Source: an uncultured Eubacteriales bacterium
GTDB lineage: Bacteria; Bacillota; Clostridia; Lachnospirales; Lachnospiraceae
NCBI GenBank assembly: GCA_900314565.1
Contig: OMVU01000016.1
Location: forward strand, 1-64,000
Direction: 5' to 3'
DNA length: 64,000 bases
Shown here: positions 1 to 64,000 of the stretch, piece after piece
Numbering within the stretch: the stretch's first letter is position 1
Layout of the letters: the number at the start of each line of letters is the position of its first letter
Notes under the pieces: model-generated
The model's input: the letters and a program-made list of their open reading frames with translations, nothing else
Told to the model about the DNA's origin: nothing
Database searches by the model: none
Made by a program: the position numbers and the translations under genes

Positions 1-137
1 AATAATCAGTAGGGATGGAATAGCCCAAACTTATACGCCTGTGGACATTGTGTAAGACATTGTGTAGCGTATATCGCTACCGGTGCAACGGTGAATGAAG
101 CAGGAAGCTCCGACTTCTATAAGTCGGAGTAGTTCAC
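1..137 (+). mobile_element. Decayed right end of an IS200/IS605-type element (tnpB 3' remnant)
   Basis: A reading frame ending at the TAG at 130-132 finishes with NEAGSSDFYKSE. The last codons lie in a short hairpin (GACTT-ctat-AAGTC) followed by TAGTTCAC. From memory, tnpB genes of IS200/IS605-family elements in Clostridia often end this way, with the terminal hairpin overlapping the 3' end of the gene. Upstream, the reading shifts frame: another frame reads RDGIAQTYTPVDIV and then hits a stop beside a 12-bp tandem duplication (GACATTGTGTA twice, about 44-66). The copy therefore looks broken. Only the tail is in the window, so family assignment is tentative. Confidence 0.5.
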
Positions 138-568
138 TTGGAAATGAACTGATCCTCGTCATCCACTGTTACATGTGAGGAAAATAAATCATCGTCACTG
201 TCTTTGTCCGAGGTCTTACTTTCTGAAGAGGAGAAAATGTCTGACGAGTAGTCATCCCTGTCCTTTGAGAAAGAATCGCCGAAATCCGCATCCTTTTTGG
301 ACGAGTCGGTCTCCTTCCTGAAAGGATTTTTGGAATCCTTCGGCTTCTTGTCTTCTGCCGGCGCTCCTGCCTTCGGCCGTCTGAACATGTTGACCGCCAT
401 GAGGATAGTCGTGATCGGATTGAACATGAAGATCGCCGAGAAAAGCATCTGATAACCGAATTTCATGTCGTCCGCCAGGAAGACCATATACATACCTAAG
501 ATGCAGGCTGCGAAACTGACGACAAGACCCGCAAGGGTGATGAAAATTTTCTGGATCGTATTCTTCAT
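134..568 (-). CDS. Small membrane protein with acidic, Ser/Asp-rich tail, unknown function
   Basis: I do not recognise this 144-residue protein. It starts MKNTIQKIF, has two predicted membrane helices (about residues 8-28 and 38-60), and then a hydrophilic tail very rich in Ser, Asp and Lys. The tail has low complexity and is probably disordered and cytoplasmic. No catalytic motif is visible. It is transcribed away from the HPr gene at 881 and stands alone. Its stop lies at the edge of the IS-like remnant, so the C-terminal end may have been altered by that element. Confidence 0.6.
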   Translation of the reverse strand: MKNTIQKIFITLAGLVVSFAACILGMYMVFLADDMKFGYQMLFSAIFMFNPITTILMAVNMFRRPKAGAPAEDKKPKDSKNPFRKETDSSKKDADFGDSFSKDRDDYSSDIFSSSESKTSDKDSDDDLFSSHVTVDDEDQFISK

Positions 569-880
569 ACCGGTTCTCCTTTGATGAGTTTTGGACGCGG
601 ACGCTTATGTGCCGTACAGCAAAGACAGGGGGATTCTCTTCAAAATGAAAATCAGAACCAGGCCTTTCGTCCGTTACATCTATGATAGCACAAACAAAAT
701 GAACCTTAAACAGAAGAATTTTCTTAAAAGAAATGCAAAAAAATAGAGGATAAACAGTGTATTCATTTTAAAGACTATGTTATAATTGACGAAGGAAAAG
801 GGAAAAGCAGGCTGCTGATTTAGTACTATTTTCGGCATTGCTTTACCAGATGGATATTATTTTAAAGAAGGAGAGTTGTT
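569..880. other. Divergent intergenic region between membrane protein and HPr gene
   Basis: This gap separates two outward-facing genes. It holds the HPr promoter (listed separately) and an A/T-rich stretch around 705-750. I see no open frame or RNA gene in it. Confidence 0.5.
758..786 (+). promoter_or_regulatory. Promoter for HPr gene
   Basis: TATAAT at 781-786 is preceded by TG one base upstream (TGTTATAAT), an extended -10. The -35 at the expected spacing is weak (TGTATT, 758-763). The transcript would have a leader of about 90 bases. Confidence 0.55.
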
Positions 881-1138
881 ATGCAGAAATTCAGTTATGT
901 ACTTACAGACGCAGAAGGAATCCATGCTCGTCCGGCAGGAGAGCTTGTAAAGCAGGCAAAGGGCTACAAGAGCAAAGTTATGATCTCCAAGGACGGAAAG
1001 TCTGTAAACGCAGCAAAGATTCTCGCTGTCATGAGCCTTGGCGCTAAGCAGGGACAGACTGTTGAGTTCACGATCGAAGGCGAAGACGAAGTTCAGGCTG
1101 CAGCTGAGCTCGAAGCTTTCATGAAAGCGAACCTGTAA
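881..1138 (+). CDS. ptsH: HPr-family phosphocarrier protein (His15 present, Ser46 replaced by Lys)
   Basis: HPr passes phosphate from enzyme I of the phosphotransferase system to sugar-specific EIIA proteins through His15. The 85-residue protein has the usual length and carries GIHARPAG with His at residue 15 and Arg at 17. In Firmicutes HPr, Ser46 is phosphorylated by HPr kinase and feeds CcpA-dependent catabolite repression. Here the aligned stretch is VNAAKILAVMSLG, so residue 46 is Lys. The regulatory site is missing while the transport site is intact. A strong Shine-Dalgarno site (aaggaga) precedes the ATG. No PTS genes adjoin it, and a terminator follows. A second HPr with Ser46 lies at 32301. 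Confidence 0.9.
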   Translation: MQKFSYVLTDAEGIHARPAGELVKQAKGYKSKVMISKDGKSVNAAKILAVMSLGAKQGQTVEFTIEGEDEVQAAAELEAFMKANL

Positions 1139-1260
1139 AAACTGACGATCCGGCAGGAGTGTTTTTCGTAAAAGAGTGATGCGGGATTCGGATATCCTGA
1201 TGTCTCCGAAAGCTTTTGCAGAAAGATCTCTTTGCTCATTCTTTAGGATAACGCAGTAAA

Positions 1261-1301
1261 AAAGAAAGCCACCGGCGACGGCCGGGAGGCTTTCTTTTTT
1301 T
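1261..1301. terminator. Bidirectional rho-independent terminator between HPr gene and argG
   Basis: AAAGAAAGCC pairs with GGCTTTCTTT around a GC-rich interior that can form its own stem. It is flanked by A's on the left and a T tract on the right. It lies between convergent genes, so it can serve both. Confidence 0.85.
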
Positions 1302-1338
1302 ACTTGCTATGAAAAGGACGTAAAGGACAGTAGCCCGA

Positions 1339-2577
1339 TCAGTCCTTTGAAGCCGTATTGGCCTTTGCCTCAAGAAGCTTCATGGCACGGACCTTCAGCG
1401 GAAGACCGAAGAGCGTGATAAAGCCGGAAGCATCGTGGTGGTCATACATATCTCCTGTAGTGAAGGAGGCGAGGGATTCATTGTAGAGGCTGTACGGTGA
1501 TGTTGTGCCTGCCTTGATGATATTCCCCTTATAAAGCCGCATGCGGACTTCGCCTGTCATATATTCCTGCGTGGACTTCGTGAAGGCGATGAGGGCTTCG
1601 CAAAGCGGAGTGAACCACTTGCCTTCGTAGACGACCTGGGCAAGCTTGTCGCCGACGGTCTTCTTGAATTCCATCGTCGCACGGTCTAAAACAAGCTCCT
1701 CGAGCTGCTTATGTGCCTCAAAGAGGATCGTTCCGCCGGGTGTCTCATAGACTCCGCGGGACTTCATGCCGACGACGCGGTTCTCGACGATATCGACGAT
1801 GCCGATTCCGTTCGCGCCGCCGAGTTTGTTGAGCGCGCGGATGATATCGGCGACTTTCATTTTCTCGCCGTTGATGGAGGTCGGCATACCCTTTTCGAAT
1901 GTGAGCGTGAGGTCGGTCGGTTCATCCGGCGCTGCCTCAGGGGTCACGCTGAGCACCAGCATATGCTCATAGTTCGGTGCCAGAGACGGATCCTCAAGCT
2001 CGAGACCTTCGTGGGAGATGTGCCACAGATTGCGGTCACGGCTGTAGCTGTGCGAATGATCGAAAGGAAGATCGATTCCTCTGGACTTGCAGTAGGCGAG
2101 CTCGTCCTCACGGGATTTGAGGGTCCAGAGATCCGTCATTCTCCAGGGAGCGATGACCTTGATATCCGGGGCGAGGGCCTTGATGCCGAGCTCAAAGCGG
2201 ATCTGGTCGTTGCCCTTTCCGGTGGCGCCGTGGCAGATCGCGACAGCGTTTTCCTTGCGGGCGATCTCCACGAGTTTTTTGACGATCGCCGGACGGGCCA
2301 TGGACGTGCCGAGCAGGTACTTGTGCTCGTAGACGGCTCCTGCCTGCACACAGGGCATGATGAAATTCTCGGCGAAATCGTCGTTGATGTCTTCTATATA
2401 CAATTTGGATGCGCCGGAAAGACGGGCTCTCTCGTCCAGACCTTCAAGCTCCTTCTCCTGTCCGCAGTCCACGCAGCAGCAGATGACTTCATAATCAAAA
2501 GTTTCCTTCAGCCACGGGATGACCGCTGTTGTATCAAGACCGCCTGAATATGCGAGAACGACTTTCTCTTTGCTCAT
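1339..2577 (-). CDS. argG: Argininosuccinate synthase
   Basis: This enzyme condenses citrulline and aspartate with ATP to argininosuccinate, the penultimate step of arginine synthesis, in the cytoplasm. The protein has 412 residues, normal for the family. The N-terminus carries the PP-loop AYSGGLDTT (about residues 9-17), and the body matches ArgG throughout, for example the GATGKGNDQIRFE region. The start has a strong Shine-Dalgarno site (gaggagg) on the minus strand. argH, the usual partner, is not in the window. The gene is divergent from argJ-argB-argD across a 442-bp gap with ARG-box-like sequences, so ArgR-type control by arginine is likely. Confidence 0.97.
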   Translation of the reverse strand: MSKEKVVLAYSGGLDTTAVIPWLKETFDYEVICCCVDCGQEKELEGLDERARLSGASKLYIEDINDDFAENFIMPCVQAGAVYEHKYLLGTSMARPAIVKKLVEIARKENAVAICHGATGKGNDQIRFELGIKALAPDIKVIAPWRMTDLWTLKSREDELAYCKSRGIDLPFDHSHSYSRDRNLWHISHEGLELEDPSLAPNYEHMLVLSVTPEAAPDEPTDLTLTFEKGMPTSINGEKMKVADIIRALNKLGGANGIGIVDIVENRVVGMKSRGVYETPGGTILFEAHKQLEELVLDRATMEFKKTVGDKLAQVVYEGKWFTPLCEALIAFTKSTQEYMTGEVRMRLYKGNIIKAGTTSPYSLYNESLASFTTGDMYDHHDASGFITLFGLPLKVRAMKLLEAKANTASKD

Positions 2578-2637
2578 GAATGGATCCTCCTCATTACAAA
2601 CGGCCGCAGTGCAGCCGTATTTTTACCTGTGAATACG

Positions 2638-2666
2638 AATATACAACGTATGCAAAAATTATGCAA
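2638..2666 (-). promoter_or_regulatory. argG promoter
   Basis: Read on the minus strand, TTGCAT (2666-2661) and TATATT (2643-2638) are separated by 17 bases. The -10 overlaps a TGAATACGAATATA motif resembling an ARG half-site, so arginine repressor could block it directly. Confidence 0.65.
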
Positions 2667-2696
2667 CCCTAAATTTGAGTTTCATAGACTTTGATG

Positions 2697-2730
2697 TGAA
2701 TAATATTCATGAATAATGTATAATTATGCA
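2697..2730. promoter_or_regulatory. Candidate ARG boxes (arginine repressor sites)
   Basis: TGAATAATATTCA (2697-2709) is a perfect palindrome close to the ARG-box form TGAAT-N4-ATTCA but one base shorter. It runs into CATGAATAATGTATAATTATGCA, whose start matches the Bacillus-type box; a TATAAT at 2719-2724 may be a -10 for argJ. The position between the divergent arg genes fits ArgR/AhrC control. I saw no repressor gene in the window. Confidence 0.5.
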
Positions 2731-2768
2731 AATTTAAGAGGTTTACATTTGCAGGATATTGAGATATC

Positions 2769-2974
2769 ATATCTTATCGGAAGCTGCGTGAGCAGCTCCC
2801 GATAAAAGGCCGATTTATCGGCCGCATTATGATTACAGGGTTCGCGAAGCGGTTCCTGTAATATATCTTATCGGAAGCTGCGTGAGCAGTTCCCGATAAA
2901 AGGCCGATTTATCGGCCGCATTATGATTACAGGGTTCGCGAAGCGGTTCCTGTAATATATCTTATCGGAAGCAG
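2769..2974. repeat. 94-bp tandem repeat, two full copies and a partial third, each with three hairpins
   Basis: Copies start at 2769, 2863 and 2957 (period 94). The first two are nearly identical; the third stops after about 18 bases. Each full copy contains an imperfect hairpin opening TTATCGG and closing CCGATAA with a GTGA loop, a GGCCGAT/ATCGGCC hairpin, and a hairpin ATTACAGG/CCTGTAAT. It lies just upstream of argJ, so it would be in the argJBD leader RNA if transcription starts near 2730. No U tract follows the hairpins, so termination is not obvious. Confidence 0.8.
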
Positions 2975-3019
2975 TCACGCTGCTTATAATAAACAGGATT
3001 ATTCCTTTAGGAACGGAGT

Positions 3020-4252
3020 ATGAATATGAAGATGATCGACGGCGGCGTCACAGCCGCGAAGGGATTTCTGGCAGCCGGCGGTGCAGCAGGCATTAAAAAG
3101 AACGGAAGCGATGATATGGCGATTATTTACGCGGAGGTACCGTGTGTATCTGCGGGCACATTTACGACGAACCGCGTAAAGGCTGCTCCGGTCATATGGG
3201 ACCGGGAACTTGTGAAGGGCGGATCTCCGATCCAGGCAGTCATCGTGAATTCCGGCGTGGCCAATGCCTGCACGGGTGAAGAAGGCCTTCGTTACTGCCG
3301 CGAGACTGCTGCCGCAGCCTCCAAAGAGCTCAATATTCCGGAAACCGCTGTCTGCGTGGCGTCGACAGGCGTTATCGGAGTACAGATCCCGATCGATAAG
3401 ATCCGCACCGGGATCGGGAAGATCGCACCGTCTCTCGGAAAGGGACGGGAGGATGCTCTGAAGGCCGCAAGGGCGATCATGACGACGGATACGGTCCCCA
3501 AGGAAGCCTGCGTCGAGCTGACATTCTCGGACGGGAGCCGTGCCGTGATCGGCGGATGCTGTAAGGGATCGGGGATGATCCATCCCAATATGTGCACAAT
3601 GCTCTGCTTCCTCACAACGGATGCAAAGATCTCGAAGGAGATGCTTCAGAAAGCCCTCTCGAGTGTCATCCCGGATACCTTTAATATGGTATCCGTCGAC
3701 GGAGATACGTCGACGAATGACACCTGCCTGCTCCTTGCAAGCGGTCTTTCGGAAAATACCCCGATCGAGACGGAAGGGGAGGACTATGAAGTTTTCCGGT
3801 CCGGCCTGCTTCTTGTCTGCACGAGCCTTGCAAAGCAGATGGCCAAGGACGGGGAAGGCGCGACCTGCCTCTTCGAGGTGAAGATCGTGGGCGCTGACAC
3901 GAAGGAAAATGCAAAGATCCTTGCGAGATCAGTCGTCTCCAGCACACTCACGAAGGCAGCCATCGCAGGGCATGATGCAAACTGGGGAAGAATTCTCTGC
4001 GCAATGGGGTATTCCGGCGTTGATTTTGATCCCGATAAGGTCGACCTCTTCTTTGAGAGCGCAGCCGGAAAGATCCAGATCATGAAGGACGGCGTCGGAA
4101 CGGATTTCAGCGAGGAGACCGCGACAAAGATCCTTTCTGAAGATGCGATCCTTGCGACGGCAGATTTAAAGAGCGGAGATGCGGAAGCCTGCGCATGGGG
4201 CTGCGACCTGACACATGAGTATGTGAATATCAATGCGGATTACAGGTCCTGA
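3020..4252 (+). CDS. argJ: Bifunctional ornithine acetyltransferase / N-acetylglutamate synthase
   Basis: ArgJ moves the acetyl group from N-acetylornithine to glutamate, recycling it in the arginine pathway; bifunctional forms also use acetyl-CoA. The 410-residue length is normal. The protein is made as a precursor that cleaves itself before a Thr, which becomes the nucleophile. The motif here is KGSGMIHPNMCTML, with Thr at residue 193 and Cys where most ArgJ proteins have Ala. The first ATG (3020) sits only one base after GGAG, but an AGGA further back suits it; a second ATG at 3026 is better spaced from GGAG, so the start may be two codons later. It is first in an argJ-argB-argD run; argC is absent. 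Confidence 0.95.
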   Translation: MNMKMIDGGVTAAKGFLAAGGAAGIKKNGSDDMAIIYAEVPCVSAGTFTTNRVKAAPVIWDRELVKGGSPIQAVIVNSGVANACTGEEGLRYCRETAAAASKELNIPETAVCVASTGVIGVQIPIDKIRTGIGKIAPSLGKGREDALKAARAIMTTDTVPKEACVELTFSDGSRAVIGGCCKGSGMIHPNMCTMLCFLTTDAKISKEMLQKALSSVIPDTFNMVSVDGDTSTNDTCLLLASGLSENTPIETEGEDYEVFRSGLLLVCTSLAKQMAKDGEGATCLFEVKIVGADTKENAKILARSVVSSTLTKAAIAGHDANWGRILCAMGYSGVDFDPDKVDLFFESAAGKIQIMKDGVGTDFSEETATKILSEDAILATADLKSGDAEACAWGCDLTHEYVNINADYRS

Positions 4253-4354
4253 AAGAGATCGTCAAATGATATGTGATCTCTGAGCACTTAAAAAGAAGGA
4301 CAGCAGTCCGGCAAAAGCGTAAAACTTTACCGCATGGCGGGGAGGTAGATAAAA

Positions 4355-5263
4355 ATGGCTGAAAATATGGATCTCTGGATAGAAAAGGCGAACGTACTCG
4401 TGGAGGCGCTCCCCTATATCAGAGAGTTCAACGGCAAAAAAATAGTAGTAAAGTACGGCGGCTCCGCGATGACGGATTCTCATCTGAAAAAGAGCGTCAT
4501 CACAGACGTTGCGCTGCTCAAGCTGATCGGAATGAAGCCGATCATCGTGCACGGCGGAGGGAAGGAAATCAGCAAGTGGGTACGCCTCTCCGGACAGACG
4601 CCGCAGTTCGTGAACGGACTTCGCGTCACGGACAAGAGCACCATGGAAATCGCCGAGATGGTCCTCGGAAAGGTCAACAAGGGCCTTGTTCAGTATATGG
4701 AGGAGAACGGCGTCAAGGCATGCGGTATTTCCGGCAAGGACGGAGGGACCATGCGTGTCGTGAAGAAGCAGCTTGCGAGCGGTCAGGATATCGGCTTCGT
4801 CGGCGAGGTGACGAAGGTGGATACGTCCCTCATCGATACGCTTCTTGATCAGGATTTCATCCCCGTCATCTGCCCGATCGGTCTCGGCGAGGAGGATTTC
4901 AAATCCTACAATGTCAACGCGGACGACGCGGCCTGCGCGATCGCCGTGGCAGAGAAGGCCAATAAGCTTGCCTTTCTTTCGGATATCGAGGGAGTCTACG
5001 AGGATCCGCACGATCCGGCAACGCTCATTTCCGAGCTGACGATCGCGGATGCACAGAAATTCATAGAATCCGGCAACGCCGGAGGAGGAATGCTGCCGAA
5101 GCTCCAGAACTGCATTTCCGCGATACAGAAAGGCGTCTCCAGAGTGCATATTCTGGACGGGAGAGTCGAGCACTCGCTTCTTCTGGAGTTCTTTACGGAC
5201 AGAGGTGTCGGCACGGCGATCATAGATGAGGAAGGGAGCAGGTATTATCATGGACCAAAGTAA
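4355..5263 (+). CDS. argB: N-acetylglutamate kinase
   Basis: ArgB phosphorylates N-acetylglutamate with ATP, the committed step of the acetylated arginine pathway and the usual target of arginine feedback. The 302-residue protein has the amino-acid-kinase glycine motifs KYGGSAM and VHGGGKEIS near the N-terminus and [12 protein letters not shown] toward the C-terminus. A GGGGAGG Shine-Dalgarno lies about ten bases before the ATG. It is 102 bases after argJ, and its last 14 bases overlap the start of argD, so the two are probably translationally coupled. Confidence 0.96.
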
Positions 5264-6446
5264 AATTATGGAAATGACGGAGCAGTACGTCCAGCACACA
5301 TATAATCGTTTTCCGATTTCCATCGACAGGGGAGACGGCGTCCGGGTGTGGGACAGCGAAGGGAAGGAATACCTCGATTTCATGGCAGGGATCGCGGTCT
5401 ACGCGCTCGGATATCATTTTCCGGGATATGACGAGGCTCTGAAAGCACAGATCGACAAAGTCCTGCACACATCGAACCTCTACTATCATGAGCCGCTCGC
5501 TCTTGCAGCCCGGGATGTCGTCACATCGACAGGGCTTTCGAAAGTGTTCTTTACGAACAGCGGGGCGGAGGCTATTGAGGGGGCGATCAAGTCCGCGAGA
5601 AAGTACGCGTGGCTCAAGGACGGGAAGAATGATCATGAGATCATCGCGATGCAGGGATCTTTCCACGGGCGCTCTGTAGGCGCGCTGTCCGTTACGGGAA
5701 ATGCACACTACCAGGACCCCTTTAAACCGCTCATGGGCGGCGTGGTGTTTGCCGAGTATAATGACCTTGAGAGCGTCATGGCACTTGTCAATGACAGGAC
5801 CTGCGCGATCATCATGGAGACGATCCAGGGCGAGGGTGGAATCTATCCTGCAGATCCGGAATTTATCCGGGGGATCCGGAAGATCTGCGACGAAAAGGAT
5901 ATTCTCCTGATCCTTGATGAGATCCAGTGTGGAATGGGACGGTCCGGCCGCATGTGGGCTTATGAGGAGTACGGGATCGAGCCGGATATCGTGACCTGCG
6001 CGAAAGCGCTTGGCTGCGGAGTCCCGGTCGGGGCGTTCGTTCTCAATGAAAAGACTGCGAAGAATTCAATGGTGCCGGGAGACCACGGGACGACATACGG
6101 CGGAAATCCGTTCGTCTGTGCGGCAGTCCATGAAGTCTTTGAACTCTTTAAAAAGCATGAGATCGTAAAGCATGTTGAAAGAGTCGCTCCGTATCTTACC
6201 GAAAAGCTTGATGCGCTCAAGGCCTCCCATCCGGATAAGATCAGGGAGCGCCGTGGCAGAGGTCTGATCCAGGGTCTGGAGCTCGCTCCGGAGGTGCCGG
6301 TCGGAGATGTCACGAAGAAAGCGCTCGCGAAGGGGCTTCTCATTATCTCCGCGAGCGGCAATGTGCTGCGGTTCGTTCCGCCGCTCATCGTGACGGAGGA
6401 GGATATTGACTGCGCCTGCGCGATCCTTGAGGACTGCTTCTCGTGA
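5250..6446 (+). CDS. argD: Acetylornithine aminotransferase
   Basis: ArgD is a class III PLP aminotransferase that converts N-acetylglutamate semialdehyde to N-acetylornithine using glutamate. I chose the ATG at 5250 (MDQSKIME), preceded by GGGAGCAGG; this gives 398 residues, the usual length, and overlaps argB by 14 bases. The PLP-binding Lys is residue 252 in [14 protein letters not shown], and [14 protein letters not shown] carries the Asp that contacts the PLP ring. Transcription with argJ and argB is likely. A stem-loop at 6452-6480 follows but lacks a T tract. Confidence 0.96.
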
Positions 6447-6750
6447 AGTCAGAATGCACGCGCTGAGTCCGGGTGCATTCAGAAGCCATTTCTGCCCCAT
6501 ATGCCTGTTTGCTCTCTTACGGCGTACGGGATCCTTTATGAGGGCGGGCGGCATGATAGGAAGATCAGTTATGAGGCTGTCATACGAAGTCTTTCGTGTG
6601 GCAGCTTTTTCCATGCGGCAGGAATGCGGAAAGAGCATTTGTGACGATAGAAAAAGTCGCCGTGCTTTTTACTTGAATATCGTTTTTGAATTCGTTACAA
6701 TAATAACTGAGCACGACCGAAGACCGCTTTGTTCTTTGGAGGTGCTTGAG
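6447..6750 (+). other. Intergenic region between argD and comEA
   Basis: It begins with a stem-loop (GAATGCAC 6452-6459 with GTGCATTC 6473-6480) that has no U tract. It ends with the comEA promoter. I see no convincing gene; an open frame entering from argD lacks coding character. Confidence 0.5.
6673..6701 (+). promoter_or_regulatory. Promoter for comEA and probably the downstream regulator genes
   Basis: TTGAAT (6673-6678), a 17-base spacer and TACAAT (6696-6701) form a good sigma-A-type promoter about 45 bases before the comEA ATG. Confidence 0.7.
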
Positions 6751-7377
6751 ATGAAAGGCTATTTTATTAAATCCATGACGGTCTTTGTCATGGTTTTTGT
6801 TCTGTTAAGCGGGTGCGGGACACGGACGGCGGAAGTCACGAAGATCCCGTACGGCGTTTCCGATTCTTCCGCTGCGCATGGCGAGGATTTTTATTTTCCG
6901 AAAGAGAGTGTCGATCCGGAGAGTGAAGAGCCGGATCTGATCAAGGTCTTTGTGTGCGGGGCGGTTCTGCACGCCGGCGTGTACAGCGTCCCGGCCGGTT
7001 CACGGCTCGGCGAGGCGATCGAGCTCGCCGGAGGGATGAGCGCTGACGCGGATCCTGATTATCTCAACCAGGCCCGGGTACTTACGGATGGGGAACAGAT
7101 CCGGGTACCGACGAAGGCTGAGACGGAGGGGATGCAGGCTCCGGCCATGCAGACATCTGCCGACGGGGGAGGAAGTTCCGGCGGAAAAGTCAATATCAAT
7201 ACAGCGGATATTGAGGAGCTGCAGACGCTTTCCGGAATCGGAGAAACAAGAGCTCTCGCCATCATCTCTTACAGGGAGACGAACGGAGCGTTCGAGCGGA
7301 TCGAAGATATCATGAATGTATCGGGTATCAAGACGGCGCTCTTCAATACTATAAAAGACGATATTACAGTAGGATAG
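6751..7377 (+). CDS. comEA: ComEA-like DNA-binding lipoprotein (SLBB + helix-hairpin-helix)
   Basis: ComEA is the surface receptor that binds double-stranded DNA during natural transformation. The 208-residue protein starts MKGYFIK after a GGAGG site. It has a lipoprotein signal with lipobox LLSGC and Cys22 as the predicted lipidated residue. An SLBB-type domain (about 65-125: KVFVCGAVLHAGVYSVP) follows, then a Gly/Ser linker and a C-terminal HhH domain (VNINTADIEELQTLSGIG). Bacillus ComEA is anchored by a membrane helix, so lipid anchoring is a variation. comEC and comF lie in the same window. Confidence 0.85.
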   Translation: MKGYFIKSMTVFVMVFVLLSGCGTRTAEVTKIPYGVSDSSAAHGEDFYFPKESVDPESEEPDLIKVFVCGAVLHAGVYSVPAGSRLGEAIELAGGMSADADPDYLNQARVLTDGEQIRVPTKAETEGMQAPAMQTSADGGGSSGGKVNINTADIEELQTLSGIGETRALAIISYRETNGAFERIEDIMNVSGIKTALFNTIKDDITVG

Positions 7378-7459
7378 GAGCCTGGTGCCGGCCCGTGAAC
7401 GCAGGGCGTGTGCGGATGACAGCACAGGCATCCGACAGACGTTTATAGAGGAGAACGAG

Positions 7460-8149
7460 ATGGCAAGAAAAATACTTGTCGTAGACGACGAGAAGCTGAT
7501 CGTAAAGGGAATTCGTTTTTCTTTGGAGCAGGAGGGCTTTGAGGTCACCTGCGCATATGACGGCGAAGAAGCGCTTGAATACGCGAAGCAGACAGAATAT
7601 GATATGATCCTTCTGGATCTCATGCTGCCGAAGCTTTCAGGTCTTGAGGTGTGCCAGCAGATCAGGGAATTTTCATCGGTCCCGATCATCATGCTGACTG
7701 CCAAGGGGGAGGATATGGATAAGATCCTCGGTCTTGAGTACGGAGCGGATGACTATATTACGAAGCCATTCAATATTCTTGAAGTCAAGGCGCGCATCAA
7801 GGCAATCCTGCGCCGCGCGAAGAGGCCGGCGGAGGAGACGCCGCAGTCGAAGAATATTGAGGTCGGAGGGCTTCGGATGGACTGTGAGAGCAGGCGCGTC
7901 TACGTGAATGGCAAGGAAGTCTATCTCACTGCCAAGGAGTTCGACGTGCTTGAGCTTCTCGTCTTTAATCCGAATAAGGTATACAGCCGTGAGAACCTTC
8001 TCAATATTGTGTGGGGATACGAGTATCCGGGCGATGTGCGCACAGTCGATGTCCATATCCGTCGTCTGCGCGAGAAAATCGAGGAGAACCCGAGTGATCC
8101 GAAGTATGTTCATACAAAATGGGGTGTAGGCTATTATTTCCAGAGCTGA
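7460..8149 (+). CDS. OmpR/PhoB-family response regulator
   Basis: This is a two-domain transcription regulator of 229 residues. The receiver domain has the acidic pair D9-D10, the phosphoacceptor D53 in LLDLMLP, and the K of ITKPF. The winged-helix DNA-binding domain follows from about residue 130 and ends GVGYYFQS. Start chosen at ATG 7460 after a GAGGAGAA site. It directly precedes a histidine kinase and a GerMN lipoprotein, so the three probably form a signalling unit. It resembles WalR, PhoP and ResD equally; I cannot name the regulon. Confidence 0.93.
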   Translation: MARKILVVDDEKLIVKGIRFSLEQEGFEVTCAYDGEEALEYAKQTEYDMILLDLMLPKLSGLEVCQQIREFSSVPIIMLTAKGEDMDKILGLEYGADDYITKPFNILEVKARIKAILRRAKRPAEETPQSKNIEVGGLRMDCESRRVYVNGKEVYLTAKEFDVLELLVFNPNKVYSRENLLNIVWGYEYPGDVRTVDVHIRRLREKIEENPSDPKYVHTKWGVGYYFQS

Positions 8150-8195
8150 AAAAAAGGCACGTTTTACGTTCATAAAGAGCCTTCGTTTCCGGATA

Positions 8196-9569
8196 ATGGT
8201 GATCCTGATCCTGATCGGTATTGTGCCGTGCATCATCACGACCAGTGTTGTCGTTCGAAGCTATCGTTCCCGCGCTGTTTCTTTACGCGAATCCAGTGTA
8301 AAGAATCAGTGCGAGATTTTATGCGATTTTTTAGAGTCGGAGAACTATCTGAGCAATCCGGATTCCGCTGTGGTCAACAGCGAACTCTCTCTTTTATCCA
8401 ATGTTTATAACGGAAGGATCCTGATCGTGGACTCGGATTACCGCGTCGTCAAGGATACCTACGATATCGATACGGGCAAGACGTCTGTATCGAAGGAGGT
8501 CGTGAGTACATTTGTGTCCGGCAAAGGAACTTCCCAGTACGATGCGCAGAATGCGTATATCCTCATGACGTTCCCGATCTGCCGTCCTGACGACAGTGTC
8601 GAGGGCGTTCTTCTCGTCTCTGTTTCCACCAATGAGATCGTACAGAATTCCCGTATTCTGGAGAATCAGGGTCTGCTTACTACAGTCATTGCCAGTCTGG
8701 TCGTCCTGATCCTCGGTTATTTCCTCGCGGGAATGCTCGTAAAGCCGTTCCTTCGGGTGACTCATGCGATCGAGGATGTCACGGACGGATTCGAGGACGA
8801 GGCGATCTCCGTTCCGGACTATACCGAGACGGTCCTCATCACGAACGCGTTCAATCAGATGCTTTCGCGCGTCCGGGCGATGGACAACTCAAGACAGGAA
8901 TTTGTGTCCAATGTCTCACATGAGCTGAAGACTCCGCTCACCTCCATGAAGGTCCTCGCGGATTCGCTCAACGGGCAGGATAATGTTCCCAATGAGCTGT
9001 ACAAGGAATTTATGCAGGATATCACACAGGAGATCGACCGGGAAAATAAGATCATCACAGACCTCCTGTCCATGGTCCGTCTCGACAAAAAAGCGGCAAA
9101 TCTCAATATTGAGACGGTCGACATTACCTGGATGCTGGAGGGGATCCTGAAGAGGCTCAAGCCAATCGCCCAGGCGAGAGGGATCGAGCTGATCCTGGAA
9201 GTCACACAGGGGGTGCAGGCAGAAGTGGACGAGGGAAAGCTCGGCCTGGCATTTTCCAACCTGATCGAGAACGGGATCAAGTACAATGTCGACGGCGGGT
9301 GGGTCCGTGTCACATTGAATGCGGACAAGAAATACTTTTATGTCACGGTCGCTGACTGCGGAATGGGAATCCCGGAGGATCAGCAGGAACATATTTTTGA
9401 ACGCTTTTACCGCGGGGACAAATCACACTCGACGACGATCGAGGGGACGGGGCTTGGCCTTGCGATCACGAAGAGCGCGATCCTTCTTCACCACGGTGTG
9501 ATCCGGCTGAACAGTAAAGTGGGAGAAGGGACGACATTCAATGTGCGGATTCCGATCACGCGCCAGTGA
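8196..9569 (+). CDS. Membrane sensor histidine kinase
   Basis: Counting from the ATG at 8196, the 457-residue protein has a membrane helix at the extreme N-terminus, an extracytoplasmic domain of about 130 residues, a second helix (about 165-185), a HAMP segment, and HisKA with phospho-His242 in SNVSHELKTPL. The ATPase domain has NLIENGIKYN (N box), ADCGMGIPE (G1), IFERFYRGD (F box) and GTGLGLAI (G2). The start is uncertain: the ATG has no Shine-Dalgarno, while the same frame runs back to 8130 and encodes a basic KSLRFR segment typical just before the first helix of such kinases, but with no ATG, GTG or TTG. Partner of the regulator 46 bases upstream. Confidence 0.92.
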   Translation: MVILILIGIVPCIITTSVVVRSYRSRAVSLRESSVKNQCEILCDFLESENYLSNPDSAVVNSELSLLSNVYNGRILIVDSDYRVVKDTYDIDTGKTSVSKEVVSTFVSGKGTSQYDAQNAYILMTFPICRPDDSVEGVLLVSVSTNEIVQNSRILENQGLLTTVIASLVVLILGYFLAGMLVKPFLRVTHAIEDVTDGFEDEAISVPDYTETVLITNAFNQMLSRVRAMDNSRQEFVSNVSHELKTPLTSMKVLADSLNGQDNVPNELYKEFMQDITQEIDRENKIITDLLSMVRLDKKAANLNIETVDITWMLEGILKRLKPIAQARGIELILEVTQGVQAEVDEGKLGLAFSNLIENGIKYNVDGGWVRVTLNADKKYFYVTVADCGMGIPEDQQEHIFERFYRGDKSHSTTIEGTGLGLAITKSAILLHHGVIRLNSKVGEGTTFNVRIPITRQ

Positions 9570-9576
9570 ACTTTTC

Positions 9577-9670
9577 TATTCTTCATCACGCAATACTCGC
9601 GACTTCAGTCGTGAGATACGCGCGCAAAGTGATACTTGCCTTCATCGCGCAAAGAGGAAGGTGCTTCGCA
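9577..9670. repeat. Intergenic repeat module (TATTCTTCATC...GTGAGATACGCGCGC type)
   Basis: The first 50 bases closely match 44897-44946: both read TATTCTT-ATC-CGC, then ATACTCG, GACTT and AGTCGTGAGATACGCGCGC. The inner AGTCGTGAG can pair with the upstream CTCGCGACTT, giving a hairpin. It sits between the kinase gene and the GerMN gene. Confidence 0.7.
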
Positions 9671-9711
9671 GTTATCTGAAGTGATTTTTGGAAGAAGGGG
9701 GTGAAGCCTCA

Positions 9712-10629
9712 ATGAAAAAATATACAGATTGTTTTCTTGCGGCGGTACTTGCTCTTCTTCTTGCCGCATGCGGGTCATCGAAGTCCGGGGCTCCGCAGGA
9801 TGGAACCGTCGTCTACTGCCTGGAAGCGGATGAGGAAGCGCTTGCGACAGAGAACTACGCGATCGATCTGACGGAGAGCGAGACCGCGATCCAGCAGATC
9901 CTCGATACGATCGCCAACGGACCCGGAGATTCGGACCATCAGAGTCTCCTTCCCAAGGATGTGACCATGCAGAGCTATTCCTACTCCAATGGGGCGATCG
10001 TAGTGAATTTCAGCCCGGAGTACGGAGCGATGACGAAGGATCGGGAAGTCCTTGCGAGGGCCGGGATCGTGCGGTCCCTGATGCAGATCGAGGGCGTTCG
10101 GAATGTCTCGTTCACGATCGAGGGCGCGCCGATCATGAACTCCAAGGGGGAGGAGATCGGCACGATGACGTCAGATACATTTATCGAGAACAGCGGACGC
10201 CAGATCAACAGTTATTCTCATGCGTCGATCAATCTGTATTATGCATCGGATGACGGAAAGCACCTGAAGAGGGAATCCAGATCGATTTATTACAGCAGCA
10301 GTAAGTCCATAGAATGGGCGATCGTCGAGAGACTGATTTCCGGTCCGAAGGTGAAAGGAAATTATGCGGTCATTCCGCCGAATACGCACATCATTTCGAT
10401 CACGACTTCAGAGGGGACCTGTTATGTAAATCTGGACGAGTCCTTTGTCAGCAAGACGCTTAATGTCTCGGACCGTCTGATCATCTATTCCATCGTCAAT
10501 TCACTGGTGGAGAACTGCGGCGTCACATCGGTACAGTTTTCCGTAGCCGGAGAGACGGATGTGAAGTTCGGGTCGGATATCAGTCTGGCCAAGCCTTTCA
10601 CGGAGGATATGTCGCTGATCGAGCAGTAA
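9712..10629 (+). CDS. GerMN-domain lipoprotein
   Basis: This is a secreted lipoprotein of 305 residues with lipobox LAAC (Cys20). Two GerMN repeats follow (about 50-150 and 185-290), each with the pattern of a variable strand followed by VNFSPEY or VNLDESF. GerMN domains occur in spore-germination GerM and in LpqB of Actinobacteria. I chose the ATG at 9712 because AAGGGGG lies eight bases upstream. The gene follows a response regulator and sensor kinase, the order of mtrA-mtrB-lpqB, where LpqB influences the kinase. A role in modulating the neighbouring kinase or in cell-envelope or spore biology is an inference. Confidence 0.85.
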   Translation: MKKYTDCFLAAVLALLLAACGSSKSGAPQDGTVVYCLEADEEALATENYAIDLTESETAIQQILDTIANGPGDSDHQSLLPKDVTMQSYSYSNGAIVVNFSPEYGAMTKDREVLARAGIVRSLMQIEGVRNVSFTIEGAPIMNSKGEEIGTMTSDTFIENSGRQINSYSHASINLYYASDDGKHLKRESRSIYYSSSKSIEWAIVERLISGPKVKGNYAVIPPNTHIISITTSEGTCYVNLDESFVSKTLNVSDRLIIYSIVNSLVENCGVTSVQFSVAGETDVKFGSDISLAKPFTEDMSLIEQ

Positions 10630-10713
10630 GAGCGAAAGAGATCAGCGGGGAAAGTTCCTGAGCGGGAAATGCCTCGCATCCACAGGCGGGGCTGTAAATC
10701 GGAGGAGCATTAC

Positions 10714-13176
10714 TTGACGCGCAGACCCTTAATGACGTTATGTATCCTGATCGCTGCCCTGCTCGCCCTGATCCGGGCAGCAGGAGGGGCGCTCGTGCCG
10801 CTGCCGCCTGATGTGGTGTCGGCCGGAAAATGGACGAACACTTCTGATCCTGTCCGTGTCACCGGATTTGTTGCCGAATCGGAGGTGCGGGAGGATTCTT
10901 CCTATCTCATTCTGAAGCGGGCAGTCCTGTCCGCGGATGCACACATGTATGAACTGAATAAGGTCCGCGTAACGTTAAAAAATCCACAGCATTTTGCTGT
11001 GGGTTCTTTTTTGTGTGCAGAAGGGATCCTGCGCGAGCCGGAGCCGGCGTCGAACGAGGGACAGTTCGACAGGAAGACGTATTATCGGATGCTTGGGATC
11101 TATTATACGATGGGAAATGCGGATATAGAGATCCTCGACAGCCGGGCGGATCCACTGAGAGAAGCACTGTGGCAGATCCGTTTTCTGCTGAGGGGAAGAA
11201 TTGAGGAGGTCTTTCCGTCCCGGACAGCGGGCGTCATGAGCGCGATGCTCGTCGGGGACAGGAGCCTTATGGAGGCGGAGGATTCGGACCGGTTCCGGAT
11301 GGCCGGGGTGTCGCACGTTCTTGTGATTTCGGGACTTCATATAACGATGATGGCGGAGGCTTTTTACCGGATTCTTTGTCATATGGCGGTCGCTGTCCCC
11401 ATAAGAAAGGACAGGAAAGACGGGAGACAGGAGAATGTGAGGCCGAAAAGGAAGAGGACACAGAGAGAAGACGCCTGTGAAGAGCACGTGGCGGAACAGT
11501 ACCTGAGTCCGGGCCGGAAAAGAAGCCCGGATCGGGAAGAACATAACAGGAGGGACCGGCTTTCTTCCAACGTTCGGATCCTGCACATGAACAAAAAGGC
11601 TGCCGCCGTCATGACGATGTTCCTGCTGGTCTGCTGTGCGGTCATGACCGGGCTTTCGGTCTCGACTGTGCGGGCCGTCTTCATGTACTGCCTGGCTGTG
11701 GGAGCCCGGCTCACCGGCAGGACGTACGATCCGCTCACAGGGGTGAGCCTTGCGGCGGCTGTCATCCTGACCGTGAATCCGGAATACCTCACGTACGGCG
11801 GATTTCAGCTGTCTTTTCTTGCGGTCATCATTCTGGGACTGTGTTCGGACAGGGGTCCTCTCATGCGGGGAGTGATCCTCTATCTCGGAACGGTTCCGTT
11901 CATCCTCTGCAGCTGGTACGAGATTCCGCTTTATGGTGTATTTCTGAATCTGCTGATCGTACCCCTGATCCCGTTCGTGCTGGGGGCGGGGATCCTGGGG
12001 ATCGTCTGCGGCAGTGCCTTCGGCGGTATTTTTACCATGCCTGCGGTGGGGCTTTCTGAATTTCTTTACTGTATTCTGAAGCTTGCAGGGAGACTGCCCT
12101 GTGCCACGCTTATCTGCGGACGTCCGGAGCCGGTCAGGATCCTGATCTACGGGGCGCTGTTCGCAGTGTTCCTTTTCCTTTCCGTCAGATGGAGGACGGA
12201 CAGAAAAAGATTCCTTCTGCCCGGGATGCTCCCGATCCTTCTTATGGTGTTCCTCGTGCGGGGAAGGGACGATCTCGAGATCCACATGCTGGATATCGGG
12301 CAGGGGGATTCGATCGTTGTGGAAATGCCCGGCGGACAGAACATTCTCGTGGACGGGGGATCGACGACAGTGACGGACGTCGGCAGGTACCGGATCCTGC
12401 CCTTCCTCAAATATGAGGGGATCCGGAAACTCGATTACATCTTTGTGACGCATACGGATCTTGATCATATCAGCGGAATCATCGAGCTTCTGGATATGAT
12501 GATCGACGGGACGGCATCTCTTCGCGCGGAAACGCTGGTCATGCCGTATCTGCGGGAGAAGGGAGAGGCGTATGAGGAGCTTTGTGAAAGGGCGGAGAAG
12601 GCGGGCGTGAGGGTTATATGGGTGGAGGCGGGGGATGCTTTTCATTTTTATGACAGTCCCGAGCTCCTGAAGCAGGGGGTATCCTCAAAAGGTTCAGGAT
12701 CTTCGGATTCTCTTTCTGAAGTGACACTTACGGTCCTGGGACCGGATCCGGGCAGGGAGACGTCGCCTGTAAATGTGAACGCCCAGTGCATTGTTGCAGC
12801 GCTCAGCTTTGGAAAGTTCGACTGCCTGCTCACCGGGGACGTTGTCGAGGAGGGGGAAGAGAACCTGCTTGGGATCCTCAGGAGGACGGGAAAGGAGTTC
12901 GAGGTGCTGAAGGTCGCCCACCATGGCTCGAAGTATTCGACGCCGGAAGAGCTTCTGGACATTGTCAAACCGGATCTGTGCCTGATTTCTGCCGGGAAAT
13001 ATAACCGGTACGGACATCCGCATGCGGAGCTTCTTTCCAGACTGTATGCTGCGGGGACGGATGTGCGGATCACGCGGTACGGGGGAGAGCTTTCGGTCAC
13101 AACGGACGGGGAGACATATCATTTTCGTGCGTACGATGAGGAAGAATATGGGGAGGAGACGTATGTGTGCAGGTGA
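10714..13176 (+). CDS. comEC: ComEC/Rec2 DNA-uptake channel
   Basis: ComEC forms the membrane channel that imports single-stranded DNA in natural transformation. The best start is TTG 10714, seven bases after GGAGGA, giving 820 residues. Order: membrane helices and an OB-fold region (about 1-170), the polytopic competence domain (about 175-510), and a C-terminal metallo-beta-lactamase-like domain from about 525 with LDIGQGDS, THTDLDH (His580) and VAHHGSKYS. A very basic, hydrophilic insertion of about 60 residues (228-290) interrupts the membrane domain. The gene contains a terminator-like hairpin at 10984-11010. Intact from start to stop. Confidence 0.93.
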   Translation: MTRRPLMTLCILIAALLALIRAAGGALVPLPPDVVSAGKWTNTSDPVRVTGFVAESEVREDSSYLILKRAVLSADAHMYELNKVRVTLKNPQHFAVGSFLCAEGILREPEPASNEGQFDRKTYYRMLGIYYTMGNADIEILDSRADPLREALWQIRFLLRGRIEEVFPSRTAGVMSAMLVGDRSLMEAEDSDRFRMAGVSHVLVISGLHITMMAEAFYRILCHMAVAVPIRKDRKDGRQENVRPKRKRTQREDACEEHVAEQYLSPGRKRSPDREEHNRRDRLSSNVRILHMNKKAAAVMTMFLLVCCAVMTGLSVSTVRAVFMYCLAVGARLTGRTYDPLTGVSLAAAVILTVNPEYLTYGGFQLSFLAVIILGLCSDRGPLMRGVILYLGTVPFILCSWYEIPLYGVFLNLLIVPLIPFVLGAGILGIVCGSAFGGIFTMPAVGLSEFLYCILKLAGRLPCATLICGRPEPVRILIYGALFAVFLFLSVRWRTDRKRFLLPGMLPILLMVFLVRGRDDLEIHMLDIGQGDSIVVEMPGGQNILVDGGSTTVTDVGRYRILPFLKYEGIRKLDYIFVTHTDLDHISGIIELLDMMIDGTASLRAETLVMPYLREKGEAYEELCERAEKAGVRVIWVEAGDAFHFYDSPELLKQGVSSKGSGSSDSLSEVTLTVLGPDPGRETSPVNVNAQCIVAALSFGKFDCLLTGDVVEEGEENLLGILRRTGKEFEVLKVAHHGSKYSTPEELLDIVKPDLCLISAGKYNRYGHPHAELLSRLYAAGTDVRITRYGGELSVTTDGETYHFRAYDEEEYGEETYVCR
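10984..11013 (+). terminator. Terminator-like hairpin inside comEC
   Basis: CCACAGCA (10984-10991), loop TTT, TGCTGTGG (10995-11002), then GTTCTTTTTT. It looks like a complete rho-independent terminator but lies in frame about 90 codons into comEC. Confidence 0.6.
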
Positions 13177-13264
13177 GGCGGGCCTGTAAACGATGCGGTG
13201 ATGCGTTACTCTTAATATACTACAGGACTGTGAGGACAGTTGAGATTACAAATTCGGCCGGATA

Positions 13265-13273
13265 TGCTACAAT
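13265..13273 (+). promoter_or_regulatory. Extended -10 promoter for the TPR protein gene
   Basis: TGCTACAAT carries the TG extension before a good -10 (TACAAT). No convincing -35 is present at 17 bases; TTGAGA at 13240 is 22 bases away. Confidence 0.45.
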
Positions 13274-13387
13274 AAACGGGTGGATCGATTCTCACGATCT
13301 GCCAGAAAGAACAGGCAGTCGTTCGGATGACACATGATTCCGGGATGCGATCCTGTAAGTGCCGTGACAGCAGGGAGAGAATGCAAA

Positions 13388-14500
13388 ATGAAAAAATCAA
13401 GCAGCCGTACAATATATAAAAGAGTGGTGATTATCTTATTTATACTTCTTGTAATTTGCGCTGCTGCAGCGATCATTCTCATCAGAACGCCCGGCGCGAG
13501 ATACCGGCATAATGTAAATCTGGGCCGCAGATATATGCATGGCCGGCAGTATGATGAAGCAGTCCGTGTATTTACAAAGGCAATCGAAGTTGATCCTGAC
13601 CGCAGCGAGGCTTACCGGGGCCGCGGAGATGCCTATGTGAAAATGGACGAAATGGAACAGGCATACGATGACTATAAGCGGGTCGAGGAGCTGACGGGGG
13701 AGAGCGGTCTGGCCGAAAGGAAGACCGGGCTTTCAGATCCGTCTGAGACGGGATCTTCCGGGACGGAGACGCCGCAGACAGTGACGCCCGGGCCGGACGC
13801 TCCGGCCAGTTCCGGGCCTCAGGGAGATAACGCCGGAAACGGACCATCTGCGGAACCGACACAGGCACCTTCTCCGGAGGTGCAGCCGACACCGGAAGAG
13901 AAGGGACCGACGCCGTCGGATTATGACGCTTTTCTTGAGGCTGTGCGCAGTGACCCTTATGGTCATTATTTTCAGGATGAGTACGGTACCGATCTCTCAG
14001 AATATAATAAGCCTGCAATAATGTACGCGATGGGGGATCTGGATCGTGACGAGGTAAATGAGGTCTTTCTCTCCTATACGAACTCCGGCTCACCGTATAA
14101 TGTGATTAATACGGAGGTGTGGAAATGGAACGGATCTTCATTTGAAGTATATTCTGTTGACGGGGGATCTTACGCGACGAAAGACTTTTATTCGCTGGGG
14201 TATATACGGACATATCCGAAGAATCCGAAAACATTGATCGATCCGTTTACGGTCATGGGATATAATCCGGCAACGAAGTCTTACGACATTGAGATATTTA
14301 GCGTCAAGGGTGTCGGCCCGGACACGATGCCTTCGTATGGCGAGTACTCTCCCGAACTGGATGCTGACGGGGACGGTATTATCTATTATGAGAATAACGA
14401 AATACCGCTTACGAGAGAGGAGTATGAGGCTCTTTTAGAACCTTATGTTCCGGACTGGGCGCATGTGGATCTTTCATGGCAGCTGCTGATCAGCTTTTGA
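13388..14500 (+). CDS. Membrane-anchored TPR protein with unknown C-terminal domain
   Basis: The 370-residue protein starts MKKSSSRTI after GGGAG. A single helix (about 12-32) anchors it. About two TPR repeats (40-110; GRRYMHGRQYDEAVRVFTKA) follow, then a Thr/Pro/Gly/Ser-rich linker (about 115-180). The C-terminal domain of about 190 residues begins YDAFLEAVRSDPYGHYF and contains the acidic motif MGDLDRDEVNEVF, which looks like a calcium-binding or FG-GAP-like loop. I do not recognise a specific family for that domain. The layout suggests an extracytoplasmic protein that binds something at the wall. The codon pattern matches neighbours. Confidence 0.75.
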   Translation: MKKSSSRTIYKRVVIILFILLVICAAAAIILIRTPGARYRHNVNLGRRYMHGRQYDEAVRVFTKAIEVDPDRSEAYRGRGDAYVKMDEMEQAYDDYKRVEELTGESGLAERKTGLSDPSETGSSGTETPQTVTPGPDAPASSGPQGDNAGNGPSAEPTQAPSPEVQPTPEEKGPTPSDYDAFLEAVRSDPYGHYFQDEYGTDLSEYNKPAIMYAMGDLDRDEVNEVFLSYTNSGSPYNVINTEVWKWNGSSFEVYSVDGGSYATKDFYSLGYIRTYPKNPKTLIDPFTVMGYNPATKSYDIEIFSVKGVGPDTMPSYGEYSPELDADGDGIIYYENNEIPLTREEYEALLEPYVPDWAHVDLSWQLLISF

Positions 14501-14557
14501 CCGGCGGCCGATGGGAGCTTTTGTCTGAATCTGTAAAGATCGGGAGAGGGAAACTAT

Positions 14558-15508
14558 ATGGAATCTGCACCGGCAGGGAAAATCGGACCGCTCGAAAAAT
14601 TTTTCAGGACACCTTTCGGAGGGATCCTGTACGTTTTATGGGTCACATTTGTCACTGTTTTTGGTTTTATACTCATTGGGCAGGGTCTGATCGGAGGCTT
14701 CTTTGATTACGGATTCCTGATACTTGGGGAAAGGGCGGAAGCGGCAGGGAATGCTCTCTGGGCGTCTATATTCAAGTCCGGGTCTGTTTATGCCACCTTT
14801 CTGGGAATCTGGATCATATCGATCCTGTTTTTCGCGGTTTTTCCCTGGAACCGTTTCATTCTGAAGAAGATCGGACCCGGCGGAGGGAACAGTCTCTCTA
14901 TGCTTCTCAAAGGAGCGGGCTGGGGGATGGGCCTCAATCTGTTCTGCGCGGTGGTGGGGATCCTGCACGGCGATATAGTCCTGTACTTTAACAGGTTCGA
15001 TCCGCTTCCCGTCCTCCTCCTTTTTCTGCTGGTCGCGATACAGTCGTCGGCTGAGGAGCTGGTCTTTCGGGGATATATGTTTCGTAAAATTGCCATCAGG
15101 TATCCGATCCCGCTTTTTGCCGCGATACTGAATGCCCTGCTTTTTCTGACGATCCATTTGGGGAACCCCGGAGTATCCTTTCTGGGCCTGATGAACATTT
15201 TTCTGGTAGGTGTCCTGACTTCTCTTGTCGTCGCCTGTGAGGACAGCTTCTTCTGGGTCGCCGCTTTTCATACAACGTGGAATTTTATGCAGGCTTTTAT
15301 TCTCGGACTCCCGAACAGCGGCCTGGTCGCCTCCTATTCGATCTTTAAGCTGGAAGCAGCTTCTGCCCGCAACAGTTTTGCATATAATACCGGGTTTGGA
15401 ATAGAGGGGACAGTGACCTCTACGATCGTGATAGCGGCGCTGATCGCTTTTTTGTGCCTGAAGTATCGTAAGGAGGGAAAATTGAAGTTTGGGAAGAGCC
15501 GGGGATAG
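14558..15508 (+). CDS. CPBP-family intramembrane metalloprotease (CAAX protease/bacteriocin-immunity type)
   Basis: The 316-residue protein has about eight membrane helices. The CPBP motifs are present: EELVFRGYMF (the EExxxR motif), a second motif with His in FLTIHLGNPG, and the AAFHTTWNF motif. These place it with Rce1-like membrane glutamic or metallo-proteases, which in Firmicutes cut membrane substrates or give bacteriocin immunity; the substrate here is unknown. A GGGAGAGGG site precedes the ATG. It follows the TPR protein by 57 bases, so both may be one transcript. Confidence 0.88.
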   Translation: MESAPAGKIGPLEKFFRTPFGGILYVLWVTFVTVFGFILIGQGLIGGFFDYGFLILGERAEAAGNALWASIFKSGSVYATFLGIWIISILFFAVFPWNRFILKKIGPGGGNSLSMLLKGAGWGMGLNLFCAVVGILHGDIVLYFNRFDPLPVLLLFLLVAIQSSAEELVFRGYMFRKIAIRYPIPLFAAILNALLFLTIHLGNPGVSFLGLMNIFLVGVLTSLVVACEDSFFWVAAFHTTWNFMQAFILGLPNSGLVASYSIFKLEAASARNSFAYNTGFGIEGTVTSTIVIAALIAFLCLKYRKEGKLKFGKSRG

Positions 15509-15591
15509 AGGACTCAGCGGATCTTTCGTCCTTCCACATGATTTTCCTGAGAACAGGGCTACCTTCCGCATGATTTTCCTTAAAACATGGC

Positions 15592-15620
15592 TTGACACAC
15601 AGGTACCTTTCGCATAAAAT
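15592..15620 (+). promoter_or_regulatory. Strong rpsT promoter
   Basis: Consensus TTGACA (15592-15597), 17-base spacer, TAAAAT (15615-15620). About 100 bases of leader precede the S20 start. Confidence 0.85.
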
Positions 15621-15719
15621 AGTCTAGTGTGTTCCGCCCATGCCATAATCCGTGTCTCCAGGCTAAAGGCAGGAGCAGCTTAGATGAATTATGTTCGTAC
15701 ATTTTAGGAGGGTACTGAT

Positions 15720-15983
15720 TTGGCTAACATCAAATCTGCAAAAAAGAGAATTCTGGTCAATGCAAAGAAGGCGGCACGCAATAAGGCAGTTAGATCCGGC
15801 GTTAAGACAGCAGTCAAGAAAGTTGACGCAGCTGTGCTTGCAGGCGACAAGGCGCAGGCAATCAAGGCTCTGGACGCTCTGAAGAGCGAGATGGGCCGTG
15901 CCACGACCAAGGGCGTTTACAAGAAGAATACGAACGCCAGAAAGATTGCCCGCATGTCCAAGAAGGTGGATGCGCTCGACTGA
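15720..15983 (+). CDS. rpsT: 30S ribosomal protein S20
   Basis: S20 binds 16S rRNA early in small-subunit assembly. The 87-residue protein begins ANIKSAKKRILVNAKKAARN after the initiator, typical of S20, and is rich in Ala and Lys. The start is TTG at 15720, eight bases after a perfect AGGAGG. In E. coli rpsT also starts with UUG, and the weak start takes part in translational self-repression by S20; the same may hold here. It is a single-gene unit with its own promoter and a strong terminator. Confidence 0.97.
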   Translation: MANIKSAKKRILVNAKKAARNKAVRSGVKTAVKKVDAAVLAGDKAQAIKALDALKSEMGRATTKGVYKKNTNARKIARMSKKVDALD

Positions 15984-16020
15984 GTTTCATCCCCGGGAAA
16001 TTAAAATTTGCAAACAAGTA

Positions 16021-16053
16021 AGCTGATGCATGTCGAATGCATCAGCTTTTTTG
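16021..16053 (+). terminator. rpsT rho-independent terminator
   Basis: AGCTGATGCAT (16021-16031) pairs perfectly with ATGCATCAGCT (16037-16047) around GTCGA, followed by TTTTTT. Confidence 0.93.
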
Positions 16054-16110
16054 TATCCTTTCATCTGCTGCGGAAGTCCGCTGAACGATCTGAAGTGTCC
16101 TGCAGTATGT

Positions 16111-17427
16111 TCAGCTGTCAAGGAGAAATTCAGAGAGCACGGTGTTGCTCAGATCTGTCCCTCTCGATGTGAGCGCGATTCGCGTCCGGCCGTTCTCTGT
16201 TTCAACGGCGAGGAGCCCTTTTTTCGTGAGATCCTTTACTGTTTCCCCGTAGACATCCATGATTTCCAGGCCGAAGCTCTGCCTGAAATCCTGATCGGTC
16301 ACGCCCTCAGTCATCCGCAGACCCAGGAACATGAACTCTTCCATTGCATCCTTCATTGAGAGCCGGGTGAAATTACGGGTCGTTTTATCAGATAGATTCG
16401 CATCTGCGAATGCATCCTCCGCCAATACACATGCTTTTGCGTACACAGGCGTCTGTCTGCCTGCCTCTTTTATGTATACCTGTATGTCATCGGTGCAGTT
16501 CCAGCGGAACTCGCCCACGGGTCCGGACAGTATTTCGTGGAATTTGCTTTCTGTCCGAGCCGTCCCTTGCCGGGTGAAGGGATCCTGGTCCCCCGCAGAT
16601 CTCATTGACGCGGCTCTCATCATCGACGCAGCGCCAAGCCCGAGACCGAGATAATCCTTCCGCTTCCAGTAACGGACATTGTGGCTGCAGGCGAACCCCG
16701 GCTTAGCGTAATTTGAGATCTCATAGCGGCTGTAACCGAACCTCGCAAGCGTCTCTCCGACCGAAGCATACATCTCCCGCTCGCAGTCCTCGTCGGGCAG
16801 GTCGAGGAGTCCCCGCTCCGCCAGATCGTAAAACGGCGTCCCTTCCTCGATGATCAGGCTGTATGCGCTGATGTGTTCAGGACCCATCCGGGCGACCGTC
16901 GAAAGCGTTTCCGTCCAGCCCGCGCCTGTCTGTCCGGGCAGCGCGAACATGAGATCCACGTTGATATTCCGAATGCCGGCATCGCGAAGCTTTTGGTAAC
17001 ACACTTTGAAATCTTCGAAGCTGTGGATGCGGCCGAGCTTTTTCAGCTCGTTACTGTGGACTGACTGGAGTCCGCAGCTCACCCGGTTCACATTCCGGGA
17101 AAGGAAAGAAAACAGCCGGTCCTCATACACGCCGGGGTTCATTTCCATAGTGATCTCGGCATCAGGGAGAATCGTAAAACTGTCCCGGACTGCATCCATG
17201 ACGCGCTGCAGATCCTCCGGATCCATCACGGAGGGGGTCCCTCCCCCCAGGAAGACCGTATCGACCGGGACGGTCGGCACTTTTTTCCATGCCCTGATCT
17301 CGCGGACAAGCGCATCTGTGTAAGCACTCTTCATCGCGTCCCCGCCCGGCGCGGAGAGAAAGTCGCAGTAAGAGCATTTGCGGACGCAGAAAGGAAAATG
17401 GATATAGAGACCGAGAGCAGTGTACAT
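16111..17427 (-). CDS. hemW: HemW-like radical SAM protein (coproporphyrinogen-III-oxidase-like)
   Basis: HemW is a radical-SAM protein thought to insert or carry heme and is often misnamed HemN. The 438-residue protein opens LGLYIHFPFCVRKCSYCDF, which carries the CxxxCxxC iron-sulfur motif, and includes GGGTPSVMD and the HemW C-terminal domain. Near 290-330 it has a slightly longer, diverged insert (AGDQDPFTRQ). The ATG at 17427 gives the expected N-terminus; the GGAGG is 15 bases away, longer than ideal. It stands convergent with rpsT. In many Firmicutes hemW adjoins lepA; here they are 2 kb apart. Confidence 0.93.
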   Translation of the reverse strand: MYTALGLYIHFPFCVRKCSYCDFLSAPGGDAMKSAYTDALVREIRAWKKVPTVPVDTVFLGGGTPSVMDPEDLQRVMDAVRDSFTILPDAEITMEMNPGVYEDRLFSFLSRNVNRVSCGLQSVHSNELKKLGRIHSFEDFKVCYQKLRDAGIRNINVDLMFALPGQTGAGWTETLSTVARMGPEHISAYSLIIEEGTPFYDLAERGLLDLPDEDCEREMYASVGETLARFGYSRYEISNYAKPGFACSHNVRYWKRKDYLGLGLGAASMMRAASMRSAGDQDPFTRQGTARTESKFHEILSGPVGEFRWNCTDDIQVYIKEAGRQTPVYAKACVLAEDAFADANLSDKTTRNFTRLSMKDAMEEFMFLGLRMTEGVTDQDFRQSFGLEIMDVYGETVKDLTKKGLLAVETENGRTRIALTSRGTDLSNTVLSEFLLDS

Positions 17428-17540
17428 ATTGATCAGATAGAACCTCCGGTGTGTTCATGCAGTAAGAGTTTAAAATAAGGTACTTGCCAAAGAGGGCAGG
17501 AGGAATATACTAAGACATTGACAGATGCGGAATTTCGTAT

Positions 17541-17624
17541 CAGGAACGCCTCGGCGTTCCTGCCGCGCCTCACAGGGTGCAAAGTACCTTCCCCTTTGCG
17601 CGGCTGCAATCCGCAGTTCATTGC
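17541..17624. repeat. Intergenic palindromic repeat, diverged copy
   Basis: It opens with AGGAACGCC-TC-GGCGTTCCT, a near-perfect palindrome, followed by a stem CCGCGC...GCGCGG. The same two-hairpin plan recurs at 32202, 37929 and 59455, but the second hairpin here has a different interior. Confidence 0.7.
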
Positions 17625-17656
17625 TGTAAGCGTACATGTAAAGACAGGAGAAGATC

Positions 17657-18130
17657 ATGATTGAAAAACACAAGACCGTCTGGGTCGCGGAAAATGCTGT
17701 CCTCACAGGCGATATCACAATTGGAGAGGGTTCGAGCGTATGGTACGGCTCCGTACTCCGCGGGGACGAAGCTCCGATTACAATAGGAAAGAATACGAAT
17801 ATTCAGGATGGGGCAATCCTGCACGAAGCTGCCAAGTATCCGCTCGTGATCGGCGACGGCGTCACCGTCGGGCACAGGGCGGTCCTGCACGGATGCGAGA
17901 TCGGCGATAACGTCGTTGTCGGAATGGGAAGTATCGTGATGAACGGCGCGAAGATCGGAAAAAATTCGATCGTCGGCGCAGGCTCGCTCGTGACACAGAA
18001 TAAGGAGTTCCCTGAGGGGGTGCTGATCCTGGGATACCCGGCCAGAGTGGTACGAAATTTAAAGCCGGAAGAGATCGCCCACAATGTCTGGAACGCGGAG
18101 GAATATGTACGGCTCAATCCGCTTACGTAA
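17657..18130 (+). CDS. Gamma-carbonic-anhydrase-like hexapeptide-repeat protein
   Basis: The 157-residue protein is a left-handed beta-helix of hexapeptide repeats (ITIGEGSSVWYGSVLRGD, VIGDGVTVGHRAVLHG). His56, His73 and His78 have the spacing of the zinc ligands in the gamma-carbonic anhydrase/PaaY/YrdA family, and Arg35 with Asp37 correspond to its conserved salt bridge. Activity as an anhydrase cannot be told from sequence; many members have other or unknown roles. It acts in the cytoplasm as a predicted trimer. It stands alone between hemW and holA. Confidence 0.9.
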   Translation: MIEKHKTVWVAENAVLTGDITIGEGSSVWYGSVLRGDEAPITIGKNTNIQDGAILHEAAKYPLVIGDGVTVGHRAVLHGCEIGDNVVVGMGSIVMNGAKIGKNSIVGAGSLVTQNKEFPEGVLILGYPARVVRNLKPEEIAHNVWNAEEYVRLNPLT

Positions 18131-18190
18131 AACTGCGGACTTATCCACAGAAAATGTCCGGACGGCAGAAGATAGGAAGAAGCAGAATTT

Positions 18191-19201
18191 TCAGCTTTTC
18201 CGCTGTTCGGAGAACTGCACGAGCAGCAGCTCAACAGACAGCCGGTCTCCGATCCGGCCGGTCTTCACGGATTCCTCCATCTCGATGCACTTCGCCACAT
18301 TGTCCCTGAGTCTTTGTACGGAGAAGCTCTTCGCCCGGTTCATATTGCGGCGGACGACAAAATCCCGCATACCGGTCCTCTGAACGATGGCTCCCGCAGA
18401 ATTCCCTTCGTCCATGAGTTCTCGTACAGTGAGCAGCTGGTTATACTGCCGCGCGATGAGGTAGAGGATGCGCATCGGAGGCTCCTTTAAGGAGAGCAGG
18501 TCCGCGTACAGGGAGAGCGCTTTCGCCTGGTTCCCGTCAGTGATCGCGTCGATCATCTCGAAGATCCGGTTCTCAAGCTGCGTTCCCGTGATCGCGTCGA
18601 TATCCTGCCTCGTCACGGCCTTCTGTCCGCTGCAGTAGTTTATCAGTTTGTCGATCTCGAGCATGATGTGACTCATATCCGTGCCGGTCCTCGAGAGGAG
18701 ATAGTTCATATCGTTCCGCGAGATGGAAAGCCCGCCTTTTTTCAGGAGATTTGCGCCCCACTGGAGAAGCTTATCCTCCTTCTGAGCAGTGAACTCCGAG
18801 ACATAGCCGGCTGCGCGGACAGCCTTGAAGAGGCGGTTCCTCTTGTCGACTTCTCCCTCTGAGAAGACGATGACTGCGTGCTCAGGGATATTTTTCATAT
18901 AGTCCGGAAGAAGTTCGCAGCTGCCCTTGAAGAAACCGCTGTCCTTAACGCGGATGAGCCTGTGCTCCGCAAAGAAAGGGATCGTCTCCGCGAAATCAAT
19001 GATATCCGATTCCTTTGTTTTATCTCCCTCGAAGAGGGCCCGGTTCATTGTGTCAGATTCCGGGAGGACAGCACTGCAGAGCTTGTCTGTGTAAAAAAGG
19101 CGGAGATAGCTCTCGGGCCCGTAGAGCAGGTAGACGCGGGCGAATGTATTCTGTTTGATATCATCGTTGATTCGCTTCAAGGAAACCTCCGGAAAGATCA
19201 C
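18191..19201 (-). CDS. holA: DNA polymerase III delta subunit
   Basis: HolA is the wrench subunit of the clamp loader that opens the sliding clamp for replication. The 336 residues match the family: VYLLYGPESYLR near the N-terminus, the TGTDMSHIMLEIDKL region in the middle, and a helical C-terminal collar domain. The start is GTG at 19201 and has only a weak Shine-Dalgarno. A divergent promoter pair separates it from lepA. Confidence 0.93.
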   Translation of the reverse strand: MIFPEVSLKRINDDIKQNTFARVYLLYGPESYLRLFYTDKLCSAVLPESDTMNRALFEGDKTKESDIIDFAETIPFFAEHRLIRVKDSGFFKGSCELLPDYMKNIPEHAVIVFSEGEVDKRNRLFKAVRAAGYVSEFTAQKEDKLLQWGANLLKKGGLSISRNDMNYLLSRTGTDMSHIMLEIDKLINYCSGQKAVTRQDIDAITGTQLENRIFEMIDAITDGNQAKALSLYADLLSLKEPPMRILYLIARQYNQLLTVRELMDEGNSAGAIVQRTGMRDFVVRRNMNRAKSFSVQRLRDNVAKCIEMEESVKTGRIGDRLSVELLLVQFSEQRKS

Positions 19202-19233
19202 GTACTCGCAGCCTGTGCAGTCACTTTCAGTTT

Positions 19234-19262
19234 ATGATAATACGCATCGCAAATGTTCGCAA
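19234..19262 (-). promoter_or_regulatory. holA promoter
   Basis: On the minus strand TTGCGA (19262-19257), 17 bases, TATCAT (19239-19234). Confidence 0.6.
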
Positions 19263-19279
19263 GTACGCTTCGGGACAGA

Positions 19280-19308
19280 TTGCATTTGGAGAGGACCTCT
19301 GATAAAAT
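19280..19308 (+). promoter_or_regulatory. lepA promoter
   Basis: TTGCAT (19280-19285), 17-base spacer, TAAAAT (19303-19308), about 50 bases before the lepA ATG. Confidence 0.75.
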
Positions 19309-19360
19309 GGCTCTTACGAATGATTGAACAGATATAATGTATTATTACAGAGGACAGAGA

Positions 19361-21166
19361 ATGGATCAGAGCAATATCAGGAACTTTTGTATAATAGCTC
19401 ATATAGACCACGGCAAGTCCACCCTCGCGGACCGCATTATCCAGATGACAGGACTCCTGACCGAGCGTGAGATGCAGGAGCAGGTCCTCGACAACATGGA
19501 TCTCGAGCGGGAGCGCGGGATCACGATCAAGGCCCAGACGGTCCGGACGATCTACCGGGCGGACGACGGGCAGGAATATGTCTTCAACCTGATCGACACG
19601 CCGGGCCATGTCGACTTTAATTATGAAGTGTCGCGCTCGCTCGCAGCCTGCGACGGGGCTGTGCTCGTTGTCGATGCGACCCAGGGTGTTGAGGCGCAGA
19701 CCCTCGGAAATGTTTATCTCGCCCTTGACCACGATCTCGAGATCCAGACGGTCATCAACAAGATCGATCTGCCGAGCGCCCAGCCGGATGAAGTCGCACA
19801 GGAGGTCGAGGATATTATCGGGATCGAGGCGATGGACGCCCCGCGCATCTCTGCGAAGACCGGACTCAATGTACATGAAGTGCTCGAAGCGATCGTTACG
19901 AATCTTCCGTCACCGAGCGGGGATCCGGAAAAGCCGCTCAAGGCGCTCATTTTTGACTCCCTCTATGATTCTTACAGGGGAGTCATCGTCTTTTGCCGCG
20001 TGATGGACGGCAGGATGAGGAAGGGCACGCGGATCCGCATGATGGCTACGGGGGCTGAATTTGAGGTCGTCGAGGTGGGATATTTCGGACCGGGACGTTT
20101 TCTGCCCTGTGAGGAGCTTTCAGCGGGCGAGGTCGGTTATGTGACAGCCAGCATCAAGGAGATCCGCGATTCTCGCGTCGGCGATACGATCACGGAGGCT
20201 GCGCGCCCCTGTGAGGAGTCCCTGCCGGGCTATAAGGAACCTCAGCCGATGGTCTACTGCGGCATTTACCCGGCAGATACACCCCGCTATCCGGATCTTC
20301 GGGACGCGCTCGAGAAGCTGCAGCTCAATGACGCGGCTCTTCAGTTCGAGCCGGAGACATCCCAGGCGCTGGGCTTCGGTTTCCGCTGCGGATTTCTTGG
20401 TCTGCTGCACCTCGATGTCATCACGCAGCGGCTCGAGAGAGAGTATGACCTGGATCTTGTGACGACTGCGCCGTCCGTCATTTACAAGATCCACAAGACA
20501 GACGGGACAGTGATCGACCTGACCAACCCGTCCAACCTTCCGGCGCCGTCGGAGATCGATTATATGGAGGAGCCGATGGTCCGCGCGGAGATCATGGTCA
20601 CGACGGAGTATATCGGTTCGATCATGACGCTCTGCCAGGAGCGCCGAGGCGTCTATGAGGGTACGGACTACGTCGAGACGACACGTGCGATCCTCAAATA
20701 CAAGCTGCCGCTCAATGAGATCATTTACGATTTCTTTGACGCGCTGAAGAGCCGGTCGAGGGGGTATGCGTCCTTCGACTACGAGCCGATCGGCTACGAG
20801 CAGTCGGAGCTTGTCAAGATGGATATCCTGGTGAACCATGAGACGGTCGACGCGCTCTCCTTTATCGTATATGCACCGTCCGCCTATGAGCGAGGCTCGA
20901 AGATGTGCGAAAAGCTCAAGAAGGAAATCCCAAGACAGCTCTTTGACATCCCGATCCAGGCCGCGATCGGCTCCAAGATCATCGCGAGGGAGACCGTCCG
21001 GCAGATGCGCAAGGATGTCCTTGCCAAGTGTTACGGCGGAGATATTTCACGAAAGAGAAAGCTGCTTGAAAAGCAGAAGGAAGGCAAGAAGAAGATGCGC
21101 CAGATCGGCAATGTCGATATTCCGAAGGATGCCTTCCTGAATGTACTCAAGCTGGATGAGGAATAA
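19361..21166 (+). CDS. lepA: Elongation factor 4 (LepA), ribosome-associated GTPase
   Basis: LepA is a translational GTPase related to EF-G, linked to back-translocation and initiation quality control. The start at ATG 19361 follows GAGGAC and gives 601 residues, the standard length. The G-domain carries [18 protein letters not shown] and NKIDLP. Domain II, the EF-G-like domains and the lysine-rich LepA C-terminal domain follow. Its stop lies 7 bases before the uvrA start, and the uvrA Shine-Dalgarno (GAGGAA) is inside the last codons, so the two genes are coupled. Confidence 0.97.
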
Positions 21167-21173
21167 GCAATCT

Positions 21174-24026
21174 ATGCGGGAAATGAAATTCATCAGCATC
21201 CGCGGCGCGAATGTCAACAACCTGAAAGACCTCTCCGTCGAGATCCCGAGAAATGAGCTGGTGGTCTTCACCGGCCTCTCGGGTTCCGGCAAGAGCTCGC
21301 TCGCTTTTGACACGATCTACGCTGAGGGACAGCGCAGATATATGGAGTCGCTGTCTTCGTACGCGAGACAGTTCCTGGGACAGATGGAGAAGCCCGACGT
21401 CGAGAGCATCGAGGGACTTCCTCCGGCAATTTCGATCGATCAGAAATCGACGAACCGAAATCCCCGATCGACTGTCGGGACTGTGACGGAGATCTATGAT
21501 TATCTCCGTCTTTTATATGCCAGGATCGGGATCCCGCACTGTCCGAACTGCGGGCGCGTGATCGAAAAGCAGACCGTGGATCAGATGGTCGACCGGATCA
21601 TGGCGCTTCCGGAAAGGAGCAGGATCCAGCTGCTCGCCCCGGTCGTGAGGGGAAGAAAAGGGCGGCACGAGAAGATCTTCGAGCAGGCCAGAAAGAGCGG
21701 ATATGTCCGCGTGATGGTCGACGGCAGCATGTACGAGCTGTCGGAGGAGATCAAACTTGACAAGAATATCAAGCACAATATCGAGATCGTCGTGGACCGT
21801 CTCGTCGTAAAGCCGGGCATTGAAAAGCGCCTTACGGATTCCATTGAGACCGTCCTGCACCTCTCTGAGGGGCTGGTCATGATCGACACGATGGACGGCA
21901 ATGTCATGACGCTGAGCTCCAGCTTTGCGTGTCCGGACTGCGGGATCTCCATCGAGGAGATCGAGCCGAGAAGCTTTTCATTTAACAATCCGTTCGGCGC
22001 CTGCCCTGTCTGCGCGGGACTCGGCTATAAGATGGAATTCGATCTGAGGAGGATCATTCCGGATGAATCGCTCTCCATCATGCAGAACGCGATCGTCGTG
22101 CCCGGATGGCAGAGCGCATCTGATTCCTCCTCATTTACGCACCAGATCCTCAGTGCACTTGCGGAGGAATACGGGTTCGACCTCAATACGCCTTTTAATA
22201 AATATCCGCCGAAGATCAGGAAAATACTTGTCGAGGGAACGGACGGGCATGAGGTGAAAGTCCGCTACAGAGGCCAGCGGGGAGAGGGCGTCTACGACGT
22301 CGCGTTCGAAGGCCTCATCCGGAATGTCGAGCGGCGCTATCGCGAGACTTTCTCGGAATCTTCCAAGGCGGAGTACGAAAAGTTCATGGAGATCACGCCG
22401 TGCAGTGCCTGCGGCGGGCAGAGGCTCCGGAGTTCGGCGCTCGCTGTCACGGTCGGGGATAAAAATATCACTGCGGTCACAGATCTGTCTGTCACAAAGC
22501 TCCTGGAATTTTTTGAGACGCTTGAAATTTCCGAAATGCAGCGCATGATCGGCCGGCAGATCCTGAAGGAGATCGTCTCCCGTGTCAAATTTCTGCGGGA
22601 TGTAGGTCTTGATTATCTGACCCTCTCAAGGGCGACGGGAACGCTGTCCGGCGGAGAGGCGCAGAGGATCCGTCTCGCGACTCAGATCGGGTCGGGACTT
22701 GTGGGTGTCGCCTATATTCTCGACGAGCCGTCGATCGGACTGCACCAGCGGGACAACGAGAAGCTGCTGAACACGCTCAGATCCCTTCGGGACCTGGGAA
22801 ATACGCTGATCGTCGTCGAACATGACGAGGACACCATGCGGGCTGCAGACTGTATCGTGGATATCGGTCCGGGCGCGGGCGAGCACGGCGGGAAGCTGGT
22901 CGCGATCGGCTCGGTCGAAGATATCATCAACACGGAGGGGTCGATCACAGGGCAGTACCTGAGCGGAAAAAAGTTCATTCCGGTGCCGAAGGAGAGAAGG
23001 GAGCCCTCCGACTGGCTGCAGATACGGGGCGCGGAGCTCCACAACCTGCACGGGGTGGACGTCGATATTCCTCTGGGGGTATTTACCTGCGTCACGGGCG
23101 TGTCGGGTTCCGGGAAGAGTTCTCTCATCAACGAGATCCTCTTTAAGCGGCTGTCGCACGATCTGAACCGGTCCCATGAGATCGCAGGTCCCCATAAGGC
23201 CATGTACGGGATCGATAAGCTCGACAAGGTCATCAATATCGACCAGTCTCCGATCGGCAGAACGCCGAGGTCAAATCCCGCGACCTATACGGGAGTTTTC
23301 GACATGATCCGCGATCTCTTCGCGGGGACGGTCGACGCGAAGATGCGCGGCTACAAAAAGGGCCGTTTCTCCTTCAATGTCAAGGGCGGCCGGTGCGAGG
23401 CCTGCCAGGGGGACGGCATTCGAAAGATCGAGATGCATTTCCTGCCGGACGTCTATGTGCCCTGTGAGGTATGCCACGGAAGGCGGTATAACAGGGAGAC
23501 GCTGGAGGTGCAGTATAAGGGGAAGAGCATCTATGATGTCCTCAATATGACGGTCGAGGAGGCTCTGGAGTTCTTCGAAAATGTACCCCGCATCCGGAAC
23601 AAGATCCGGACGCTCTACGATGTCGGGCTGTCCTACGTACGGCTCGGCCAGCCGTCTACGGAGCTGTCCGGCGGTGAGGCTCAGCGCATAAAGCTCGCAG
23701 CGGAGCTGTCCAAAAGATCGACCGGGAAGACGATCTACATACTGGATGAGCCGACAACGGGACTCCATTTTGAGGATGTGAATAAGCTTGTCGGGATTCT
23801 GCACCGCTTCACGGAGGACGGAAATACGGTCGTTGTGATCGAACATAATCTCGATGTGATCAAGACTGCGGATTATATTATTGATCTGGGCCCTGAGGGC
23901 GGAGACCGCGGCGGGACCATCGTTGCATGCGGGACACCGGAGAGCGTTGCGGAGAATCCGAACTCGTATACGGGAGTGTTCATTAAAAAGGAACTCATGA
24001 AAGCCCGGGCGAGGGAAAATTATTAA
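21174..24026 (+). CDS. uvrA: UvrABC excinuclease subunit A
   Basis: UvrA finds DNA damage and loads UvrB in nucleotide-excision repair. The 950-residue protein (start ATG 21174, MREMKF; ATG 21183 is possible) has two ABC ATPase modules: Walker [10 protein letters not shown] near residue 30 and GVSGSGKSS in the second half, each with LSGGEAQR signatures. Zinc fingers include CPDCG/CPVC and the CEACQGDG...[10 protein letters not shown] module. Full length, no break. It follows lepA closely. An IS-like palindromic element and a stem-loop with a U-rich tail follow. Confidence 0.98.
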
Positions 24027-24029
24027 CTC

Positions 24030-24180
24030 AAACTTCCCACATCCTTTACTTTAAGGCTCCCGGAATAAATATTTCCACGTCGGGACGCTCCCGCTCGCTC
24101 GCACTGGCAGCGGTACTAACAGATTTTTGAAGCTTTCGCTTTAAAAAGGTCGCCACCACGCTGATGCATGTGGGAAGTTT
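24030..24180. mobile_element. MITE-like element, copy 1 (internally deleted)
   Basis: Thirteen-base perfect terminal inverted repeats, AAACTTCCCACAT (24030-24042) and ATGTGGGAAGTTT (24168-24180), enclose about 150 bp with no coding frame. About 65 bases of the core (24056-24120) are almost identical to the reverse complement of 45205-45269 in copy 2. It lies directly after the uvrA stop codon and may replace or supply a terminator. Confidence 0.75.
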
Positions 24181-24405
24181 TAGCTATTAACATGTACAGT
24201 CAGGAGAAATACTGATCACGGCCTGTTCAAGCCTGCCTGCACCGGCTGTGATCTCTTTTCAGCTGAAGTCGGTGAGTCAGGCTTTAGATGGGAGCACTGA
24301 AAGCGCGGGAGGCCTGTGCAGTCAGGCGGTCTCAGGCCTGTCATGTCAGGCTGGTTATCTGAACAGTAACAGAAACGAATGATGACCGAAATTAAGGAAA
24401 GGGCA
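24181..24405. other. Non-coding stretch between MITE copy and mreB promoter
   Basis: Apart from the stem-loop listed at 24214, this stretch shows several copies of GTCAGG-type words (near 24195, 24273, 24324, 24346) but no gene I can support. A 65-codon open frame on the minus strand has no Shine-Dalgarno and no recognisable product. Confidence 0.4.
24214..24259 (+). terminator. Possible uvrA terminator
   Basis: GATCACGGCC (24214-24223) pairs with GGCTGTGATC (24244-24253), with one G-U pair, followed by TCTTTT. The 20-base loop makes it weaker than a classic terminator. Confidence 0.4.
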
Positions 24406-24434
24406 TTGAACAAAAAAGTGCCTTCGTGTATGAT
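24406..24434 (+). promoter_or_regulatory. mreB-recD2-comF promoter
   Basis: TTGAAC (24406-24411), 17 bases, TATGAT (24429-24434). Confidence 0.7.
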
Positions 24435-24435
24435 T

Positions 24436-24467
24436 AAATACAGCGGGCATACGCTCGCCGTATTTTT
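24436..24467 (+). terminator. Terminator-like hairpin in the mreB leader
   Basis: AAATAC-A-GCG (24436-24445) pairs with CGC-C-GTATTT (24456-24465) and is followed by T's. It begins within a few bases of the expected transcription start and precedes the mreB Shine-Dalgarno. It could terminate early transcripts or stabilise the 5' end. Confidence 0.4.
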
Positions 24468-24509
24468 CGTGTGTCCGGAAACATAAGAATGCTTTATGGG
24501 GAGGGCTTC

Positions 24510-25508
24510 ATGCCTGTTACAGATATAGGAATCGATCTCGGTTCATCGAACGTGGTAGTATATGCAAGAGGAAAGGGAATAGTGATCCGCGAACCTTCGG
24601 TCGCTGCCTATGACAAAGATGCGGATAAGATCCTTGCCTTCGGCGAGGAGGCCAGAGGGCTTATAGACCGCACGCAGGGCAATATCGTCGCGGTGCGCCC
24701 GCTTCGCGCGGGTGTCATATCGGATTATTCCGTTACAGAGAAGCTCCTGCGCCATTTCATACAGAAGGCGATCGGCCGCAGGGCATTCCGTAAACCTTTC
24801 GTCAGCATCTGCGTGCCGAGCGGCGTCACAGAGGTCGAAAAGAGGGCTGTATGGGAGGCGACTTATCAGGCCGGTGCCCGTGAGGTGACGATCGTCGAGG
24901 AGACGGTGGCTGCCGCGATCGGAGCAGGGATCGACATTACAAAACCGGTCGGCAACCTCATTGTGGATATCGGAGGGGCGACGACGAAGGCGGCGGTCAT
25001 CTCTCTCGGAGCCCCGGTCGTTATGGCTTCGAACCGGATCGGCGGCGACGTCATGAGCGAAGCGATCACCCGTTATGTGAGAAGGAACCACAGCCTGTTC
25101 ATAGGGGAAGGCATCGCTGAGGGAATCAAAATAAAGATCGGTACGGTCTGCCGGAGACCTGATACGGTGTCGATGCAGGTCACCGGACGAAACGTCATCA
25201 CAGGCCTGCCCCGCACGATTTCCATATCCTCGGATGAGGTCAGGAACGCGTGTGCCGAATCGGCCAGCGAGATCGTGGAGATGGTCCACTCCTTACTTGA
25301 GAAGACACCGCCGGAGCTTGCAGCGGATATCGTCGAGAGAGGAATCATCCTCACCGGCGGAGGAGCGAGAATGGACGGCTTTGAGGAAATGATCGAGGAG
25401 CGGACCGGGATCAATGCGATGACAGCCGAGAATCCGGAGTGCTGTGTCGCGGAAGGGACCGGACTTTACGTGGAAAAAATCGAGCAGCTGAGCCGCATGG
25501 AGAGATGA
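24510..25508 (+). CDS. mreB: MreB/Mbl-family rod-shape actin homologue
   Basis: MreB polymerises under the membrane and guides lateral wall synthesis. The 332 residues (start ATG 24510 after GGGGAGG) carry the actin-fold phosphate loop DIGIDLGSSNVVVYARGKG, the second phosphate motif LIVDIGGATTKAAVIS and the adenosine motif ILTGGGARMDGF. mreC and mreD are not nearby, so this may be an Mbl- or MreBH-like paralogue. Its stop overlaps the recD2 start by four bases (ATGA), an unusual coupling of a cell-shape gene to a DNA helicase gene. Confidence 0.93.
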   Translation: MPVTDIGIDLGSSNVVVYARGKGIVIREPSVAAYDKDADKILAFGEEARGLIDRTQGNIVAVRPLRAGVISDYSVTEKLLRHFIQKAIGRRAFRKPFVSICVPSGVTEVEKRAVWEATYQAGAREVTIVEETVAAAIGAGIDITKPVGNLIVDIGGATTKAAVISLGAPVVMASNRIGGDVMSEAITRYVRRNHSLFIGEGIAEGIKIKIGTVCRRPDTVSMQVTGRNVITGLPRTISISSDEVRNACAESASEIVEMVHSLLEKTPPELAADIVERGIILTGGGARMDGFEEMIEERTGINAMTAENPECCVAEGTGLYVEKIEQLSRMER

Positions 25509-27781
25509 TGCAGGAATCGGTCAGAGGAATTATTGATCATATTATTTTCAGAAATGAAGACAACGGTTATACGGTCCTTGTACTCAGGGATAAAGGAAAA
25601 GAGCTGACTTGCGTCGGCTTTTTTCAGTCTGTAAATGAGGGCGAGACCATAGAGGCTTTCGGACATGCGACGTCCCACGCAGCGTACGGTGATCAGTTCA
25701 GGGTGGAGCGTTATGAGGTGAGAGAACCGGAGGGCGAGGAAGCTGTCGAGAAATATCTCGGTTCCGGCGCGATCAAGGGGATCGGCAAAGCGCTTGCGGC
25801 CAGGATCATCCGAAAATTCGGTGAGAAGACGCTTGAGATCCTTGAGAATGAACCGGAACGTCTCGCGGAGGTCAAAGGGATCAGCGTCGGCAAGGCGCGC
25901 GAGATCGCGCGGCAGGTCGATGCCCAGAAGACACAGAGGGCTGCCATGCTCTTTCTTCAGAACTACGGGATCTCACTCGCGCTCGGCGTAAAGATCTACA
26001 ATGCTTACGGGGAGGAGATGTATGCGATCCTTCGCGAGAATCCATACCGTCTGGCGGAAGATATAAACGGGGTCGGATTCAAGACGGCGGACGCGATCGC
26101 CTCCCGGATGGGGATCGCGGAGGATTCAGACTACCGGATCCGCAGCGGGGTCCTCTATGTGCTCGGACTGGCTCTCGGCGAGGGCAGTGTGTATCTGCCC
26201 CAGTGGCTGCTGGTCTCACGGACGGCCGATCTGCTCGGCGTCCGGGACGAGGAGGTGGAGCGCCAGCTCGCTGCCCTTGCGATCGAGAGAAAGATCATGA
26301 TCCGGAACCATTCCGAGGAGGGTGGGGAAGAGTACGCGACGGGAAAGAACCGCATTGTCTACCTGTCGGGTTTTTATTATATGGAGCTTGCCGCAGCGCA
26401 GATGCTGACAGATCTCAATGTCTGCGTGCTCTCCGACGAAGAGGCGGATATTGAGCGCCGCATTGAACATGTGCTGGCCTCTCAGACCGGAGAACCGATC
26501 GAACTGGCCGAGGAGCAGCGGCGGGCGCTTGTGTGCGCGGCGAAGAACGGGCTTTTCATTTTGACGGGCGGGCCGGGGACCGGCAAGACCACGACCATTA
26601 ACCAGATGCTCCGCTACTTTGAGTCCGAAAATCTGACGATCCGCCTGGCGGCACCGACGGGACGTGCCGCCAAGCGGATGACAGAGACAACGGGATACGA
26701 AGCTTCGACGATCCACAGGCTGCTCGAAGTCAGCTCCTCCTCTGAGGAACTTCGGGAAAATGTCCGCTTTGAGAGGAACGAGGCAAACCCGCTGGAGGCG
26801 GACGTCATTATCATCGATGAGATGTCGATGGTGGACATTTCCCTGATGTACGCGCTCCTGTCTGCGATTCCGGTCGGGACGAGACTGATCCTTGTCGGGG
26901 ATGTGGACCAGCTGCCCTCCGTAGGACCCGGTGCGGTTTTGCGGGATATGCTTGAGACGGATGTCTTCCCGGCAGTCCGTCTCGTGAAGATCTTCCGCCA
27001 GGCGGCGGAATCGGACATCATTATGAATGCGCACAGGATCAACCATGGGGAACAGATCGTCCTTACCAATAAGAGCAGGGATTTTCTCTTCCTCCAGAGG
27101 ACGGATCCGAACCGGATCATCAGCAATATTATTGAACTTGTCAGGGACCGCCTTCCGGGCTATGTGAACGCGGCCCCCTTCGATATTCAGGTCCTTTCGC
27201 CGATGAAGAAGGGGCTTCTGGGTGTCGAGCGGATGAACCGGATCCTGCAGGAATATCTGAATCCGCCGGATGAAAAGAAGAAAGAGAAGACGTTCGGAGA
27301 CGGGTTCTTCCGGGTCGGCGACAAGGTCATGCAGATCAGGAATAATTACCAGATGGAATGGGAAGTGCGCGGAAAATACGGGATCGCGGTGAGCCATGGA
27401 CAGGGAATCTTCAACGGGGACATGGGAATTATCCGGGAAATAAACGACTTTGCGTCCCTCATGACGATCGAATTCGACGAGGGAAGATTCGTCGAGTATC
27501 CCTATGGAAATCTGGAGGAACTCGAGCTTGCCTACGCCGTCACCATCCATAAGTCCCAGGGAAGCGAGTATCCGGCTGTTATTCTTCCGCTCCTCACAGG
27601 ACCGAAAATGCTCATGAACCGGAATCTTCTCTATACGGCGGTGACCCGCGCACGAAAATGCGTCATGATCCTCGGAAGCGAGGACACGGTCAGGGAAATG
27701 ATCGGCAATTCCGTCCAGCAGAAGCGGTATTCTTCCCTCGATGAGAGGATCCTCGAAATACACGGGGAGCAGGAGGGATAA
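25505..27781 (+). CDS. recD2: RecD2-type 5'-3' DNA helicase
   Basis: RecD2 is a superfamily-1B helicase that works without RecBC, in repair and replication-fork maintenance. The 758 residues start at the ATG overlapping the mreB stop. Order: N-terminal OB-like region, tandem helix-hairpin-helix motifs (GIGKALAARI, VKGISVGKAREI), then the ATPase core with Walker A TGGPGTGKTTT (about 356-366), Walker B IIIDEMSMVD, GDVDQLPSVGPG and a C-terminal UvrD-like motif TIHKSQGSEYPAVI. comF follows three bases later with its Shine-Dalgarno inside recD2. Confidence 0.95.
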   Translation: MMQESVRGIIDHIIFRNEDNGYTVLVLRDKGKELTCVGFFQSVNEGETIEAFGHATSHAAYGDQFRVERYEVREPEGEEAVEKYLGSGAIKGIGKALAARIIRKFGEKTLEILENEPERLAEVKGISVGKAREIARQVDAQKTQRAAMLFLQNYGISLALGVKIYNAYGEEMYAILRENPYRLAEDINGVGFKTADAIASRMGIAEDSDYRIRSGVLYVLGLALGEGSVYLPQWLLVSRTADLLGVRDEEVERQLAALAIERKIMIRNHSEEGGEEYATGKNRIVYLSGFYYMELAAAQMLTDLNVCVLSDEEADIERRIEHVLASQTGEPIELAEEQRRALVCAAKNGLFILTGGPGTGKTTTINQMLRYFESENLTIRLAAPTGRAAKRMTETTGYEASTIHRLLEVSSSSEELRENVRFERNEANPLEADVIIIDEMSMVDISLMYALLSAIPVGTRLILVGDVDQLPSVGPGAVLRDMLETDVFPAVRLVKIFRQAAESDIIMNAHRINHGEQIVLTNKSRDFLFLQRTDPNRIISNIIELVRDRLPGYVNAAPFDIQVLSPMKKGLLGVERMNRILQEYLNPPDEKKKEKTFGDGFFRVGDKVMQIRNNYQMEWEVRGKYGIAVSHGQGIFNGDMGIIREINDFASLMTIEFDEGRFVEYPYGNLEELELAYAVTIHKSQGSEYPAVILPLLTGPKMLMNRNLLYTAVTRARKCVMILGSEDTVREMIGNSVQQKRYSSLDERILEIHGEQEG

Positions 27782-27784
27782 ATC

Positions 27785-28522
27785 TTGCGCAGGGAGATCT
27801 CTTGTTTTGCTCAGAAGTTTGTTCTGGATCTGTTATACCCCGCCCGATGTCCTGTCTGTGACCGGCCGGCTCCCTTCGGCACGGATATCTGTCCGGAATG
27901 TCTCCGCGCGCTGCCCGTGATCGAGACGAGGCGGTGCGCAAAATGCGGAAAGCCGGTGGAGGAATTTGAAAAATACTGTGAGGACTGCTCGAAAAATCCT
28001 CATGTGTATACGAGGGGGCTCGGTATCTTCCTTTACGACGAGCAGATGAAGAAGACCATGGCCGCCCTCAAATATAAAGGACGCAGAGAGTACGGGGCCG
28101 TTCTGGGCCGGCTTGTCTATGAGCGCGCACGGGGCGAGCTTCTGCGCTGGCGGCCGCAGGCAATAGTTCCGATCCCGATCCATCCGGACAGGAAAAATGA
28201 GCGCGGCTACAACCAGGCGGAGGAGATCGCCGGACCGATCGCGGAACTTGCGGGGATCCGGCTCTGCCCGGACCTTCTTGTACGGACGGAGAGGACGGGC
28301 CCCATGAAAAAGCTCACGAGGGCGGAACGGTTCGAGAATATGAAAAATGCGATCGCGGTGCGCGGGGGGTGCTTTGTTCCGGACAGGGTCCTGATCGTCG
28401 ACGATATCTATACGACCGGAGCGACGGTCGACGCGGCAGCGTATGCGCTCCGCAGCGCGGGAGCACGGGAAATATACTTTCTGTCGGTTTGCATTGGAGC
28501 CGGTTTTATGATAACATACTGA
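27785..28522 (+). CDS. comF: ComF-family phosphoribosyltransferase-like competence protein
   Basis: ComF (ComFC) is needed for transformation in several bacteria. The start is TTG at 27785, seven bases after AGGAGGG, giving 245 residues. An N-terminal zinc-finger region has CxxC pairs (CPVCDRP, CPEC, CAKCGKP, CEDC). The C-terminal half is a type I phosphoribosyltransferase fold with the PRPP motif VLIVDDIYTTGAT. No comFA helicase gene is next to it; RecD2 lies in that place. It is the third competence gene in the window after comEA and comEC. Confidence 0.92.
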   Translation: MRREISCFAQKFVLDLLYPARCPVCDRPAPFGTDICPECLRALPVIETRRCAKCGKPVEEFEKYCEDCSKNPHVYTRGLGIFLYDEQMKKTMAALKYKGRREYGAVLGRLVYERARGELLRWRPQAIVPIPIHPDRKNERGYNQAEEIAGPIAELAGIRLCPDLLVRTERTGPMKKLTRAERFENMKNAIAVRGGCFVPDRVLIVDDIYTTGATVDAAAYALRSAGAREIYFLSVCIGAGFMITY

Positions 28523-28561
28523 TGACTATGCTTTTTACAGCGATACGGGCTGGAGGTCTGA

Positions 28562-28942
28562 ATGGTTGATGAAAAAAAAGTAAGAACAATGATAGAGCTT
28601 GCCCGCTATGAGGAGGGAGAGGGAAAGGAGGATCTTCGGATCCGTCGTTTCTACCGGGGAGATTACCTGACAGTTCAGCTGATCAAGAACTGGTTCCTCA
28701 CGACGATCAGTTATATTTTGCTCCTTGCCCTTCTGGTGGGCGGAAATCTGGAATTCCTGATGAATAATCTGGATTCGATGGATCTGCCTGTCGTCATATC
28801 CCTGATCCTGATCGGATACGTGGCCCTGATCGGCCTGTATCTCGCAATCGCTTACGTTTCGTCGGCAGTCCGCTACGGGCGTGCAAGAAAGCGCCTTCGG
28901 GAATATGTTGTGAAGCTGCGGTCGCTGTACCGCATGAAGTGA
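28562..28942 (+). CDS. Small two-helix membrane protein, unknown function
   Basis: I do not recognise a family for this 126-residue protein. It has a charged cytoplasmic N-terminus (MVDEKKVRTMIELARYEEGEG), two membrane helices (about 42-60 and 75-100) and a basic C-terminus. GGAGG lies six bases before the ATG. It lies between comF and another membrane protein upstream of cdaA, so it may belong to an envelope-related operon. Confidence 0.7.
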   Translation: MVDEKKVRTMIELARYEEGEGKEDLRIRRFYRGDYLTVQLIKNWFLTTISYILLLALLVGGNLEFLMNNLDSMDLPVVISLILIGYVALIGLYLAIAYVSSAVRYGRARKRLREYVVKLRSLYRMK

Positions 28943-29016
28943 TCAGGGAACATACATTACAATTCATGATGATGCGGCAGACTATGTACTGTGCGCGTCT
29001 GTGAGGATATTAAGAT

Positions 29017-29985
29017 ATGCGTGGAGCAGTGACTGTTAAAGATATTCTGAAAAAATTTTATTCGGGCTATTCTGTCTATATTGACATTATTGTGAAGGCC
29101 TGTACGGCTTTCGCGTGCTTTTACTGGATCGCTTCCATATTTGAGGGGAAAGGGATCCTTGCAAATACGTTCATTTTACTGATCGCAGCTCTTCTGTGCT
29201 CAGTTCTTCCCGTCCGCTTTATACCGGTCGTATCGGCGGTCTTTATCGTCGGGCATTCTTTTCCCATGGGGATCGATGTCTTTGCTGTCTGTGCGATCAT
29301 TATTCTGGCGCTCACTTTCCTGTTCCTTCGGTTCGTACCGGATGACTCCCCTGCGATCATCTTTATGCCGATCGCCATGCACTTCGGGATCCCGGCGCTG
29401 GTGCCGATCTGCTACGGGCTCAGGAAGCGTCCGTCCGCGGTCCTTGCGGTCGGGTCCGGATGTATCCTGTACTATCTTCTTTCCGCAGTGACTTCCAATA
29501 AGGAAGCCCTGCTTGAATTCGGAAAGACGGAATACGTCGCAAGGCTGACTCTTCTCATGGAGTCGATCAATTCGGGAAATGAAATGGTCGTCAGTATCCT
29601 GGCTCTTTCGGGAGTCGTGGTGATCGTCTACGCGTTCCGCAGGCTCGGATTCGCTCATGCATATGAGGTGGCCTGTGTCTCGGGCGGACTGGTATACCTT
29701 TTCTTTATCATCCTCGGCAATTCGATCTCTCTGACGCAGTTCGATCTCGCAAGGGAAGGAATCGGTGCAGCCGCAGCGATCATCGTTTCCCTGATTCTTC
29801 AGTTCTTCTGGCTTTCCCTCGACTTTAAAAAGGTCGAAGTACTGGAGTTTGAAGATGACAGGTATTATTATCATGTGAAAGCGGTCCCGAAGATCACAGC
29901 GGAGGACTTCGCCGAAACAGCTGATGCGGACGGCGAATCCGTGAACTTTGAACAGAAGCTGGAGGATTCCCTCAGGAATCTGTAA
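29017..29985 (+). CDS. Polytopic membrane protein upstream of cdaA, unknown function
   Basis: The 322-residue protein has about nine membrane helices and a soluble acidic C-terminal tail of about 55 residues (from FKKVEVLEF). No transporter or enzyme motif is visible. It is 44 bases upstream of cdaA and in the same direction, so it likely shares a transcript with the c-di-AMP synthase. A role in envelope or ion homeostasis would fit but is only inferred from position. Confidence 0.7.
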   Translation: MRGAVTVKDILKKFYSGYSVYIDIIVKACTAFACFYWIASIFEGKGILANTFILLIAALLCSVLPVRFIPVVSAVFIVGHSFPMGIDVFAVCAIIILALTFLFLRFVPDDSPAIIFMPIAMHFGIPALVPICYGLRKRPSAVLAVGSGCILYYLLSAVTSNKEALLEFGKTEYVARLTLLMESINSGNEMVVSILALSGVVVIVYAFRRLGFAHAYEVACVSGGLVYLFFIILGNSISLTQFDLAREGIGAAAAIIVSLILQFFWLSLDFKKVEVLEFEDDRYYYHVKAVPKITAEDFAETADADGESVNFEQKLEDSLRNL

Positions 29986-30029
29986 AAAAGACGGCCGTCT
30001 GACGGGCTCTTTGGAGAGGAAGTGGCAGC

Positions 30030-30899
30030 TTGCTTACTTTTTTTGAAAAGATCAAAACTTTTCTTTCGGAAATATATATGCCGAGGCTCCAGATCAATGA
30101 TCTTCTTGAGATTCTGATCATTGCTGTTCTTCTGTACGTGTTCATGGTGTGGATCCAGAGTACACGGGCGTATACGCTGCTGCGCGGGATCCTCGTTGTG
30201 GGTATTTTTACCATTTTCGCCTGGGTCTTTCAGCTGACGACGATCCTTTGGATCTCACAGAAGATCGCGTCTGTCGCCCTGATCGCTCTGGTCATCATTT
30301 TTCAGCCGGAGCTTCGAAAAGCCCTGGATTCGCTGGGACAGAGAAATTTTATCTTTCATTTTTTTGTTTTTGACAATTCACAGGAGACCGTGCGGTTTTC
30401 AGACGCGATCATCAATGAGATCATTCGGGCAGTCAATGAGATGGCAGAGGTCCGTACAGGTGCCCTGATCGTCATTGAACAGAATATTCGGCTGGACGAG
30501 TTCATTAATACAGGGATCGAGATGGACTCGCTCATCTCGAGCCAGCTTCTGGTCAATATCTTCGAACACAACACACCGCTGCATGACGGCGCGGTCATTA
30601 TGCGCGGAGAGCGTCTTGTCGCCGCGACCTGCTATCTTCCCCTGTCGGAAAATGTTTCCATCAGCAAGAAGTACGGCACCAGACACCGCGCAGCCCTCGG
30701 AATCAGTGAAATGAGCGATTCTTTCACGATCATTGTTTCCGAGGAGACCGGACGCGTATCGTATGCATATATGGGAGAGCTGACGACCGGCGTTACGCCG
30801 AGCGAGCTGAGAGAGCAGCTGCATTACGTACAGCAGAATTCAATGAAAGACCGGAATGAGAATAACAGATTCCGGATCTGGAAAGTGCGGGATAAATGA
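30030..30899 (+). CDS. cdaA: Diadenylate cyclase CdaA (c-di-AMP synthase)
   Basis: CdaA joins two ATP molecules into cyclic di-AMP, which controls potassium and osmolyte balance and wall integrity. The 289-residue protein starts with TTG after GGAGAGGA. Three membrane helices occupy about residues 28-92; the DAC domain follows with the catalytic motifs DGA (186-188) and RHR (218-220). The cdaR start overlaps its stop by four bases (ATGA). In most Firmicutes glmM comes third; here it is absent. Confidence 0.96.
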   Translation: MLTFFEKIKTFLSEIYMPRLQINDLLEILIIAVLLYVFMVWIQSTRAYTLLRGILVVGIFTIFAWVFQLTTILWISQKIASVALIALVIIFQPELRKALDSLGQRNFIFHFFVFDNSQETVRFSDAIINEIIRAVNEMAEVRTGALIVIEQNIRLDEFINTGIEMDSLISSQLLVNIFEHNTPLHDGAVIMRGERLVAATCYLPLSENVSISKKYGTRHRAALGISEMSDSFTIIVSEETGRVSYAYMGELTTGVTPSELREQLHYVQQNSMKDRNENNRFRIWKVRDK

Positions 30900-32182
30900 T
30901 AAAAAGCAAGATTATCAAGCATCCGGGCCTTGCTGTTATTTCCCTGGTGCTTGCGTTCATTATCTGGTTCATCATCACAAATTACAGGAATCCGGTCATT
31001 ACGAGAACGATCACGGGAGTTCCCGTCAATGTCATCAACGCGTCCCATGTTGAGAGCATGGGACTTTCCTACAGTCTTGCCGCGGGATACGATACCGTAT
31101 CCGTAACAGTGAGGGGCAACAGATCCAATGTGGAATCTCTGAGAGCTTCCAATATTACCGTGGATGCGGATCTCACACAGCTGATCAGTCTTGACACAAG
31201 TCCGGTCATGGTCCCGCTCAGCGTTACCATTCCCGGAATTCCCCCGGAAAACTGTACCGCAAATCCACGGAACATCGGAATAGAACTGGAGGAGCGTGTA
31301 AGCAAGGACTTTGTTATTACCGCATCCAACGGCAATACAAAACCGGCGAACGGGTATGAGATCGGAGTCATGACAGTGGAGCCGGAAAAGCTGACAGTGC
31401 GCGGTCCGAATACGCTGATCGATCGAATCGACAGGATCAACGCGATGGTGGATGTGACAAATAAGAGCAGGAGCGGAGTCTATCCGTGTGTCATTAAAGT
31501 CATGGACAAGAACGGGGAGGAGCTGGACGATACAAAGATGTCTTCCCTTTCCTTCAGTACAGACGAGTCCGCGATCAGAGTGGACATAGCCTTTTATAAA
31601 GTGCAGAGCGGTGTGAAGGTGAAGGTCGAGACGAGCGGAGAGCCTGCTGCCGGTTATCAGATCGGCGAGATCGTGACGACGCCTGCGACAATATCCGTTG
31701 TCGGGGATGAAACGGCGCTCAAAGAGCTTTCTGACGCAGGGAACACGATTACGATCACCTCCGGTTCACAGACAGTTGACTGTACGGGTGCGAAAGAAGA
31801 TTTTGATGTCCGTGTTGATATACGGGATTTCCTTCCCGAAAGTCTCAGACTGGCGGAGGAGGTCACCAATGTCGTCATGGTGAGTGTTCATATTCTCCCG
31901 TATAACAGCAAGCTGATCTCTATTGAGTCGCAGTCGATCGCCAAGGAAAATCTGGACAGCACGCTGAACTGTGTGTTCGACGTGAGCAAGGTCGATATCA
32001 AGGTACAGGGAACGGATCAGGCACTCTCGTCGCTGACAAAGGATGCTGTTCGGGCGACTGTCGACCTTACAGGTCTTTCAGAAGGCAGCCACGTCGTTCC
32101 GGTCAATGTGACACTGCCGGAAGGTCTGGAGCTCGTAGAGAACGTGTCCGTCAGTGTGACTTTGTCAAAGACACGGACATAG
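30896..32182 (+). CDS. cdaR: CdaR (YbbR-domain) regulator of CdaA
   Basis: CdaR is an extracytoplasmic protein that binds and regulates CdaA. The 428 residues begin with one membrane helix (about 10-27) followed by about four YbbR repeats of 80-90 residues; each repeat has a pattern like PVMVPLSVTIPG or SGVKVKVETSGEPAAGYQIGEI. The ATG overlaps the cdaA stop. A palindromic repeat element begins 20 bases after the stop. Confidence 0.93.
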   Translation: MIKSKIIKHPGLAVISLVLAFIIWFIITNYRNPVITRTITGVPVNVINASHVESMGLSYSLAAGYDTVSVTVRGNRSNVESLRASNITVDADLTQLISLDTSPVMVPLSVTIPGIPPENCTANPRNIGIELEERVSKDFVITASNGNTKPANGYEIGVMTVEPEKLTVRGPNTLIDRIDRINAMVDVTNKSRSGVYPCVIKVMDKNGEELDDTKMSSLSFSTDESAIRVDIAFYKVQSGVKVKVETSGEPAAGYQIGEIVTTPATISVVGDETALKELSDAGNTITITSGSQTVDCTGAKEDFDVRVDIRDFLPESLRLAEEVTNVVMVSVHILPYNSKLISIESQSIAKENLDSTLNCVFDVSKVDIKVQGTDQALSSLTKDAVRATVDLTGLSEGSHVVPVNVTLPEGLELVENVSVSVTLSKTRT

Positions 32183-32201
32183 ACATAAACGAAGGAAGAT
32201 A

Positions 32202-32300
32202 CAAGAACGCCTCGGCGTTCTTGCCGCGACGTGCGCGGCGCGTAAGCGCCTTCCATTGCGCACGTCTGCGATCCGCCGGAGGCTTTTATTCTTCATCGCG
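32202..32300. repeat. Intergenic palindromic repeat, full copy
   Basis: CAAGAACGCC-TC-GGCGTTCTTG (32202-32223) is followed by GACGTGCGC (32228-32236) pairing with GCGCACGTC (32258-32266) around an inner hairpin GGCGC-GTAA-GCGCC. It continues through GGAGG and TTATTCTTCATCGCG into the start of the next gene. It is about 90% identical to 59455-59540. Confidence 0.85.
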
Positions 32301-32573
32301 ATGGTCAGCAGAAAAGTCAGAGTGATCAATGAAACGGGGCTTCATTTGAAACCGGCCGCTTATTTCTGTAAGGAGGCCCTTCTTTTTAAGAGCCTGGTGA
32401 CGTTTTCTTTCGGAAACACAACTGCCAATGCAAAGAGCGTTCTCTCGGTCCTCTCCGCCTGCGTGAAGTGCGGAGATGAGATAGAAATTGTCTGCGACGG
32501 TCCGGATGAGCGGGAGGCCCTGCGTTCGATGTGCGCGGCTGTCGAGAGCGGCCTGGGAGAGCAGGTCGATTAA
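32301..32573 (+). CDS. Second HPr-family protein (His15 and Ser46 both present)
   Basis: This 90-residue protein has the HPr fold signature GLHLKPAA with His15, but Lys replaces Arg17, and a NAKSVLSVLS stretch with Ser46. It therefore keeps the HPr-kinase site that the first HPr (881) lacks. It could be a regulatory HPr comparable in role to Crh of Bacillus, although Crh lacks His15. The ATG at 32301 has no well-placed Shine-Dalgarno: the nearest GGAGG is 19 bases away and lies inside the repeat element. Six Cys residues are unusual for HPr. Neighbours are cdaR and a carboxypeptidase gene. Confidence 0.85.
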   Translation: MVSRKVRVINETGLHLKPAAYFCKEALLFKSLVTFSFGNTTANAKSVLSVLSACVKCGDEIEIVCDGPDEREALRSMCAAVESGLGEQVD

Positions 32574-32687
32574 AGCCATTGGCGAGGCTGCCGCACAGGG
32601 GGGGAAGGCCTTTGCGCGCCAGCGCGGCAGGAACATCAAGGCGTTCCTGCGTAATGGGGAGATACTGATTTTTGGGGGTATGAACAA

Positions 32688-34508
32688 TTGAATGAGTTGA
32701 ATGAAGAGGATATAGTATCACGGATCATACATGGGATCGCCCGATATTCCGGCAGAATGACGGCAGTCCTTCTCACCGGAGCGGTCCTTTTCTGCTCGGT
32801 ACCGGAAAGCATCTACGCATCCGCTGCGTCGACGGAGACAGCAGCACCTGCACAGGATTCATCGGCACAGGATGCGGCAGCTGCCGCGCCGGCACCGGAA
32901 GCACCTCCGGAGGTCTCCACGAACGCGATTGCCGGATGGCCTCAGGGGGAGAACTGCAGGTCACTGACAGCCTGTCTGATCGACGCGGATACCGGGGCGG
33001 TACTCTATGACAAGTCGATCGGGGCAACGATGGCTCCGGCGTCGATCACGAAAGTCATGACGCTCCTTCTTGCCCTTGAACGAGGCAATCTGGAGGACCG
33101 GGTCGCGATGACGGAGACCGGCGTGCGCTATGCGGAATCCGGCAGTATGAACCTGTATACGAAAGTCGGGGAGGAGTTCACTGTCGAAGAACTCATTTAC
33201 GGAACTTTCCTGTACTCTGCGAATGATATGGCGACGCAGCTTGGAGAATATATCGGCGGCGGCTCTATCGACAATTTTGTCCAGATGATGAATGACAGGG
33301 CAGCGGAGCTCGGATGTACGGGTACGCATTTTTCGAATGCGTGCGGCATGCCGGATCCTGAACATGTGACGACGGCTCACGATATGGCGCTCATCATGCA
33401 GGAAGGGCTCCGTCGGGAAGATTTCAGGATCATCATCAATACGCCGTCCTACACGATCCCGCCAACGAACATGACGGCTGCAGAACGTGAGCTTACGAGC
33501 CACAATCCGCTCCTTGTCTCTCCGGCCTATTATTATCCGGGAACGATCGGCGGGAAGACCGGCTATACGGACGGCGCCCGTCATACGCTGATCAATGCCG
33601 TGAGCAGGGATGGCATGACACTGATCGTCGTCACGATGCATGCGGAGGATGCGGGATACGCTGCCGAGGATAATATCAGGATACTTGATTATGGGTTCAA
33701 TAATTTTGCGGTCCAGTCTGTCGGAAATCCCGAACTGACGGCGGGAGGCGGAAAAGTAACGCTTCCGAAGGGTGTAAATATTGACGCGTGTACAATAGAA
33801 GAGCAGGATGCAGGCTCATCGGACGCCGGCGAGATGGTCAACTGGGTCTACCGCTTTAACGGTCAGAGAGTGGGAAACCTTCTGATGACGAAGGAAAATG
33901 CCGCGAAGTATAAGAAGGAGCTTGAGGGCGCGAAAAAGACCGAGTCGAAGGGAGCGAAAGATACTGCTTCCTCTGCAAAGACCGGGGAGACGGAATCGAA
34001 GGCAGCAGGAAGCCCGAAGGAGAGCACCGGACCGGTCGGAGAACTCGACGGAGAGACCTTCCGCTTAGCAATCTATATACTTGGCGGAGTCGTCTGTGCC
34101 GGTATTCTGGTCATCATCATCACCCTTGCGGTGAGACGCAGGAAGCTCAAGAAGAAGATCCAGGCAGCAGATGAGGCGTATATCATCGAGCAGAAGGATT
34201 CTCCTGCCGGGCTGCCGGTCGACGCGGAAGCGCTTGCCGTTGCGGAGAAGGCAGAAAAGGAAGAAAATCCGGAAAATGCCGCAGCCGGCGATAACCGGGA
34301 AGATCTTCTGAAGAACGGCGGAGAGAGCGAAAGTGCTGCTGTTCCCGGTAATGACATGGGGGCGGACGTTTCTTCAGATTCCTCAGAGGAGGATATGTCT
34401 TCTTATCTGTTCGATGACAGCATATCTGTTGAGATCGGTGACTTCCTTTCCGAAGGACCGGTGCGGAACGGAGAAGACGCCGCTTCCGGGAATGAGAATG
34501 GGAACTGA
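32688..34508 (+). CDS. D-alanyl-D-alanine carboxypeptidase (PBP5/DacF type)
   Basis: This class of enzyme trims the terminal D-Ala from peptidoglycan stem peptides. The likely start is TTG 32688 after GGGGG. A signal sequence (about 24-45) is followed by an Ala/Pro-rich linker and the peptidase S11 domain with SITK (Ser119, Lys122), SAN (YSANDM) and KTG (GGKTGYTDG). A small beta domain follows, then a Lys/Glu-rich linker, a membrane helix (about 463-483) and an acidic cytoplasmic tail of about 110 residues. Most PBP5 proteins end in an amphipathic helix, so the true helix and long tail are unusual. Terminator at 34542. Confidence 0.92.
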   Translation: MNELNEEDIVSRIIHGIARYSGRMTAVLLTGAVLFCSVPESIYASAASTETAAPAQDSSAQDAAAAAPAPEAPPEVSTNAIAGWPQGENCRSLTACLIDADTGAVLYDKSIGATMAPASITKVMTLLLALERGNLEDRVAMTETGVRYAESGSMNLYTKVGEEFTVEELIYGTFLYSANDMATQLGEYIGGGSIDNFVQMMNDRAAELGCTGTHFSNACGMPDPEHVTTAHDMALIMQEGLRREDFRIIINTPSYTIPPTNMTAAERELTSHNPLLVSPAYYYPGTIGGKTGYTDGARHTLINAVSRDGMTLIVVTMHAEDAGYAAEDNIRILDYGFNNFAVQSVGNPELTAGGGKVTLPKGVNIDACTIEEQDAGSSDAGEMVNWVYRFNGQRVGNLLMTKENAAKYKKELEGAKKTESKGAKDTASSAKTGETESKAAGSPKESTGPVGELDGETFRLAIYILGGVVCAGILVIIITLAVRRRKLKKKIQAADEAYIIEQKDSPAGLPVDAEALAVAEKAEKEENPENAAAGDNREDLLKNGGESESAAVPGNDMGADVSSDSSEEDMSSYLFDDSISVEIGDFLSEGPVRNGEDAASGNENGN

Positions 34509-34541
34509 GCAGACAGCAATAAAACCTTCGAGGTAAACAGA

Positions 34542-34574
34542 GTAAGGAATGACCGGATGTTATTCCTTACTTTT
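34542..34574 (+). terminator. Terminator after the carboxypeptidase gene
   Basis: GTAAGGAAT (34542-34550) pairs with ATTCCTTAC (34562-34570), then TTTT. Flanking ACAGAGTAA (34537-34545) can alternatively pair with TTACTCTGT at 34579 or 34634. Confidence 0.7.
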
Positions 34575-34577
34575 CGC

Positions 34578-34652
34578 GTTACTCTGTAAAACGGAATGAG
34601 GATGCGGCGGAAGTGAAATGTGAACGGCACCAGTTACTCTGTAAACCGGAAT
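34578..34652. repeat. Direct repeat GTTACTCTGTAAA-CGGAAT upstream of rfbF
   Basis: Two copies, 34578-34597 and 34633-34652, differ at one base. Both contain TTACTCTGT, complementary to the 5' flank of the preceding terminator stem. Confidence 0.7.
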
Positions 34653-34678
34653 TGGAGAAAAGGACAGGAATCTGACAT

Positions 34679-35458
34679 ATGAAAGTCGTTATACTTGCCG
34701 GAGGATTCGGCACAAGATTCAGTGAAGAGAGCCATCTTAAACCAAAGCCGATGATCGAGATCGGAGAAAAACCGATCCTTTGGCATATTATGAAGATGTA
34801 CTCATATTACGGGTACAATGAGTTCGTCATCTGCTGCGGATATAAGCAGCATGTCATCAAGGAGTGGTTCGCAGATTATTATCTGCATAACAGTGACATT
34901 ACCTTTGACTTCAGGAACGGCGAAAATCAGATGATCGTCCACAACAATTATCTGGAGCCGTGGAAAGTCACACTGGTGGATACGGGTCTCCACACGATGA
35001 CGGGAGGAAGAGTGCGCCGGGTGCGGGAACATCTGGGAAATGAGACATTCCTTCTCACCTACGGAGACGGTGTTGCGGATATAAATATTCCGGAACTGGT
35101 TGATTTTCACAGAAAAAACGGTAAGATGGTCACAATCACTACCGTCATGCCGGGAGGCCGCTTCGGAATCCTCGATATGCAGGAGGACGGGAGCATTAAA
35201 AGCTTCAAGGAGAAGAAGAAGGAAGACGGAGGCTGGATCAACGCCGGCTTCATGGTCCTGGAACCGGAGCTTCTGGACCTCATCGAGGGGGACGACACGG
35301 TCCTTGAGCGCTATCCCCTCGCAGAAGCCGCAAGGCGGGGACAGATGGACGGTTATAAGCATAAAGGTTTCTGGCAGTGCATGGATACACTGCGGGAGAA
35401 GCAGATCCTGGAGAAAATGTGGGAGAGCGGGAACGCGCCCTGGAAGATCTGGGACTGA
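34679..35458 (+). CDS. rfbF: Glucose-1-phosphate cytidylyltransferase
   Basis: RfbF makes CDP-glucose from CTP and glucose-1-phosphate, the entry to CDP-deoxysugars. The 259 residues show the nucleotidyltransferase motif LAGGFGTRFSEESHLKPKPM and the conserved CGYKQHVIKEWF, FLLTYGDGVADI and GFWQCMDTLREK segments. The ATG is preceded by a weak GGACAGGAA. It is first of the CDP-sugar block and directly precedes rfbG. Confidence 0.96.
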   Translation: MKVVILAGGFGTRFSEESHLKPKPMIEIGEKPILWHIMKMYSYYGYNEFVICCGYKQHVIKEWFADYYLHNSDITFDFRNGENQMIVHNNYLEPWKVTLVDTGLHTMTGGRVRRVREHLGNETFLLTYGDGVADINIPELVDFHRKNGKMVTITTVMPGGRFGILDMQEDGSIKSFKEKKKEDGGWINAGFMVLEPELLDLIEGDDTVLERYPLAEAARRGQMDGYKHKGFWQCMDTLREKQILEKMWESGNAPWKIWD

Positions 35459-35547
35459 TCTTTTGCGTAAGAATTTCGGTGATCCGGACAGCGGGAGGAA
35501 GGCGCTAAGCAAACCTTATTAAGACGTATTTTCGGAGGAAAAGCAGT

Positions 35548-36609
35548 TTGATTTCTATACTCGATGCATACAAAGGGAAAAAAGTCTTTCTGACAGGTCA
35601 TACCGGTTTTAAGGGCAGCTGGCTCACGGAGATCCTGCTCCTTGCCGGAGCGACTGTAACGGGATATTCGACAGCGCCTCCCACGGATCCGAGTCTTTTT
35701 GATATTCTGGAGCTCTCCGGACGGATGCACTCGATCGAGGGAGATGTCCGGGACCTTCGGCACCTGGAGGAGGCCGTACTCAGTGCGGAACCGGAGATCG
35801 TGATCCATCTGGCGGCGCAGCCTCTTGTGCGGGAGTCCTATAAAGATCCTGTTTATACTTACGAGACGAACGTCCTGGGGACTGTCAATATTCTTGAAGC
35901 AGTGAGGCAGTGCGAATCGGTCCGTTCATTTTTAAATGTTACGACAGATAAAGTCTATGAGAACAGGGAATGGCCGTGGGGGTATCGGGAAGATGATCCT
36001 CTGGACGGCTATGACCCGTATTCAAACAGTAAATCCTGCTCTGAACTCGTGACGCACAGTTACAGGAAGTCCTTTTTTGCGGGACGGAGACCGGCTGTCT
36101 CGACAGCCCGCGCAGGCAATGTGATCGGGGGCGGCGACTTTGCGGCGGACCGCATTATCCCGGACTGCATCCGTGCGGCTTCATCCGGGGAAAAGATCAT
36201 TGTCAGGAATCCTTTCTCGACAAGGCCGTACCAGCACGTGCTGGAGCCGCTGTCCGCGTATCTTCTGATCGCGGTCCAGCAGGATCTGGATCCTGAACTT
36301 GCGGGATCCTATAATGTCGGTCCCGGAGACGAGGACTGCGTGACGACCGGTGAACTTGCGGACCTCTTCTGCAGTGCCTGGGGAGACGGGTGCTCCTGGG
36401 AGAACCGTTATGATGGCGGGCCCCACGAAGCCAACTTCCTGAAGCTCGACTGCTCGCTCATTCGGATGAAGCTCGGATGGCGTCCGGCCATGCATGTCGG
36501 GGAAGCCGTAAATCGGACTGTCGAGTGGACGAAATCCCGGGAGGCGGGTGAAGACATGATCGCAGTTACAGACAGGCAGATCAGAGAGTATTTTGGGGTG
36601 AATAAATGA
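35548..36609 (+). CDS. rfbG: CDP-glucose 4,6-dehydratase
   Basis: RfbG converts CDP-glucose to CDP-4-keto-6-deoxyglucose. The 353-residue SDR protein starts with TTG 35548 eight bases after CGGAGGA. It carries the NAD motif TGHTGFKGSWL and YDPYSNSKSCSEL with the YxxxK catalytic pair; the FLNVTTDKVYEN and YQHVLEPLSAYL motifs are typical of this enzyme. Its stop overlaps the next start by four bases. RfbH, the usual next enzyme, is missing from the window. Confidence 0.96.
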   Translation: MISILDAYKGKKVFLTGHTGFKGSWLTEILLLAGATVTGYSTAPPTDPSLFDILELSGRMHSIEGDVRDLRHLEEAVLSAEPEIVIHLAAQPLVRESYKDPVYTYETNVLGTVNILEAVRQCESVRSFLNVTTDKVYENREWPWGYREDDPLDGYDPYSNSKSCSELVTHSYRKSFFAGRRPAVSTARAGNVIGGGDFAADRIIPDCIRAASSGEKIIVRNPFSTRPYQHVLEPLSAYLLIAVQQDLDPELAGSYNVGPGDEDCVTTGELADLFCSAWGDGCSWENRYDGGPHEANFLKLDCSLIRMKLGWRPAMHVGEAVNRTVEWTKSREAGEDMIAVTDRQIREYFGVNK

Positions 36610-37919
36610 TTCTGGATGAGAGAGCCAGGTGGTTCGGCTTTTTTCTGCTGGACCGTCTTCGCGGCGGAAAAGTAAGACAGTATTACGACGATATCCGAAG
36701 AAGCTACCGGGAGGGTACGTCTCTTCAGGAGACGGATGAAAAAATCAGGCGTCTCATCGCGCACGCGAGAGCGACAACGGAGTTCTATAAGGATATCCCG
36801 GAAAATGCTTCGCTTTCGGACATGCCGATCGTCAACAAGGATACGTTTCGAAATCATTATGATGCATTCATAAGCTCGGAGTTCGCGGATCGGAAGGGAT
36901 GCCGGGAGATGTCGACGAGCGGATCCACGGGGACTCCGCTTACCGTCATTCAAAACAGTGATAAAATTGCCCACGACACGGCGGAGGGAATTTTCTTCGG
37001 GGCCATGGCCGGCTATTATATCGGCATGAAAATGGGCTTCCTCCGAGTGTGGGTCAATAACGTGAAAAAAGGGAAGCTGCGTCTTCTTGCCGAGAATATG
37101 ATCATGGTGGATACCTCGGATCTAAGTGACGAGGGATGCAGAAAGATGCTCGACATGTTCAGGAAAAAACGCGTGAAGGCCCTGGTCGGCTACGCGTCCT
37201 CGCTCGGAGAGCTCTCCCGCTATATTGACAGGAATCATGTGGATACGAGCGGCTTTGCGGTCCGGTCGATCATTCCGATTTCGGAGAGCATGCCGACCGT
37301 CACAAGAAAGCGGCTTTCCGAACAGTTCTCCTGCCCGGTCCAGGCCTGGTACTCCAATGAGGAGAACGGGATCATGGGCGTTCAGCCGCCGGACGGGGAT
37401 TCCTATTACATCGACACGGAGAACTATTATTACGAGATCCTGAAGATGGACTCCGACGAGCCCGCAGCCCCGGGAGAACCCGGCAGGATCGTGATCACGG
37501 ACCTCAACAATTACGCGTTCCCGATCATTCGCTATGACAACGGGGATATTGCAGTCGCGGAGCGAAAGCAGAACGGAGACCGCTACCGGCTCATCCTGAA
37601 GGAGCTTTACGGCAGGCGGAGCGATACGATCTATGATACCGAAGGCAACGCCCTGACGCCCTATGTCATCACCAATAATCTCTGGGACGTGGAGGGGGTA
37701 AGACAGTACCAGTTCATTCAGAACACGGAGACGGTCTACACGCTTCGGCTGAACGGAGACAGGGAGAAGATGGATATGGAGGATATCCTGGGCAGGATCC
37801 GTCCGTATTTCGGAGAAAATGCAGACATACGCATCGAGTTCGTTGATGAGATCCCCGTTCTGAATTCCGGAAAGCGGAAGTATATTCAGAATCTTTGCGA
37901 AAAGTATGCGAAGCAGTAA
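36606..37919 (+). CDS. CapK-like adenylate-forming enzyme, copy 1
   Basis: This 437-residue protein belongs to the ANL superfamily near phenylacetate-CoA ligase; capsule-locus members are called CapK. The phosphate-binding loop STSGSTGTP is near residue 102, and the downstream DNGD and YGRRSD motifs match the adenylation core. It should activate a carboxylate as an acyl-AMP, perhaps for a glycan acyl substituent; the substrate is unknown. The start overlaps the rfbG stop. A paralogue lies at 39249 beyond the flippase. Confidence 0.85.
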   Translation: MILDERARWFGFFLLDRLRGGKVRQYYDDIRRSYREGTSLQETDEKIRRLIAHARATTEFYKDIPENASLSDMPIVNKDTFRNHYDAFISSEFADRKGCREMSTSGSTGTPLTVIQNSDKIAHDTAEGIFFGAMAGYYIGMKMGFLRVWVNNVKKGKLRLLAENMIMVDTSDLSDEGCRKMLDMFRKKRVKALVGYASSLGELSRYIDRNHVDTSGFAVRSIIPISESMPTVTRKRLSEQFSCPVQAWYSNEENGIMGVQPPDGDSYYIDTENYYYEILKMDSDEPAAPGEPGRIVITDLNNYAFPIIRYDNGDIAVAERKQNGDRYRLILKELYGRRSDTIYDTEGNALTPYVITNNLWDVEGVRQYQFIQNTETVYTLRLNGDREKMDMEDILGRIRPYFGENADIRIEFVDEIPVLNSGKRKYIQNLCEKYAKQ

Positions 37920-37928
37920 GCAGATCAA

Positions 37929-38012
37929 AGCCTCCGGCTGACTGCAGACGTGCGCATTGGAAGGCGCCTGCGCGCCGCGCACGTCGCAGCAGGAACGCTG
38001 AGGCATTCTTGA
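37929..38012. repeat. Intergenic palindromic repeat, inverted copy
   Basis: This copy is in reverse orientation: GACGTGCGC, inner GGCGC-CTGC-GCGCC, GCGCACGTC, then a diverged GGAACGCTGAGGCATTCTT palindrome. It lies between the CapK-like gene and the flippase gene. Confidence 0.8.
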
Positions 38013-38027
38013 ATCAGAGGTCTATCA

Positions 38028-39236
38028 TTGGCAGATATTAAGCAGCAGAAAAGAATAGCGGGAAGCACCGCCTACACGATCGGGGCCGGTCTTCTCATGA
38101 ACGGCGTGCTCCAGATCTTCATTTACCCGTATCTGAACAGACATATGGGGAGTGAGATGTTGGGCAGCCTTCTCTTTATCATGGGCATCGCGGCGATCGT
38201 CTGCCCTTCGATCGGACAGGCTCTGAACACGAGCCGTCTTGTCGTGCGGCGGACCGCCGGCGTAGTGAACGGTGATTATGACCGGATGCTTCTTCTCTTC
38301 GGCAGTATCGGAGGAGTGATCTCGCTTGTCATCGGGAGGAGCTCCATCGGGAGCCCTGTGGAGGCAGTCATTATCTTCGTGCTGATCCTGCTCATGGTGT
38401 TCCGCTTTTACGGGGACGTCGAATATCGTCTGAACCTGAATTACCGGAAGTATTTTACATATTATGCGGTCCTGACGGGCGGATATCTCGCGGGCTTCGG
38501 CCTCTTTTTCCTGACAGGCATGTGGCATCTGATCTTCCTTACGGGGGAAGTGCTTGCCCTCCTTTACCTTGCGGTCACGGGAACGGTCTTTTCAGATTTC
38601 CTTACACCCAGCAGGTGGTTTTCCACAGCGCTCCGGCGGGGAATCTTCCTCATGTTCTCCTACGTCATCACCAACGTGACGCTGAACATTGACCGCCTTG
38701 TGCTGAAGTTCCTGATCTCCGACCTTGCAGTCACCCAGTACTATGCGGTCTCGCTTCTGGGAAAGACCCTGGTCCTTCTCGTCGCCCCGATCAATACGAT
38801 CATCATTTCCTTCCTCACGAAGCGAAAGGAAAATCTGACGAGGGTCCAGTATCTGAAATTTGTCGGGGCAGGCTACGGAGTGAGCCTCGTGTTCTTTATC
38901 GGCGCGCAGATTTTCACGCCGATCTTTCTCAGGCTTTTTTACGGGAATCTGTATGCGTCTGTCCGGCCGGTCATCGGGATCGTCAATGCGAGTCAGGTCC
39001 TTGGCGTCCTGTCCGCATACCTCTTTATCGTGGTCCTGACCTTTACGGAGGAGAAATGGCAGATGATCCTGCAGATCCTCCACCTTGCGATGATCACGGC
39101 CCTGGTCCTTTCCGTGACCGGGAAGTACGGACTGGCCGGCTTCTCAACGGCAGTCCTCATCGCGAACGCTGCCCGCGCGGCCATTGTCACGCTGTTCGGC
39201 CTTTATATGGTCGGCAGAAAGAAAAATGAAGTTTGA
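38028..39236 (+). CDS. Wzx-like polysaccharide flippase
   Basis: The 402-residue protein has about 12 membrane helices in the MOP-superfamily layout, starting with the AGSTAYTIGAGLLMNGVLQ helix. The family flips lipid-linked oligosaccharides to the outer face of the membrane. TTG start at 38028 after AGAGG. It is flanked on both sides by CapK-like genes. The window also has an ABC exporter (58039-60850), so two glycans with separate export routes are likely. Confidence 0.85.
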   Translation: MADIKQQKRIAGSTAYTIGAGLLMNGVLQIFIYPYLNRHMGSEMLGSLLFIMGIAAIVCPSIGQALNTSRLVVRRTAGVVNGDYDRMLLLFGSIGGVISLVIGRSSIGSPVEAVIIFVLILLMVFRFYGDVEYRLNLNYRKYFTYYAVLTGGYLAGFGLFFLTGMWHLIFLTGEVLALLYLAVTGTVFSDFLTPSRWFSTALRRGIFLMFSYVITNVTLNIDRLVLKFLISDLAVTQYYAVSLLGKTLVLLVAPINTIIISFLTKRKENLTRVQYLKFVGAGYGVSLVFFIGAQIFTPIFLRLFYGNLYASVRPVIGIVNASQVLGVLSAYLFIVVLTFTEEKWQMILQILHLAMITALVLSVTGKYGLAGFSTAVLIANAARAAIVTLFGLYMVGRKKNEV

Positions 39237-39248
39237 ACGGAGGCTATT

Positions 39249-40568
39249 ATGAGTATCGGAGAAGTCTCAAGGAGAGCGGCATTTCTTGCGCTCGATAAGG
39301 CGAAGGGCGGGAAAATGAACAGCCTGATCCGCCGCAACATGGAAGAAATCATAGACGGCGTGACGCCGGAGTATATGGAGAGACGTCTTCATATGATCCT
39401 CGACTATGCCGCGGAGCACACGGAGTTCTACGGAAAGATCGATCCTTCACAGGGACTTTCCGCATTTCCCGTCATGAAGAAGATGGACTATAACGAAAAC
39501 CGGGATGCGATCCTTTCGGATGAATATGCTGCGGACCGGGACAGCCTGGCCCAGCTGAATACGAGCGGATCCACCGGCGTTCCCTTCACGGTCTACGCGG
39601 ATCCGTTCAAGATGGATCACATTTTCTCCAATATGCTGGCTGTTTATGAGCTGAACGGCTTCAGGATGGGAATGAAGCGCGGGGAATTCCGCGTCTGGAT
39701 TCCGGGACGGAACGCGATCACGAAGTGGAAGAGCTTCCGGAACAACCTCTATATGTATGATATCTCCAATATGGGAGATGCGTATCTTGAGACGGTGTGC
39801 GAGCGTCTGCGGAAGGAACGGATCCAGGTCATCGTGGCGTATTCCGGGGCGCTGACCGCACTGGTCCAGTATATCGAGAGAAAAAATATCGACGTGAAGA
39901 CGTGGTCAGTGGAAATGATCTTCTCCATGGGTGAGGCTATGCCGGACCAGACATACGAGGCGATCGAGAGGGTCTTTCATTTTCCGCCGGTACGCTCCTA
40001 CGGCAACAATGAGAACGGATTTATCGCCGTCTGCGTGAACGGGGACAGGCGCTATACGATCGACCTTTATAATTATTACGTGGAGATTCTTAAGATCGAC
40101 AGCGACATGCCCGCAGAGGAAGGCGAACTCGGCAGGATCGTGGTCACGGATTATTATAACCGCGCTTTCCCGATGATCCGCTACGACACGGGAGATACCG
40201 GGATCATGGTGCGTGAGACCGGTGCGGACGGAAGAGAGCACGCTTACTTTACGGAGATTTACGGGAGACGGGGATCTCTCCTCTACAACACAAAGGGGGA
40301 ACCGCTCTCGATCCATGTGTTCATGAACCTGCTGCTCAAGCAGGAGGGGATCGTCCATCAGGCCAGGTGCATCCAGTGGGAGAAGAACAGGTATGAGCTG
40401 CTCGTCAACGCGGACAGAGAGAAGCTTGATGAGGAAGCGCTGCTGGCCTCCTACAGGCACTATCTCGGCGAGGATGCGGTCATCGATGTGACCTATGTGG
40501 ATGAGATCCCGGTGCAGGCATCCGGAAAGACCATGGTGTGCGAGAATAAGTGCCCGGACTATATCTGA
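39249..40568 (+). CDS. CapK-like adenylate-forming enzyme, copy 2
   Basis: This is a 439-residue paralogue of the protein at 36606, with the same layout and the loop NTSGSTGVPFTVY. The shared C-terminal signature is VDEIPVQASGKT here and VDEIPVLNSGKR in copy 1. ATG after CGGAGG, 12 bases after the flippase gene. The two copies have diverged enough to have different substrates. Function beyond acyl activation cannot be read from the sequence. Confidence 0.85.
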   Translation: MSIGEVSRRAAFLALDKAKGGKMNSLIRRNMEEIIDGVTPEYMERRLHMILDYAAEHTEFYGKIDPSQGLSAFPVMKKMDYNENRDAILSDEYAADRDSLAQLNTSGSTGVPFTVYADPFKMDHIFSNMLAVYELNGFRMGMKRGEFRVWIPGRNAITKWKSFRNNLYMYDISNMGDAYLETVCERLRKERIQVIVAYSGALTALVQYIERKNIDVKTWSVEMIFSMGEAMPDQTYEAIERVFHFPPVRSYGNNENGFIAVCVNGDRRYTIDLYNYYVEILKIDSDMPAEEGELGRIVVTDYYNRAFPMIRYDTGDTGIMVRETGADGREHAYFTEIYGRRGSLLYNTKGEPLSIHVFMNLLLKQEGIVHQARCIQWEKNRYELLVNADREKLDEEALLASYRHYLGEDAVIDVTYVDEIPVQASGKTMVCENKCPDYI

Positions 40569-40734
40569 GCGGCAAAAGCAGTTTCTTAACAGGCAGTCAG
40601 GCAATTGCGAAAGTCTATGCTTCATGGAAATTGTATGAACATTCAAACGGCTTCCGCGCCAGGAACTTCTAACTTCAAACAATTCCATTTCGCACAGAGT
40701 TTCGCAGGTGCCCTCGGTTTCTAAAGGAGAAGGG

Positions 40735-42582
40735 ATGAGACAGAAAGTATCCGACTATATAGCCGATTTTCTTGTAAAAAATGAAATTCGTGAAGTCTTC
40801 ACCGTGCCGGGAGGCCTTGCGATGCATATGAACGATTCGTTCGGGCACCACGAAAAACTTCGCTGCACCTACCATCACCACGAGCAGGCCTGCGCGATGG
40901 CGGCAGAGGCCTATGCGCGCGTGGCGGGCAGACCGGCGGCCGTCTGCGTCACGGCCGGACCGGGCGCGACCAATGCCGTCACCGGTGTTCTTGGAGGATG
41001 GATGGGATCTGTTCCCATGCTGATCTTATCCGGCCAGACCCGTTACGCGACGGGTGTCGAGGCCACCGGTCTTAAGCTGCGGAGCAGGGGGATCCAGGAG
41101 TGCGACATCACATCCATCGTTCGCCCGATCACAAAGTACGCGCAGCTTGTCCGGAAACCGGAGGAGATCCGCTATCATCTCGAGCGTGCCCTCTTTGCCG
41201 CCCGCGCGGGAAGGCCCGGGCCGGCATGGCTCGACATCCCGCTGGATGTCCAGGGTGCTTCCGTGGAGACGGAGACCCTTCCTGCCTTCGATCCGGAGGA
41301 AGATGCTGATCTGCTGCCGCCTGAGATTCCGGATACGGTGATCACGCAGATCGCGAACAGACTTGAGGTGGCGGAGCGGCCGGTCTTCTTCCCGGGGAAC
41401 GGCGTCCGGCTCGCCGGTGTGCATAAAGAGTTTCTCGAACTTGTCGATCTTCTGGGCGTTCCGGTCGTCACCGGCGTGAGCTCGGTAGATGCCATTCCCG
41501 GCGCGCATCCGCTCTTTACCGGACGCTGCGGCGGAACGGGGGACCGCGCGGGTAATTTTGCCGTGCAGAACAGCGATCTTTTTCTGTCGGTAGGCTGCCG
41601 TCAGAGCTTTTCCCAGACCGGCTTCAAGACGGAGAGCTGGGCGAGGGAGGCTTTCACAATCATGGTGGATGCGGACCCGGAGGAAATCAGGAAGCCGAAT
41701 CTTCACGTGAGCCTTCCGGTCGTCGGAGACGCAGGCGCTTTTATCCGGGCGCTTCTTGCGGAGGTGAAACGGCGGGGCGCTTCGAAGGAGAAGCCTCTCT
41801 CATCTGCGTCAGACTGGAGAGAGCGCTGTACGGTCTGGAAAGAGCGCTATCCGGTCGTTACAGAGGAACACTATAAGATCCTTGAACCGGGCCGGACCAA
41901 TATCTATGCATTTTACAGGGAACTCACGAAGGCATTTCCGGAAAATGCGGTGCTCATCGCAAGCTGCGGAACATCACGGGTCGTCGGCAGTCAGGTCTGG
42001 CAGCCGAAGGCGGGACAGCGGTTCATCACGAACTCCAATATGGCCTCTATGGGGTTCGATCTTCCGGTGATCATCGGCGCAAGCCGGGCGATCGGGGGAG
42101 AGCAGGTCGTCTGTGTGACAGGCGAGGGCAGTCTCATGATGAATCTGCAGGAGCTGCAGACGCTCAGACAGAACCGGATCCGCTTTAAACTTTTTGTCGT
42201 CAATAACGAGGGATATCACTCCGTGCGCATGACACAGAGCGGCTTTTTCAAGACATCGCTCGTCGGTGTCGGCGAGGAGAGCGGGGATCTGAGCTTCCCG
42301 GACCTTAAATGTCTTGTGCCGGCCTTCGGTTTCCGCTATACTTCCTGTGGAGATCCCGACAGACTTGCGGAGACGATCCGCGAGGTCCTCGATGCGGAGG
42401 AACCGACAGTGTGCCAGATCTTTGTCACAAAGCTGCAGAAGACACTTCCGAAGACCTCTTCGAGAAAACTGGAGGACGGCAGTATGGTGTCCGCTCCGCT
42501 CGAGGATATGTTCCCGTTCCTCCCCAGGGAGGAGCTCCGGGAGAACATGATCATTCCGCTCGATGAAGGGTCTCTTGGATGA
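40735..42582 (+). CDS. ThDP-dependent acetolactate-synthase-like enzyme
   Basis: This is a full-length ThDP enzyme of 615 residues (start ATG 40735 after AAAGGAGA). The catalytic Glu lies in HHHEQACAMAAEAYARVAG, and the ThDP/Mg motif is GEGSLMMNLQELQTL...VVNN. Known relatives include acetolactate synthase and YerE, which adds an acetyl branch to a CDP-4-keto-sugar for yersiniose. Here it lies with rfbF and rfbG and an SDR, not with ilvC or ilvD, so a sugar role is more likely than a branched-chain amino acid role. The exact reaction is inferred. Confidence 0.85.
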   Translation: MRQKVSDYIADFLVKNEIREVFTVPGGLAMHMNDSFGHHEKLRCTYHHHEQACAMAAEAYARVAGRPAAVCVTAGPGATNAVTGVLGGWMGSVPMLILSGQTRYATGVEATGLKLRSRGIQECDITSIVRPITKYAQLVRKPEEIRYHLERALFAARAGRPGPAWLDIPLDVQGASVETETLPAFDPEEDADLLPPEIPDTVITQIANRLEVAERPVFFPGNGVRLAGVHKEFLELVDLLGVPVVTGVSSVDAIPGAHPLFTGRCGGTGDRAGNFAVQNSDLFLSVGCRQSFSQTGFKTESWAREAFTIMVDADPEEIRKPNLHVSLPVVGDAGAFIRALLAEVKRRGASKEKPLSSASDWRERCTVWKERYPVVTEEHYKILEPGRTNIYAFYRELTKAFPENAVLIASCGTSRVVGSQVWQPKAGQRFITNSNMASMGFDLPVIIGASRAIGGEQVVCVTGEGSLMMNLQELQTLRQNRIRFKLFVVNNEGYHSVRMTQSGFFKTSLVGVGEESGDLSFPDLKCLVPAFGFRYTSCGDPDRLAETIREVLDAEEPTVCQIFVTKLQKTLPKTSSRKLEDGSMVSAPLEDMFPFLPREELRENMIIPLDEGSLG

Positions 42583-42587
42583 GGACT

Positions 42588-42692
42588 ATCTGACAGGAAC
42601 GCGAAGCTTTCAGTTCCGCCTTCATGAGAAAGGCCTCCGAAAGCCGGAAATGTCTGTCAGGAACGTACGGAGTTCCTGCCGGACGTATCTTC
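42588..42692. repeat. Diverged member of the intergenic palindromic repeat family
   Basis: CAGGAACGTACGGAGTTCCTG (42657-42677) resembles the GAACGCC/GGCGTTC palindrome. A second GACAGGAACGCG start and GGCCTCCGAAAGCCGG lie upstream. Membership is suggestive, not certain. Confidence 0.4.
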
Positions 42693-42705
42693 GATGAGGT
42701 AAAAC

Positions 42706-43629
42706 ATGGAAAGAATATTTGTGACCGGCGCGACCAGCATGATCGGGTCAGCGCTCGTTTCGGAAAGCCTGGCGAACGGGGTCGAAGTATACGCCATGGT
42801 GCGGAAGAATACCCCGAAGCTCGGACGGCTGCCGGCAAGCTCCCGTCTTCATCTGGTCGAGGGAGATCTTGATACACTCGGGGAACTGCCTGCAAAGGTT
42901 CCCGTCCGGATCGATACTTTTTATCACATTGCATGGGGGCATACCGGGGCGAAGAGAAATGAGAGCACGGAGCTTCAGGCCGACAATATCCGGACGACTC
43001 TGAAAGCGATCCGGGTCGCCGCAGAGATGGGAGCGGAGAAGTTCATCGGAGCGGGGTCCCAGGCGGAATACGGCCCGAAAAATCTGGACGTGATCGGACC
43101 GGATACAGAGACGAATCCGGTCACGCCATACGGCGCGGCAAAGCTTGCTGCCGGTCTTCTCGGCAGGATGCTCGCACGTGAGCTCGGTATCGCGTTCATC
43201 TGGCCCCGGATCTTCAGCACTTACGGGATCTACGACAAACCGACCTCGATGATCTCGATGAGCATCCGGAAAATGCTTGATGGCGAAAGAACTTCATTTT
43301 CTCCTGCAGAGCACAGGTGGGATTATCTCTTCAGCGAGGACGCGGGAAGAGCGTTCTATCTCATGGGTGAGAAGGGAAAAGACGGGGCGGTCTACTGTAT
43401 CGGGAGCGGGGAGAGCCGCAAACTGCGTTCGTTCATCGAGGAGATGGCGGAAGCCTGCGGTGTTCCCGTCACCGGGATCGGAGATATCCCATACCCGAAG
43501 GACGGTAAGGTGAGGAACCTGTGCGCGGATATCACGAACCTCACGGCGGATACGGGCTTTGTGCCCCGGGTCTCGTTCGAGGAGGGGATCAGAAGGACCG
43601 TTGCGTGGATGCGTGAAAGTCAGCTCTAA
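42706..43629 (+). CDS. NAD-dependent SDR epimerase/reductase of the CDP-sugar block
   Basis: The 307-residue protein is an extended short-chain dehydrogenase: NAD motif FVTGATSMIGSAL at the N-terminus and catalytic YGAAK (Y144 region), with GIGDIPYPKDGKVRNLCAD near the end as in nucleotide-sugar epimerases. Its place after the ThDP enzyme matches the yerE-yerF order, where YerF reduces the branched ketosugar. I infer that role from position only. GAGG lies upstream of the ATG. Confidence 0.82.
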   Translation: MERIFVTGATSMIGSALVSESLANGVEVYAMVRKNTPKLGRLPASSRLHLVEGDLDTLGELPAKVPVRIDTFYHIAWGHTGAKRNESTELQADNIRTTLKAIRVAAEMGAEKFIGAGSQAEYGPKNLDVIGPDTETNPVTPYGAAKLAAGLLGRMLARELGIAFIWPRIFSTYGIYDKPTSMISMSIRKMLDGERTSFSPAEHRWDYLFSEDAGRAFYLMGEKGKDGAVYCIGSGESRKLRSFIEEMAEACGVPVTGIGDIPYPKDGKVRNLCADITNLTADTGFVPRVSFEEGIRRTVAWMRESQL

Positions 43630-43640
43630 GGAGGAGCTTT

Positions 43641-44678
43641 ATGGAAAAGAAACTGATATCGGTCGTCATTCCGACCTACAACGAGGAGGAGAATGTCGGC
43701 CCGATGACGGATACGCTCGTCAGACTGTTTGACGAGCAGCTTCCGCAGTATGATTATGAGATCATTTATATCGACAACCACTCAAATGACCGCACAAAAA
43801 TCCTTTTGAGGCAGATCTGCGAACAGAATCCGAAGGTCAAGGCGATCTTTAACGCAAGGAATTTCGGGCAGATGAGGTCCCCTGTCCATGGATTCAAGCA
43901 GGCTTCCGGGGATTGCGTCGTTCGTCTGAATGCAGATTTTCAGGATCCGCCGGCACTCATTCCGGAGCTTGTCCGGGAGTGGGAGAATGGATATAAGCTC
44001 GTGCTTGCCATTAAGGAGAAGACGGAGGAGAATTTTTTCATGGCTTTCGTCCGCCGTTCCTACTATAAGTTCCTGAGAAAGATCACGGATATCGGGCACA
44101 TTGAGAATTTCACGGGCTTCGGACTTTTTGATAAAGCGTTCGTCGAGGTCGTCCGCCAGATCCACGACCCGGTCCCTTATTTCAGAGGGATGGTCGCGGA
44201 GTTCGGCTTTGAGTACAAGACGGTGTTATATGAGCGGCCGAACCGCAGGGCCGGGAAGAGCAAGAACCATTTCTACAGCCTGTACGATGTCGCAATGCTG
44301 GGTATCACATCCTACTCCAAGGTGGTGCTGCGACTGGCGACTTTCCTCGGCTTTATCGTGGGAGGTCTGAGCTTCCTGGTCGCGATCGTTTATTTTATCC
44401 TGAAGCTGATTCACTGGGACTGGTTCCGTGCCGGAATTGCCCCGCTCGTGATCGGCGTCTTTTTCCTCGGAGGACTGAACCTCTTCTTTACCGGAATGCT
44501 CGGCGAGTATATTCTGTCGATCAATTCGAGAGTGCTTGACCGGCCGCTGGTCGTGGAGGAGGAACGCCTGAATTTTGAAAGAAATCCGGAACCGAAAGCG
44601 GGTGCAAATCTGTATGAGGAGAAGTCCCTTGCGGCCGGTGAGGGAGAGCCATTGATCTCTGACGCAGAAATATCATGA
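43641..44678 (+). CDS. GT2 glycosyltransferase, dolichyl-phosphate-mannose-synthase-like, with two C-terminal helices
   Basis: The 345-residue protein has a GT2 catalytic domain (VVIPTYNEEENV, IDNHSNDRT, ARNFGQMRSP, NADFQDPP) and two membrane helices (about 235-260 and 270-295). This layout is that of GtrB/CsbB-type enzymes, which load a sugar on undecaprenyl phosphate for extracytoplasmic transfer. It is the last gene of block 1 and convergent with yfhO. In Bacillus csbB and yfhO form a pair, which suggests a similar link here. Confidence 0.9.
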   Translation: MEKKLISVVIPTYNEEENVGPMTDTLVRLFDEQLPQYDYEIIYIDNHSNDRTKILLRQICEQNPKVKAIFNARNFGQMRSPVHGFKQASGDCVVRLNADFQDPPALIPELVREWENGYKLVLAIKEKTEENFFMAFVRRSYYKFLRKITDIGHIENFTGFGLFDKAFVEVVRQIHDPVPYFRGMVAEFGFEYKTVLYERPNRRAGKSKNHFYSLYDVAMLGITSYSKVVLRLATFLGFIVGGLSFLVAIVYFILKLIHWDWFRAGIAPLVIGVFFLGGLNLFFTGMLGEYILSINSRVLDRPLVVEEERLNFERNPEPKAGANLYEEKSLAAGEGEPLISDAEIS

Positions 44679-44780
44679 TTTTAATCCTTACATGGGTTAC
44701 AAGGTAAGCGGCAGAGAATGAAACCTCCGGCAGATCACGGTCGCGCAATCAGGAAGGAGTTCTGTATCCCGCGCGGTACG

Positions 44781-44802
44781 CAAGAACGCCGAGGCGTTCT
44801 TG
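44781..44802. repeat. Isolated GAACGCC/GGCGTTC palindrome
   Basis: CAAGAACGCC-GA-GGCGTTCTTG is a perfect 10-bp inverted repeat, the hairpin module of the family at 32202. Confidence 0.75.
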
Positions 44803-44853
44803 ACAGACCGGCAGTTTGCATGAAAGAAAATACCCGGAAACGGACAAAAAGAC

Positions 44854-44894
44854 AGCCCCGCTGCAATTGATGACGCAGCGGGGCTGGCTTTTTG
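44854..44894 (+). terminator. Terminator after the GT2 gene
   Basis: AGCCCCGCTGC pairs perfectly with GCAGCGGGGCT (44875-44885), then GGCTTTTTG. Confidence 0.92.
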
Positions 44895-44895
44895 T

Positions 44896-44999
44896 TATTC
44901 TTTATCGCGCTATACTCGTGACTTGAGTCGTGAGATACGCGCGCAGAGAAGGCGCTTCGCACCCTGCACGGCGCGGCAAGAACGTTGAGGCATTCTTGA
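44896..44999. repeat. Composite intergenic repeat (two modules)
   Basis: The first part matches 9577-9626 (TATTCTT-ATC-CGC, then AGTCGTGAGATACGCGCGC). The second part ends with CAAGAACGTTGAGGCATTCTTG, a decayed GAACGCC palindrome. This copy shows that the two modules belong to one composite repeat. Confidence 0.7.
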
Positions 45000-45085
45000 A
45001 CTCGGTGTGGGCTCTCCGCTACAAGCGGTGGCTAAAACAATATCATGACATAATAACGATTATAGAAGAGGGGTTTCTGCTGAGA

Positions 45086-45301
45086 TAACTCAAACTTCCC
45101 GCATACAATCGTCTGATGGCGACCAGGAATAAATGATTTCCAAAGTCGGGCGTCCGAGCACGGCCGGTACTTCTTTCTTTTATAGCCGAAGGCTGCAAAA
45201 GAAAGTTAGTACCGCTGCCAGTGCGAGCGAGCGGGAGCGTCCCGACGTGGAAATATTTATTCCGGGAGCTTACAGGATCCGGATGCGGGAAGTTTTAGTT
45301 A
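45086..45301. mobile_element. MITE-like element, copy 2 (full length, long imperfect hairpin)
   Basis: Inverted ends TAACTCAAACTTCCCGCAT (45086-45104) and ATGCGGGAAGTTTTAGTTA (45283-45301) differ at one position. The inner halves are also roughly complementary (GGAATAAATGATTTCCAAAGTC against GACGTGGAAATATTTATTCC), so the whole 216 bp can fold into one hairpin. The core matches copy 1 (24030) in opposite orientation. No coding frame; it ends ten bases before the yfhO stop codon. Confidence 0.8.
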
Positions 45302-45310
45302 GACCGGCTG

Positions 45311-48115
45311 TTATTCGTCCTCCTCCTTCTTCCTCCGGAACGGCGGAATGATCCCGATCAGCAGGCAGACGCCCGCACTGATCGCAGACACCTTCACCGC
45401 GATCCCGAAGTTCGGAATCTCATAGGTCATTTTGACCTCACAGGTCCCCTTCGGAAGAGTGATCCCGCACATGCCTCCGTTGATGCTGAAGACCTGGACC
45501 TTTGACCCGTTGACGGTCGCATTCCAGTTCGAGGTGTACAGGAGCGGAATGCAGAGCATGGCGTCCGTCTTCGGATTCTTCACAGTCGCGCTGTAGGTAT
45601 CATTTTCAAAGGAGATATCCGTGATCTCCGTACTCTGAAGCTCCTTGAAATCTTCTGAAGCGCCCTTTGAGGTGATGAATTCCATGGCACTGAACACCAA
45701 TTCACCGTCATCGGGAAGATCTATACGGAGAAGCGTCGTGTGGTCCGGAAGCAGGATCACGGAATCGTTGAAGATGAAGTTGAGCGGCATCGTCGTGGAA
45801 ATGCAGTCCCCGAGATCAGGATGCTCGCTCGTCAGAATGAAGACTTCGAGATCGGTATCCTGCCTGAGCGATTCTCTTTCCGCTGCAAGATGCAGGAACT
45901 GCGTTTCCGCGGAATCTTCTGAATAATAATCGGAGATGTCGAGGAAGAAATAGGCATCCGGGCCGACAGACCTCACCCTGATCCTGTCTGTTCCGACCGG
46001 AGCCAGATCGCAGTTGTTGACTGTGTGGATCTTCGGAATAAGGTCGAGGACAGTATCCCCTTCCGCCGGCTTCGTATGGTCGTCGGCATCCTTCTTTTTC
46101 GTCTCGTCGATCTCTTCCGTCAGTACATAGGACTTTGCCAGGGCGCGCATTTTTTCGTAGGAGTTCATCGTGACGAAATCTGCCCCGTCCATTTCCTCGT
46201 GGTAGAGGTAGCCGAAGGGAAGCGCGTTGACATTTTCAAAAGTCACGTTCGTCTCCGTCCTGTCCGTCTCCTTAAAACAGGGCGGCTCAATGGAGTCGGA
46301 CGCATTGTCCGGAAGATCGCAGACGAGATACTTTCCTGCGAGCAGGGTGTACAGATAATACTGTTCATAGCCTGCGATAAAGAAGTTGCTTGAGAGCTGA
46401 TAGTTTCCGAATGCTCTCGAGAGTGAGACGATGCTTGCCGGATTGGTGTTGGAATAGGTTGTCGTTGCGTTGAAGCCGTCAACAAGCCCTTCATTTGCGA
46501 AATCATACTCCGTGCTGGTGTTTATGCGGTAGAGTCCGCTGTCGCTCGTCTTGATCTTTGCGACTGCGTCCTGTGTTCCGTCATTGAAATAATCTGCCTT
46601 GTAATCGGTCTTCGTGAGGTAAGCCCGGTCATAGACCGCCGCCTGGTTGGTGATGAGCAGCTCTGCGGCAAGGAGCAGGAGACCGACAGCTGTGGCGGGC
46701 CGTTTATTTTTCATGAGTCCTGCGAGGATCAGCCAGAAGGTCCAGACTGCGATGGAGGCGACAGCGGCAAGGAATGCGAATTTGTTGAGCGTATATCCGA
46801 GCGCCGTTCTCCGCATATAGAGAAGATAGAGCACACCGGCTGTGATGAGCGGCGCGCCCAGCGCCGAGATGTAGAAGGCCGGAACGGTCTTCATGTCAAG
46901 GCTTAAGATATCTTTGAGAAGAAATCCGATCGCGATGACCTCGACAAAACAGATCATGAAAGAGTACCGCTGGGAAAAAATATTGAAGGTGAGAAGTTTT
47001 CCTGCGGCAGGGCAGAACAGCATCCCGGCGACGAGCACGGTGACGAGGATGGTCTGGATCACGCTCTTCTTTCTGAACAGGACGTACAGCCCTGCGAAGA
47101 AGAAAAGCGAACTGGTAAAGAGAAGGGCCGTCTCGTAGAAGTTGAGATACCCTGTGAAATCTGAGCCGGATCCCATGATGGAAGCGGAGAAGAAGCGGCC
47201 GAGGAAGGTGAAATAAGCCTTCATGCCGTAAGGAGTCAGGAGAGCTCTCAGATCAAAGCTCGCCGTGTCGCCGGTCCGCGCGCTTCCGAGAAAATTCATG
47301 ACGATCGGCAGAATGGCGGCGCATGAAACGGCCATTGCCATCAGGGCCGAGAGCGCCAGCGTAAGGAGCCGTTTTATCATGCGAACGAAACGGTTGTCCT
47401 TTCCCCTGACGGAGAGCGTGAAGAAGATCACGTAGAAGATCGTGAACACGCCTGTCATGTAGAAGAAATAGTAATTGGAAGCGATAAAAAGCGCGAAAGT
47501 AAAGGTGAGCAGCATGAAATACAGCCTGGACGGCCGATTCAGAAGGAGCTGCAGAAAGAACATGGAAGCGGTAAAAAGCAGTATGCAGATACCGAAGCTG
47601 TAGTTCTGTCCCCAGACAACGATATAGCTCGTATAACCCCAGATGAGCGCGGCGAAAACTGCCGGACGCTTTGCCCTGAGCAGGGATTTGAAGAAGCCGT
47701 AGGCAAAAACTGCCGTAAATACATGCTGCAGGAAAACAAAGAGCAGCACAGCAAACGGGAAGGATTCCTTCCCGAAATTCAACAGCAGGAATTTCAGCGG
47801 ATTCAGGTACTGGAGGAACGTCGCGGACGTATCACTGCCGAGACCGCTGGAGAGTGTATAGAAGGAGAACTGCTTCTCCCGGTAGAGCCGGGCAAGCATG
47901 GTGATGATCGGATAGCTCGAGGACAGGGAGTCCGAGCCGACATCACTGTACATGTAGACCGCATTCCCGAAAATGAAGAACCCGTACAGTCCCATGTAAA
48001 TGAGGGCAGACAGGAGGAGGACGGTCGGGAGACCGGCCTCACGCTGTTTCTTCCGGGAATCGTCTGTGAAATCGTTCATGACGGAATCGTTAAAGGATGC
48101 TCTGGCTGCTTCCAT
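45311..48115 (-). CDS. yfhO: YfhO-family membrane glycosyltransferase-like protein
   Basis: This 934-residue protein has about 13 membrane helices and a long extracytoplasmic C-terminal domain closed by a final helix (SAISAGVCLLIGIIPPF). The N-terminal part has the first-loop motif NAVYMYSDVGSDSLSSSYP characteristic of YfhO. YfhO in Bacillus and its Listeria homologue transfer sugars from lipid carriers to teichoic acids outside the membrane. It is transcribed after wecE with a 21-base gap and a GGGGAGA site, so it may transfer an amino sugar. Confidence 0.88.
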   Translation of the reverse strand: MEAARASFNDSVMNDFTDDSRKKQREAGLPTVLLLSALIYMGLYGFFIFGNAVYMYSDVGSDSLSSSYPIITMLARLYREKQFSFYTLSSGLGSDTSATFLQYLNPLKFLLLNFGKESFPFAVLLFVFLQHVFTAVFAYGFFKSLLRAKRPAVFAALIWGYTSYIVVWGQNYSFGICILLFTASMFFLQLLLNRPSRLYFMLLTFTFALFIASNYYFFYMTGVFTIFYVIFFTLSVRGKDNRFVRMIKRLLTLALSALMAMAVSCAAILPIVMNFLGSARTGDTASFDLRALLTPYGMKAYFTFLGRFFSASIMGSGSDFTGYLNFYETALLFTSSLFFFAGLYVLFRKKSVIQTILVTVLVAGMLFCPAAGKLLTFNIFSQRYSFMICFVEVIAIGFLLKDILSLDMKTVPAFYISALGAPLITAGVLYLLYMRRTALGYTLNKFAFLAAVASIAVWTFWLILAGLMKNKRPATAVGLLLLAAELLITNQAAVYDRAYLTKTDYKADYFNDGTQDAVAKIKTSDSGLYRINTSTEYDFANEGLVDGFNATTTYSNTNPASIVSLSRAFGNYQLSSNFFIAGYEQYYLYTLLAGKYLVCDLPDNASDSIEPPCFKETDRTETNVTFENVNALPFGYLYHEEMDGADFVTMNSYEKMRALAKSYVLTEEIDETKKKDADDHTKPAEGDTVLDLIPKIHTVNNCDLAPVGTDRIRVRSVGPDAYFFLDISDYYSEDSAETQFLHLAAERESLRQDTDLEVFILTSEHPDLGDCISTTMPLNFIFNDSVILLPDHTTLLRIDLPDDGELVFSAMEFITSKGASEDFKELQSTEITDISFENDTYSATVKNPKTDAMLCIPLLYTSNWNATVNGSKVQVFSINGGMCGITLPKGTCEVKMTYEIPNFGIAVKVSAISAGVCLLIGIIPPFRRKKEEDE

Positions 48116-48136
48116 AGGTTAATCTCCCCTCGGGAA

Positions 48137-49267
48137 TCATTTTCCGAAAAAACTGAAGACGGATGAGATAACTGTCTCACGGTCTTTCTCGGTAAGTCCG
48201 TAGTAAAGAGGAAGACGGAGCAGGCGCTCGCTCTCCTTCGTCGTGTAGACGTCCTCCCCGTCGAAACGCCCGAACTTCAGTCCGGCAGGCGCGGAGTGGA
48301 GCGGGATGTAGTGGAAGACCGCGAGGACTCCGCACTCCCTGAGATGCCTGATCATTGCGCTTCTCTCATTCAGATCCTTCAGCTTTATGTAATACATGTG
48401 GGCGTTGTGAACACAGTCGTCCGGGATCGTCGGCTGCTCGAGCAGACCTTCGTCCGCAAGCGGCCGCAGCGCTTCGTCGTAGCGGTTCCAGGTGTTCATC
48501 CTGTCATTGTAGATCGTCTCATAGCACTCGAGCTGGGCCCAGAGGTAGGCTGCGTTGAGATCGCTCGGCAGGTAGGAGGAGCCGTAGTCCACCCAGGTAT
48601 ACTTGTCCACCTGGCCGCGGAAGAATTTACTTCTGTCCGTGCCCTTTTCGCGGTAGATCTCCGCGCGGTCTCTGTGCTCAAGAGTCGGCAGAACGATCGC
48701 CCCGCCCTCGCCCATGGAGAGATTCTTGGTCTCGTGGAAGGAGTAGCAGCCGAAATCACAGAGCGTGCCGAGCGGGCGTCCCTTGTAGAAAGAGCCGAAG
48801 CCCTGTGCCGCGTCCTCAACGACGCTGAGACCGTGCTTTTTCGCGACAGCCATGATCGTATCGATCTCGCAGGCGACACCGGCATAGTCTACGACTGCGA
48901 TCGCGCGCGTCTTCTCCGTGATGGCCTGCTCAATTTTTTTCTCGTCGATATTCATGGTGTCCGGTCGGATGTCGACGAAGACCAGCTTTGCGCCCCTCTG
49001 CACGAAGGCATCTGCCGTGGAGCAGAATGTGTAGGAGGGGAGGATGACCTCGTCGCCCGGCTCAATATTGCTGAGAAGAGCGGCCATCTCGAGCGCCGTG
49101 GTGCCGGACGTCGTGAGGAAAGTGGCCGGTACGCCGAAGCGCTCGTTCATCCACGCCTGGCACTTCTTCGTGAACTGGCCGTCCCCGCAGATCTTTTTGT
49201 CAGCGACTGCTATTTTCATATATTCAAGTTCTTTGCCTGTGAAAGGCGGGATATTAAAATCGATCAT
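48137..49267 (-). CDS. wecE: dTDP-4-amino-4,6-dideoxygalactose transaminase (WecE/RffA type)
   Basis: This PLP enzyme converts dTDP-4-keto-6-deoxyglucose to dTDP-4-amino-4,6-dideoxygalactose using glutamate. The 376 residues align with WecE along their length: KKICGDGQFTKKCQ near the N-terminus, VVEDAAQGFGS, and the PLP Lys181 in FHETKN, the same number as I recall for E. coli WecE. The substrate can come from RmlA and RmlB encoded at 54340-56416. AAGGAAGG precedes the ATG. It is the first gene of a minus-strand pair with yfhO. Confidence 0.92.
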   Translation of the reverse strand: MIDFNIPPFTGKELEYMKIAVADKKICGDGQFTKKCQAWMNERFGVPATFLTTSGTTALEMAALLSNIEPGDEVILPSYTFCSTADAFVQRGAKLVFVDIRPDTMNIDEKKIEQAITEKTRAIAVVDYAGVACEIDTIMAVAKKHGLSVVEDAAQGFGSFYKGRPLGTLCDFGCYSFHETKNLSMGEGGAIVLPTLEHRDRAEIYREKGTDRSKFFRGQVDKYTWVDYGSSYLPSDLNAAYLWAQLECYETIYNDRMNTWNRYDEALRPLADEGLLEQPTIPDDCVHNAHMYYIKLKDLNERSAMIRHLRECGVLAVFHYIPLHSAPAGLKFGRFDGEDVYTTKESERLLRLPLYYGLTEKDRETVISSVFSFFGK

Positions 49268-49292
49268 AGTGTCCTTCCTTTATGGTCTTCTG

Positions 49293-49341
49293 TTTATTCT
49301 TCATCGCGGAATACTCGCGGCAGGAACGCCGGGCGTTCCTG
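49293..49341. repeat. Composite intergenic repeat, short copy
   Basis: TTATTCTTCATCGCGGAATACTCGCG-type module joined to AGGAACGCC-G-GGCGTTCCT palindrome. It lies just upstream of wecE in the divergent gap. Confidence 0.75.
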
Positions 49342-49398
49342 ATTCCGTCTGACCCCATATGTCATTCCATTGTACAACTTATGCCTTCGGTACGCAAG

Positions 49399-49411
49399 TT
49401 GGCAGTGCCAA
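49399..49411. promoter_or_regulatory. Candidate operator palindrome
   Basis: TTGGCA-G-TGCCAA is a perfect inverted repeat 33 bases upstream of the -35 of the ATP-grasp gene promoter and between two divergent genes. No known regulator is assigned. Confidence 0.3.
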
Positions 49412-49443
49412 TTGGTGAATCTTTACGAATTAGTCATTTGCTT

Positions 49444-49471
49444 TTGATTTCCTGCAGGCGCGTGGTATAAT
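49444..49471 (+). promoter_or_regulatory. Promoter for the ATP-grasp operon
   Basis: TTGATT (49444-49449), 16-base spacer, extended -10 TGGTATAAT (TATAAT 49466-49471). Confidence 0.8.
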
Positions 49472-49508
49472 GCAATTGTTGTCTTTTTTCAAGGAAAGGA
49501 AAGAATTT

Positions 49509-50705
49509 ATGCCGAAAAAAATCATGATGCTGGGCGGAAATTATTTTCAGATGACAGCTGTGCTTGCCGCAAAAAGGCTGGGCTATCATGTCATCGATGT
49601 GGATTATCTGCCGGGCAATCCGGCGCACCGGTACGCCGATGAATATTATAATATCAGCACGATCGATAAGGAGAAGGTCCTTCAGAAGGCAAGGGAGCTT
49701 CAGATCGACGGAATCGTCTCCTATGCATCTGACGTCTCCGCTCCGACAGCGGCCTACGTCGCCGAGGCCATGGGGCTGCCCACCAATCCGTACGAGTCGG
49801 TCATGATCATGACGCACAAGGATCTTTTCAGGGCATTTCTCAGGGAGAACGGATTCCCGATGCCGCAGGGCGGAGGCTTCACGGACTATGAGGAGGCACT
49901 CTCCTTTTTCCGGAAAATAAAAAAGCCTGCCATGGTCAAGCCGATCGACGCCTCCGGCAGCAAAGGCGTAAATAAAGTCTTTACCGAGGAGGAGTTTGCT
50001 GCGGCGTATACCGAGGCCATGTCCTACTCCATTTCAAAGCATATCATTATCGAAGAGTTCATTCAGAGGGTCGGCTATCAGATCGACGGGGATGCCTTCA
50101 TGGCGAACGGAAAAATCGTCTTCTGGGGGATCTGCGACCAGCATCACGATATAGAATGCTCGCTCTACGCGCCGATCGGGCACAGCTATCCTCCCACGCA
50201 GGATCCGGCCATCTCCGAGAAGGCAAGAGCGCTTGTCGAGCGTCTGCTCAATCTTCTTCATATGCACATGGGGGCTTACAATGTCGAGTATATCGTCGGC
50301 GAGGACGGCGAGATCTACATTATGGAGGTCGGCCCCAGGAACGGCGGCAATCTGATCACGGATGCGATTGCCGCAGCTACGGAGATCGACCTCGCCGAGT
50401 ACACCTGCATGCAGGCGGTCGGGGACGATGTAAGCTCGCTGTATCAGAAGGAACCGGTCCGCTGCGCGTCTTCCTATATCCTGCACTCGACGAAGGACGG
50501 GATTTTCAGGGAAGTGAGGATCGATCCCGAGATAGAGAAAAATGTCGTAAAGTGCGGCATTCTGGTAAATCCCGGAGAGGAAGTCAGAAAGTTCAGGAAC
50601 GGCAGCTTCGGGCTGGGCGCGATGGTCATCACATTCGACGACCCGGAGGAAATGTGCGTAAAGATCGACAACATGAATGAGTACATCCATGTGATCACGG
50701 AGTAA
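49509..50705 (+). CDS. ATP-grasp ligase, unknown substrate
   Basis: The 398-residue protein (ATG 49509 after AGGAAAGG) has an N-terminal Rossmann-like preATP-grasp domain (KIMMLGGNYFQMTAVLAAKRLGYHV), the ATP-grasp core (PAMVKPIDASGSKGV, HIIIEEFIQRVGYQIDGD) and the metal-binding EVGPRNGG motif. ATP-grasp ligases form an acyl-phosphate and couple the acyl group to an amine or thiol. Closest in general plan to PurK, carbamoyl-phosphate synthase and L-amino-acid ligases. Its neighbours are a sugar transaminase and a second ATP-grasp fusion protein, so it could acylate an amino sugar; that is inference. Confidence 0.85.
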   Translation: MPKKIMMLGGNYFQMTAVLAAKRLGYHVIDVDYLPGNPAHRYADEYYNISTIDKEKVLQKARELQIDGIVSYASDVSAPTAAYVAEAMGLPTNPYESVMIMTHKDLFRAFLRENGFPMPQGGGFTDYEEALSFFRKIKKPAMVKPIDASGSKGVNKVFTEEEFAAAYTEAMSYSISKHIIIEEFIQRVGYQIDGDAFMANGKIVFWGICDQHHDIECSLYAPIGHSYPPTQDPAISEKARALVERLLNLLHMHMGAYNVEYIVGEDGEIYIMEVGPRNGGNLITDAIAAATEIDLAEYTCMQAVGDDVSSLYQKEPVRCASSYILHSTKDGIFREVRIDPEIEKNVVKCGILVNPGEEVRKFRNGSFGLGAMVITFDDPEEMCVKIDNMNEYIHVITE

Positions 50706-50715
50706 AGAGGAAGAT

Positions 50716-52875
50716 ATGAAAAAGTTGATGATTCTCGGCGCTGCCTATACGCAGACTCCGCTCTATCAGGCCGCGAAAAGGCTGGGCTATGCGACGGTCG
50801 CCGCCAGCATTCCGGGCGACTGGCCGGGTTTTGAACTGGCGGATGAGTGCGCGTATGTCAATATCGCGGATCCGGAGGCGGTCGCGGAAGCGGCCGGGGC
50901 ATTTCATGCGGACGGGATCGCGACCTGCGGGCTCGATCTGGGAATGCGCGCGATCGGGGAGACCGTAAGCCGCCACGGATTGGTCGGTCCGTCCAGGGAG
51001 GCTGCGCGGATCGTCTCGGACAAGTCTCTTATGAAGGAAGCTTTTGTCCGCGGCGGTGTATCTACGGCCCGTTTTTATAAGATATCCACGGAGGAGGAGC
51101 TCGAGGCTGCCATGCAGCGTCTGCCGTTCCCCGTTATTCTGAAGGCGGTCGACCTCATGGGAAGCCGCGGGATTTACCGCAGCAATACGCCGGAGGAAGC
51201 CCGGATAAACTTCAGGAAGAGCATGAGCGAGACCGGAAAGGACTACTGCCTGATCGAGGAATTTATCGAGGGAGAGCTGTTCGGAGTCGAGGCGATGATC
51301 TCCGGCGGCGAGTTTCTTTTCATTTTGCCGAATAATACGGAGGCCTTTATCGGAGCGGTCCCGACGCCGGTCGGGCATTCGGTCCCGCTCAATGACATTG
51401 ACAGTATGCGGGACCTGATCGAAAAGGAAGTCCGGGCTGCTGTCCGGGCCACCGGGCTCGATAACTGCCCGGTGAACTGCGACTGTCTGAAGAAAGACGG
51501 AAAGGTATACGTCGTCGAGATCACGGGGCGGTCCGGCGCGACAGGTCTTTCAGAGATGACGGGAGAGCGGTTCGGGGTCAATTATTACGAGGAGATCGTA
51601 CGCCTTGCCATGGGGGAGGATCTCACGAAAGATTTTCGGAATGAGCGGGAGAGGGCGGTCCTTGCCCGCACGCTCATGGCGAAAAGAAGCGGGATTGTTC
51701 GAAAAATCGTTGACACGAACGAAAAAAATGATACTCTTTTAGAGCTGTCGTTCAATATCGGACCCGGAGATGCTGTCCGTCCTTACACGAACGGGCGTGA
51801 CCGGATCGGACAGGTCATCCTGTCCGGGAGTACGCTCGCTGAATGTGAGAAGACGCTTCACCGCGTCGAGTCGAATATAGACATCATCCTCACCCGTGAC
51901 CTTCCTGTTCCGGAGACACCGATCCACTTTGCGGTGAAAGCAGAAGGCGGACAGAATATTTACGTGAAGCGGGAGGATATGATCCCGTTTTCCTTCGGCG
52001 GAAATAAAGTGCGCTTTTCAGCCGGATATCTCGCGGATATGGAGGAGCGCGGCTGCGACGCGATGATCATATACGGCGGGTATAACTCGAATCTCTGCAG
52101 GATCCTCTCGGATGCATGCAGGATGAGAGGGCTCCCCTGCAGCATGATCCACAATATCGACGACGCGGAAGAAGACGAGAATACACCGAATGCGCGGATG
52201 ATCCGGGCTGCTGGAGTCCGGGAGTATCCCTGTCACAAGGGTCCCGCGATCGCAGATGCCGTCGAACAGGCAATGGCGGATTTCGTGCAGGAGGGCAGAA
52301 AGCCCTACTATATTAACGGGGACAGGACCGGACACGGGAATGTCCATGTGCCGATGCGTGCCTATGACGCGGCGTACGATGAGATCGTCCGATCTGAGGA
52401 GGCGTCCGGGGTTCATTTTTCGAAAATATATCTCGCGGCGAGTACCTGCACGACGCAGTCAGGCCTGATCGCCGGGAGCATCCGGCACGGGGATGACCGT
52501 GAGATCATCGGTATATCCGTGACGAGAAATAAACAGCGGGCTTCGGAAGTGATTCTCGAAAATCTTCTGGAATACTTTGAAAAGACGGGGGCTTCCGCTC
52601 CTTCGAAGGACGAACTCGCGACGAGGATCCGGGTTCGGGATCAGTATCTTGCGGGCGGATATGCCCTGTATGATGAGGAGATCGAGCGGGTGATCCGTGA
52701 GACCTATCTGGGTGCGGGGATTCCTCTCGATCCGGTCTATACCGGGAAGGCTTTCCGCGGCATGCTGGCGGATCTTGACAGTGCTTCCCGTGAGGATGAG
52801 AACATTCTCTTCCTTCACACCGGCGGGGCGCCGCTGTTCTTCGAATATCTGGAAAAACAAGGATTTGAGGAGTGA
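50716..52875 (+). CDS. Fusion: ATP-grasp ligase + PLP-dependent D-cysteine desulfhydrase/ACC-deaminase-like domain
   Basis: The 719-residue protein joins two enzymes in one frame. Residues 1-390 repeat the ATP-grasp layout of the gene before it (KLMILGAAYTQTPLYQAAKRLGY; FPVILKAVDLMGSRGIY; CLIEEFIEGELFGVE; VVEITGRSGATGLSEMTG). From about 395 it is a fold-type II PLP enzyme: VKREDMIPFSFGGNKVRF with PLP Lys431, IIYGGYNSNLCR, and LDPVYTGKAFRGML...FLHTGG. That second half matches D-cysteine desulfhydrase/ACC deaminase. AGAGGAAG precedes the ATG, 10 bases after the first ATP-grasp gene. I know of no characterised protein with this fusion. Confidence 0.88.
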   Translation: MKKLMILGAAYTQTPLYQAAKRLGYATVAASIPGDWPGFELADECAYVNIADPEAVAEAAGAFHADGIATCGLDLGMRAIGETVSRHGLVGPSREAARIVSDKSLMKEAFVRGGVSTARFYKISTEEELEAAMQRLPFPVILKAVDLMGSRGIYRSNTPEEARINFRKSMSETGKDYCLIEEFIEGELFGVEAMISGGEFLFILPNNTEAFIGAVPTPVGHSVPLNDIDSMRDLIEKEVRAAVRATGLDNCPVNCDCLKKDGKVYVVEITGRSGATGLSEMTGERFGVNYYEEIVRLAMGEDLTKDFRNERERAVLARTLMAKRSGIVRKIVDTNEKNDTLLELSFNIGPGDAVRPYTNGRDRIGQVILSGSTLAECEKTLHRVESNIDIILTRDLPVPETPIHFAVKAEGGQNIYVKREDMIPFSFGGNKVRFSAGYLADMEERGCDAMIIYGGYNSNLCRILSDACRMRGLPCSMIHNIDDAEEDENTPNARMIRAAGVREYPCHKGPAIADAVEQAMADFVQEGRKPYYINGDRTGHGNVHVPMRAYDAAYDEIVRSEEASGVHFSKIYLAASTCTTQSGLIAGSIRHGDDREIIGISVTRNKQRASEVILENLLEYFEKTGASAPSKDELATRIRVRDQYLAGGYALYDEEIERVIRETYLGAGIPLDPVYTGKAFRGMLADLDSASREDENILFLHTGGAPLFFEYLEKQGFEE

Positions 52876-53098
52876 GCGGCACGGCTCGTTTTACGGAGGT
52901 TTACACGGAGGTTTATCTAATCAGGACCGGCCCTCGCAAGAGGGGCCCGAGCGCCGCTGCGGGGCGAAAGGGTATAAGATGAAAGGGAGTCAGCTGAGAG
53001 CCTTCCAGACCGCAGCGTGTGCATCCCCCGGAGGGAAAACATAATAAACCTCCGGATCAGAGTTAGATGAGGCTTGACCCCTTTTACGGAGGTTTATT
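52876..53098 (+). promoter_or_regulatory. Leader region with SD-sequestering hairpin before the GT2 gene (candidate translational attenuator)
   Basis: A 17-bp perfect inverted repeat (53038-53054 with 53087-53103, loop 32 bases) would bury both the Shine-Dalgarno (CGGAGG, 53087-53092) and the ATG (53099) of the GT2 gene. Two further copies of CGGAGGTTTA upstream (52894-52903 and 52906-52915) can pair with the same left arm and free the site. In between lie a GNRA-capped stem (GGCCCTC-GCAA-GAGGGGCC) and a long-range stem CGCTGCGG/CCGCAGCG. A short leader ORF ends inside the left arm. No known riboswitch class recognised. Confidence 0.7.
52979..53044 (+). CDS. Putative 21-residue leader peptide
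   Basis: ATG at 52979 lies six bases after GAAAGGG. The frame encodes a peptide beginning MKGSQLRA and ending ASPGGKT, with TAA at 53042-53044. That stop lies within the left arm of the hairpin that masks the next gene's ribosome-binding site, so a ribosome ending or stalling here would open the hairpin. Too short to judge by coding statistics; existence rests on the placement. Confidence 0.45.
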   Translation: MKGSQLRAFQTAACASPGGKT

Positions 53099-54094
53099 AT
53101 GTTGGTGTCTATTGTTATTCCGTGCTATAATTCCGAGCACACCATTGAGCGGGTCGCTGACGCATGCGCCGAGACCTTTGCAAAGTTAGACGGCTACGAC
53201 TACGAGATGGTCCTGGTCAATGACTATTCAAAGGACGATACGTTCGGCGCCATCACCCGCGTGTGTCAGAAATACAGCAATGTAAAAGGAGTGAATCTGG
53301 CCAGAAATTTCGGGCAGCACGCCGCGATCATGGCCGGTCTTCACTATGTGAACGGAGATTTTGTCGTCGGCATGGATGACGACCTGCAGAATCATCCGGA
53401 CCAGATCGTGCAGTTCCTTGAGAAGGCGGAGCAGGGCTACGACGTCGTCTTCGGTGTTTTCAAGGAGAGAAAGTTTAACGCCTTCAAGAATCTGACAGGG
53501 GCGGTCAGCAGATTCCTTCTCTGGCATCTTCTCGAACGGCCGAAGGACATCCAGATGTCCAGCTTCTGGCTCGCAAGGCGCTATGTGATCGATAAGGTGA
53601 AGGAGTACGAGGGGGACAGCCCCTTTATCCAGCTCCTTTTCTTCAGGACGACCTATAATATGGCGAACATCGAGATCGAGCACTTTGAGCGTGAGGTCGG
53701 ACAGTCGAACTACACGTTCCGCAAAGGGCTCCGGCTGTTCCTGTCCATGATCAGCTATACGGTCGCACCGCTTCAGTGGGCTTATTTCTTCGGTGTGGTA
53801 TTTTCCATGGTCGGATTCTTAGGCGGCATTATCGTCTTCGTGCATAAGCTGCTGAATCCGAACACTGCCGTCGGATGGTCCTCGATCATGTGCGTGCTCT
53901 TCATTTTCTTCGGGATCGTCTTCCTGATGCTCGGCGTCATCGGCGATTATCTGGGGAAAATGGTGCTGAACCTCAGCAGGAAACCGCAGTATGTCGTCCG
54001 GGATGAGGTCAACGTCAATGCAGAGCTCCCGACGGGCGTGGTGGATACCGCATCCGGGCGGACGGATCCTGTCGCTGACACAGAATCCTCGTGA
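53099..54094 (+). CDS. GT2 glycosyltransferase, ArnC/CsbB-like, with two C-terminal helices
   Basis: The 331-residue protein has a GT2 domain (VSIVIPCYNSEHTIERV, VNDYSKDDT, ARNFGQHAA, GMDDDLQNHP) and two membrane helices (about 228-255 and 265-290). This layout belongs to enzymes that load a sugar on undecaprenyl phosphate. It follows the ATP-grasp fusion gene, so its donor may be the modified sugar made there. The start ATG and CGGAGG site are masked by the hairpin described at 52876. Confidence 0.9.
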   Translation: MLVSIVIPCYNSEHTIERVADACAETFAKLDGYDYEMVLVNDYSKDDTFGAITRVCQKYSNVKGVNLARNFGQHAAIMAGLHYVNGDFVVGMDDDLQNHPDQIVQFLEKAEQGYDVVFGVFKERKFNAFKNLTGAVSRFLLWHLLERPKDIQMSSFWLARRYVIDKVKEYEGDSPFIQLLFFRTTYNMANIEIEHFEREVGQSNYTFRKGLRLFLSMISYTVAPLQWAYFFGVVFSMVGFLGGIIVFVHKLLNPNTAVGWSSIMCVLFIFFGIVFLMLGVIGDYLGKMVLNLSRKPQYVVRDEVNVNAELPTGVVDTASGRTDPVADTESS

Positions 54095-54172
54095 TGTGTG
54101 CTCAGTGTTCCGGTTTCGGGCCGGAAAAAGCGTAAGAGTGCTGTTCTGCCGGGACAGTGTGAGTGTGATTTC

Positions 54173-54201
54173 TTGCATGTCCCGGTATTCAATGCTATAA
54201 T
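54173..54201 (+). promoter_or_regulatory. Promoter for the rml-ABC exporter block
   Basis: TTGCAT (54173-54178), 17 bases, extended -10 TGCTATAAT (TATAAT 54196-54201). The leader before rmlB is about 130 bases. Confidence 0.8.
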
Positions 54202-54339
54202 CGCAGTAACTACGTCATGAGATACCCGCAGTCCTTCCCCGTAAAGGAGAGGGACAGGAACGATGTGAATGTATTGACGTAAACAGCGATTGCTTTGAAG
54301 AATAATTAATAATTCACAGTTTTTTAAGGAGAAGTTTTT

Positions 54340-55422
54340 ATGAGAACGTATGTCGTAACTGGCGGTGCCGGATTTATCGGGTCGAATTATATTCATTATA
54401 TGTTCAAAAAGTACGGCGATGAGATCCGGATCATCAATGTCGATAAGCTTACATACGCAGGCAATCTTGAGAACCTGAAGGATGTGGAGGACCGCGATAA
54501 CTATACATTTGTACGTGCGGATATCTGTGACGCGGAGGCGATCAATAAGATCTTTTCCGAAAATGATGTGGACCGCGTCGTTCATTTTGCAGCGGAGAGC
54601 CATGTCGACCGCTCCATCAAGGATCCGGGCGTTTTCGTAAAGACCAATGTGCTGGGAACTCTTACGATGCTCAATGCGGCGAAGTTCGCATGGGAGAATC
54701 CGGACGGAACCTTTAAGGAAGGAAAGAAGTTCCTCCACGTTTCCACAGATGAAGTCTACGGCTCCCTGTCCAATCCGGAAGATTATTTCTATGAGACGAC
54801 ACCGTATGATCCGCACAGTCCGTATTCAGCCAGCAAGGCTTCGTCTGATTTTATGGTCAAGGCTTTCATGGACACCTATAAGTTCCCGGCCAATATCACG
54901 AACTGCAGCAATAACTACGGCCCGTATCAGTTCCCGGAGAAGCTCATCCCGCTGATGATCAACAATGCACTGCATGGCAAGGATCTTCCGATCTACGGCG
55001 ACGGCAAGAACATCCGTGACTGGCTTTATGTCGAGGATCACTGCAAGGGCATCGACATGGTCCAGGAGAAGGGAAAGCTCTTTGAGACCTATAATATCGG
55101 AGGACACAACGAGCGCGAGAATATCCAGATCGTAAAGACGATCATCTCGACCCTTCGTGAAGAACTCGCTGACGATGATCCGAGAAAGCAGCATGTGACC
55201 GAGGATCTTATCAAGTATGTCGCAGACCGCAAAGGCCATGACCGCCGCTATGCAATCGCTCCGGACAAGATCCGCGCGGAAGTCGGCTGGTATCCGGAGA
55301 CGACGTTCGAGGTCGGCATCAAGAAGACGATCCGCTGGTATTTCGATCATCAGGAGTGGATGGAGCATGTGACCAGCGGCAATTATCAGAAGTATTATGA
55401 GGAAATGTACGCGGACAGGTGA
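54340..55422 (+). CDS. rmlB: dTDP-glucose 4,6-dehydratase
   Basis: RmlB makes dTDP-4-keto-6-deoxyglucose. The 360-residue SDR protein has VTGGAGFIGSNYIHYM, the FAAESHVDRSI and STDEVYGSL motifs and catalytic YSASKASSD. AAGGAGAAG precedes the ATG. Its product can feed RmlC and also WecE (48137). A stem-loop AAAGAGGC/GCCTCTTT follows (55442-55473) without a T tract. Confidence 0.97.
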   Translation: MRTYVVTGGAGFIGSNYIHYMFKKYGDEIRIINVDKLTYAGNLENLKDVEDRDNYTFVRADICDAEAINKIFSENDVDRVVHFAAESHVDRSIKDPGVFVKTNVLGTLTMLNAAKFAWENPDGTFKEGKKFLHVSTDEVYGSLSNPEDYFYETTPYDPHSPYSASKASSDFMVKAFMDTYKFPANITNCSNNYGPYQFPEKLIPLMINNALHGKDLPIYGDGKNIRDWLYVEDHCKGIDMVQEKGKLFETYNIGGHNERENIQIVKTIISTLREELADDDPRKQHVTEDLIKYVADRKGHDRRYAIAPDKIRAEVGWYPETTFEVGIKKTIRWYFDHQEWMEHVTSGNYQKYYEEMYADR

Positions 55423-55546
55423 TCTGCCGCGCATGTGAGGGAAAGAGGCTGCTCGAAGGAGAACGGCCTCTTTGCTGTGATTTGGGATGATTCATCCGTC
55501 TGCTGCTGTTGATTTTAAACTGTATTATTTCAGGAGAATTAAGACT

Positions 55547-56416
55547 ATGAAGGGAATTATTCTTGCCGGAGGTTCCGGGACCAGACTGTATCCGCTGACC
55601 AAAGCCGTGAGCAAGCAGCTCATGCCGGTCTATGACAAGCCGATGATCTATTATCCGCTCTCGACGCTCATGCTGGCGGGGATCCGCGAGATCCTTATTA
55701 TTTCCACTCCGCGGGATCTGCCGCACTTTGAGGAGCTTTTCGGGGACGGCAGCCAGCTCGGCATGCGCTTCGCCTACAAGGTCCAGGAGTATCCCCGCGG
55801 ACTTGCGGACGCGTTCATTCTCGGGGAAGAATTTATCGGGGACGACAGCGTTGCCCTGGTCCTCGGCGACAACATTTTCTACGGGCAGAAATTCTCGCCC
55901 GTTCTGCGCGCGGCAGCGTCCAGAGAGAAGGGCGCGACGATCTTCGGCTATTACGTAAAGGATCCGAGAGAGTACGGCGTTGTTGAGTTCGATGAGAACG
56001 GCAAGGCGATCTCGATCGAGGAGAAGCCGGAGCATCCGAAGTCAAAGTACGCAGTGCCGGGCCTTTATTTCTACGACAATGATGTCGTGGAGATCGCAAA
56101 AAATGTAAAGCCCTCTGCACGCGGAGAGATCGAGATCACCTCGGTCAACAATGAGTATCTGCGGAGAGGAGATCTCTACGTCGAGACACTCGGCAGAGGA
56201 TTCGCCTGGCTCGATACCGGAAACCACGACATGCTGCTCGACGCGGCAGATTTTGTTGCAGCGTTCCAGAAGCGGCAGGGACTCTATATTTCCTGCATCG
56301 AGGAGATCGCCTACAAGAGAGGCTTTATCGATGCCGATCAGCTTAGAGCGCTTGCGGAGCCGCTCCTGAAGACTGCTTACGGACAGTATCTTGTTGAGAT
56401 CGCCGAAGGGCTCTGA
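55547..56416 (+). CDS. rmlA: Glucose-1-phosphate thymidylyltransferase
   Basis: RmlA makes dTDP-glucose from dTTP and glucose-1-phosphate. I chose ATG 55547 (MKGIILAGG) after CAGGAGA; it gives 289 residues, the family norm. Motifs: [20 protein letters not shown] and the [10 protein letters not shown]-like [11 protein letters not shown]. The order rmlB then rmlA, followed by an SDR and rmlC, indicates a dTDP-rhamnose or related pathway. Confidence 0.97.
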
Positions 56417-56483
56417 TCAGATGCGGGCCGGGGATTTTTGGGGATATTCCCGGAACACGATAAAAAAGGAGTTGCATAGTTAA

Positions 56484-57326
56484 ATGAAAGTACTTGTAAC
56501 AGGAGCGAATGGCTATATCGGAAGACATGTCACGAAGAAGCTCCTTGACTGTGGCTGCCAGGTCGTGGCTTCCGATATTCGTTTTGATGCTAAGGACACG
56601 GAGGCTCTTTACAGAGAAATCGATCTCTTTTCCGCAGAAGGGGATCTCTTTACTGAGCTGGGCTGCCCGGATGTCTGCATCCATCTTGCATGGAGGAATG
56701 GCTTCGACCACTATAATTTCACCCATGTGGGCGATCTTCCGGGCCATTACGCTTTTCTGACGGGACTGATCGACGCGGGACTTTCCCAGCTGGTCGTCAT
56801 GGGAACCATGCATGAAGTCGGCTACTTCGAGGGAGCTATTACCGAGGATGCGCCGACGCATCCGGTCACGCCCTATGGGATCGCCAAGAACGCACTGCGG
56901 GAGCTTATGGAGATCTACTGTGCGAAAAAGAACACGGTGCTCCAGTGGACGCGGGGATATTACATCCTCGGCGACGATGCGAGAAACAACAGCATCTTCT
57001 CGAAAATGAAGGAGGCTGAAGCCCGGGGCCAGGAGCTCTTCCCGTTCACGACCGGAAAAAATAAATTCGATTTTATTACTGTCGATGAGCTGGCCGCTCA
57101 GATCGCGGCGGTCGCGATGCAGACGGAAGTAAAGGGGATCATCAACTGCTGTTCGGGCAGGCCGGTCGCACTCGCGGAGCAGGCGGAAAAATTTATCCGC
57201 GACAATAATATGAAGATCAGACTTGACTACGGAAAGTTCCCGGACAGGGCGGATGCTTCGCCTGAAGTCTGGGGGGATCCGGAAAAAATAAACAGGATCA
57301 TGGCGGCAGCTGCCGGTAAAAAATGA
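56484..57326 (+). CDS. NAD-dependent SDR epimerase/reductase in the rml cluster (not a clear RmlD)
   Basis: The 280-residue protein has MKVLVTGANGYIGRHV and catalytic YGIAK. It occupies the place where rmlD (dTDP-4-dehydrorhamnose reductase) is expected. However, the sequence lacks the usual RmlD features I look for and resembles other sugar epimerases (CIHLAWRNGFDHYNF). It may replace RmlD or make a different sugar. No other rmlD candidate is in the window, so either this gene or one elsewhere completes the pathway. Confidence 0.8.
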   Translation: MKVLVTGANGYIGRHVTKKLLDCGCQVVASDIRFDAKDTEALYREIDLFSAEGDLFTELGCPDVCIHLAWRNGFDHYNFTHVGDLPGHYAFLTGLIDAGLSQLVVMGTMHEVGYFEGAITEDAPTHPVTPYGIAKNALRELMEIYCAKKNTVLQWTRGYYILGDDARNNSIFSKMKEAEARGQELFPFTTGKNKFDFITVDELAAQIAAVAMQTEVKGIINCCSGRPVALAEQAEKFIRDNNMKIRLDYGKFPDRADASPEVWGDPEKINRIMAAAAGKK

Positions 57327-57378
57327 CAGAAGAAAACGGACGATTCAGGTACAGCCGTTTATGAAAGAGGAAAAAATC

Positions 57379-57939
57379 ATGGGAAAAATTACAGTAGAAA
57401 CATGTGACATCGAAGGTCTCAAGGTCATCACACCGGCCGTTTACGGCGATAACCGCGGCTATTTTATGGAGACATACAATTATAACGATTTTAAGGCGGC
57501 CGGGATCGATCAGGTCTTCGTACAGGACAATCAGTCCAGCTCGACGAAAGGGGTCCTGAGAGGTCTTCATTTTCAGATCAATTTCCCGCAGGACAAGCTT
57601 GTCCGCGTCGTGAAGGGAGAGGTGTTCGATGTCGCTGTCGATCTGAGGCCGGGTTCCTCGACCTACGGAAAGTGGTACGGCGTACTGCTCTCCGCAGAAA
57701 ACAAAAAACAGTTCTTTATTCCGAAGAATTTTGCCCACGGCTTCTATGTCCTCTCGGATGAGGCGGAATTCTGCTATAAGTGCACGGATTTCTATCATCC
57801 GAACGACGAGGGCGGACTTCTCTGGAGCGATCCGGAGATCGGTGTGGAATGGCCGATCCCTGAAGGCGAGATCCCGAATCTTTCCGAAAAGGATAAGAAG
57901 TGGGGCGGCATCAGGGAGTTCACGGAAAATCGCAGATAA
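57379..57939 (+). CDS. rmlC: dTDP-4-dehydrorhamnose 3,5-epimerase
   Basis: RmlC epimerises dTDP-4-keto-6-deoxyglucose at C3 and C5. I chose ATG 57379 (MGKITVETC) because AGAGG lies before it; an upstream ATG at 57361 has no Shine-Dalgarno. The 186-residue cupin carries GVLRGLHFQ with the catalytic His, VVKGEVFDVAVDLR and GFYVLSDEAEF. Direct neighbour of the ABC exporter genes. Confidence 0.96.
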   Translation: MGKITVETCDIEGLKVITPAVYGDNRGYFMETYNYNDFKAAGIDQVFVQDNQSSSTKGVLRGLHFQINFPQDKLVRVVKGEVFDVAVDLRPGSSTYGKWYGVLLSAENKKQFFIPKNFAHGFYVLSDEAEFCYKCTDFYHPNDEGGLLWSDPEIGVEWPIPEGEIPNLSEKDKKWGGIREFTENRR

Positions 57940-58038
57940 GGAGCCGGATACCGCCCATACATCTGAAGCATGTGTGGCAGCGGAATCGGCATCCGAACGG
58001 AGTTGATCAGAATAACTCACGTTATTAGAGGAGATCAT

Positions 58039-59448
58039 ATGTCTTTTAAGAAAAAAATCGTGCTGGCGCTGCTCTTCCTTTTTGCGGTGCTTTTGAACGT
58101 TTTTATTCTGACACACAGGAGCGGCCTGTCGGATACCGTGGAAGTACGGATGACGCTGTCCGGCGACGCGGCAGACGCAGTGCAGCTCTATTACGGAAAT
58201 TCACCGCAGTTCCAGCCTTCGAATCAGGTGACGGTCGATTACGCCGGAGGAAATAAAGAACAGGAGATGGTCTTTACGATCCCGTCTGACGCGACCTATC
58301 TGAGGATCGATCTCGGTTCCCAGAAGGCGTCTTTCAGGATCAGCGGTGCGCACTATGTGTATAAGCAGAGCACGGAGCCGTTATCCCTGCCCGCATTTGC
58401 GGGAGGGACGGCGGAAGAGATGAACAATATCGTCTCTTCCGAACTTTCCGGGGACACGCTCCTTGTCGAGACAGAAGCCGGGGATCCGTACATTACGGCC
58501 GGGACCGGACCGTACGCTTTGGCGGAGCAGATTGCAGCCGCAAAGAGCAGGAACAACCTGATCAAGAATATTTTCTATGCGGCGGTCGCTGATCTGGCTT
58601 TTCTTGTGCTCTTCATTTTCCGGAAGAGATTTTCGACGCTTCCGGCAGAGCTCATCCAGAACAGGAAACTTATCCTGCAGCTTGCGAAAAACGACTTCAA
58701 GACGAAGTACGCGGGGTCTGTATTCGGAATTATCTGGGCGTTCATACAGCCGACGGTCACGGTCGTGGTCTACTGGTTCGTCTTCCAGGTCGGGCTGGGG
58801 GCAGGGGATGTCACGTCGAAGACGGGCCTCACATACCCGTTCGTCCTGTGGCTCATCTCAGGTCTCGTTCCCTGGTTCTTTTTCCAGGATGTCCTGATTG
58901 GCGGGACCAACGCACTCATGGAGTACACCTATCTGGTCAAGAAGGTCGTCTTTAAAATCTCGATCCTTCCGATCGTCAAGGAGATCTCGGCGCTCTTTGT
59001 GCATCTTTTCTTCATTGCGCTCATGCTGGTACTCTATGCGTTCGGCGGGTTCCTCCCGGATCTCAAGGTGGTGCAGGTCCTCTATTATTCCTTCTGCCTT
59101 TTTATGTACGGCCTGGGCGTCTGCTATGCGACCTGCTCGATCGTCGTCTTTTTCAGGGATCTGACGCAGATCATATCGATCATTATTCAGATCCAGGTCT
59201 GGATGACACCGATCATGTGGAATATTGATACGCTGGGCGCCAGGATGCCGTCCTGGCTCATTACGATATTCAAGCTCAACCCGATGTTCTATATTGTCAA
59301 CGGCTACCGCGATGCCATGATCAACAAGGTCTGGTTCTGGGAGCGCTTTGACCTTACGTTCTATTTCTGGGTCGTCACCGGGGCCTTCTTTGTACTTGGA
59401 GCATACGTATTCAAGCGGCTGAAAGTCCATTTCGCGGATACACTGTAA
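58039..59448 (+). CDS. ABC-2 polysaccharide export permease with N-terminal extracytoplasmic domain
   Basis: Residues 205-469 form a typical Wzm/TagG/RgpC permease of six helices (LAKNDFKTKYAGSVFGIIWAFIQP; WMTPIMWNID). Before it lie a membrane helix (about 5-24), an extracytoplasmic domain of about 150 residues rich in beta strands, and another helix (about 177-195). A normal Wzm has about 260 residues, so this protein carries an extra domain that may touch the emerging polymer. ATG 58039 after AGAGGAGAT. The partner ATPase follows. Confidence 0.9.
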   Translation: MSFKKKIVLALLFLFAVLLNVFILTHRSGLSDTVEVRMTLSGDAADAVQLYYGNSPQFQPSNQVTVDYAGGNKEQEMVFTIPSDATYLRIDLGSQKASFRISGAHYVYKQSTEPLSLPAFAGGTAEEMNNIVSSELSGDTLLVETEAGDPYITAGTGPYALAEQIAAAKSRNNLIKNIFYAAVADLAFLVLFIFRKRFSTLPAELIQNRKLILQLAKNDFKTKYAGSVFGIIWAFIQPTVTVVVYWFVFQVGLGAGDVTSKTGLTYPFVLWLISGLVPWFFFQDVLIGGTNALMEYTYLVKKVVFKISILPIVKEISALFVHLFFIALMLVLYAFGGFLPDLKVVQVLYYSFCLFMYGLGVCYATCSIVVFFRDLTQIISIIIQIQVWMTPIMWNIDTLGARMPSWLITIFKLNPMFYIVNGYRDAMINKVWFWERFDLTFYFWVVTGAFFVLGAYVFKRLKVHFADTL

Positions 59449-59454
59449 ATTTTT

Positions 59455-59543
59455 CAGGAACGCCTCGGCGTTCTTGCCGCGACGTGCGCGGCGCGTCAGC
59501 GCCTTCTACTGCGCACGTCTGCGAACCGTCGGAGGTTTTTATA
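59455..59543. repeat. Intergenic palindromic repeat, full copy
   Basis: CAGGAACGCC-TC-GGCGTTCTTG followed by GACGTGCGC, GGCGC-GTCA-GCGCC, GCGCACGTC and GTCGGAGGTTTTTA. Same plan and about 90% identity to 32202-32287. It lies between the permease and ATPase genes, inside an operon. Confidence 0.85.
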
Positions 59544-59554
59544 GAGGAGACTCT

Positions 59555-60850
59555 ATGCAGGATATTGCAATCGAAGTATCACATGTAACAAAACAATATA
59601 AGCTCTACGACAAGCCGATGGACCGCCTGAAGGAATCTCTCGGACTCAGCAGAAAGAAGCGCTATAAGGAAATCTATGCGCTGAAGGACGTCAGCTTCAA
59701 TGTGAGACGAGGGGAGTGCGTGGGCATCATCGGGACCAACGGTTCCGGAAAGTCCACGATCCTTAAGATCATAACCGGCGTTCTGAACCCGACCGAGGGC
59801 AGTGTAGCTGTCCGCGGCCGAATATCGGCCCTGCTCGAACTGGGTGCCGGTTTCAATCAGGAATATACTGGGCTTGAGAACATTTATGTGAACGGGACGG
59901 TCATGGGATTCTCCCGCGAGGAGGTGGATGCCCGGCTCAACGACATCATCTCATTCGCGGACATCGGTGATTTCATCAATCAGCCCGTGAAGACCTATTC
60001 CTCCGGTATGTTCGTCCGCCTCGCCTTTGCCGTCGCGATCAATATCGACCCGGAGATCCTCATCGTCGATGAAGCTCTCTCCGTCGGTGACGTCTTCTTC
60101 CAGGCCAAGTGCTACCACAAGTTCGAGGAGTTCAAGAAGGCCGGGAAGACGATCCTCTTCGTCAGCCATGACCTCGGCTCTGTAGCCAAGTACTGTGACC
60201 GTGTCGTTCTTCTCAACAAGGGACATAAGGAGACAGAAGGCGATTCCAAGCGGGTGATCGATATCTACAAGCAGATCCTTGTTAACAACCCGCACGCCGA
60301 CGACCGTTCCGCGATCAAGGAGGACATCTCCCGCTACCTCAACGAGGAGAATGCGAAGGGAAAGTGGTACGGGAAGCTGGAAATGAATCCCCAGCTCCTC
60401 GACTACGGTGAGAAACAGGCGGAGATCATTGATTTCGCCGTTGTCGATGACAAGGGGGAAATTAATTCCGGCATCGTCAAGGGAAGCGAATTCACGATCA
60501 AAATGAAGGTCAAATTCAACCGGGAGCTGGTCGACCCGCTTTTCTGCTTCACTATCAAGGATCCGCAGGGGACGGAGGTCACCGGGACCAATACGATGCT
60601 TGAGCGCATCGATACGGGGACCTTTAAGCCGGGAGACGTGACTGTGGTGGAATTCAGACAGAAGATGAATCTGCAGGGACGGAGCTATCTGCTCTCCCTG
60701 GGCTGCGTCGGCTTCGCGGACAACCGGTTCGCGGTCTACCACAGACTGTATGACATCTGTGATATCAATGTCATCTCGGATAAGAACACGGTCGGCTTCT
60801 ACGATATGGATTCCACGACCGTGATCGATGGAAAAGTCAGGCACGCATAA
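59555..60850 (+). CDS. Polysaccharide ABC exporter ATPase with Wzt-type C-terminal domain
   Basis: The 431-residue protein (ATG 59555 after AGAGGAG) has an ABC ATPase domain with Walker A GTNGSGKST (60-68), signature YSSGM (148-152) and Walker B ILIVDE (168-173). From about residue 270 it has an extra beta-rich domain. In Wzt of some O-antigen systems that domain binds the non-reducing end of the glycan and checks its completion. The presence of this domain suggests an end-modified polymer. Confidence 0.93.
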   Translation: MQDIAIEVSHVTKQYKLYDKPMDRLKESLGLSRKKRYKEIYALKDVSFNVRRGECVGIIGTNGSGKSTILKIITGVLNPTEGSVAVRGRISALLELGAGFNQEYTGLENIYVNGTVMGFSREEVDARLNDIISFADIGDFINQPVKTYSSGMFVRLAFAVAINIDPEILIVDEALSVGDVFFQAKCYHKFEEFKKAGKTILFVSHDLGSVAKYCDRVVLLNKGHKETEGDSKRVIDIYKQILVNNPHADDRSAIKEDISRYLNEENAKGKWYGKLEMNPQLLDYGEKQAEIIDFAVVDDKGEINSGIVKGSEFTIKMKVKFNRELVDPLFCFTIKDPQGTEVTGTNTMLERIDTGTFKPGDVTVVEFRQKMNLQGRSYLLSLGCVGFADNRFAVYHRLYDICDINVISDKNTVGFYDMDSTTVIDGKVRHA

Positions 60851-60868
60851 AGTATAGGAGCAAATGAT

Positions 60869-62677
60869 TTGATTCTGGAAGGAAAACATGCAAAGCGCTG
60901 CGGCGTGTATGCGTTTTATGATAAAGACGGGCATGCGGACGGATATGTCGTTGAATTTCTGAAGGGGCTCCGTGAGGTCACGGATCACCTTCTTGTCGTC
61001 GTGAACGGGGAGATCGACGAGGAGAGCAGGGCCAGGCTTCGTGCGAACTCGGATGACGTCATGATCCGGCCGAACGAGGGCTATGATATTACCGCCTATA
61101 AGAAAGGGCTCTTTCGTTACGGCTATGAAAAGCTTCTCGAATATGACGAGGCTTTTATCTGCAATGATACGCTCTTCGGCCCGATCCATCCGTTCTCCGA
61201 AATGTTCGATGCGATGGCCGGACGGGACCTTGATTTCTGGGGCATCACGGCTTTCCACGAAGTCCCCTTCGACCCGTTCGGGACCGTGAAGTACGGATAC
61301 CTTCCGCAGCACATCCAGTCCTTTTTCCAGGTCTTCAGAAAGGATTTCATGAAGACTGCGGACTTTAGGGAATGGTGGGAGAAAATGCCTGCGATCGACG
61401 GCTATCTGCAGGCGATCGGAACGCATGAAGCGGTCTTCACAAAGGAGATGCAGGACCGGGGGTACAAGTGGGACGTCTACTGTGATCCCGCCCCGCTGGA
61501 GGGCTTTACGTGGGATCCGCTCAGGGATTTTCCGCGTTATCTTCTTGAGACACAGAGGTGCCCGGTCATCAAGCGCAGGAACTTCTTCCAGGATTATGGA
61601 GAAGCCATCGGGAGAAGCGGCGGCGAGGCGACGCTCGAAGCGTTCGAGTACATCCGGGATGAGACGGAGTATGATACGGACCTCATCTGGGAGAACCTGC
61701 TCCGCACGGTCAATATGGCAGACCTTAAGAAGCGCCTGCACTTAAATTATACGGTATCCGAAAAGATTCCGCGAAAAACTGAGGACAGTGCAGTTCCCGC
61801 CAAAGACGGACACTTACGCACAGCACTTGTCTGTCACGTGTATTATGAAGATCTTGCACGAGGCTGTGCTGCTTACGCCGCAAATATGCCGGCCGGGACG
61901 GATTTTTATGTGACGGTCCCGGATGAGAGGAGACTTGCGAGCGTCAGGGAAGCATTCGGCCCGCTCGAGGCGGATCACCGGATCGAATACCGGATCACCG
62001 GCAACCGCGGTAGGGATGTCGCACCTTTCCTTGTCGGTGTGAAGGATATCCTTTCGAAGTATGACCTGATCCTGAAGATCCATGATAAGAAGGTGAAGCA
62101 GGCTGTTCCGCTCTCCATCGGACGTTCCTGGGAGTATGAGTGTTTTCAGTGCCTCCTGCCGACCCGCACTTTCGTGGAAAATGTCATCGACCTCTTCGAG
62201 AAGAATCCGCGGCTCGGCCTTCTGACCCCGCCCATTCCGATTCATGGCCCTTATTTTCCGACGACCGGAAGAGGCGAGTGGGGCGTAAATTATGATGTGA
62301 CGAACGAACTTGCCGCAAAGCTCGGGATCAGGGCTCCGATGGATCCTCTTAAAGAGCCTGTCGCACCGCTCGGTTCTGAGTTCTGGGTGCGGACCGATGC
62401 CATGAAGACGCTTTTTGCACATGACTGGGAGTATGACGAGTTCCCGGAAGAGCCGGTCGCGATCGACGCGACGGTGCTTCATGCGATCGAACGGCTCTAC
62501 CCCTTCGCGGCACAGGCGGACGGATTTTACACAGGCTGGCTCGTATCAGATTCGTTCGGTAAGATCGAGATGGATAATCTGACTTATATGAACGCAGGTC
62601 TCGCAAAGGCGGAGTCGGAGCGGATCGGGCGGTATGCCCCGTTCCATGAGCTCGTCGATGCTGTCAAAAAGTCCTGA
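60869..62677 (+). CDS. RgpF-like rhamnan synthesis protein, copy 1
   Basis: The 602-residue protein starts with TTG at 60869 after TAGGAG. The N-terminal half (VYAFYDKDGHADGYV, RPNEGYDITAYKKGLF, NDTLFGPIHPF) and the C-terminal half (NRGRDVAPFLVGVKDIL, LKIHDKKVKQ) match the RgpF family, which acts in building or capping rhamnose-containing polymers such as the streptococcal rhamnan. Catalytic details are unclear. A paralogue follows at once. Confidence 0.88.
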   Translation: MILEGKHAKRCGVYAFYDKDGHADGYVVEFLKGLREVTDHLLVVVNGEIDEESRARLRANSDDVMIRPNEGYDITAYKKGLFRYGYEKLLEYDEAFICNDTLFGPIHPFSEMFDAMAGRDLDFWGITAFHEVPFDPFGTVKYGYLPQHIQSFFQVFRKDFMKTADFREWWEKMPAIDGYLQAIGTHEAVFTKEMQDRGYKWDVYCDPAPLEGFTWDPLRDFPRYLLETQRCPVIKRRNFFQDYGEAIGRSGGEATLEAFEYIRDETEYDTDLIWENLLRTVNMADLKKRLHLNYTVSEKIPRKTEDSAVPAKDGHLRTALVCHVYYEDLARGCAAYAANMPAGTDFYVTVPDERRLASVREAFGPLEADHRIEYRITGNRGRDVAPFLVGVKDILSKYDLILKIHDKKVKQAVPLSIGRSWEYECFQCLLPTRTFVENVIDLFEKNPRLGLLTPPIPIHGPYFPTTGRGEWGVNYDVTNELAAKLGIRAPMDPLKEPVAPLGSEFWVRTDAMKTLFAHDWEYDEFPEEPVAIDATVLHAIERLYPFAAQADGFYTGWLVSDSFGKIEMDNLTYMNAGLAKAESERIGRYAPFHELVDAVKKS

Positions 62678-62688
62678 GGGAGTATCTT

Positions 62689-64000
62689 ATGATATTGGAT
62701 GTGAAATCAAAAAACCGATGCGTGGTCTTTCTCTTCTACGACAAAGACGGGATCGTGGATCAGTATGTCCTTGATATGCTGGATGATCTGCGGGAGAACG
62801 CAGCCTTCGTATATGTCGCAGTCAACGGCGTCATCACCCCGGAAGGCAGGGCAAGGCTTGCCCGGCACTCGGATGAAGTCTTCTGCAGGGTCAATGCCGG
62901 ATTTGACGTAGGCGGCTACCGCGACGCGATATTTAACCTGGGCTTCAGGGAACTTGCGAAGTATGATGAGCTTGTCCTAATGAACTATACGTTCTTTGCG
63001 CCGCTCTATCCCTTCCGCGAGATGTTTGAGACAATGAATCCGAAAGATCTCGATTTCTGGGGGATTACGAAGCATCATACGGTGCCCGGGGATCCTTACG
63101 ACGGAAAGATCGTTTACGGATATCTTCCTGAGCATCTCAATTCGCACTTTTTCGCGCTCCGAAGAGATTTCTTCCTGAGCTGGAGCTACCGGGATTTCAT
63201 TTGCAATATGAAGAATCCGGGCTCCTATCTGGAGTCGATCACGCAGTATGAGGTGATCTTTACAAAGCATTTTGCCGATCTGAATTATAAGTGGGCGGCC
63301 TATGCGGATTCTGACCGCTTCGAGGGCACATACTATGCTCCCTTCATGTTCGCAGCGTCCGAACTCATAGAGGAGGACCGGTGCCCGATCGTCAAGCGCC
63401 GGACGTTTTTCTCCGACTACCAGTTCTTTCTGCTGAATACGGCCGGTGAGTGCTCATACCGTGCCTATGAGGCCATCAAAAAGCTTCCCGGTGTGCGGAC
63501 CCGTCCCATTTGGGAAAACATTCTGCGTCTGCAGAATCTGCCCGATATACGCCAGGTCGTTCATCTTACGTACCTCGTGGATTCGGAGTTCACCCGGCAT
63601 ACATTTTCTCCGGATGATGAGGCGGCGGTCTTTGTTTTCTGCGAGCCGGGCGTTGACCGGGAGCTTGTGGCAGGACGCTATCTGAGGAAAATCCCGGATA
63701 CGGTCCGCGTCATCTATATGGACGGACCCGAGACATACGCGGAAAAGCTGATCGCGGCCTCCATGCAGGCGGAGGATTACTTCTTCGTCGGCGTCCTGAA
63801 TCTCTTTGACGTGCGGAAGGCTCCCGAGCCGAAATCGGAAGCGGCCTCTCTCCTCTATCGGGAGGAGGAGAGCGTGATCGGGTCGGCAGCGCAGATCGGA
63901 AATATTCTCGATGAAATGAAAGAAGAGCGGGCTCTCGGACTTCTGGTCCCGCCGGTCCCATCCTTCGGAAGGTATTTCGCGGAGATCGGAGACGGCTGGA
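62689..64000 (+). CDS. RgpF-like rhamnan synthesis protein, copy 2 (runs off the window)
   Basis: ATG 62689 follows GAGGG, 11 bases after copy 1. At least 437 codons are open to the window edge, so the protein is truncated only by the window. It repeats the N-terminal pattern of copy 1 (VVFLFYDKDGIVDQYV, RVNAGFDVGGYRDAIF, FWGITKHHTVP) with moderate similarity. The tandem pair may have different acceptor sugars. Confidence 0.85.
   Translation, partial: MILDVKSKNRCVVFLFYDKDGIVDQYVLDMLDDLRENAAFVYVAVNGVITPEGRARLARHSDEVFCRVNAGFDVGGYRDAIFNLGFRELAKYDELVLMNYTFFAPLYPFREMFETMNPKDLDFWGITKHHTVPGDPYDGKIVYGYLPEHLNSHFFALRRDFFLSWSYRDFICNMKNPGSYLESITQYEVIFTKHFADLNYKWAAYADSDRFEGTYYAPFMFAASELIEEDRCPIVKRRTFFSDYQFFLLNTAGECSYRAYEAIKKLPGVRTRPIWENILRLQNLPDIRQVVHLTYLVDSEFTRHTFSPDDEAAVFVFCEPGVDRELVAGRYLRKIPDTVRVIYMDGPETYAEKLIAASMQAEDYFFVGVLNLFDVRKAPEPKSEAASLLYREEESVIGSAAQIGNILDEMKEERALGLLVPPVPSFGRYFAEIGDGW

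Follow-up and report, generated by a model that had tools for sequence, protein, structure and literature searches.

Translational attenuators of the erm and cat type hold the Shine-Dalgarno (SD) sequence and the AUG of the regulated gene in a stem, the 5' arm of which overlaps a short open reading frame (ORF). A locus with this appearance is found in the stretch of 64,000 nucleotides analysed here (the window), which comes from a genome of the family Lachnospiraceae (G000). In this locus, a glycosyltransferase gene (GT2; 53099-54094, plus strand; Pfam Glycos_transf_2, E 1.4e-29) lies downstream of a gene encoding a fusion of ATP-grasp and PLP-dependent enzymes (50716-52875, plus strand; Pfam PALP, LAL_C2 and ATP-grasp families), its SD and AUG are in the 3' arm of a stem, and a short ORF runs into the 5' arm. 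An earlier note on this DNA therefore read the spacer between the two genes as an attenuator, in which ribosomes on a leader would control GT2 in response to a signal. In this paper, we ask whether the spacer is such an attenuator or has a different origin, and what it may do to the translation of GT2.

Results

The inverted repeat and the copies of the ribosome binding site

The two arms of the inverted repeat (53038-53054 and 53087-53103) are 17 nt long, 100% complementary and 32 nt apart, and the 3' arm contains the SD (GGAGG, 53088-53092) and the AUG (53099-53101) of GT2. One perfect inverted repeat of at least 17 nt within 60 nt was observed, whereas 60 simulated 64-kb sequences (order-2 Markov) gave none; thus, the repeat described in the earlier note as burying the ribosome binding site (RBS) and ATG of GT2 is present, and far above chance. 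The copies of CGGAGGTTTA reported together with it are likewise found at 52894, 52906 and 53087. In the window the GT2 RBS reads CGGAGGTTTA, differing from the GAGGAG, ancestral in appearance, that still ends the fusion gene. When up to two mismatches were allowed, TTTACGGAGGTTTA matched five times in the 64-kb window, three of them in the GT2 spacer, versus 0.18 matches expected. The two upstream copies (TTTTACGGAGGTTTA and ACACGGAGGTTTAT, 52890-52915, plus strand) are orphan RBS-like sequences with no start codon behind either, and 52890-52915 forms with 53071-53096 a 26-nt direct repeat of 81% identity. The 11-mer ACGGAGGTTTA occurs at five places in the G000 genome, and the two outside the GT2 spacer are RBSs preceding an ATG. 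The fold of the whole spacer is only moderately better than that of shuffled sequences (z -2.0; 6 of 200 shuffles were equally stable). A phase-variable promoter within the inverted repeat was considered and rejected, a single weak promoter-like match having been found (53074-53103) with 0.5 expected by shuffling.

The putative leader ORF

The 21-codon ORF taken for the leader is indeed present (52979-53044, plus strand; translation MKGSQLRAFQTAACASPGGKT, then a stop), but it is neither beyond chance nor conserved: a closed ATG ORF of at least 21 codons occurs in 26% of first-order Markov spacers, and an ORF of at least 15 codons ending in the region of the 5' arm in 5.4% of them. Half of it, moreover, is the core of a repeat that is described below. 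In the folding model, masking of 53030-53058, as by a ribosome at the leader stop, is predicted to free the AUG (unpaired probability 0.81-0.88), but most of the SD bases stay paired. Competing pairings are also predicted, with -25.1 kcal/mol for the 17-bp stem, -16.9 and -15.8 kcal/mol for the upstream copies and -14.3 kcal/mol for the box GCGTGTGCATCCCCCGGAGGG; this box also contains a 7-bp stretch with which the anti-SD arm could pair instead (fold of 53025-53057, -13.9 kcal/mol), and an anti-anti-SD pairing through CCC-GGA-GGG and the P-G-G codons would be possible.

The spacer in related genomes

The closest relative, G005, has the same gene order and a GT2 that is 94% identical in protein and 87% in DNA, with the fusion gene and GT2 13 nt apart (TGA GGAGAAATTCATT ATG). 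Comparison with this locus (L148) shows that a stretch at 52873-53098 (plus strand) in the window replaces the 13-nt gap; its left break, after GAGGAG, was placed by eye, and the right one is uncertain, as the 3' arm of P3 (see below) extends to 53103. Among 25 other GT2 loci from 23 genomes of the genus, none contained the core according to the model R2, and none had the box (up to three mismatches) or a perfect inverted repeat of more than 8 nt onto the start region; within this set, L149 covers only 342 nt upstream and L172 554 nt, and L171 and L172 are second, more distant matches. The lack of stem and leader in close relatives, named in the earlier note as the observation that would speak against attenuation, is therefore what these genomes display. 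Presence and absence at orthologous sites can be compared at one site only, that of the window versus G005, and the alternative that G005 lost the repeat could also explain the difference.

Architecture of the repeat copy in the window

The spacer can be divided into parts that recur elsewhere. At its 5' side is the left-terminal hairpin H0 (GGCCCTC-GCAA-GAGGGGCC, 52929-52947, plus strand; fold of 52925-52948, -11.8 kcal/mol). It is followed by the core of stems P1 and P2 (52951-53025, plus strand), in the form GCGC-CGCTGCGG ... CCGCAGCG-T-GTGC-ATC; its inner loop is unusually long, and P1 spans 52951-53022. The box end (53026-53035, plus strand) forms a small hairpin, C-CCC-GGA-GGG (hairpin 53027-53035), according to sequence and local fold, the whole-spacer centroid being different; the core including the box end thus covers 52951-53035, and a box identical to that of the window is found in Eubacterium sp. 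UBA3720 and others. The right-terminal hairpin P3 (53038-53103, plus strand) is the 17-bp perfect stem with its 32-nt loop. The window core scores 37.2 bits (E 2e-7) against model R2, and 55.7 bits against model R1, which was built from 31 sequences with the window core among them. A probable second copy lies in the window at 32202-32283 (plus strand; R2 20.3 bits, E 0.0045), between a gene with a YbbR domain (30896-32182) and an HPr gene (32301-32573; both by Pfam); it has H0, a perfect 10-bp repeat, followed by P1, P2, TTCC, ATCC and GCC-GGA-GGC, and is without P3.

Common secondary structure

From 5' to 3', the layout of the repeat family is H0, P1 with the inner P2, ATCC, a short hairpin rich in G and C in which GGA is common, and P3. 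P1 consists of an outer part, GCGC opposite GYGC plus a single bulged T, and of an inner part of 8 bp that is free in sequence. A perfect 8-nt 5' arm was found in 47 of 79 copies, all 47 of which have GCGC, ACGC or GCAC ahead of it, and a perfect arm in 3 of 1580 shuffled upstream sequences; one of these prefixes is present in 60 of the 79 copies and missing in 19, in several through a truncated 5' side. In 31 copies chosen from the 79, 96.8% of the P1 cells were paired, with 70 double changes versus 18.0 in shuffled alignments; in 33 copies of a wider set, 96.2% were paired, with 97 double changes versus 27.0 and a covariation score of 0.635 versus 0.158, a value that none of 500 shuffles reached. 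These sequences were picked by hand, without copies whose 5' arm is truncated or unclear, so that the percentage paired is inflated; between the alignments A2 (40 sequences) and A3, seven sequences were dropped, four of them because tandem G-A mismatches shifted them in the aligner. In both alignments the covariation was far lower at every 3' slide of one to three columns, and P1 covaries strongly between genera. Furthermore, of 75 copies, 42 have a strong P3 hairpin at the family position and 39 an H0 hairpin immediately 5' of the core, versus 4 and 7, respectively, of 75 control stretches. The P1 covariation and the terminal hairpins establish a common secondary structure for this dispersed repeat.

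Other features are more variable. A bulge near P2 reads UCC or ACC in many copies; both UCC and GGA occur in 62 of 107 distinct cores, GGA with ACC or with neither word in 31, and GGA is absent from 14. With a crude hairpin finder, GGA lies in a triloop in only 27 of the 107 cores, so that the GGA loop is a feature drawn by eye and not a measured rule. On the modelled strand, G.T pairs outnumber A.C mismatches 103 to 8, a ratio biased by a finder that accepts G.T.

Distribution and dispersal

A degenerate pattern for the word TGTGCRTCCCCCGGAGGG, shorter than that of the box, was searched over 397 genomes of the bacterial family to which the window belongs, and matched at most 10 of them, with 62 places in G070; this is an upper count, since the matches in G167 and G344 and one of the two in G145 look like coding chance. 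When aligned, these places display a common architecture and no common peptide. Among named genomes, the exact box pattern GCGTGTGCATCCCCCGGAGGG was found in 65 stretches, 64 of them with clostridial names and many in Eubacterium sp. UBA3720; the sole non-clostridial stretch, from a Gemmatimonadetes metagenome-assembled genome, lies inside an ORF. With model R2 (E up to 0.01), matches were obtained in 13 of 19 chosen genomes, namely at least 80 in G070, 26 in G273, 16 in G021, 15 each in G000 and G005, 10 in G001, 8 in G206, 7 in G026, 5 in G004, 4 in G064, 3 in G088, 2 in G145 and 1 in G007; among the candidates scored, G022 and G028, which belong to the genus, and four genomes from other families gave none. 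Of 295 genomes sampled evenly from the order, 16 were matched (E up to 1e-4), including members of the families f11 and f24, and the core is thus found in three families of the order. The f11 and f24 copies are blocks of similarity of 140-150 nt with sharp ends. Model R1 (E up to 0.1) matched 17 of 42 genomes, several weak matches, among them L125, L131, L132, L133, L138 and L139, looking like chance by eye. A candidate copy in G005 (L006) was dismissed as a chance match within a coding-like stretch, and tRNAs were dismissed as the cause of the uniform R2 matches, ARAGORN having found none in 11 loci.

The copies keep no fixed strand. Relative to the nearest ORFs, core-type copies (n=109) stood as +E+ in 8 cases, -E- in 26, +E- in 14 and -E+ in 18, with ORFs called mechanically; the remaining copies fell within a called ORF or lay where a contig ends. 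In UBA3720, copies often stand in tandem at distances of 110-172 nt. By a crude criterion, 10 of 37 copies of the UBA/VE type have a reverse-strand terminator immediately 3' of P3, versus none of 37 control stretches, as though the UBA3720-type copies preferred terminators as their targets. Taken together, the lack of a fixed strand, the tandem copies and the adjacency to terminators fit dispersed DNA better than leader RNA. At individual loci (L027, L032, L048, L050, L068, L137, L144 and others), the UBA3720-type P3 often adjoins the A-tract of a reverse-strand intrinsic terminator.

A sister subfamily (L206) is about 190 nt long, stands mostly after TTC(AA) and ends in GATAAA. It had 38-50 BLAST matches each in G000, G005, G021, G026 and G070, and none in G017. 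Many of its partial matches, as read from the table of matches, break near GCGCATC, which suggests that left and right halves may have been exchanged. A search of the sister subfamily against plasmids and of the box against viral contigs gave no match. In family f11, the copies L283-L287 and L290 have inverted ends TATAGTAAACGAC when inspected by eye, and these ends were not seen in the other subfamilies; many f11 matches lie about 40 nt from contig ends, which indicates that the repeat breaks assemblies.

A second site in the same genome

Searching G000 with the spacer DNA returned two partial matches besides the spacer itself, one of them 19 kb away before a YfhO-family gene. This site (L004, G000:C126:70350-74400) has TGTGCRTCCCCCGGAGGG in common with the GT2 spacer, followed by an anti-SD arm that is complementary to the RBS and ATG of the YfhO-family gene. 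A degenerate family copy can be made out at about 1986-2110 of the locus. The word at G000:C126:72366-72391 encodes, as read by eye, an in-frame ...DAACASPGGS followed by a stop; neither an ATG start nor a P1 5' arm was found there by eye. The two G000 sites had prompted the idea of a conserved peptide AACASPGG, which was dropped because the word is a repeated DNA box found on either strand. In G005, the orthologous spacer is different in sequence and similar in length, ending in GCGTGCGTCCTCTGGAGGTTTTGAATG. The downstream RBS of L004 is common to G005, and the inverted copy at this site therefore belongs to the G000 lineage.

Discussion

Origin of the spacer and its predicted effect on GT2

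We consider it likely that the GT2 spacer represents one copy of a MITE-like dispersed repeat of the Lachnospirales, non-coding and structured by hairpins, whose P3 would close the GT2 start on read-through messages. The copy would have entered between the fusion gene and GT2 after the split from the nearest sampled relative, with P3 placed precisely over the GT2 RBS and start codon. Messages reading through from the upstream gene would then contain the 17-bp stem in closed form and yield little GT2, so that GT2 translation would be cut off from upstream transcription; in messages that start within the P3 loop, the AUG would be mostly open. Neither a leader peptide nor stalling nor a signal would be required. 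We infer the mobility of the family as well as this effect on translation. For read-through RNA, the predicted probability that SD and AUG are unpaired is at most 0.001, with -25.3 kcal/mol for P3, so that the burial of RBS and AUG in a strong hairpin is supported as a prediction; for a transcript beginning in the P3 loop, the AUG is predicted to be 82-90% open with most SD bases still paired. This predicted occlusion makes a closed start on read-through messages the best-supported function. Among copies with a downstream sense ORF, that of the window is the one with a P3 3' arm ending at the ORF start (gap -4), and two others were flagged with gaps of -39 and -18.

Some observations tell against this reading. 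Only the 42 of 75 copies mentioned above have a strong P3. In addition, the complementarity of the P3 5' arm in the window to host sequence reaches codon 2, and the P3 arms of both G000 sites match the host RBS and ATG, as selection for regulation would predict and passive insertion would not. Template switching at quasi-palindromes is a mechanism that may yield perfect pairing, and either a copying of the host start region in this way or selection might explain the inverted RBS/ATG copy. In the loci examined, no IS-like gene was found between the element ends as a mobilising gene, and no precise target duplication was proven.

The match of P3 to the host start also bears on a reading in which a repeat copy, once domesticated, serves as a simple switch that sequesters the SD, either in the manner of a thermometer or with opening by upstream translation, and without a leader peptide. 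P3 is perfect over 17 bp including SD and AUG, and the L004 arm is similar (CATAAAACCTCCG versus GAGGTTTTTATG) although its RBS is common to G005, so that the inverted copy arose or was kept at the locus; the examples are, however, two sites in a single genome, and the perfect stem may be of recent date or a product of template switching, and we regard domestication as unlikely. Distinctly less probable still is that the family as a whole is a mobile riboregulator, the core of which would spread with exchangeable terminal hairpins, acquire an inverted copy of the RBS and start, and so install a translational lock, GT2 and YfhO being independent examples. To a similarly small degree we credit the possibility that a mobile element carries the core as a functional RNA, either a ribozyme or an orphan regulatory RNA. 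The nearly invariant unpaired letters (the bulged T and ATC), the strong P1 covariation and the finder-biased excess of G.T over A.C would suit such an RNA, but the core keeps no fixed strand relative to genes, belongs to no Rfam family at cut-off, and has a possible UCC-bulge/GGA pairing that is not universal.

True attenuation, in which ribosomes translating or stalling on the 21-codon ORF would open the 17-bp stem and switch on GT2, is the least probable reading, and we think it very improbable. It can draw on the end of the ORF falling within the 5' arm, on the alternative pairings offered by the upstream copies and the box, and on the in-frame ...AACASPGG ahead of the anti-SD arm of L004. 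However, the ORF is within chance expectation, its second half is the repeat core, which is conserved as DNA on either strand in copies without such an ORF, and most SD bases are predicted to remain paired when the leader stop is masked. The stem itself stands where the right-terminal hairpin is placed in a repeat that has copies in both orientations to genes, and core, box and a comparable stem are missing from all 25 other GT2 loci. Unlike the erm and cat attenuators, the GT2 spacer has no conserved leader and no known inducer and is probably of repeat origin; the attenuator architecture proposed for it was therefore rejected as the main reading, and leader stalling and signal sensing at GT2 are without support.

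Relation to known repeats

No Rfam 15 family (4227 families) matched the window at the gathering cut-off, and a known RNA was thereby rejected. Two chance-level matches fell in 52600-53400, and four sub-threshold matches in the loci of nine relatives, one of which, Atu_C8 (28.3 of 50 bits), lay over the P3 side of L027. According to passages of PMC3446304 and PMC2267715, bcr1-bcr18 of Bacillus cereus and BOX and RUP of Streptococcus pneumoniae are non-coding units of 60-200 nt with many copies, intergenic positions and a common structure; bcr1-3 are described as MITE-like and often parts of UTRs (in a passage of PMC3446304), and a family table is included in PMC2267715. In these respects the Lachnospirales repeat is alike, being non-coding, many-copy and intergenic with a shared secondary structure. 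It differs, as judged from descriptions, in host order and core; its own features are P1 with the bulged T, the constant GYGCATCC, and terminal hairpins that differ between subfamilies.

REP-type repeats, as a passage of PMC3733652 has it, are 20-40 bp long and tagged GTAG or CGTC, and CGTC-tagged repeats without a known transposase are reported there; the words Firmicutes and Clostridi are absent from its main text. Such repeats, so far as described there, are palindromic dispersed DNA like the present one, and the CGTC repeats are also without a known transposase. Unlike REPs and REPINs, the Lachnospirales repeat is about 110-200 nt long, has several hairpins, and is not tracked by Y1 genes: the Y1 transposase domain PF01797 occurs in 10 of 14 genomes, is absent from the copy-bearing G206 (68% complete), G221 and G282, and is present in G063 and G074, where no copies were demonstrated. 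The Y1 transposase expected in all carriers of a REP/RAYT system is thus missing from some. Miniature IS200/IS605 elements resemble the sister subfamily, with its usual start behind TTC(AA) and its hairpins close to both ends. In the loci examined, however, we found no tnpA or tnpB element bounded by such ends, and those of the Y1 genes that were inspected were likewise without them, which does not favour an IS200/IS605 or RAYT origin. In the literature searched, from which subscription papers are largely missing, neither the 18-mer GTGTGCATCCCCCGGAGG nor any title or abstract start on such a family of repeats or MITEs in Lachnospiraceae was found; the family, not found in these searches or in Rfam 15, seems to be undescribed.

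Implications

What appeared to be an antibiotic-type switch would then be the insertion of an element, and a search model is now available for structured repeats in a large order of gut bacteria. Such repeats break assemblies, are easily mistaken for riboswitches or attenuators, and may alter the translation of the genes on which they land. If it is true that inverted copies of the RBS arise at the site, they would offer a testable route by which a mobile element could create a translational lock.
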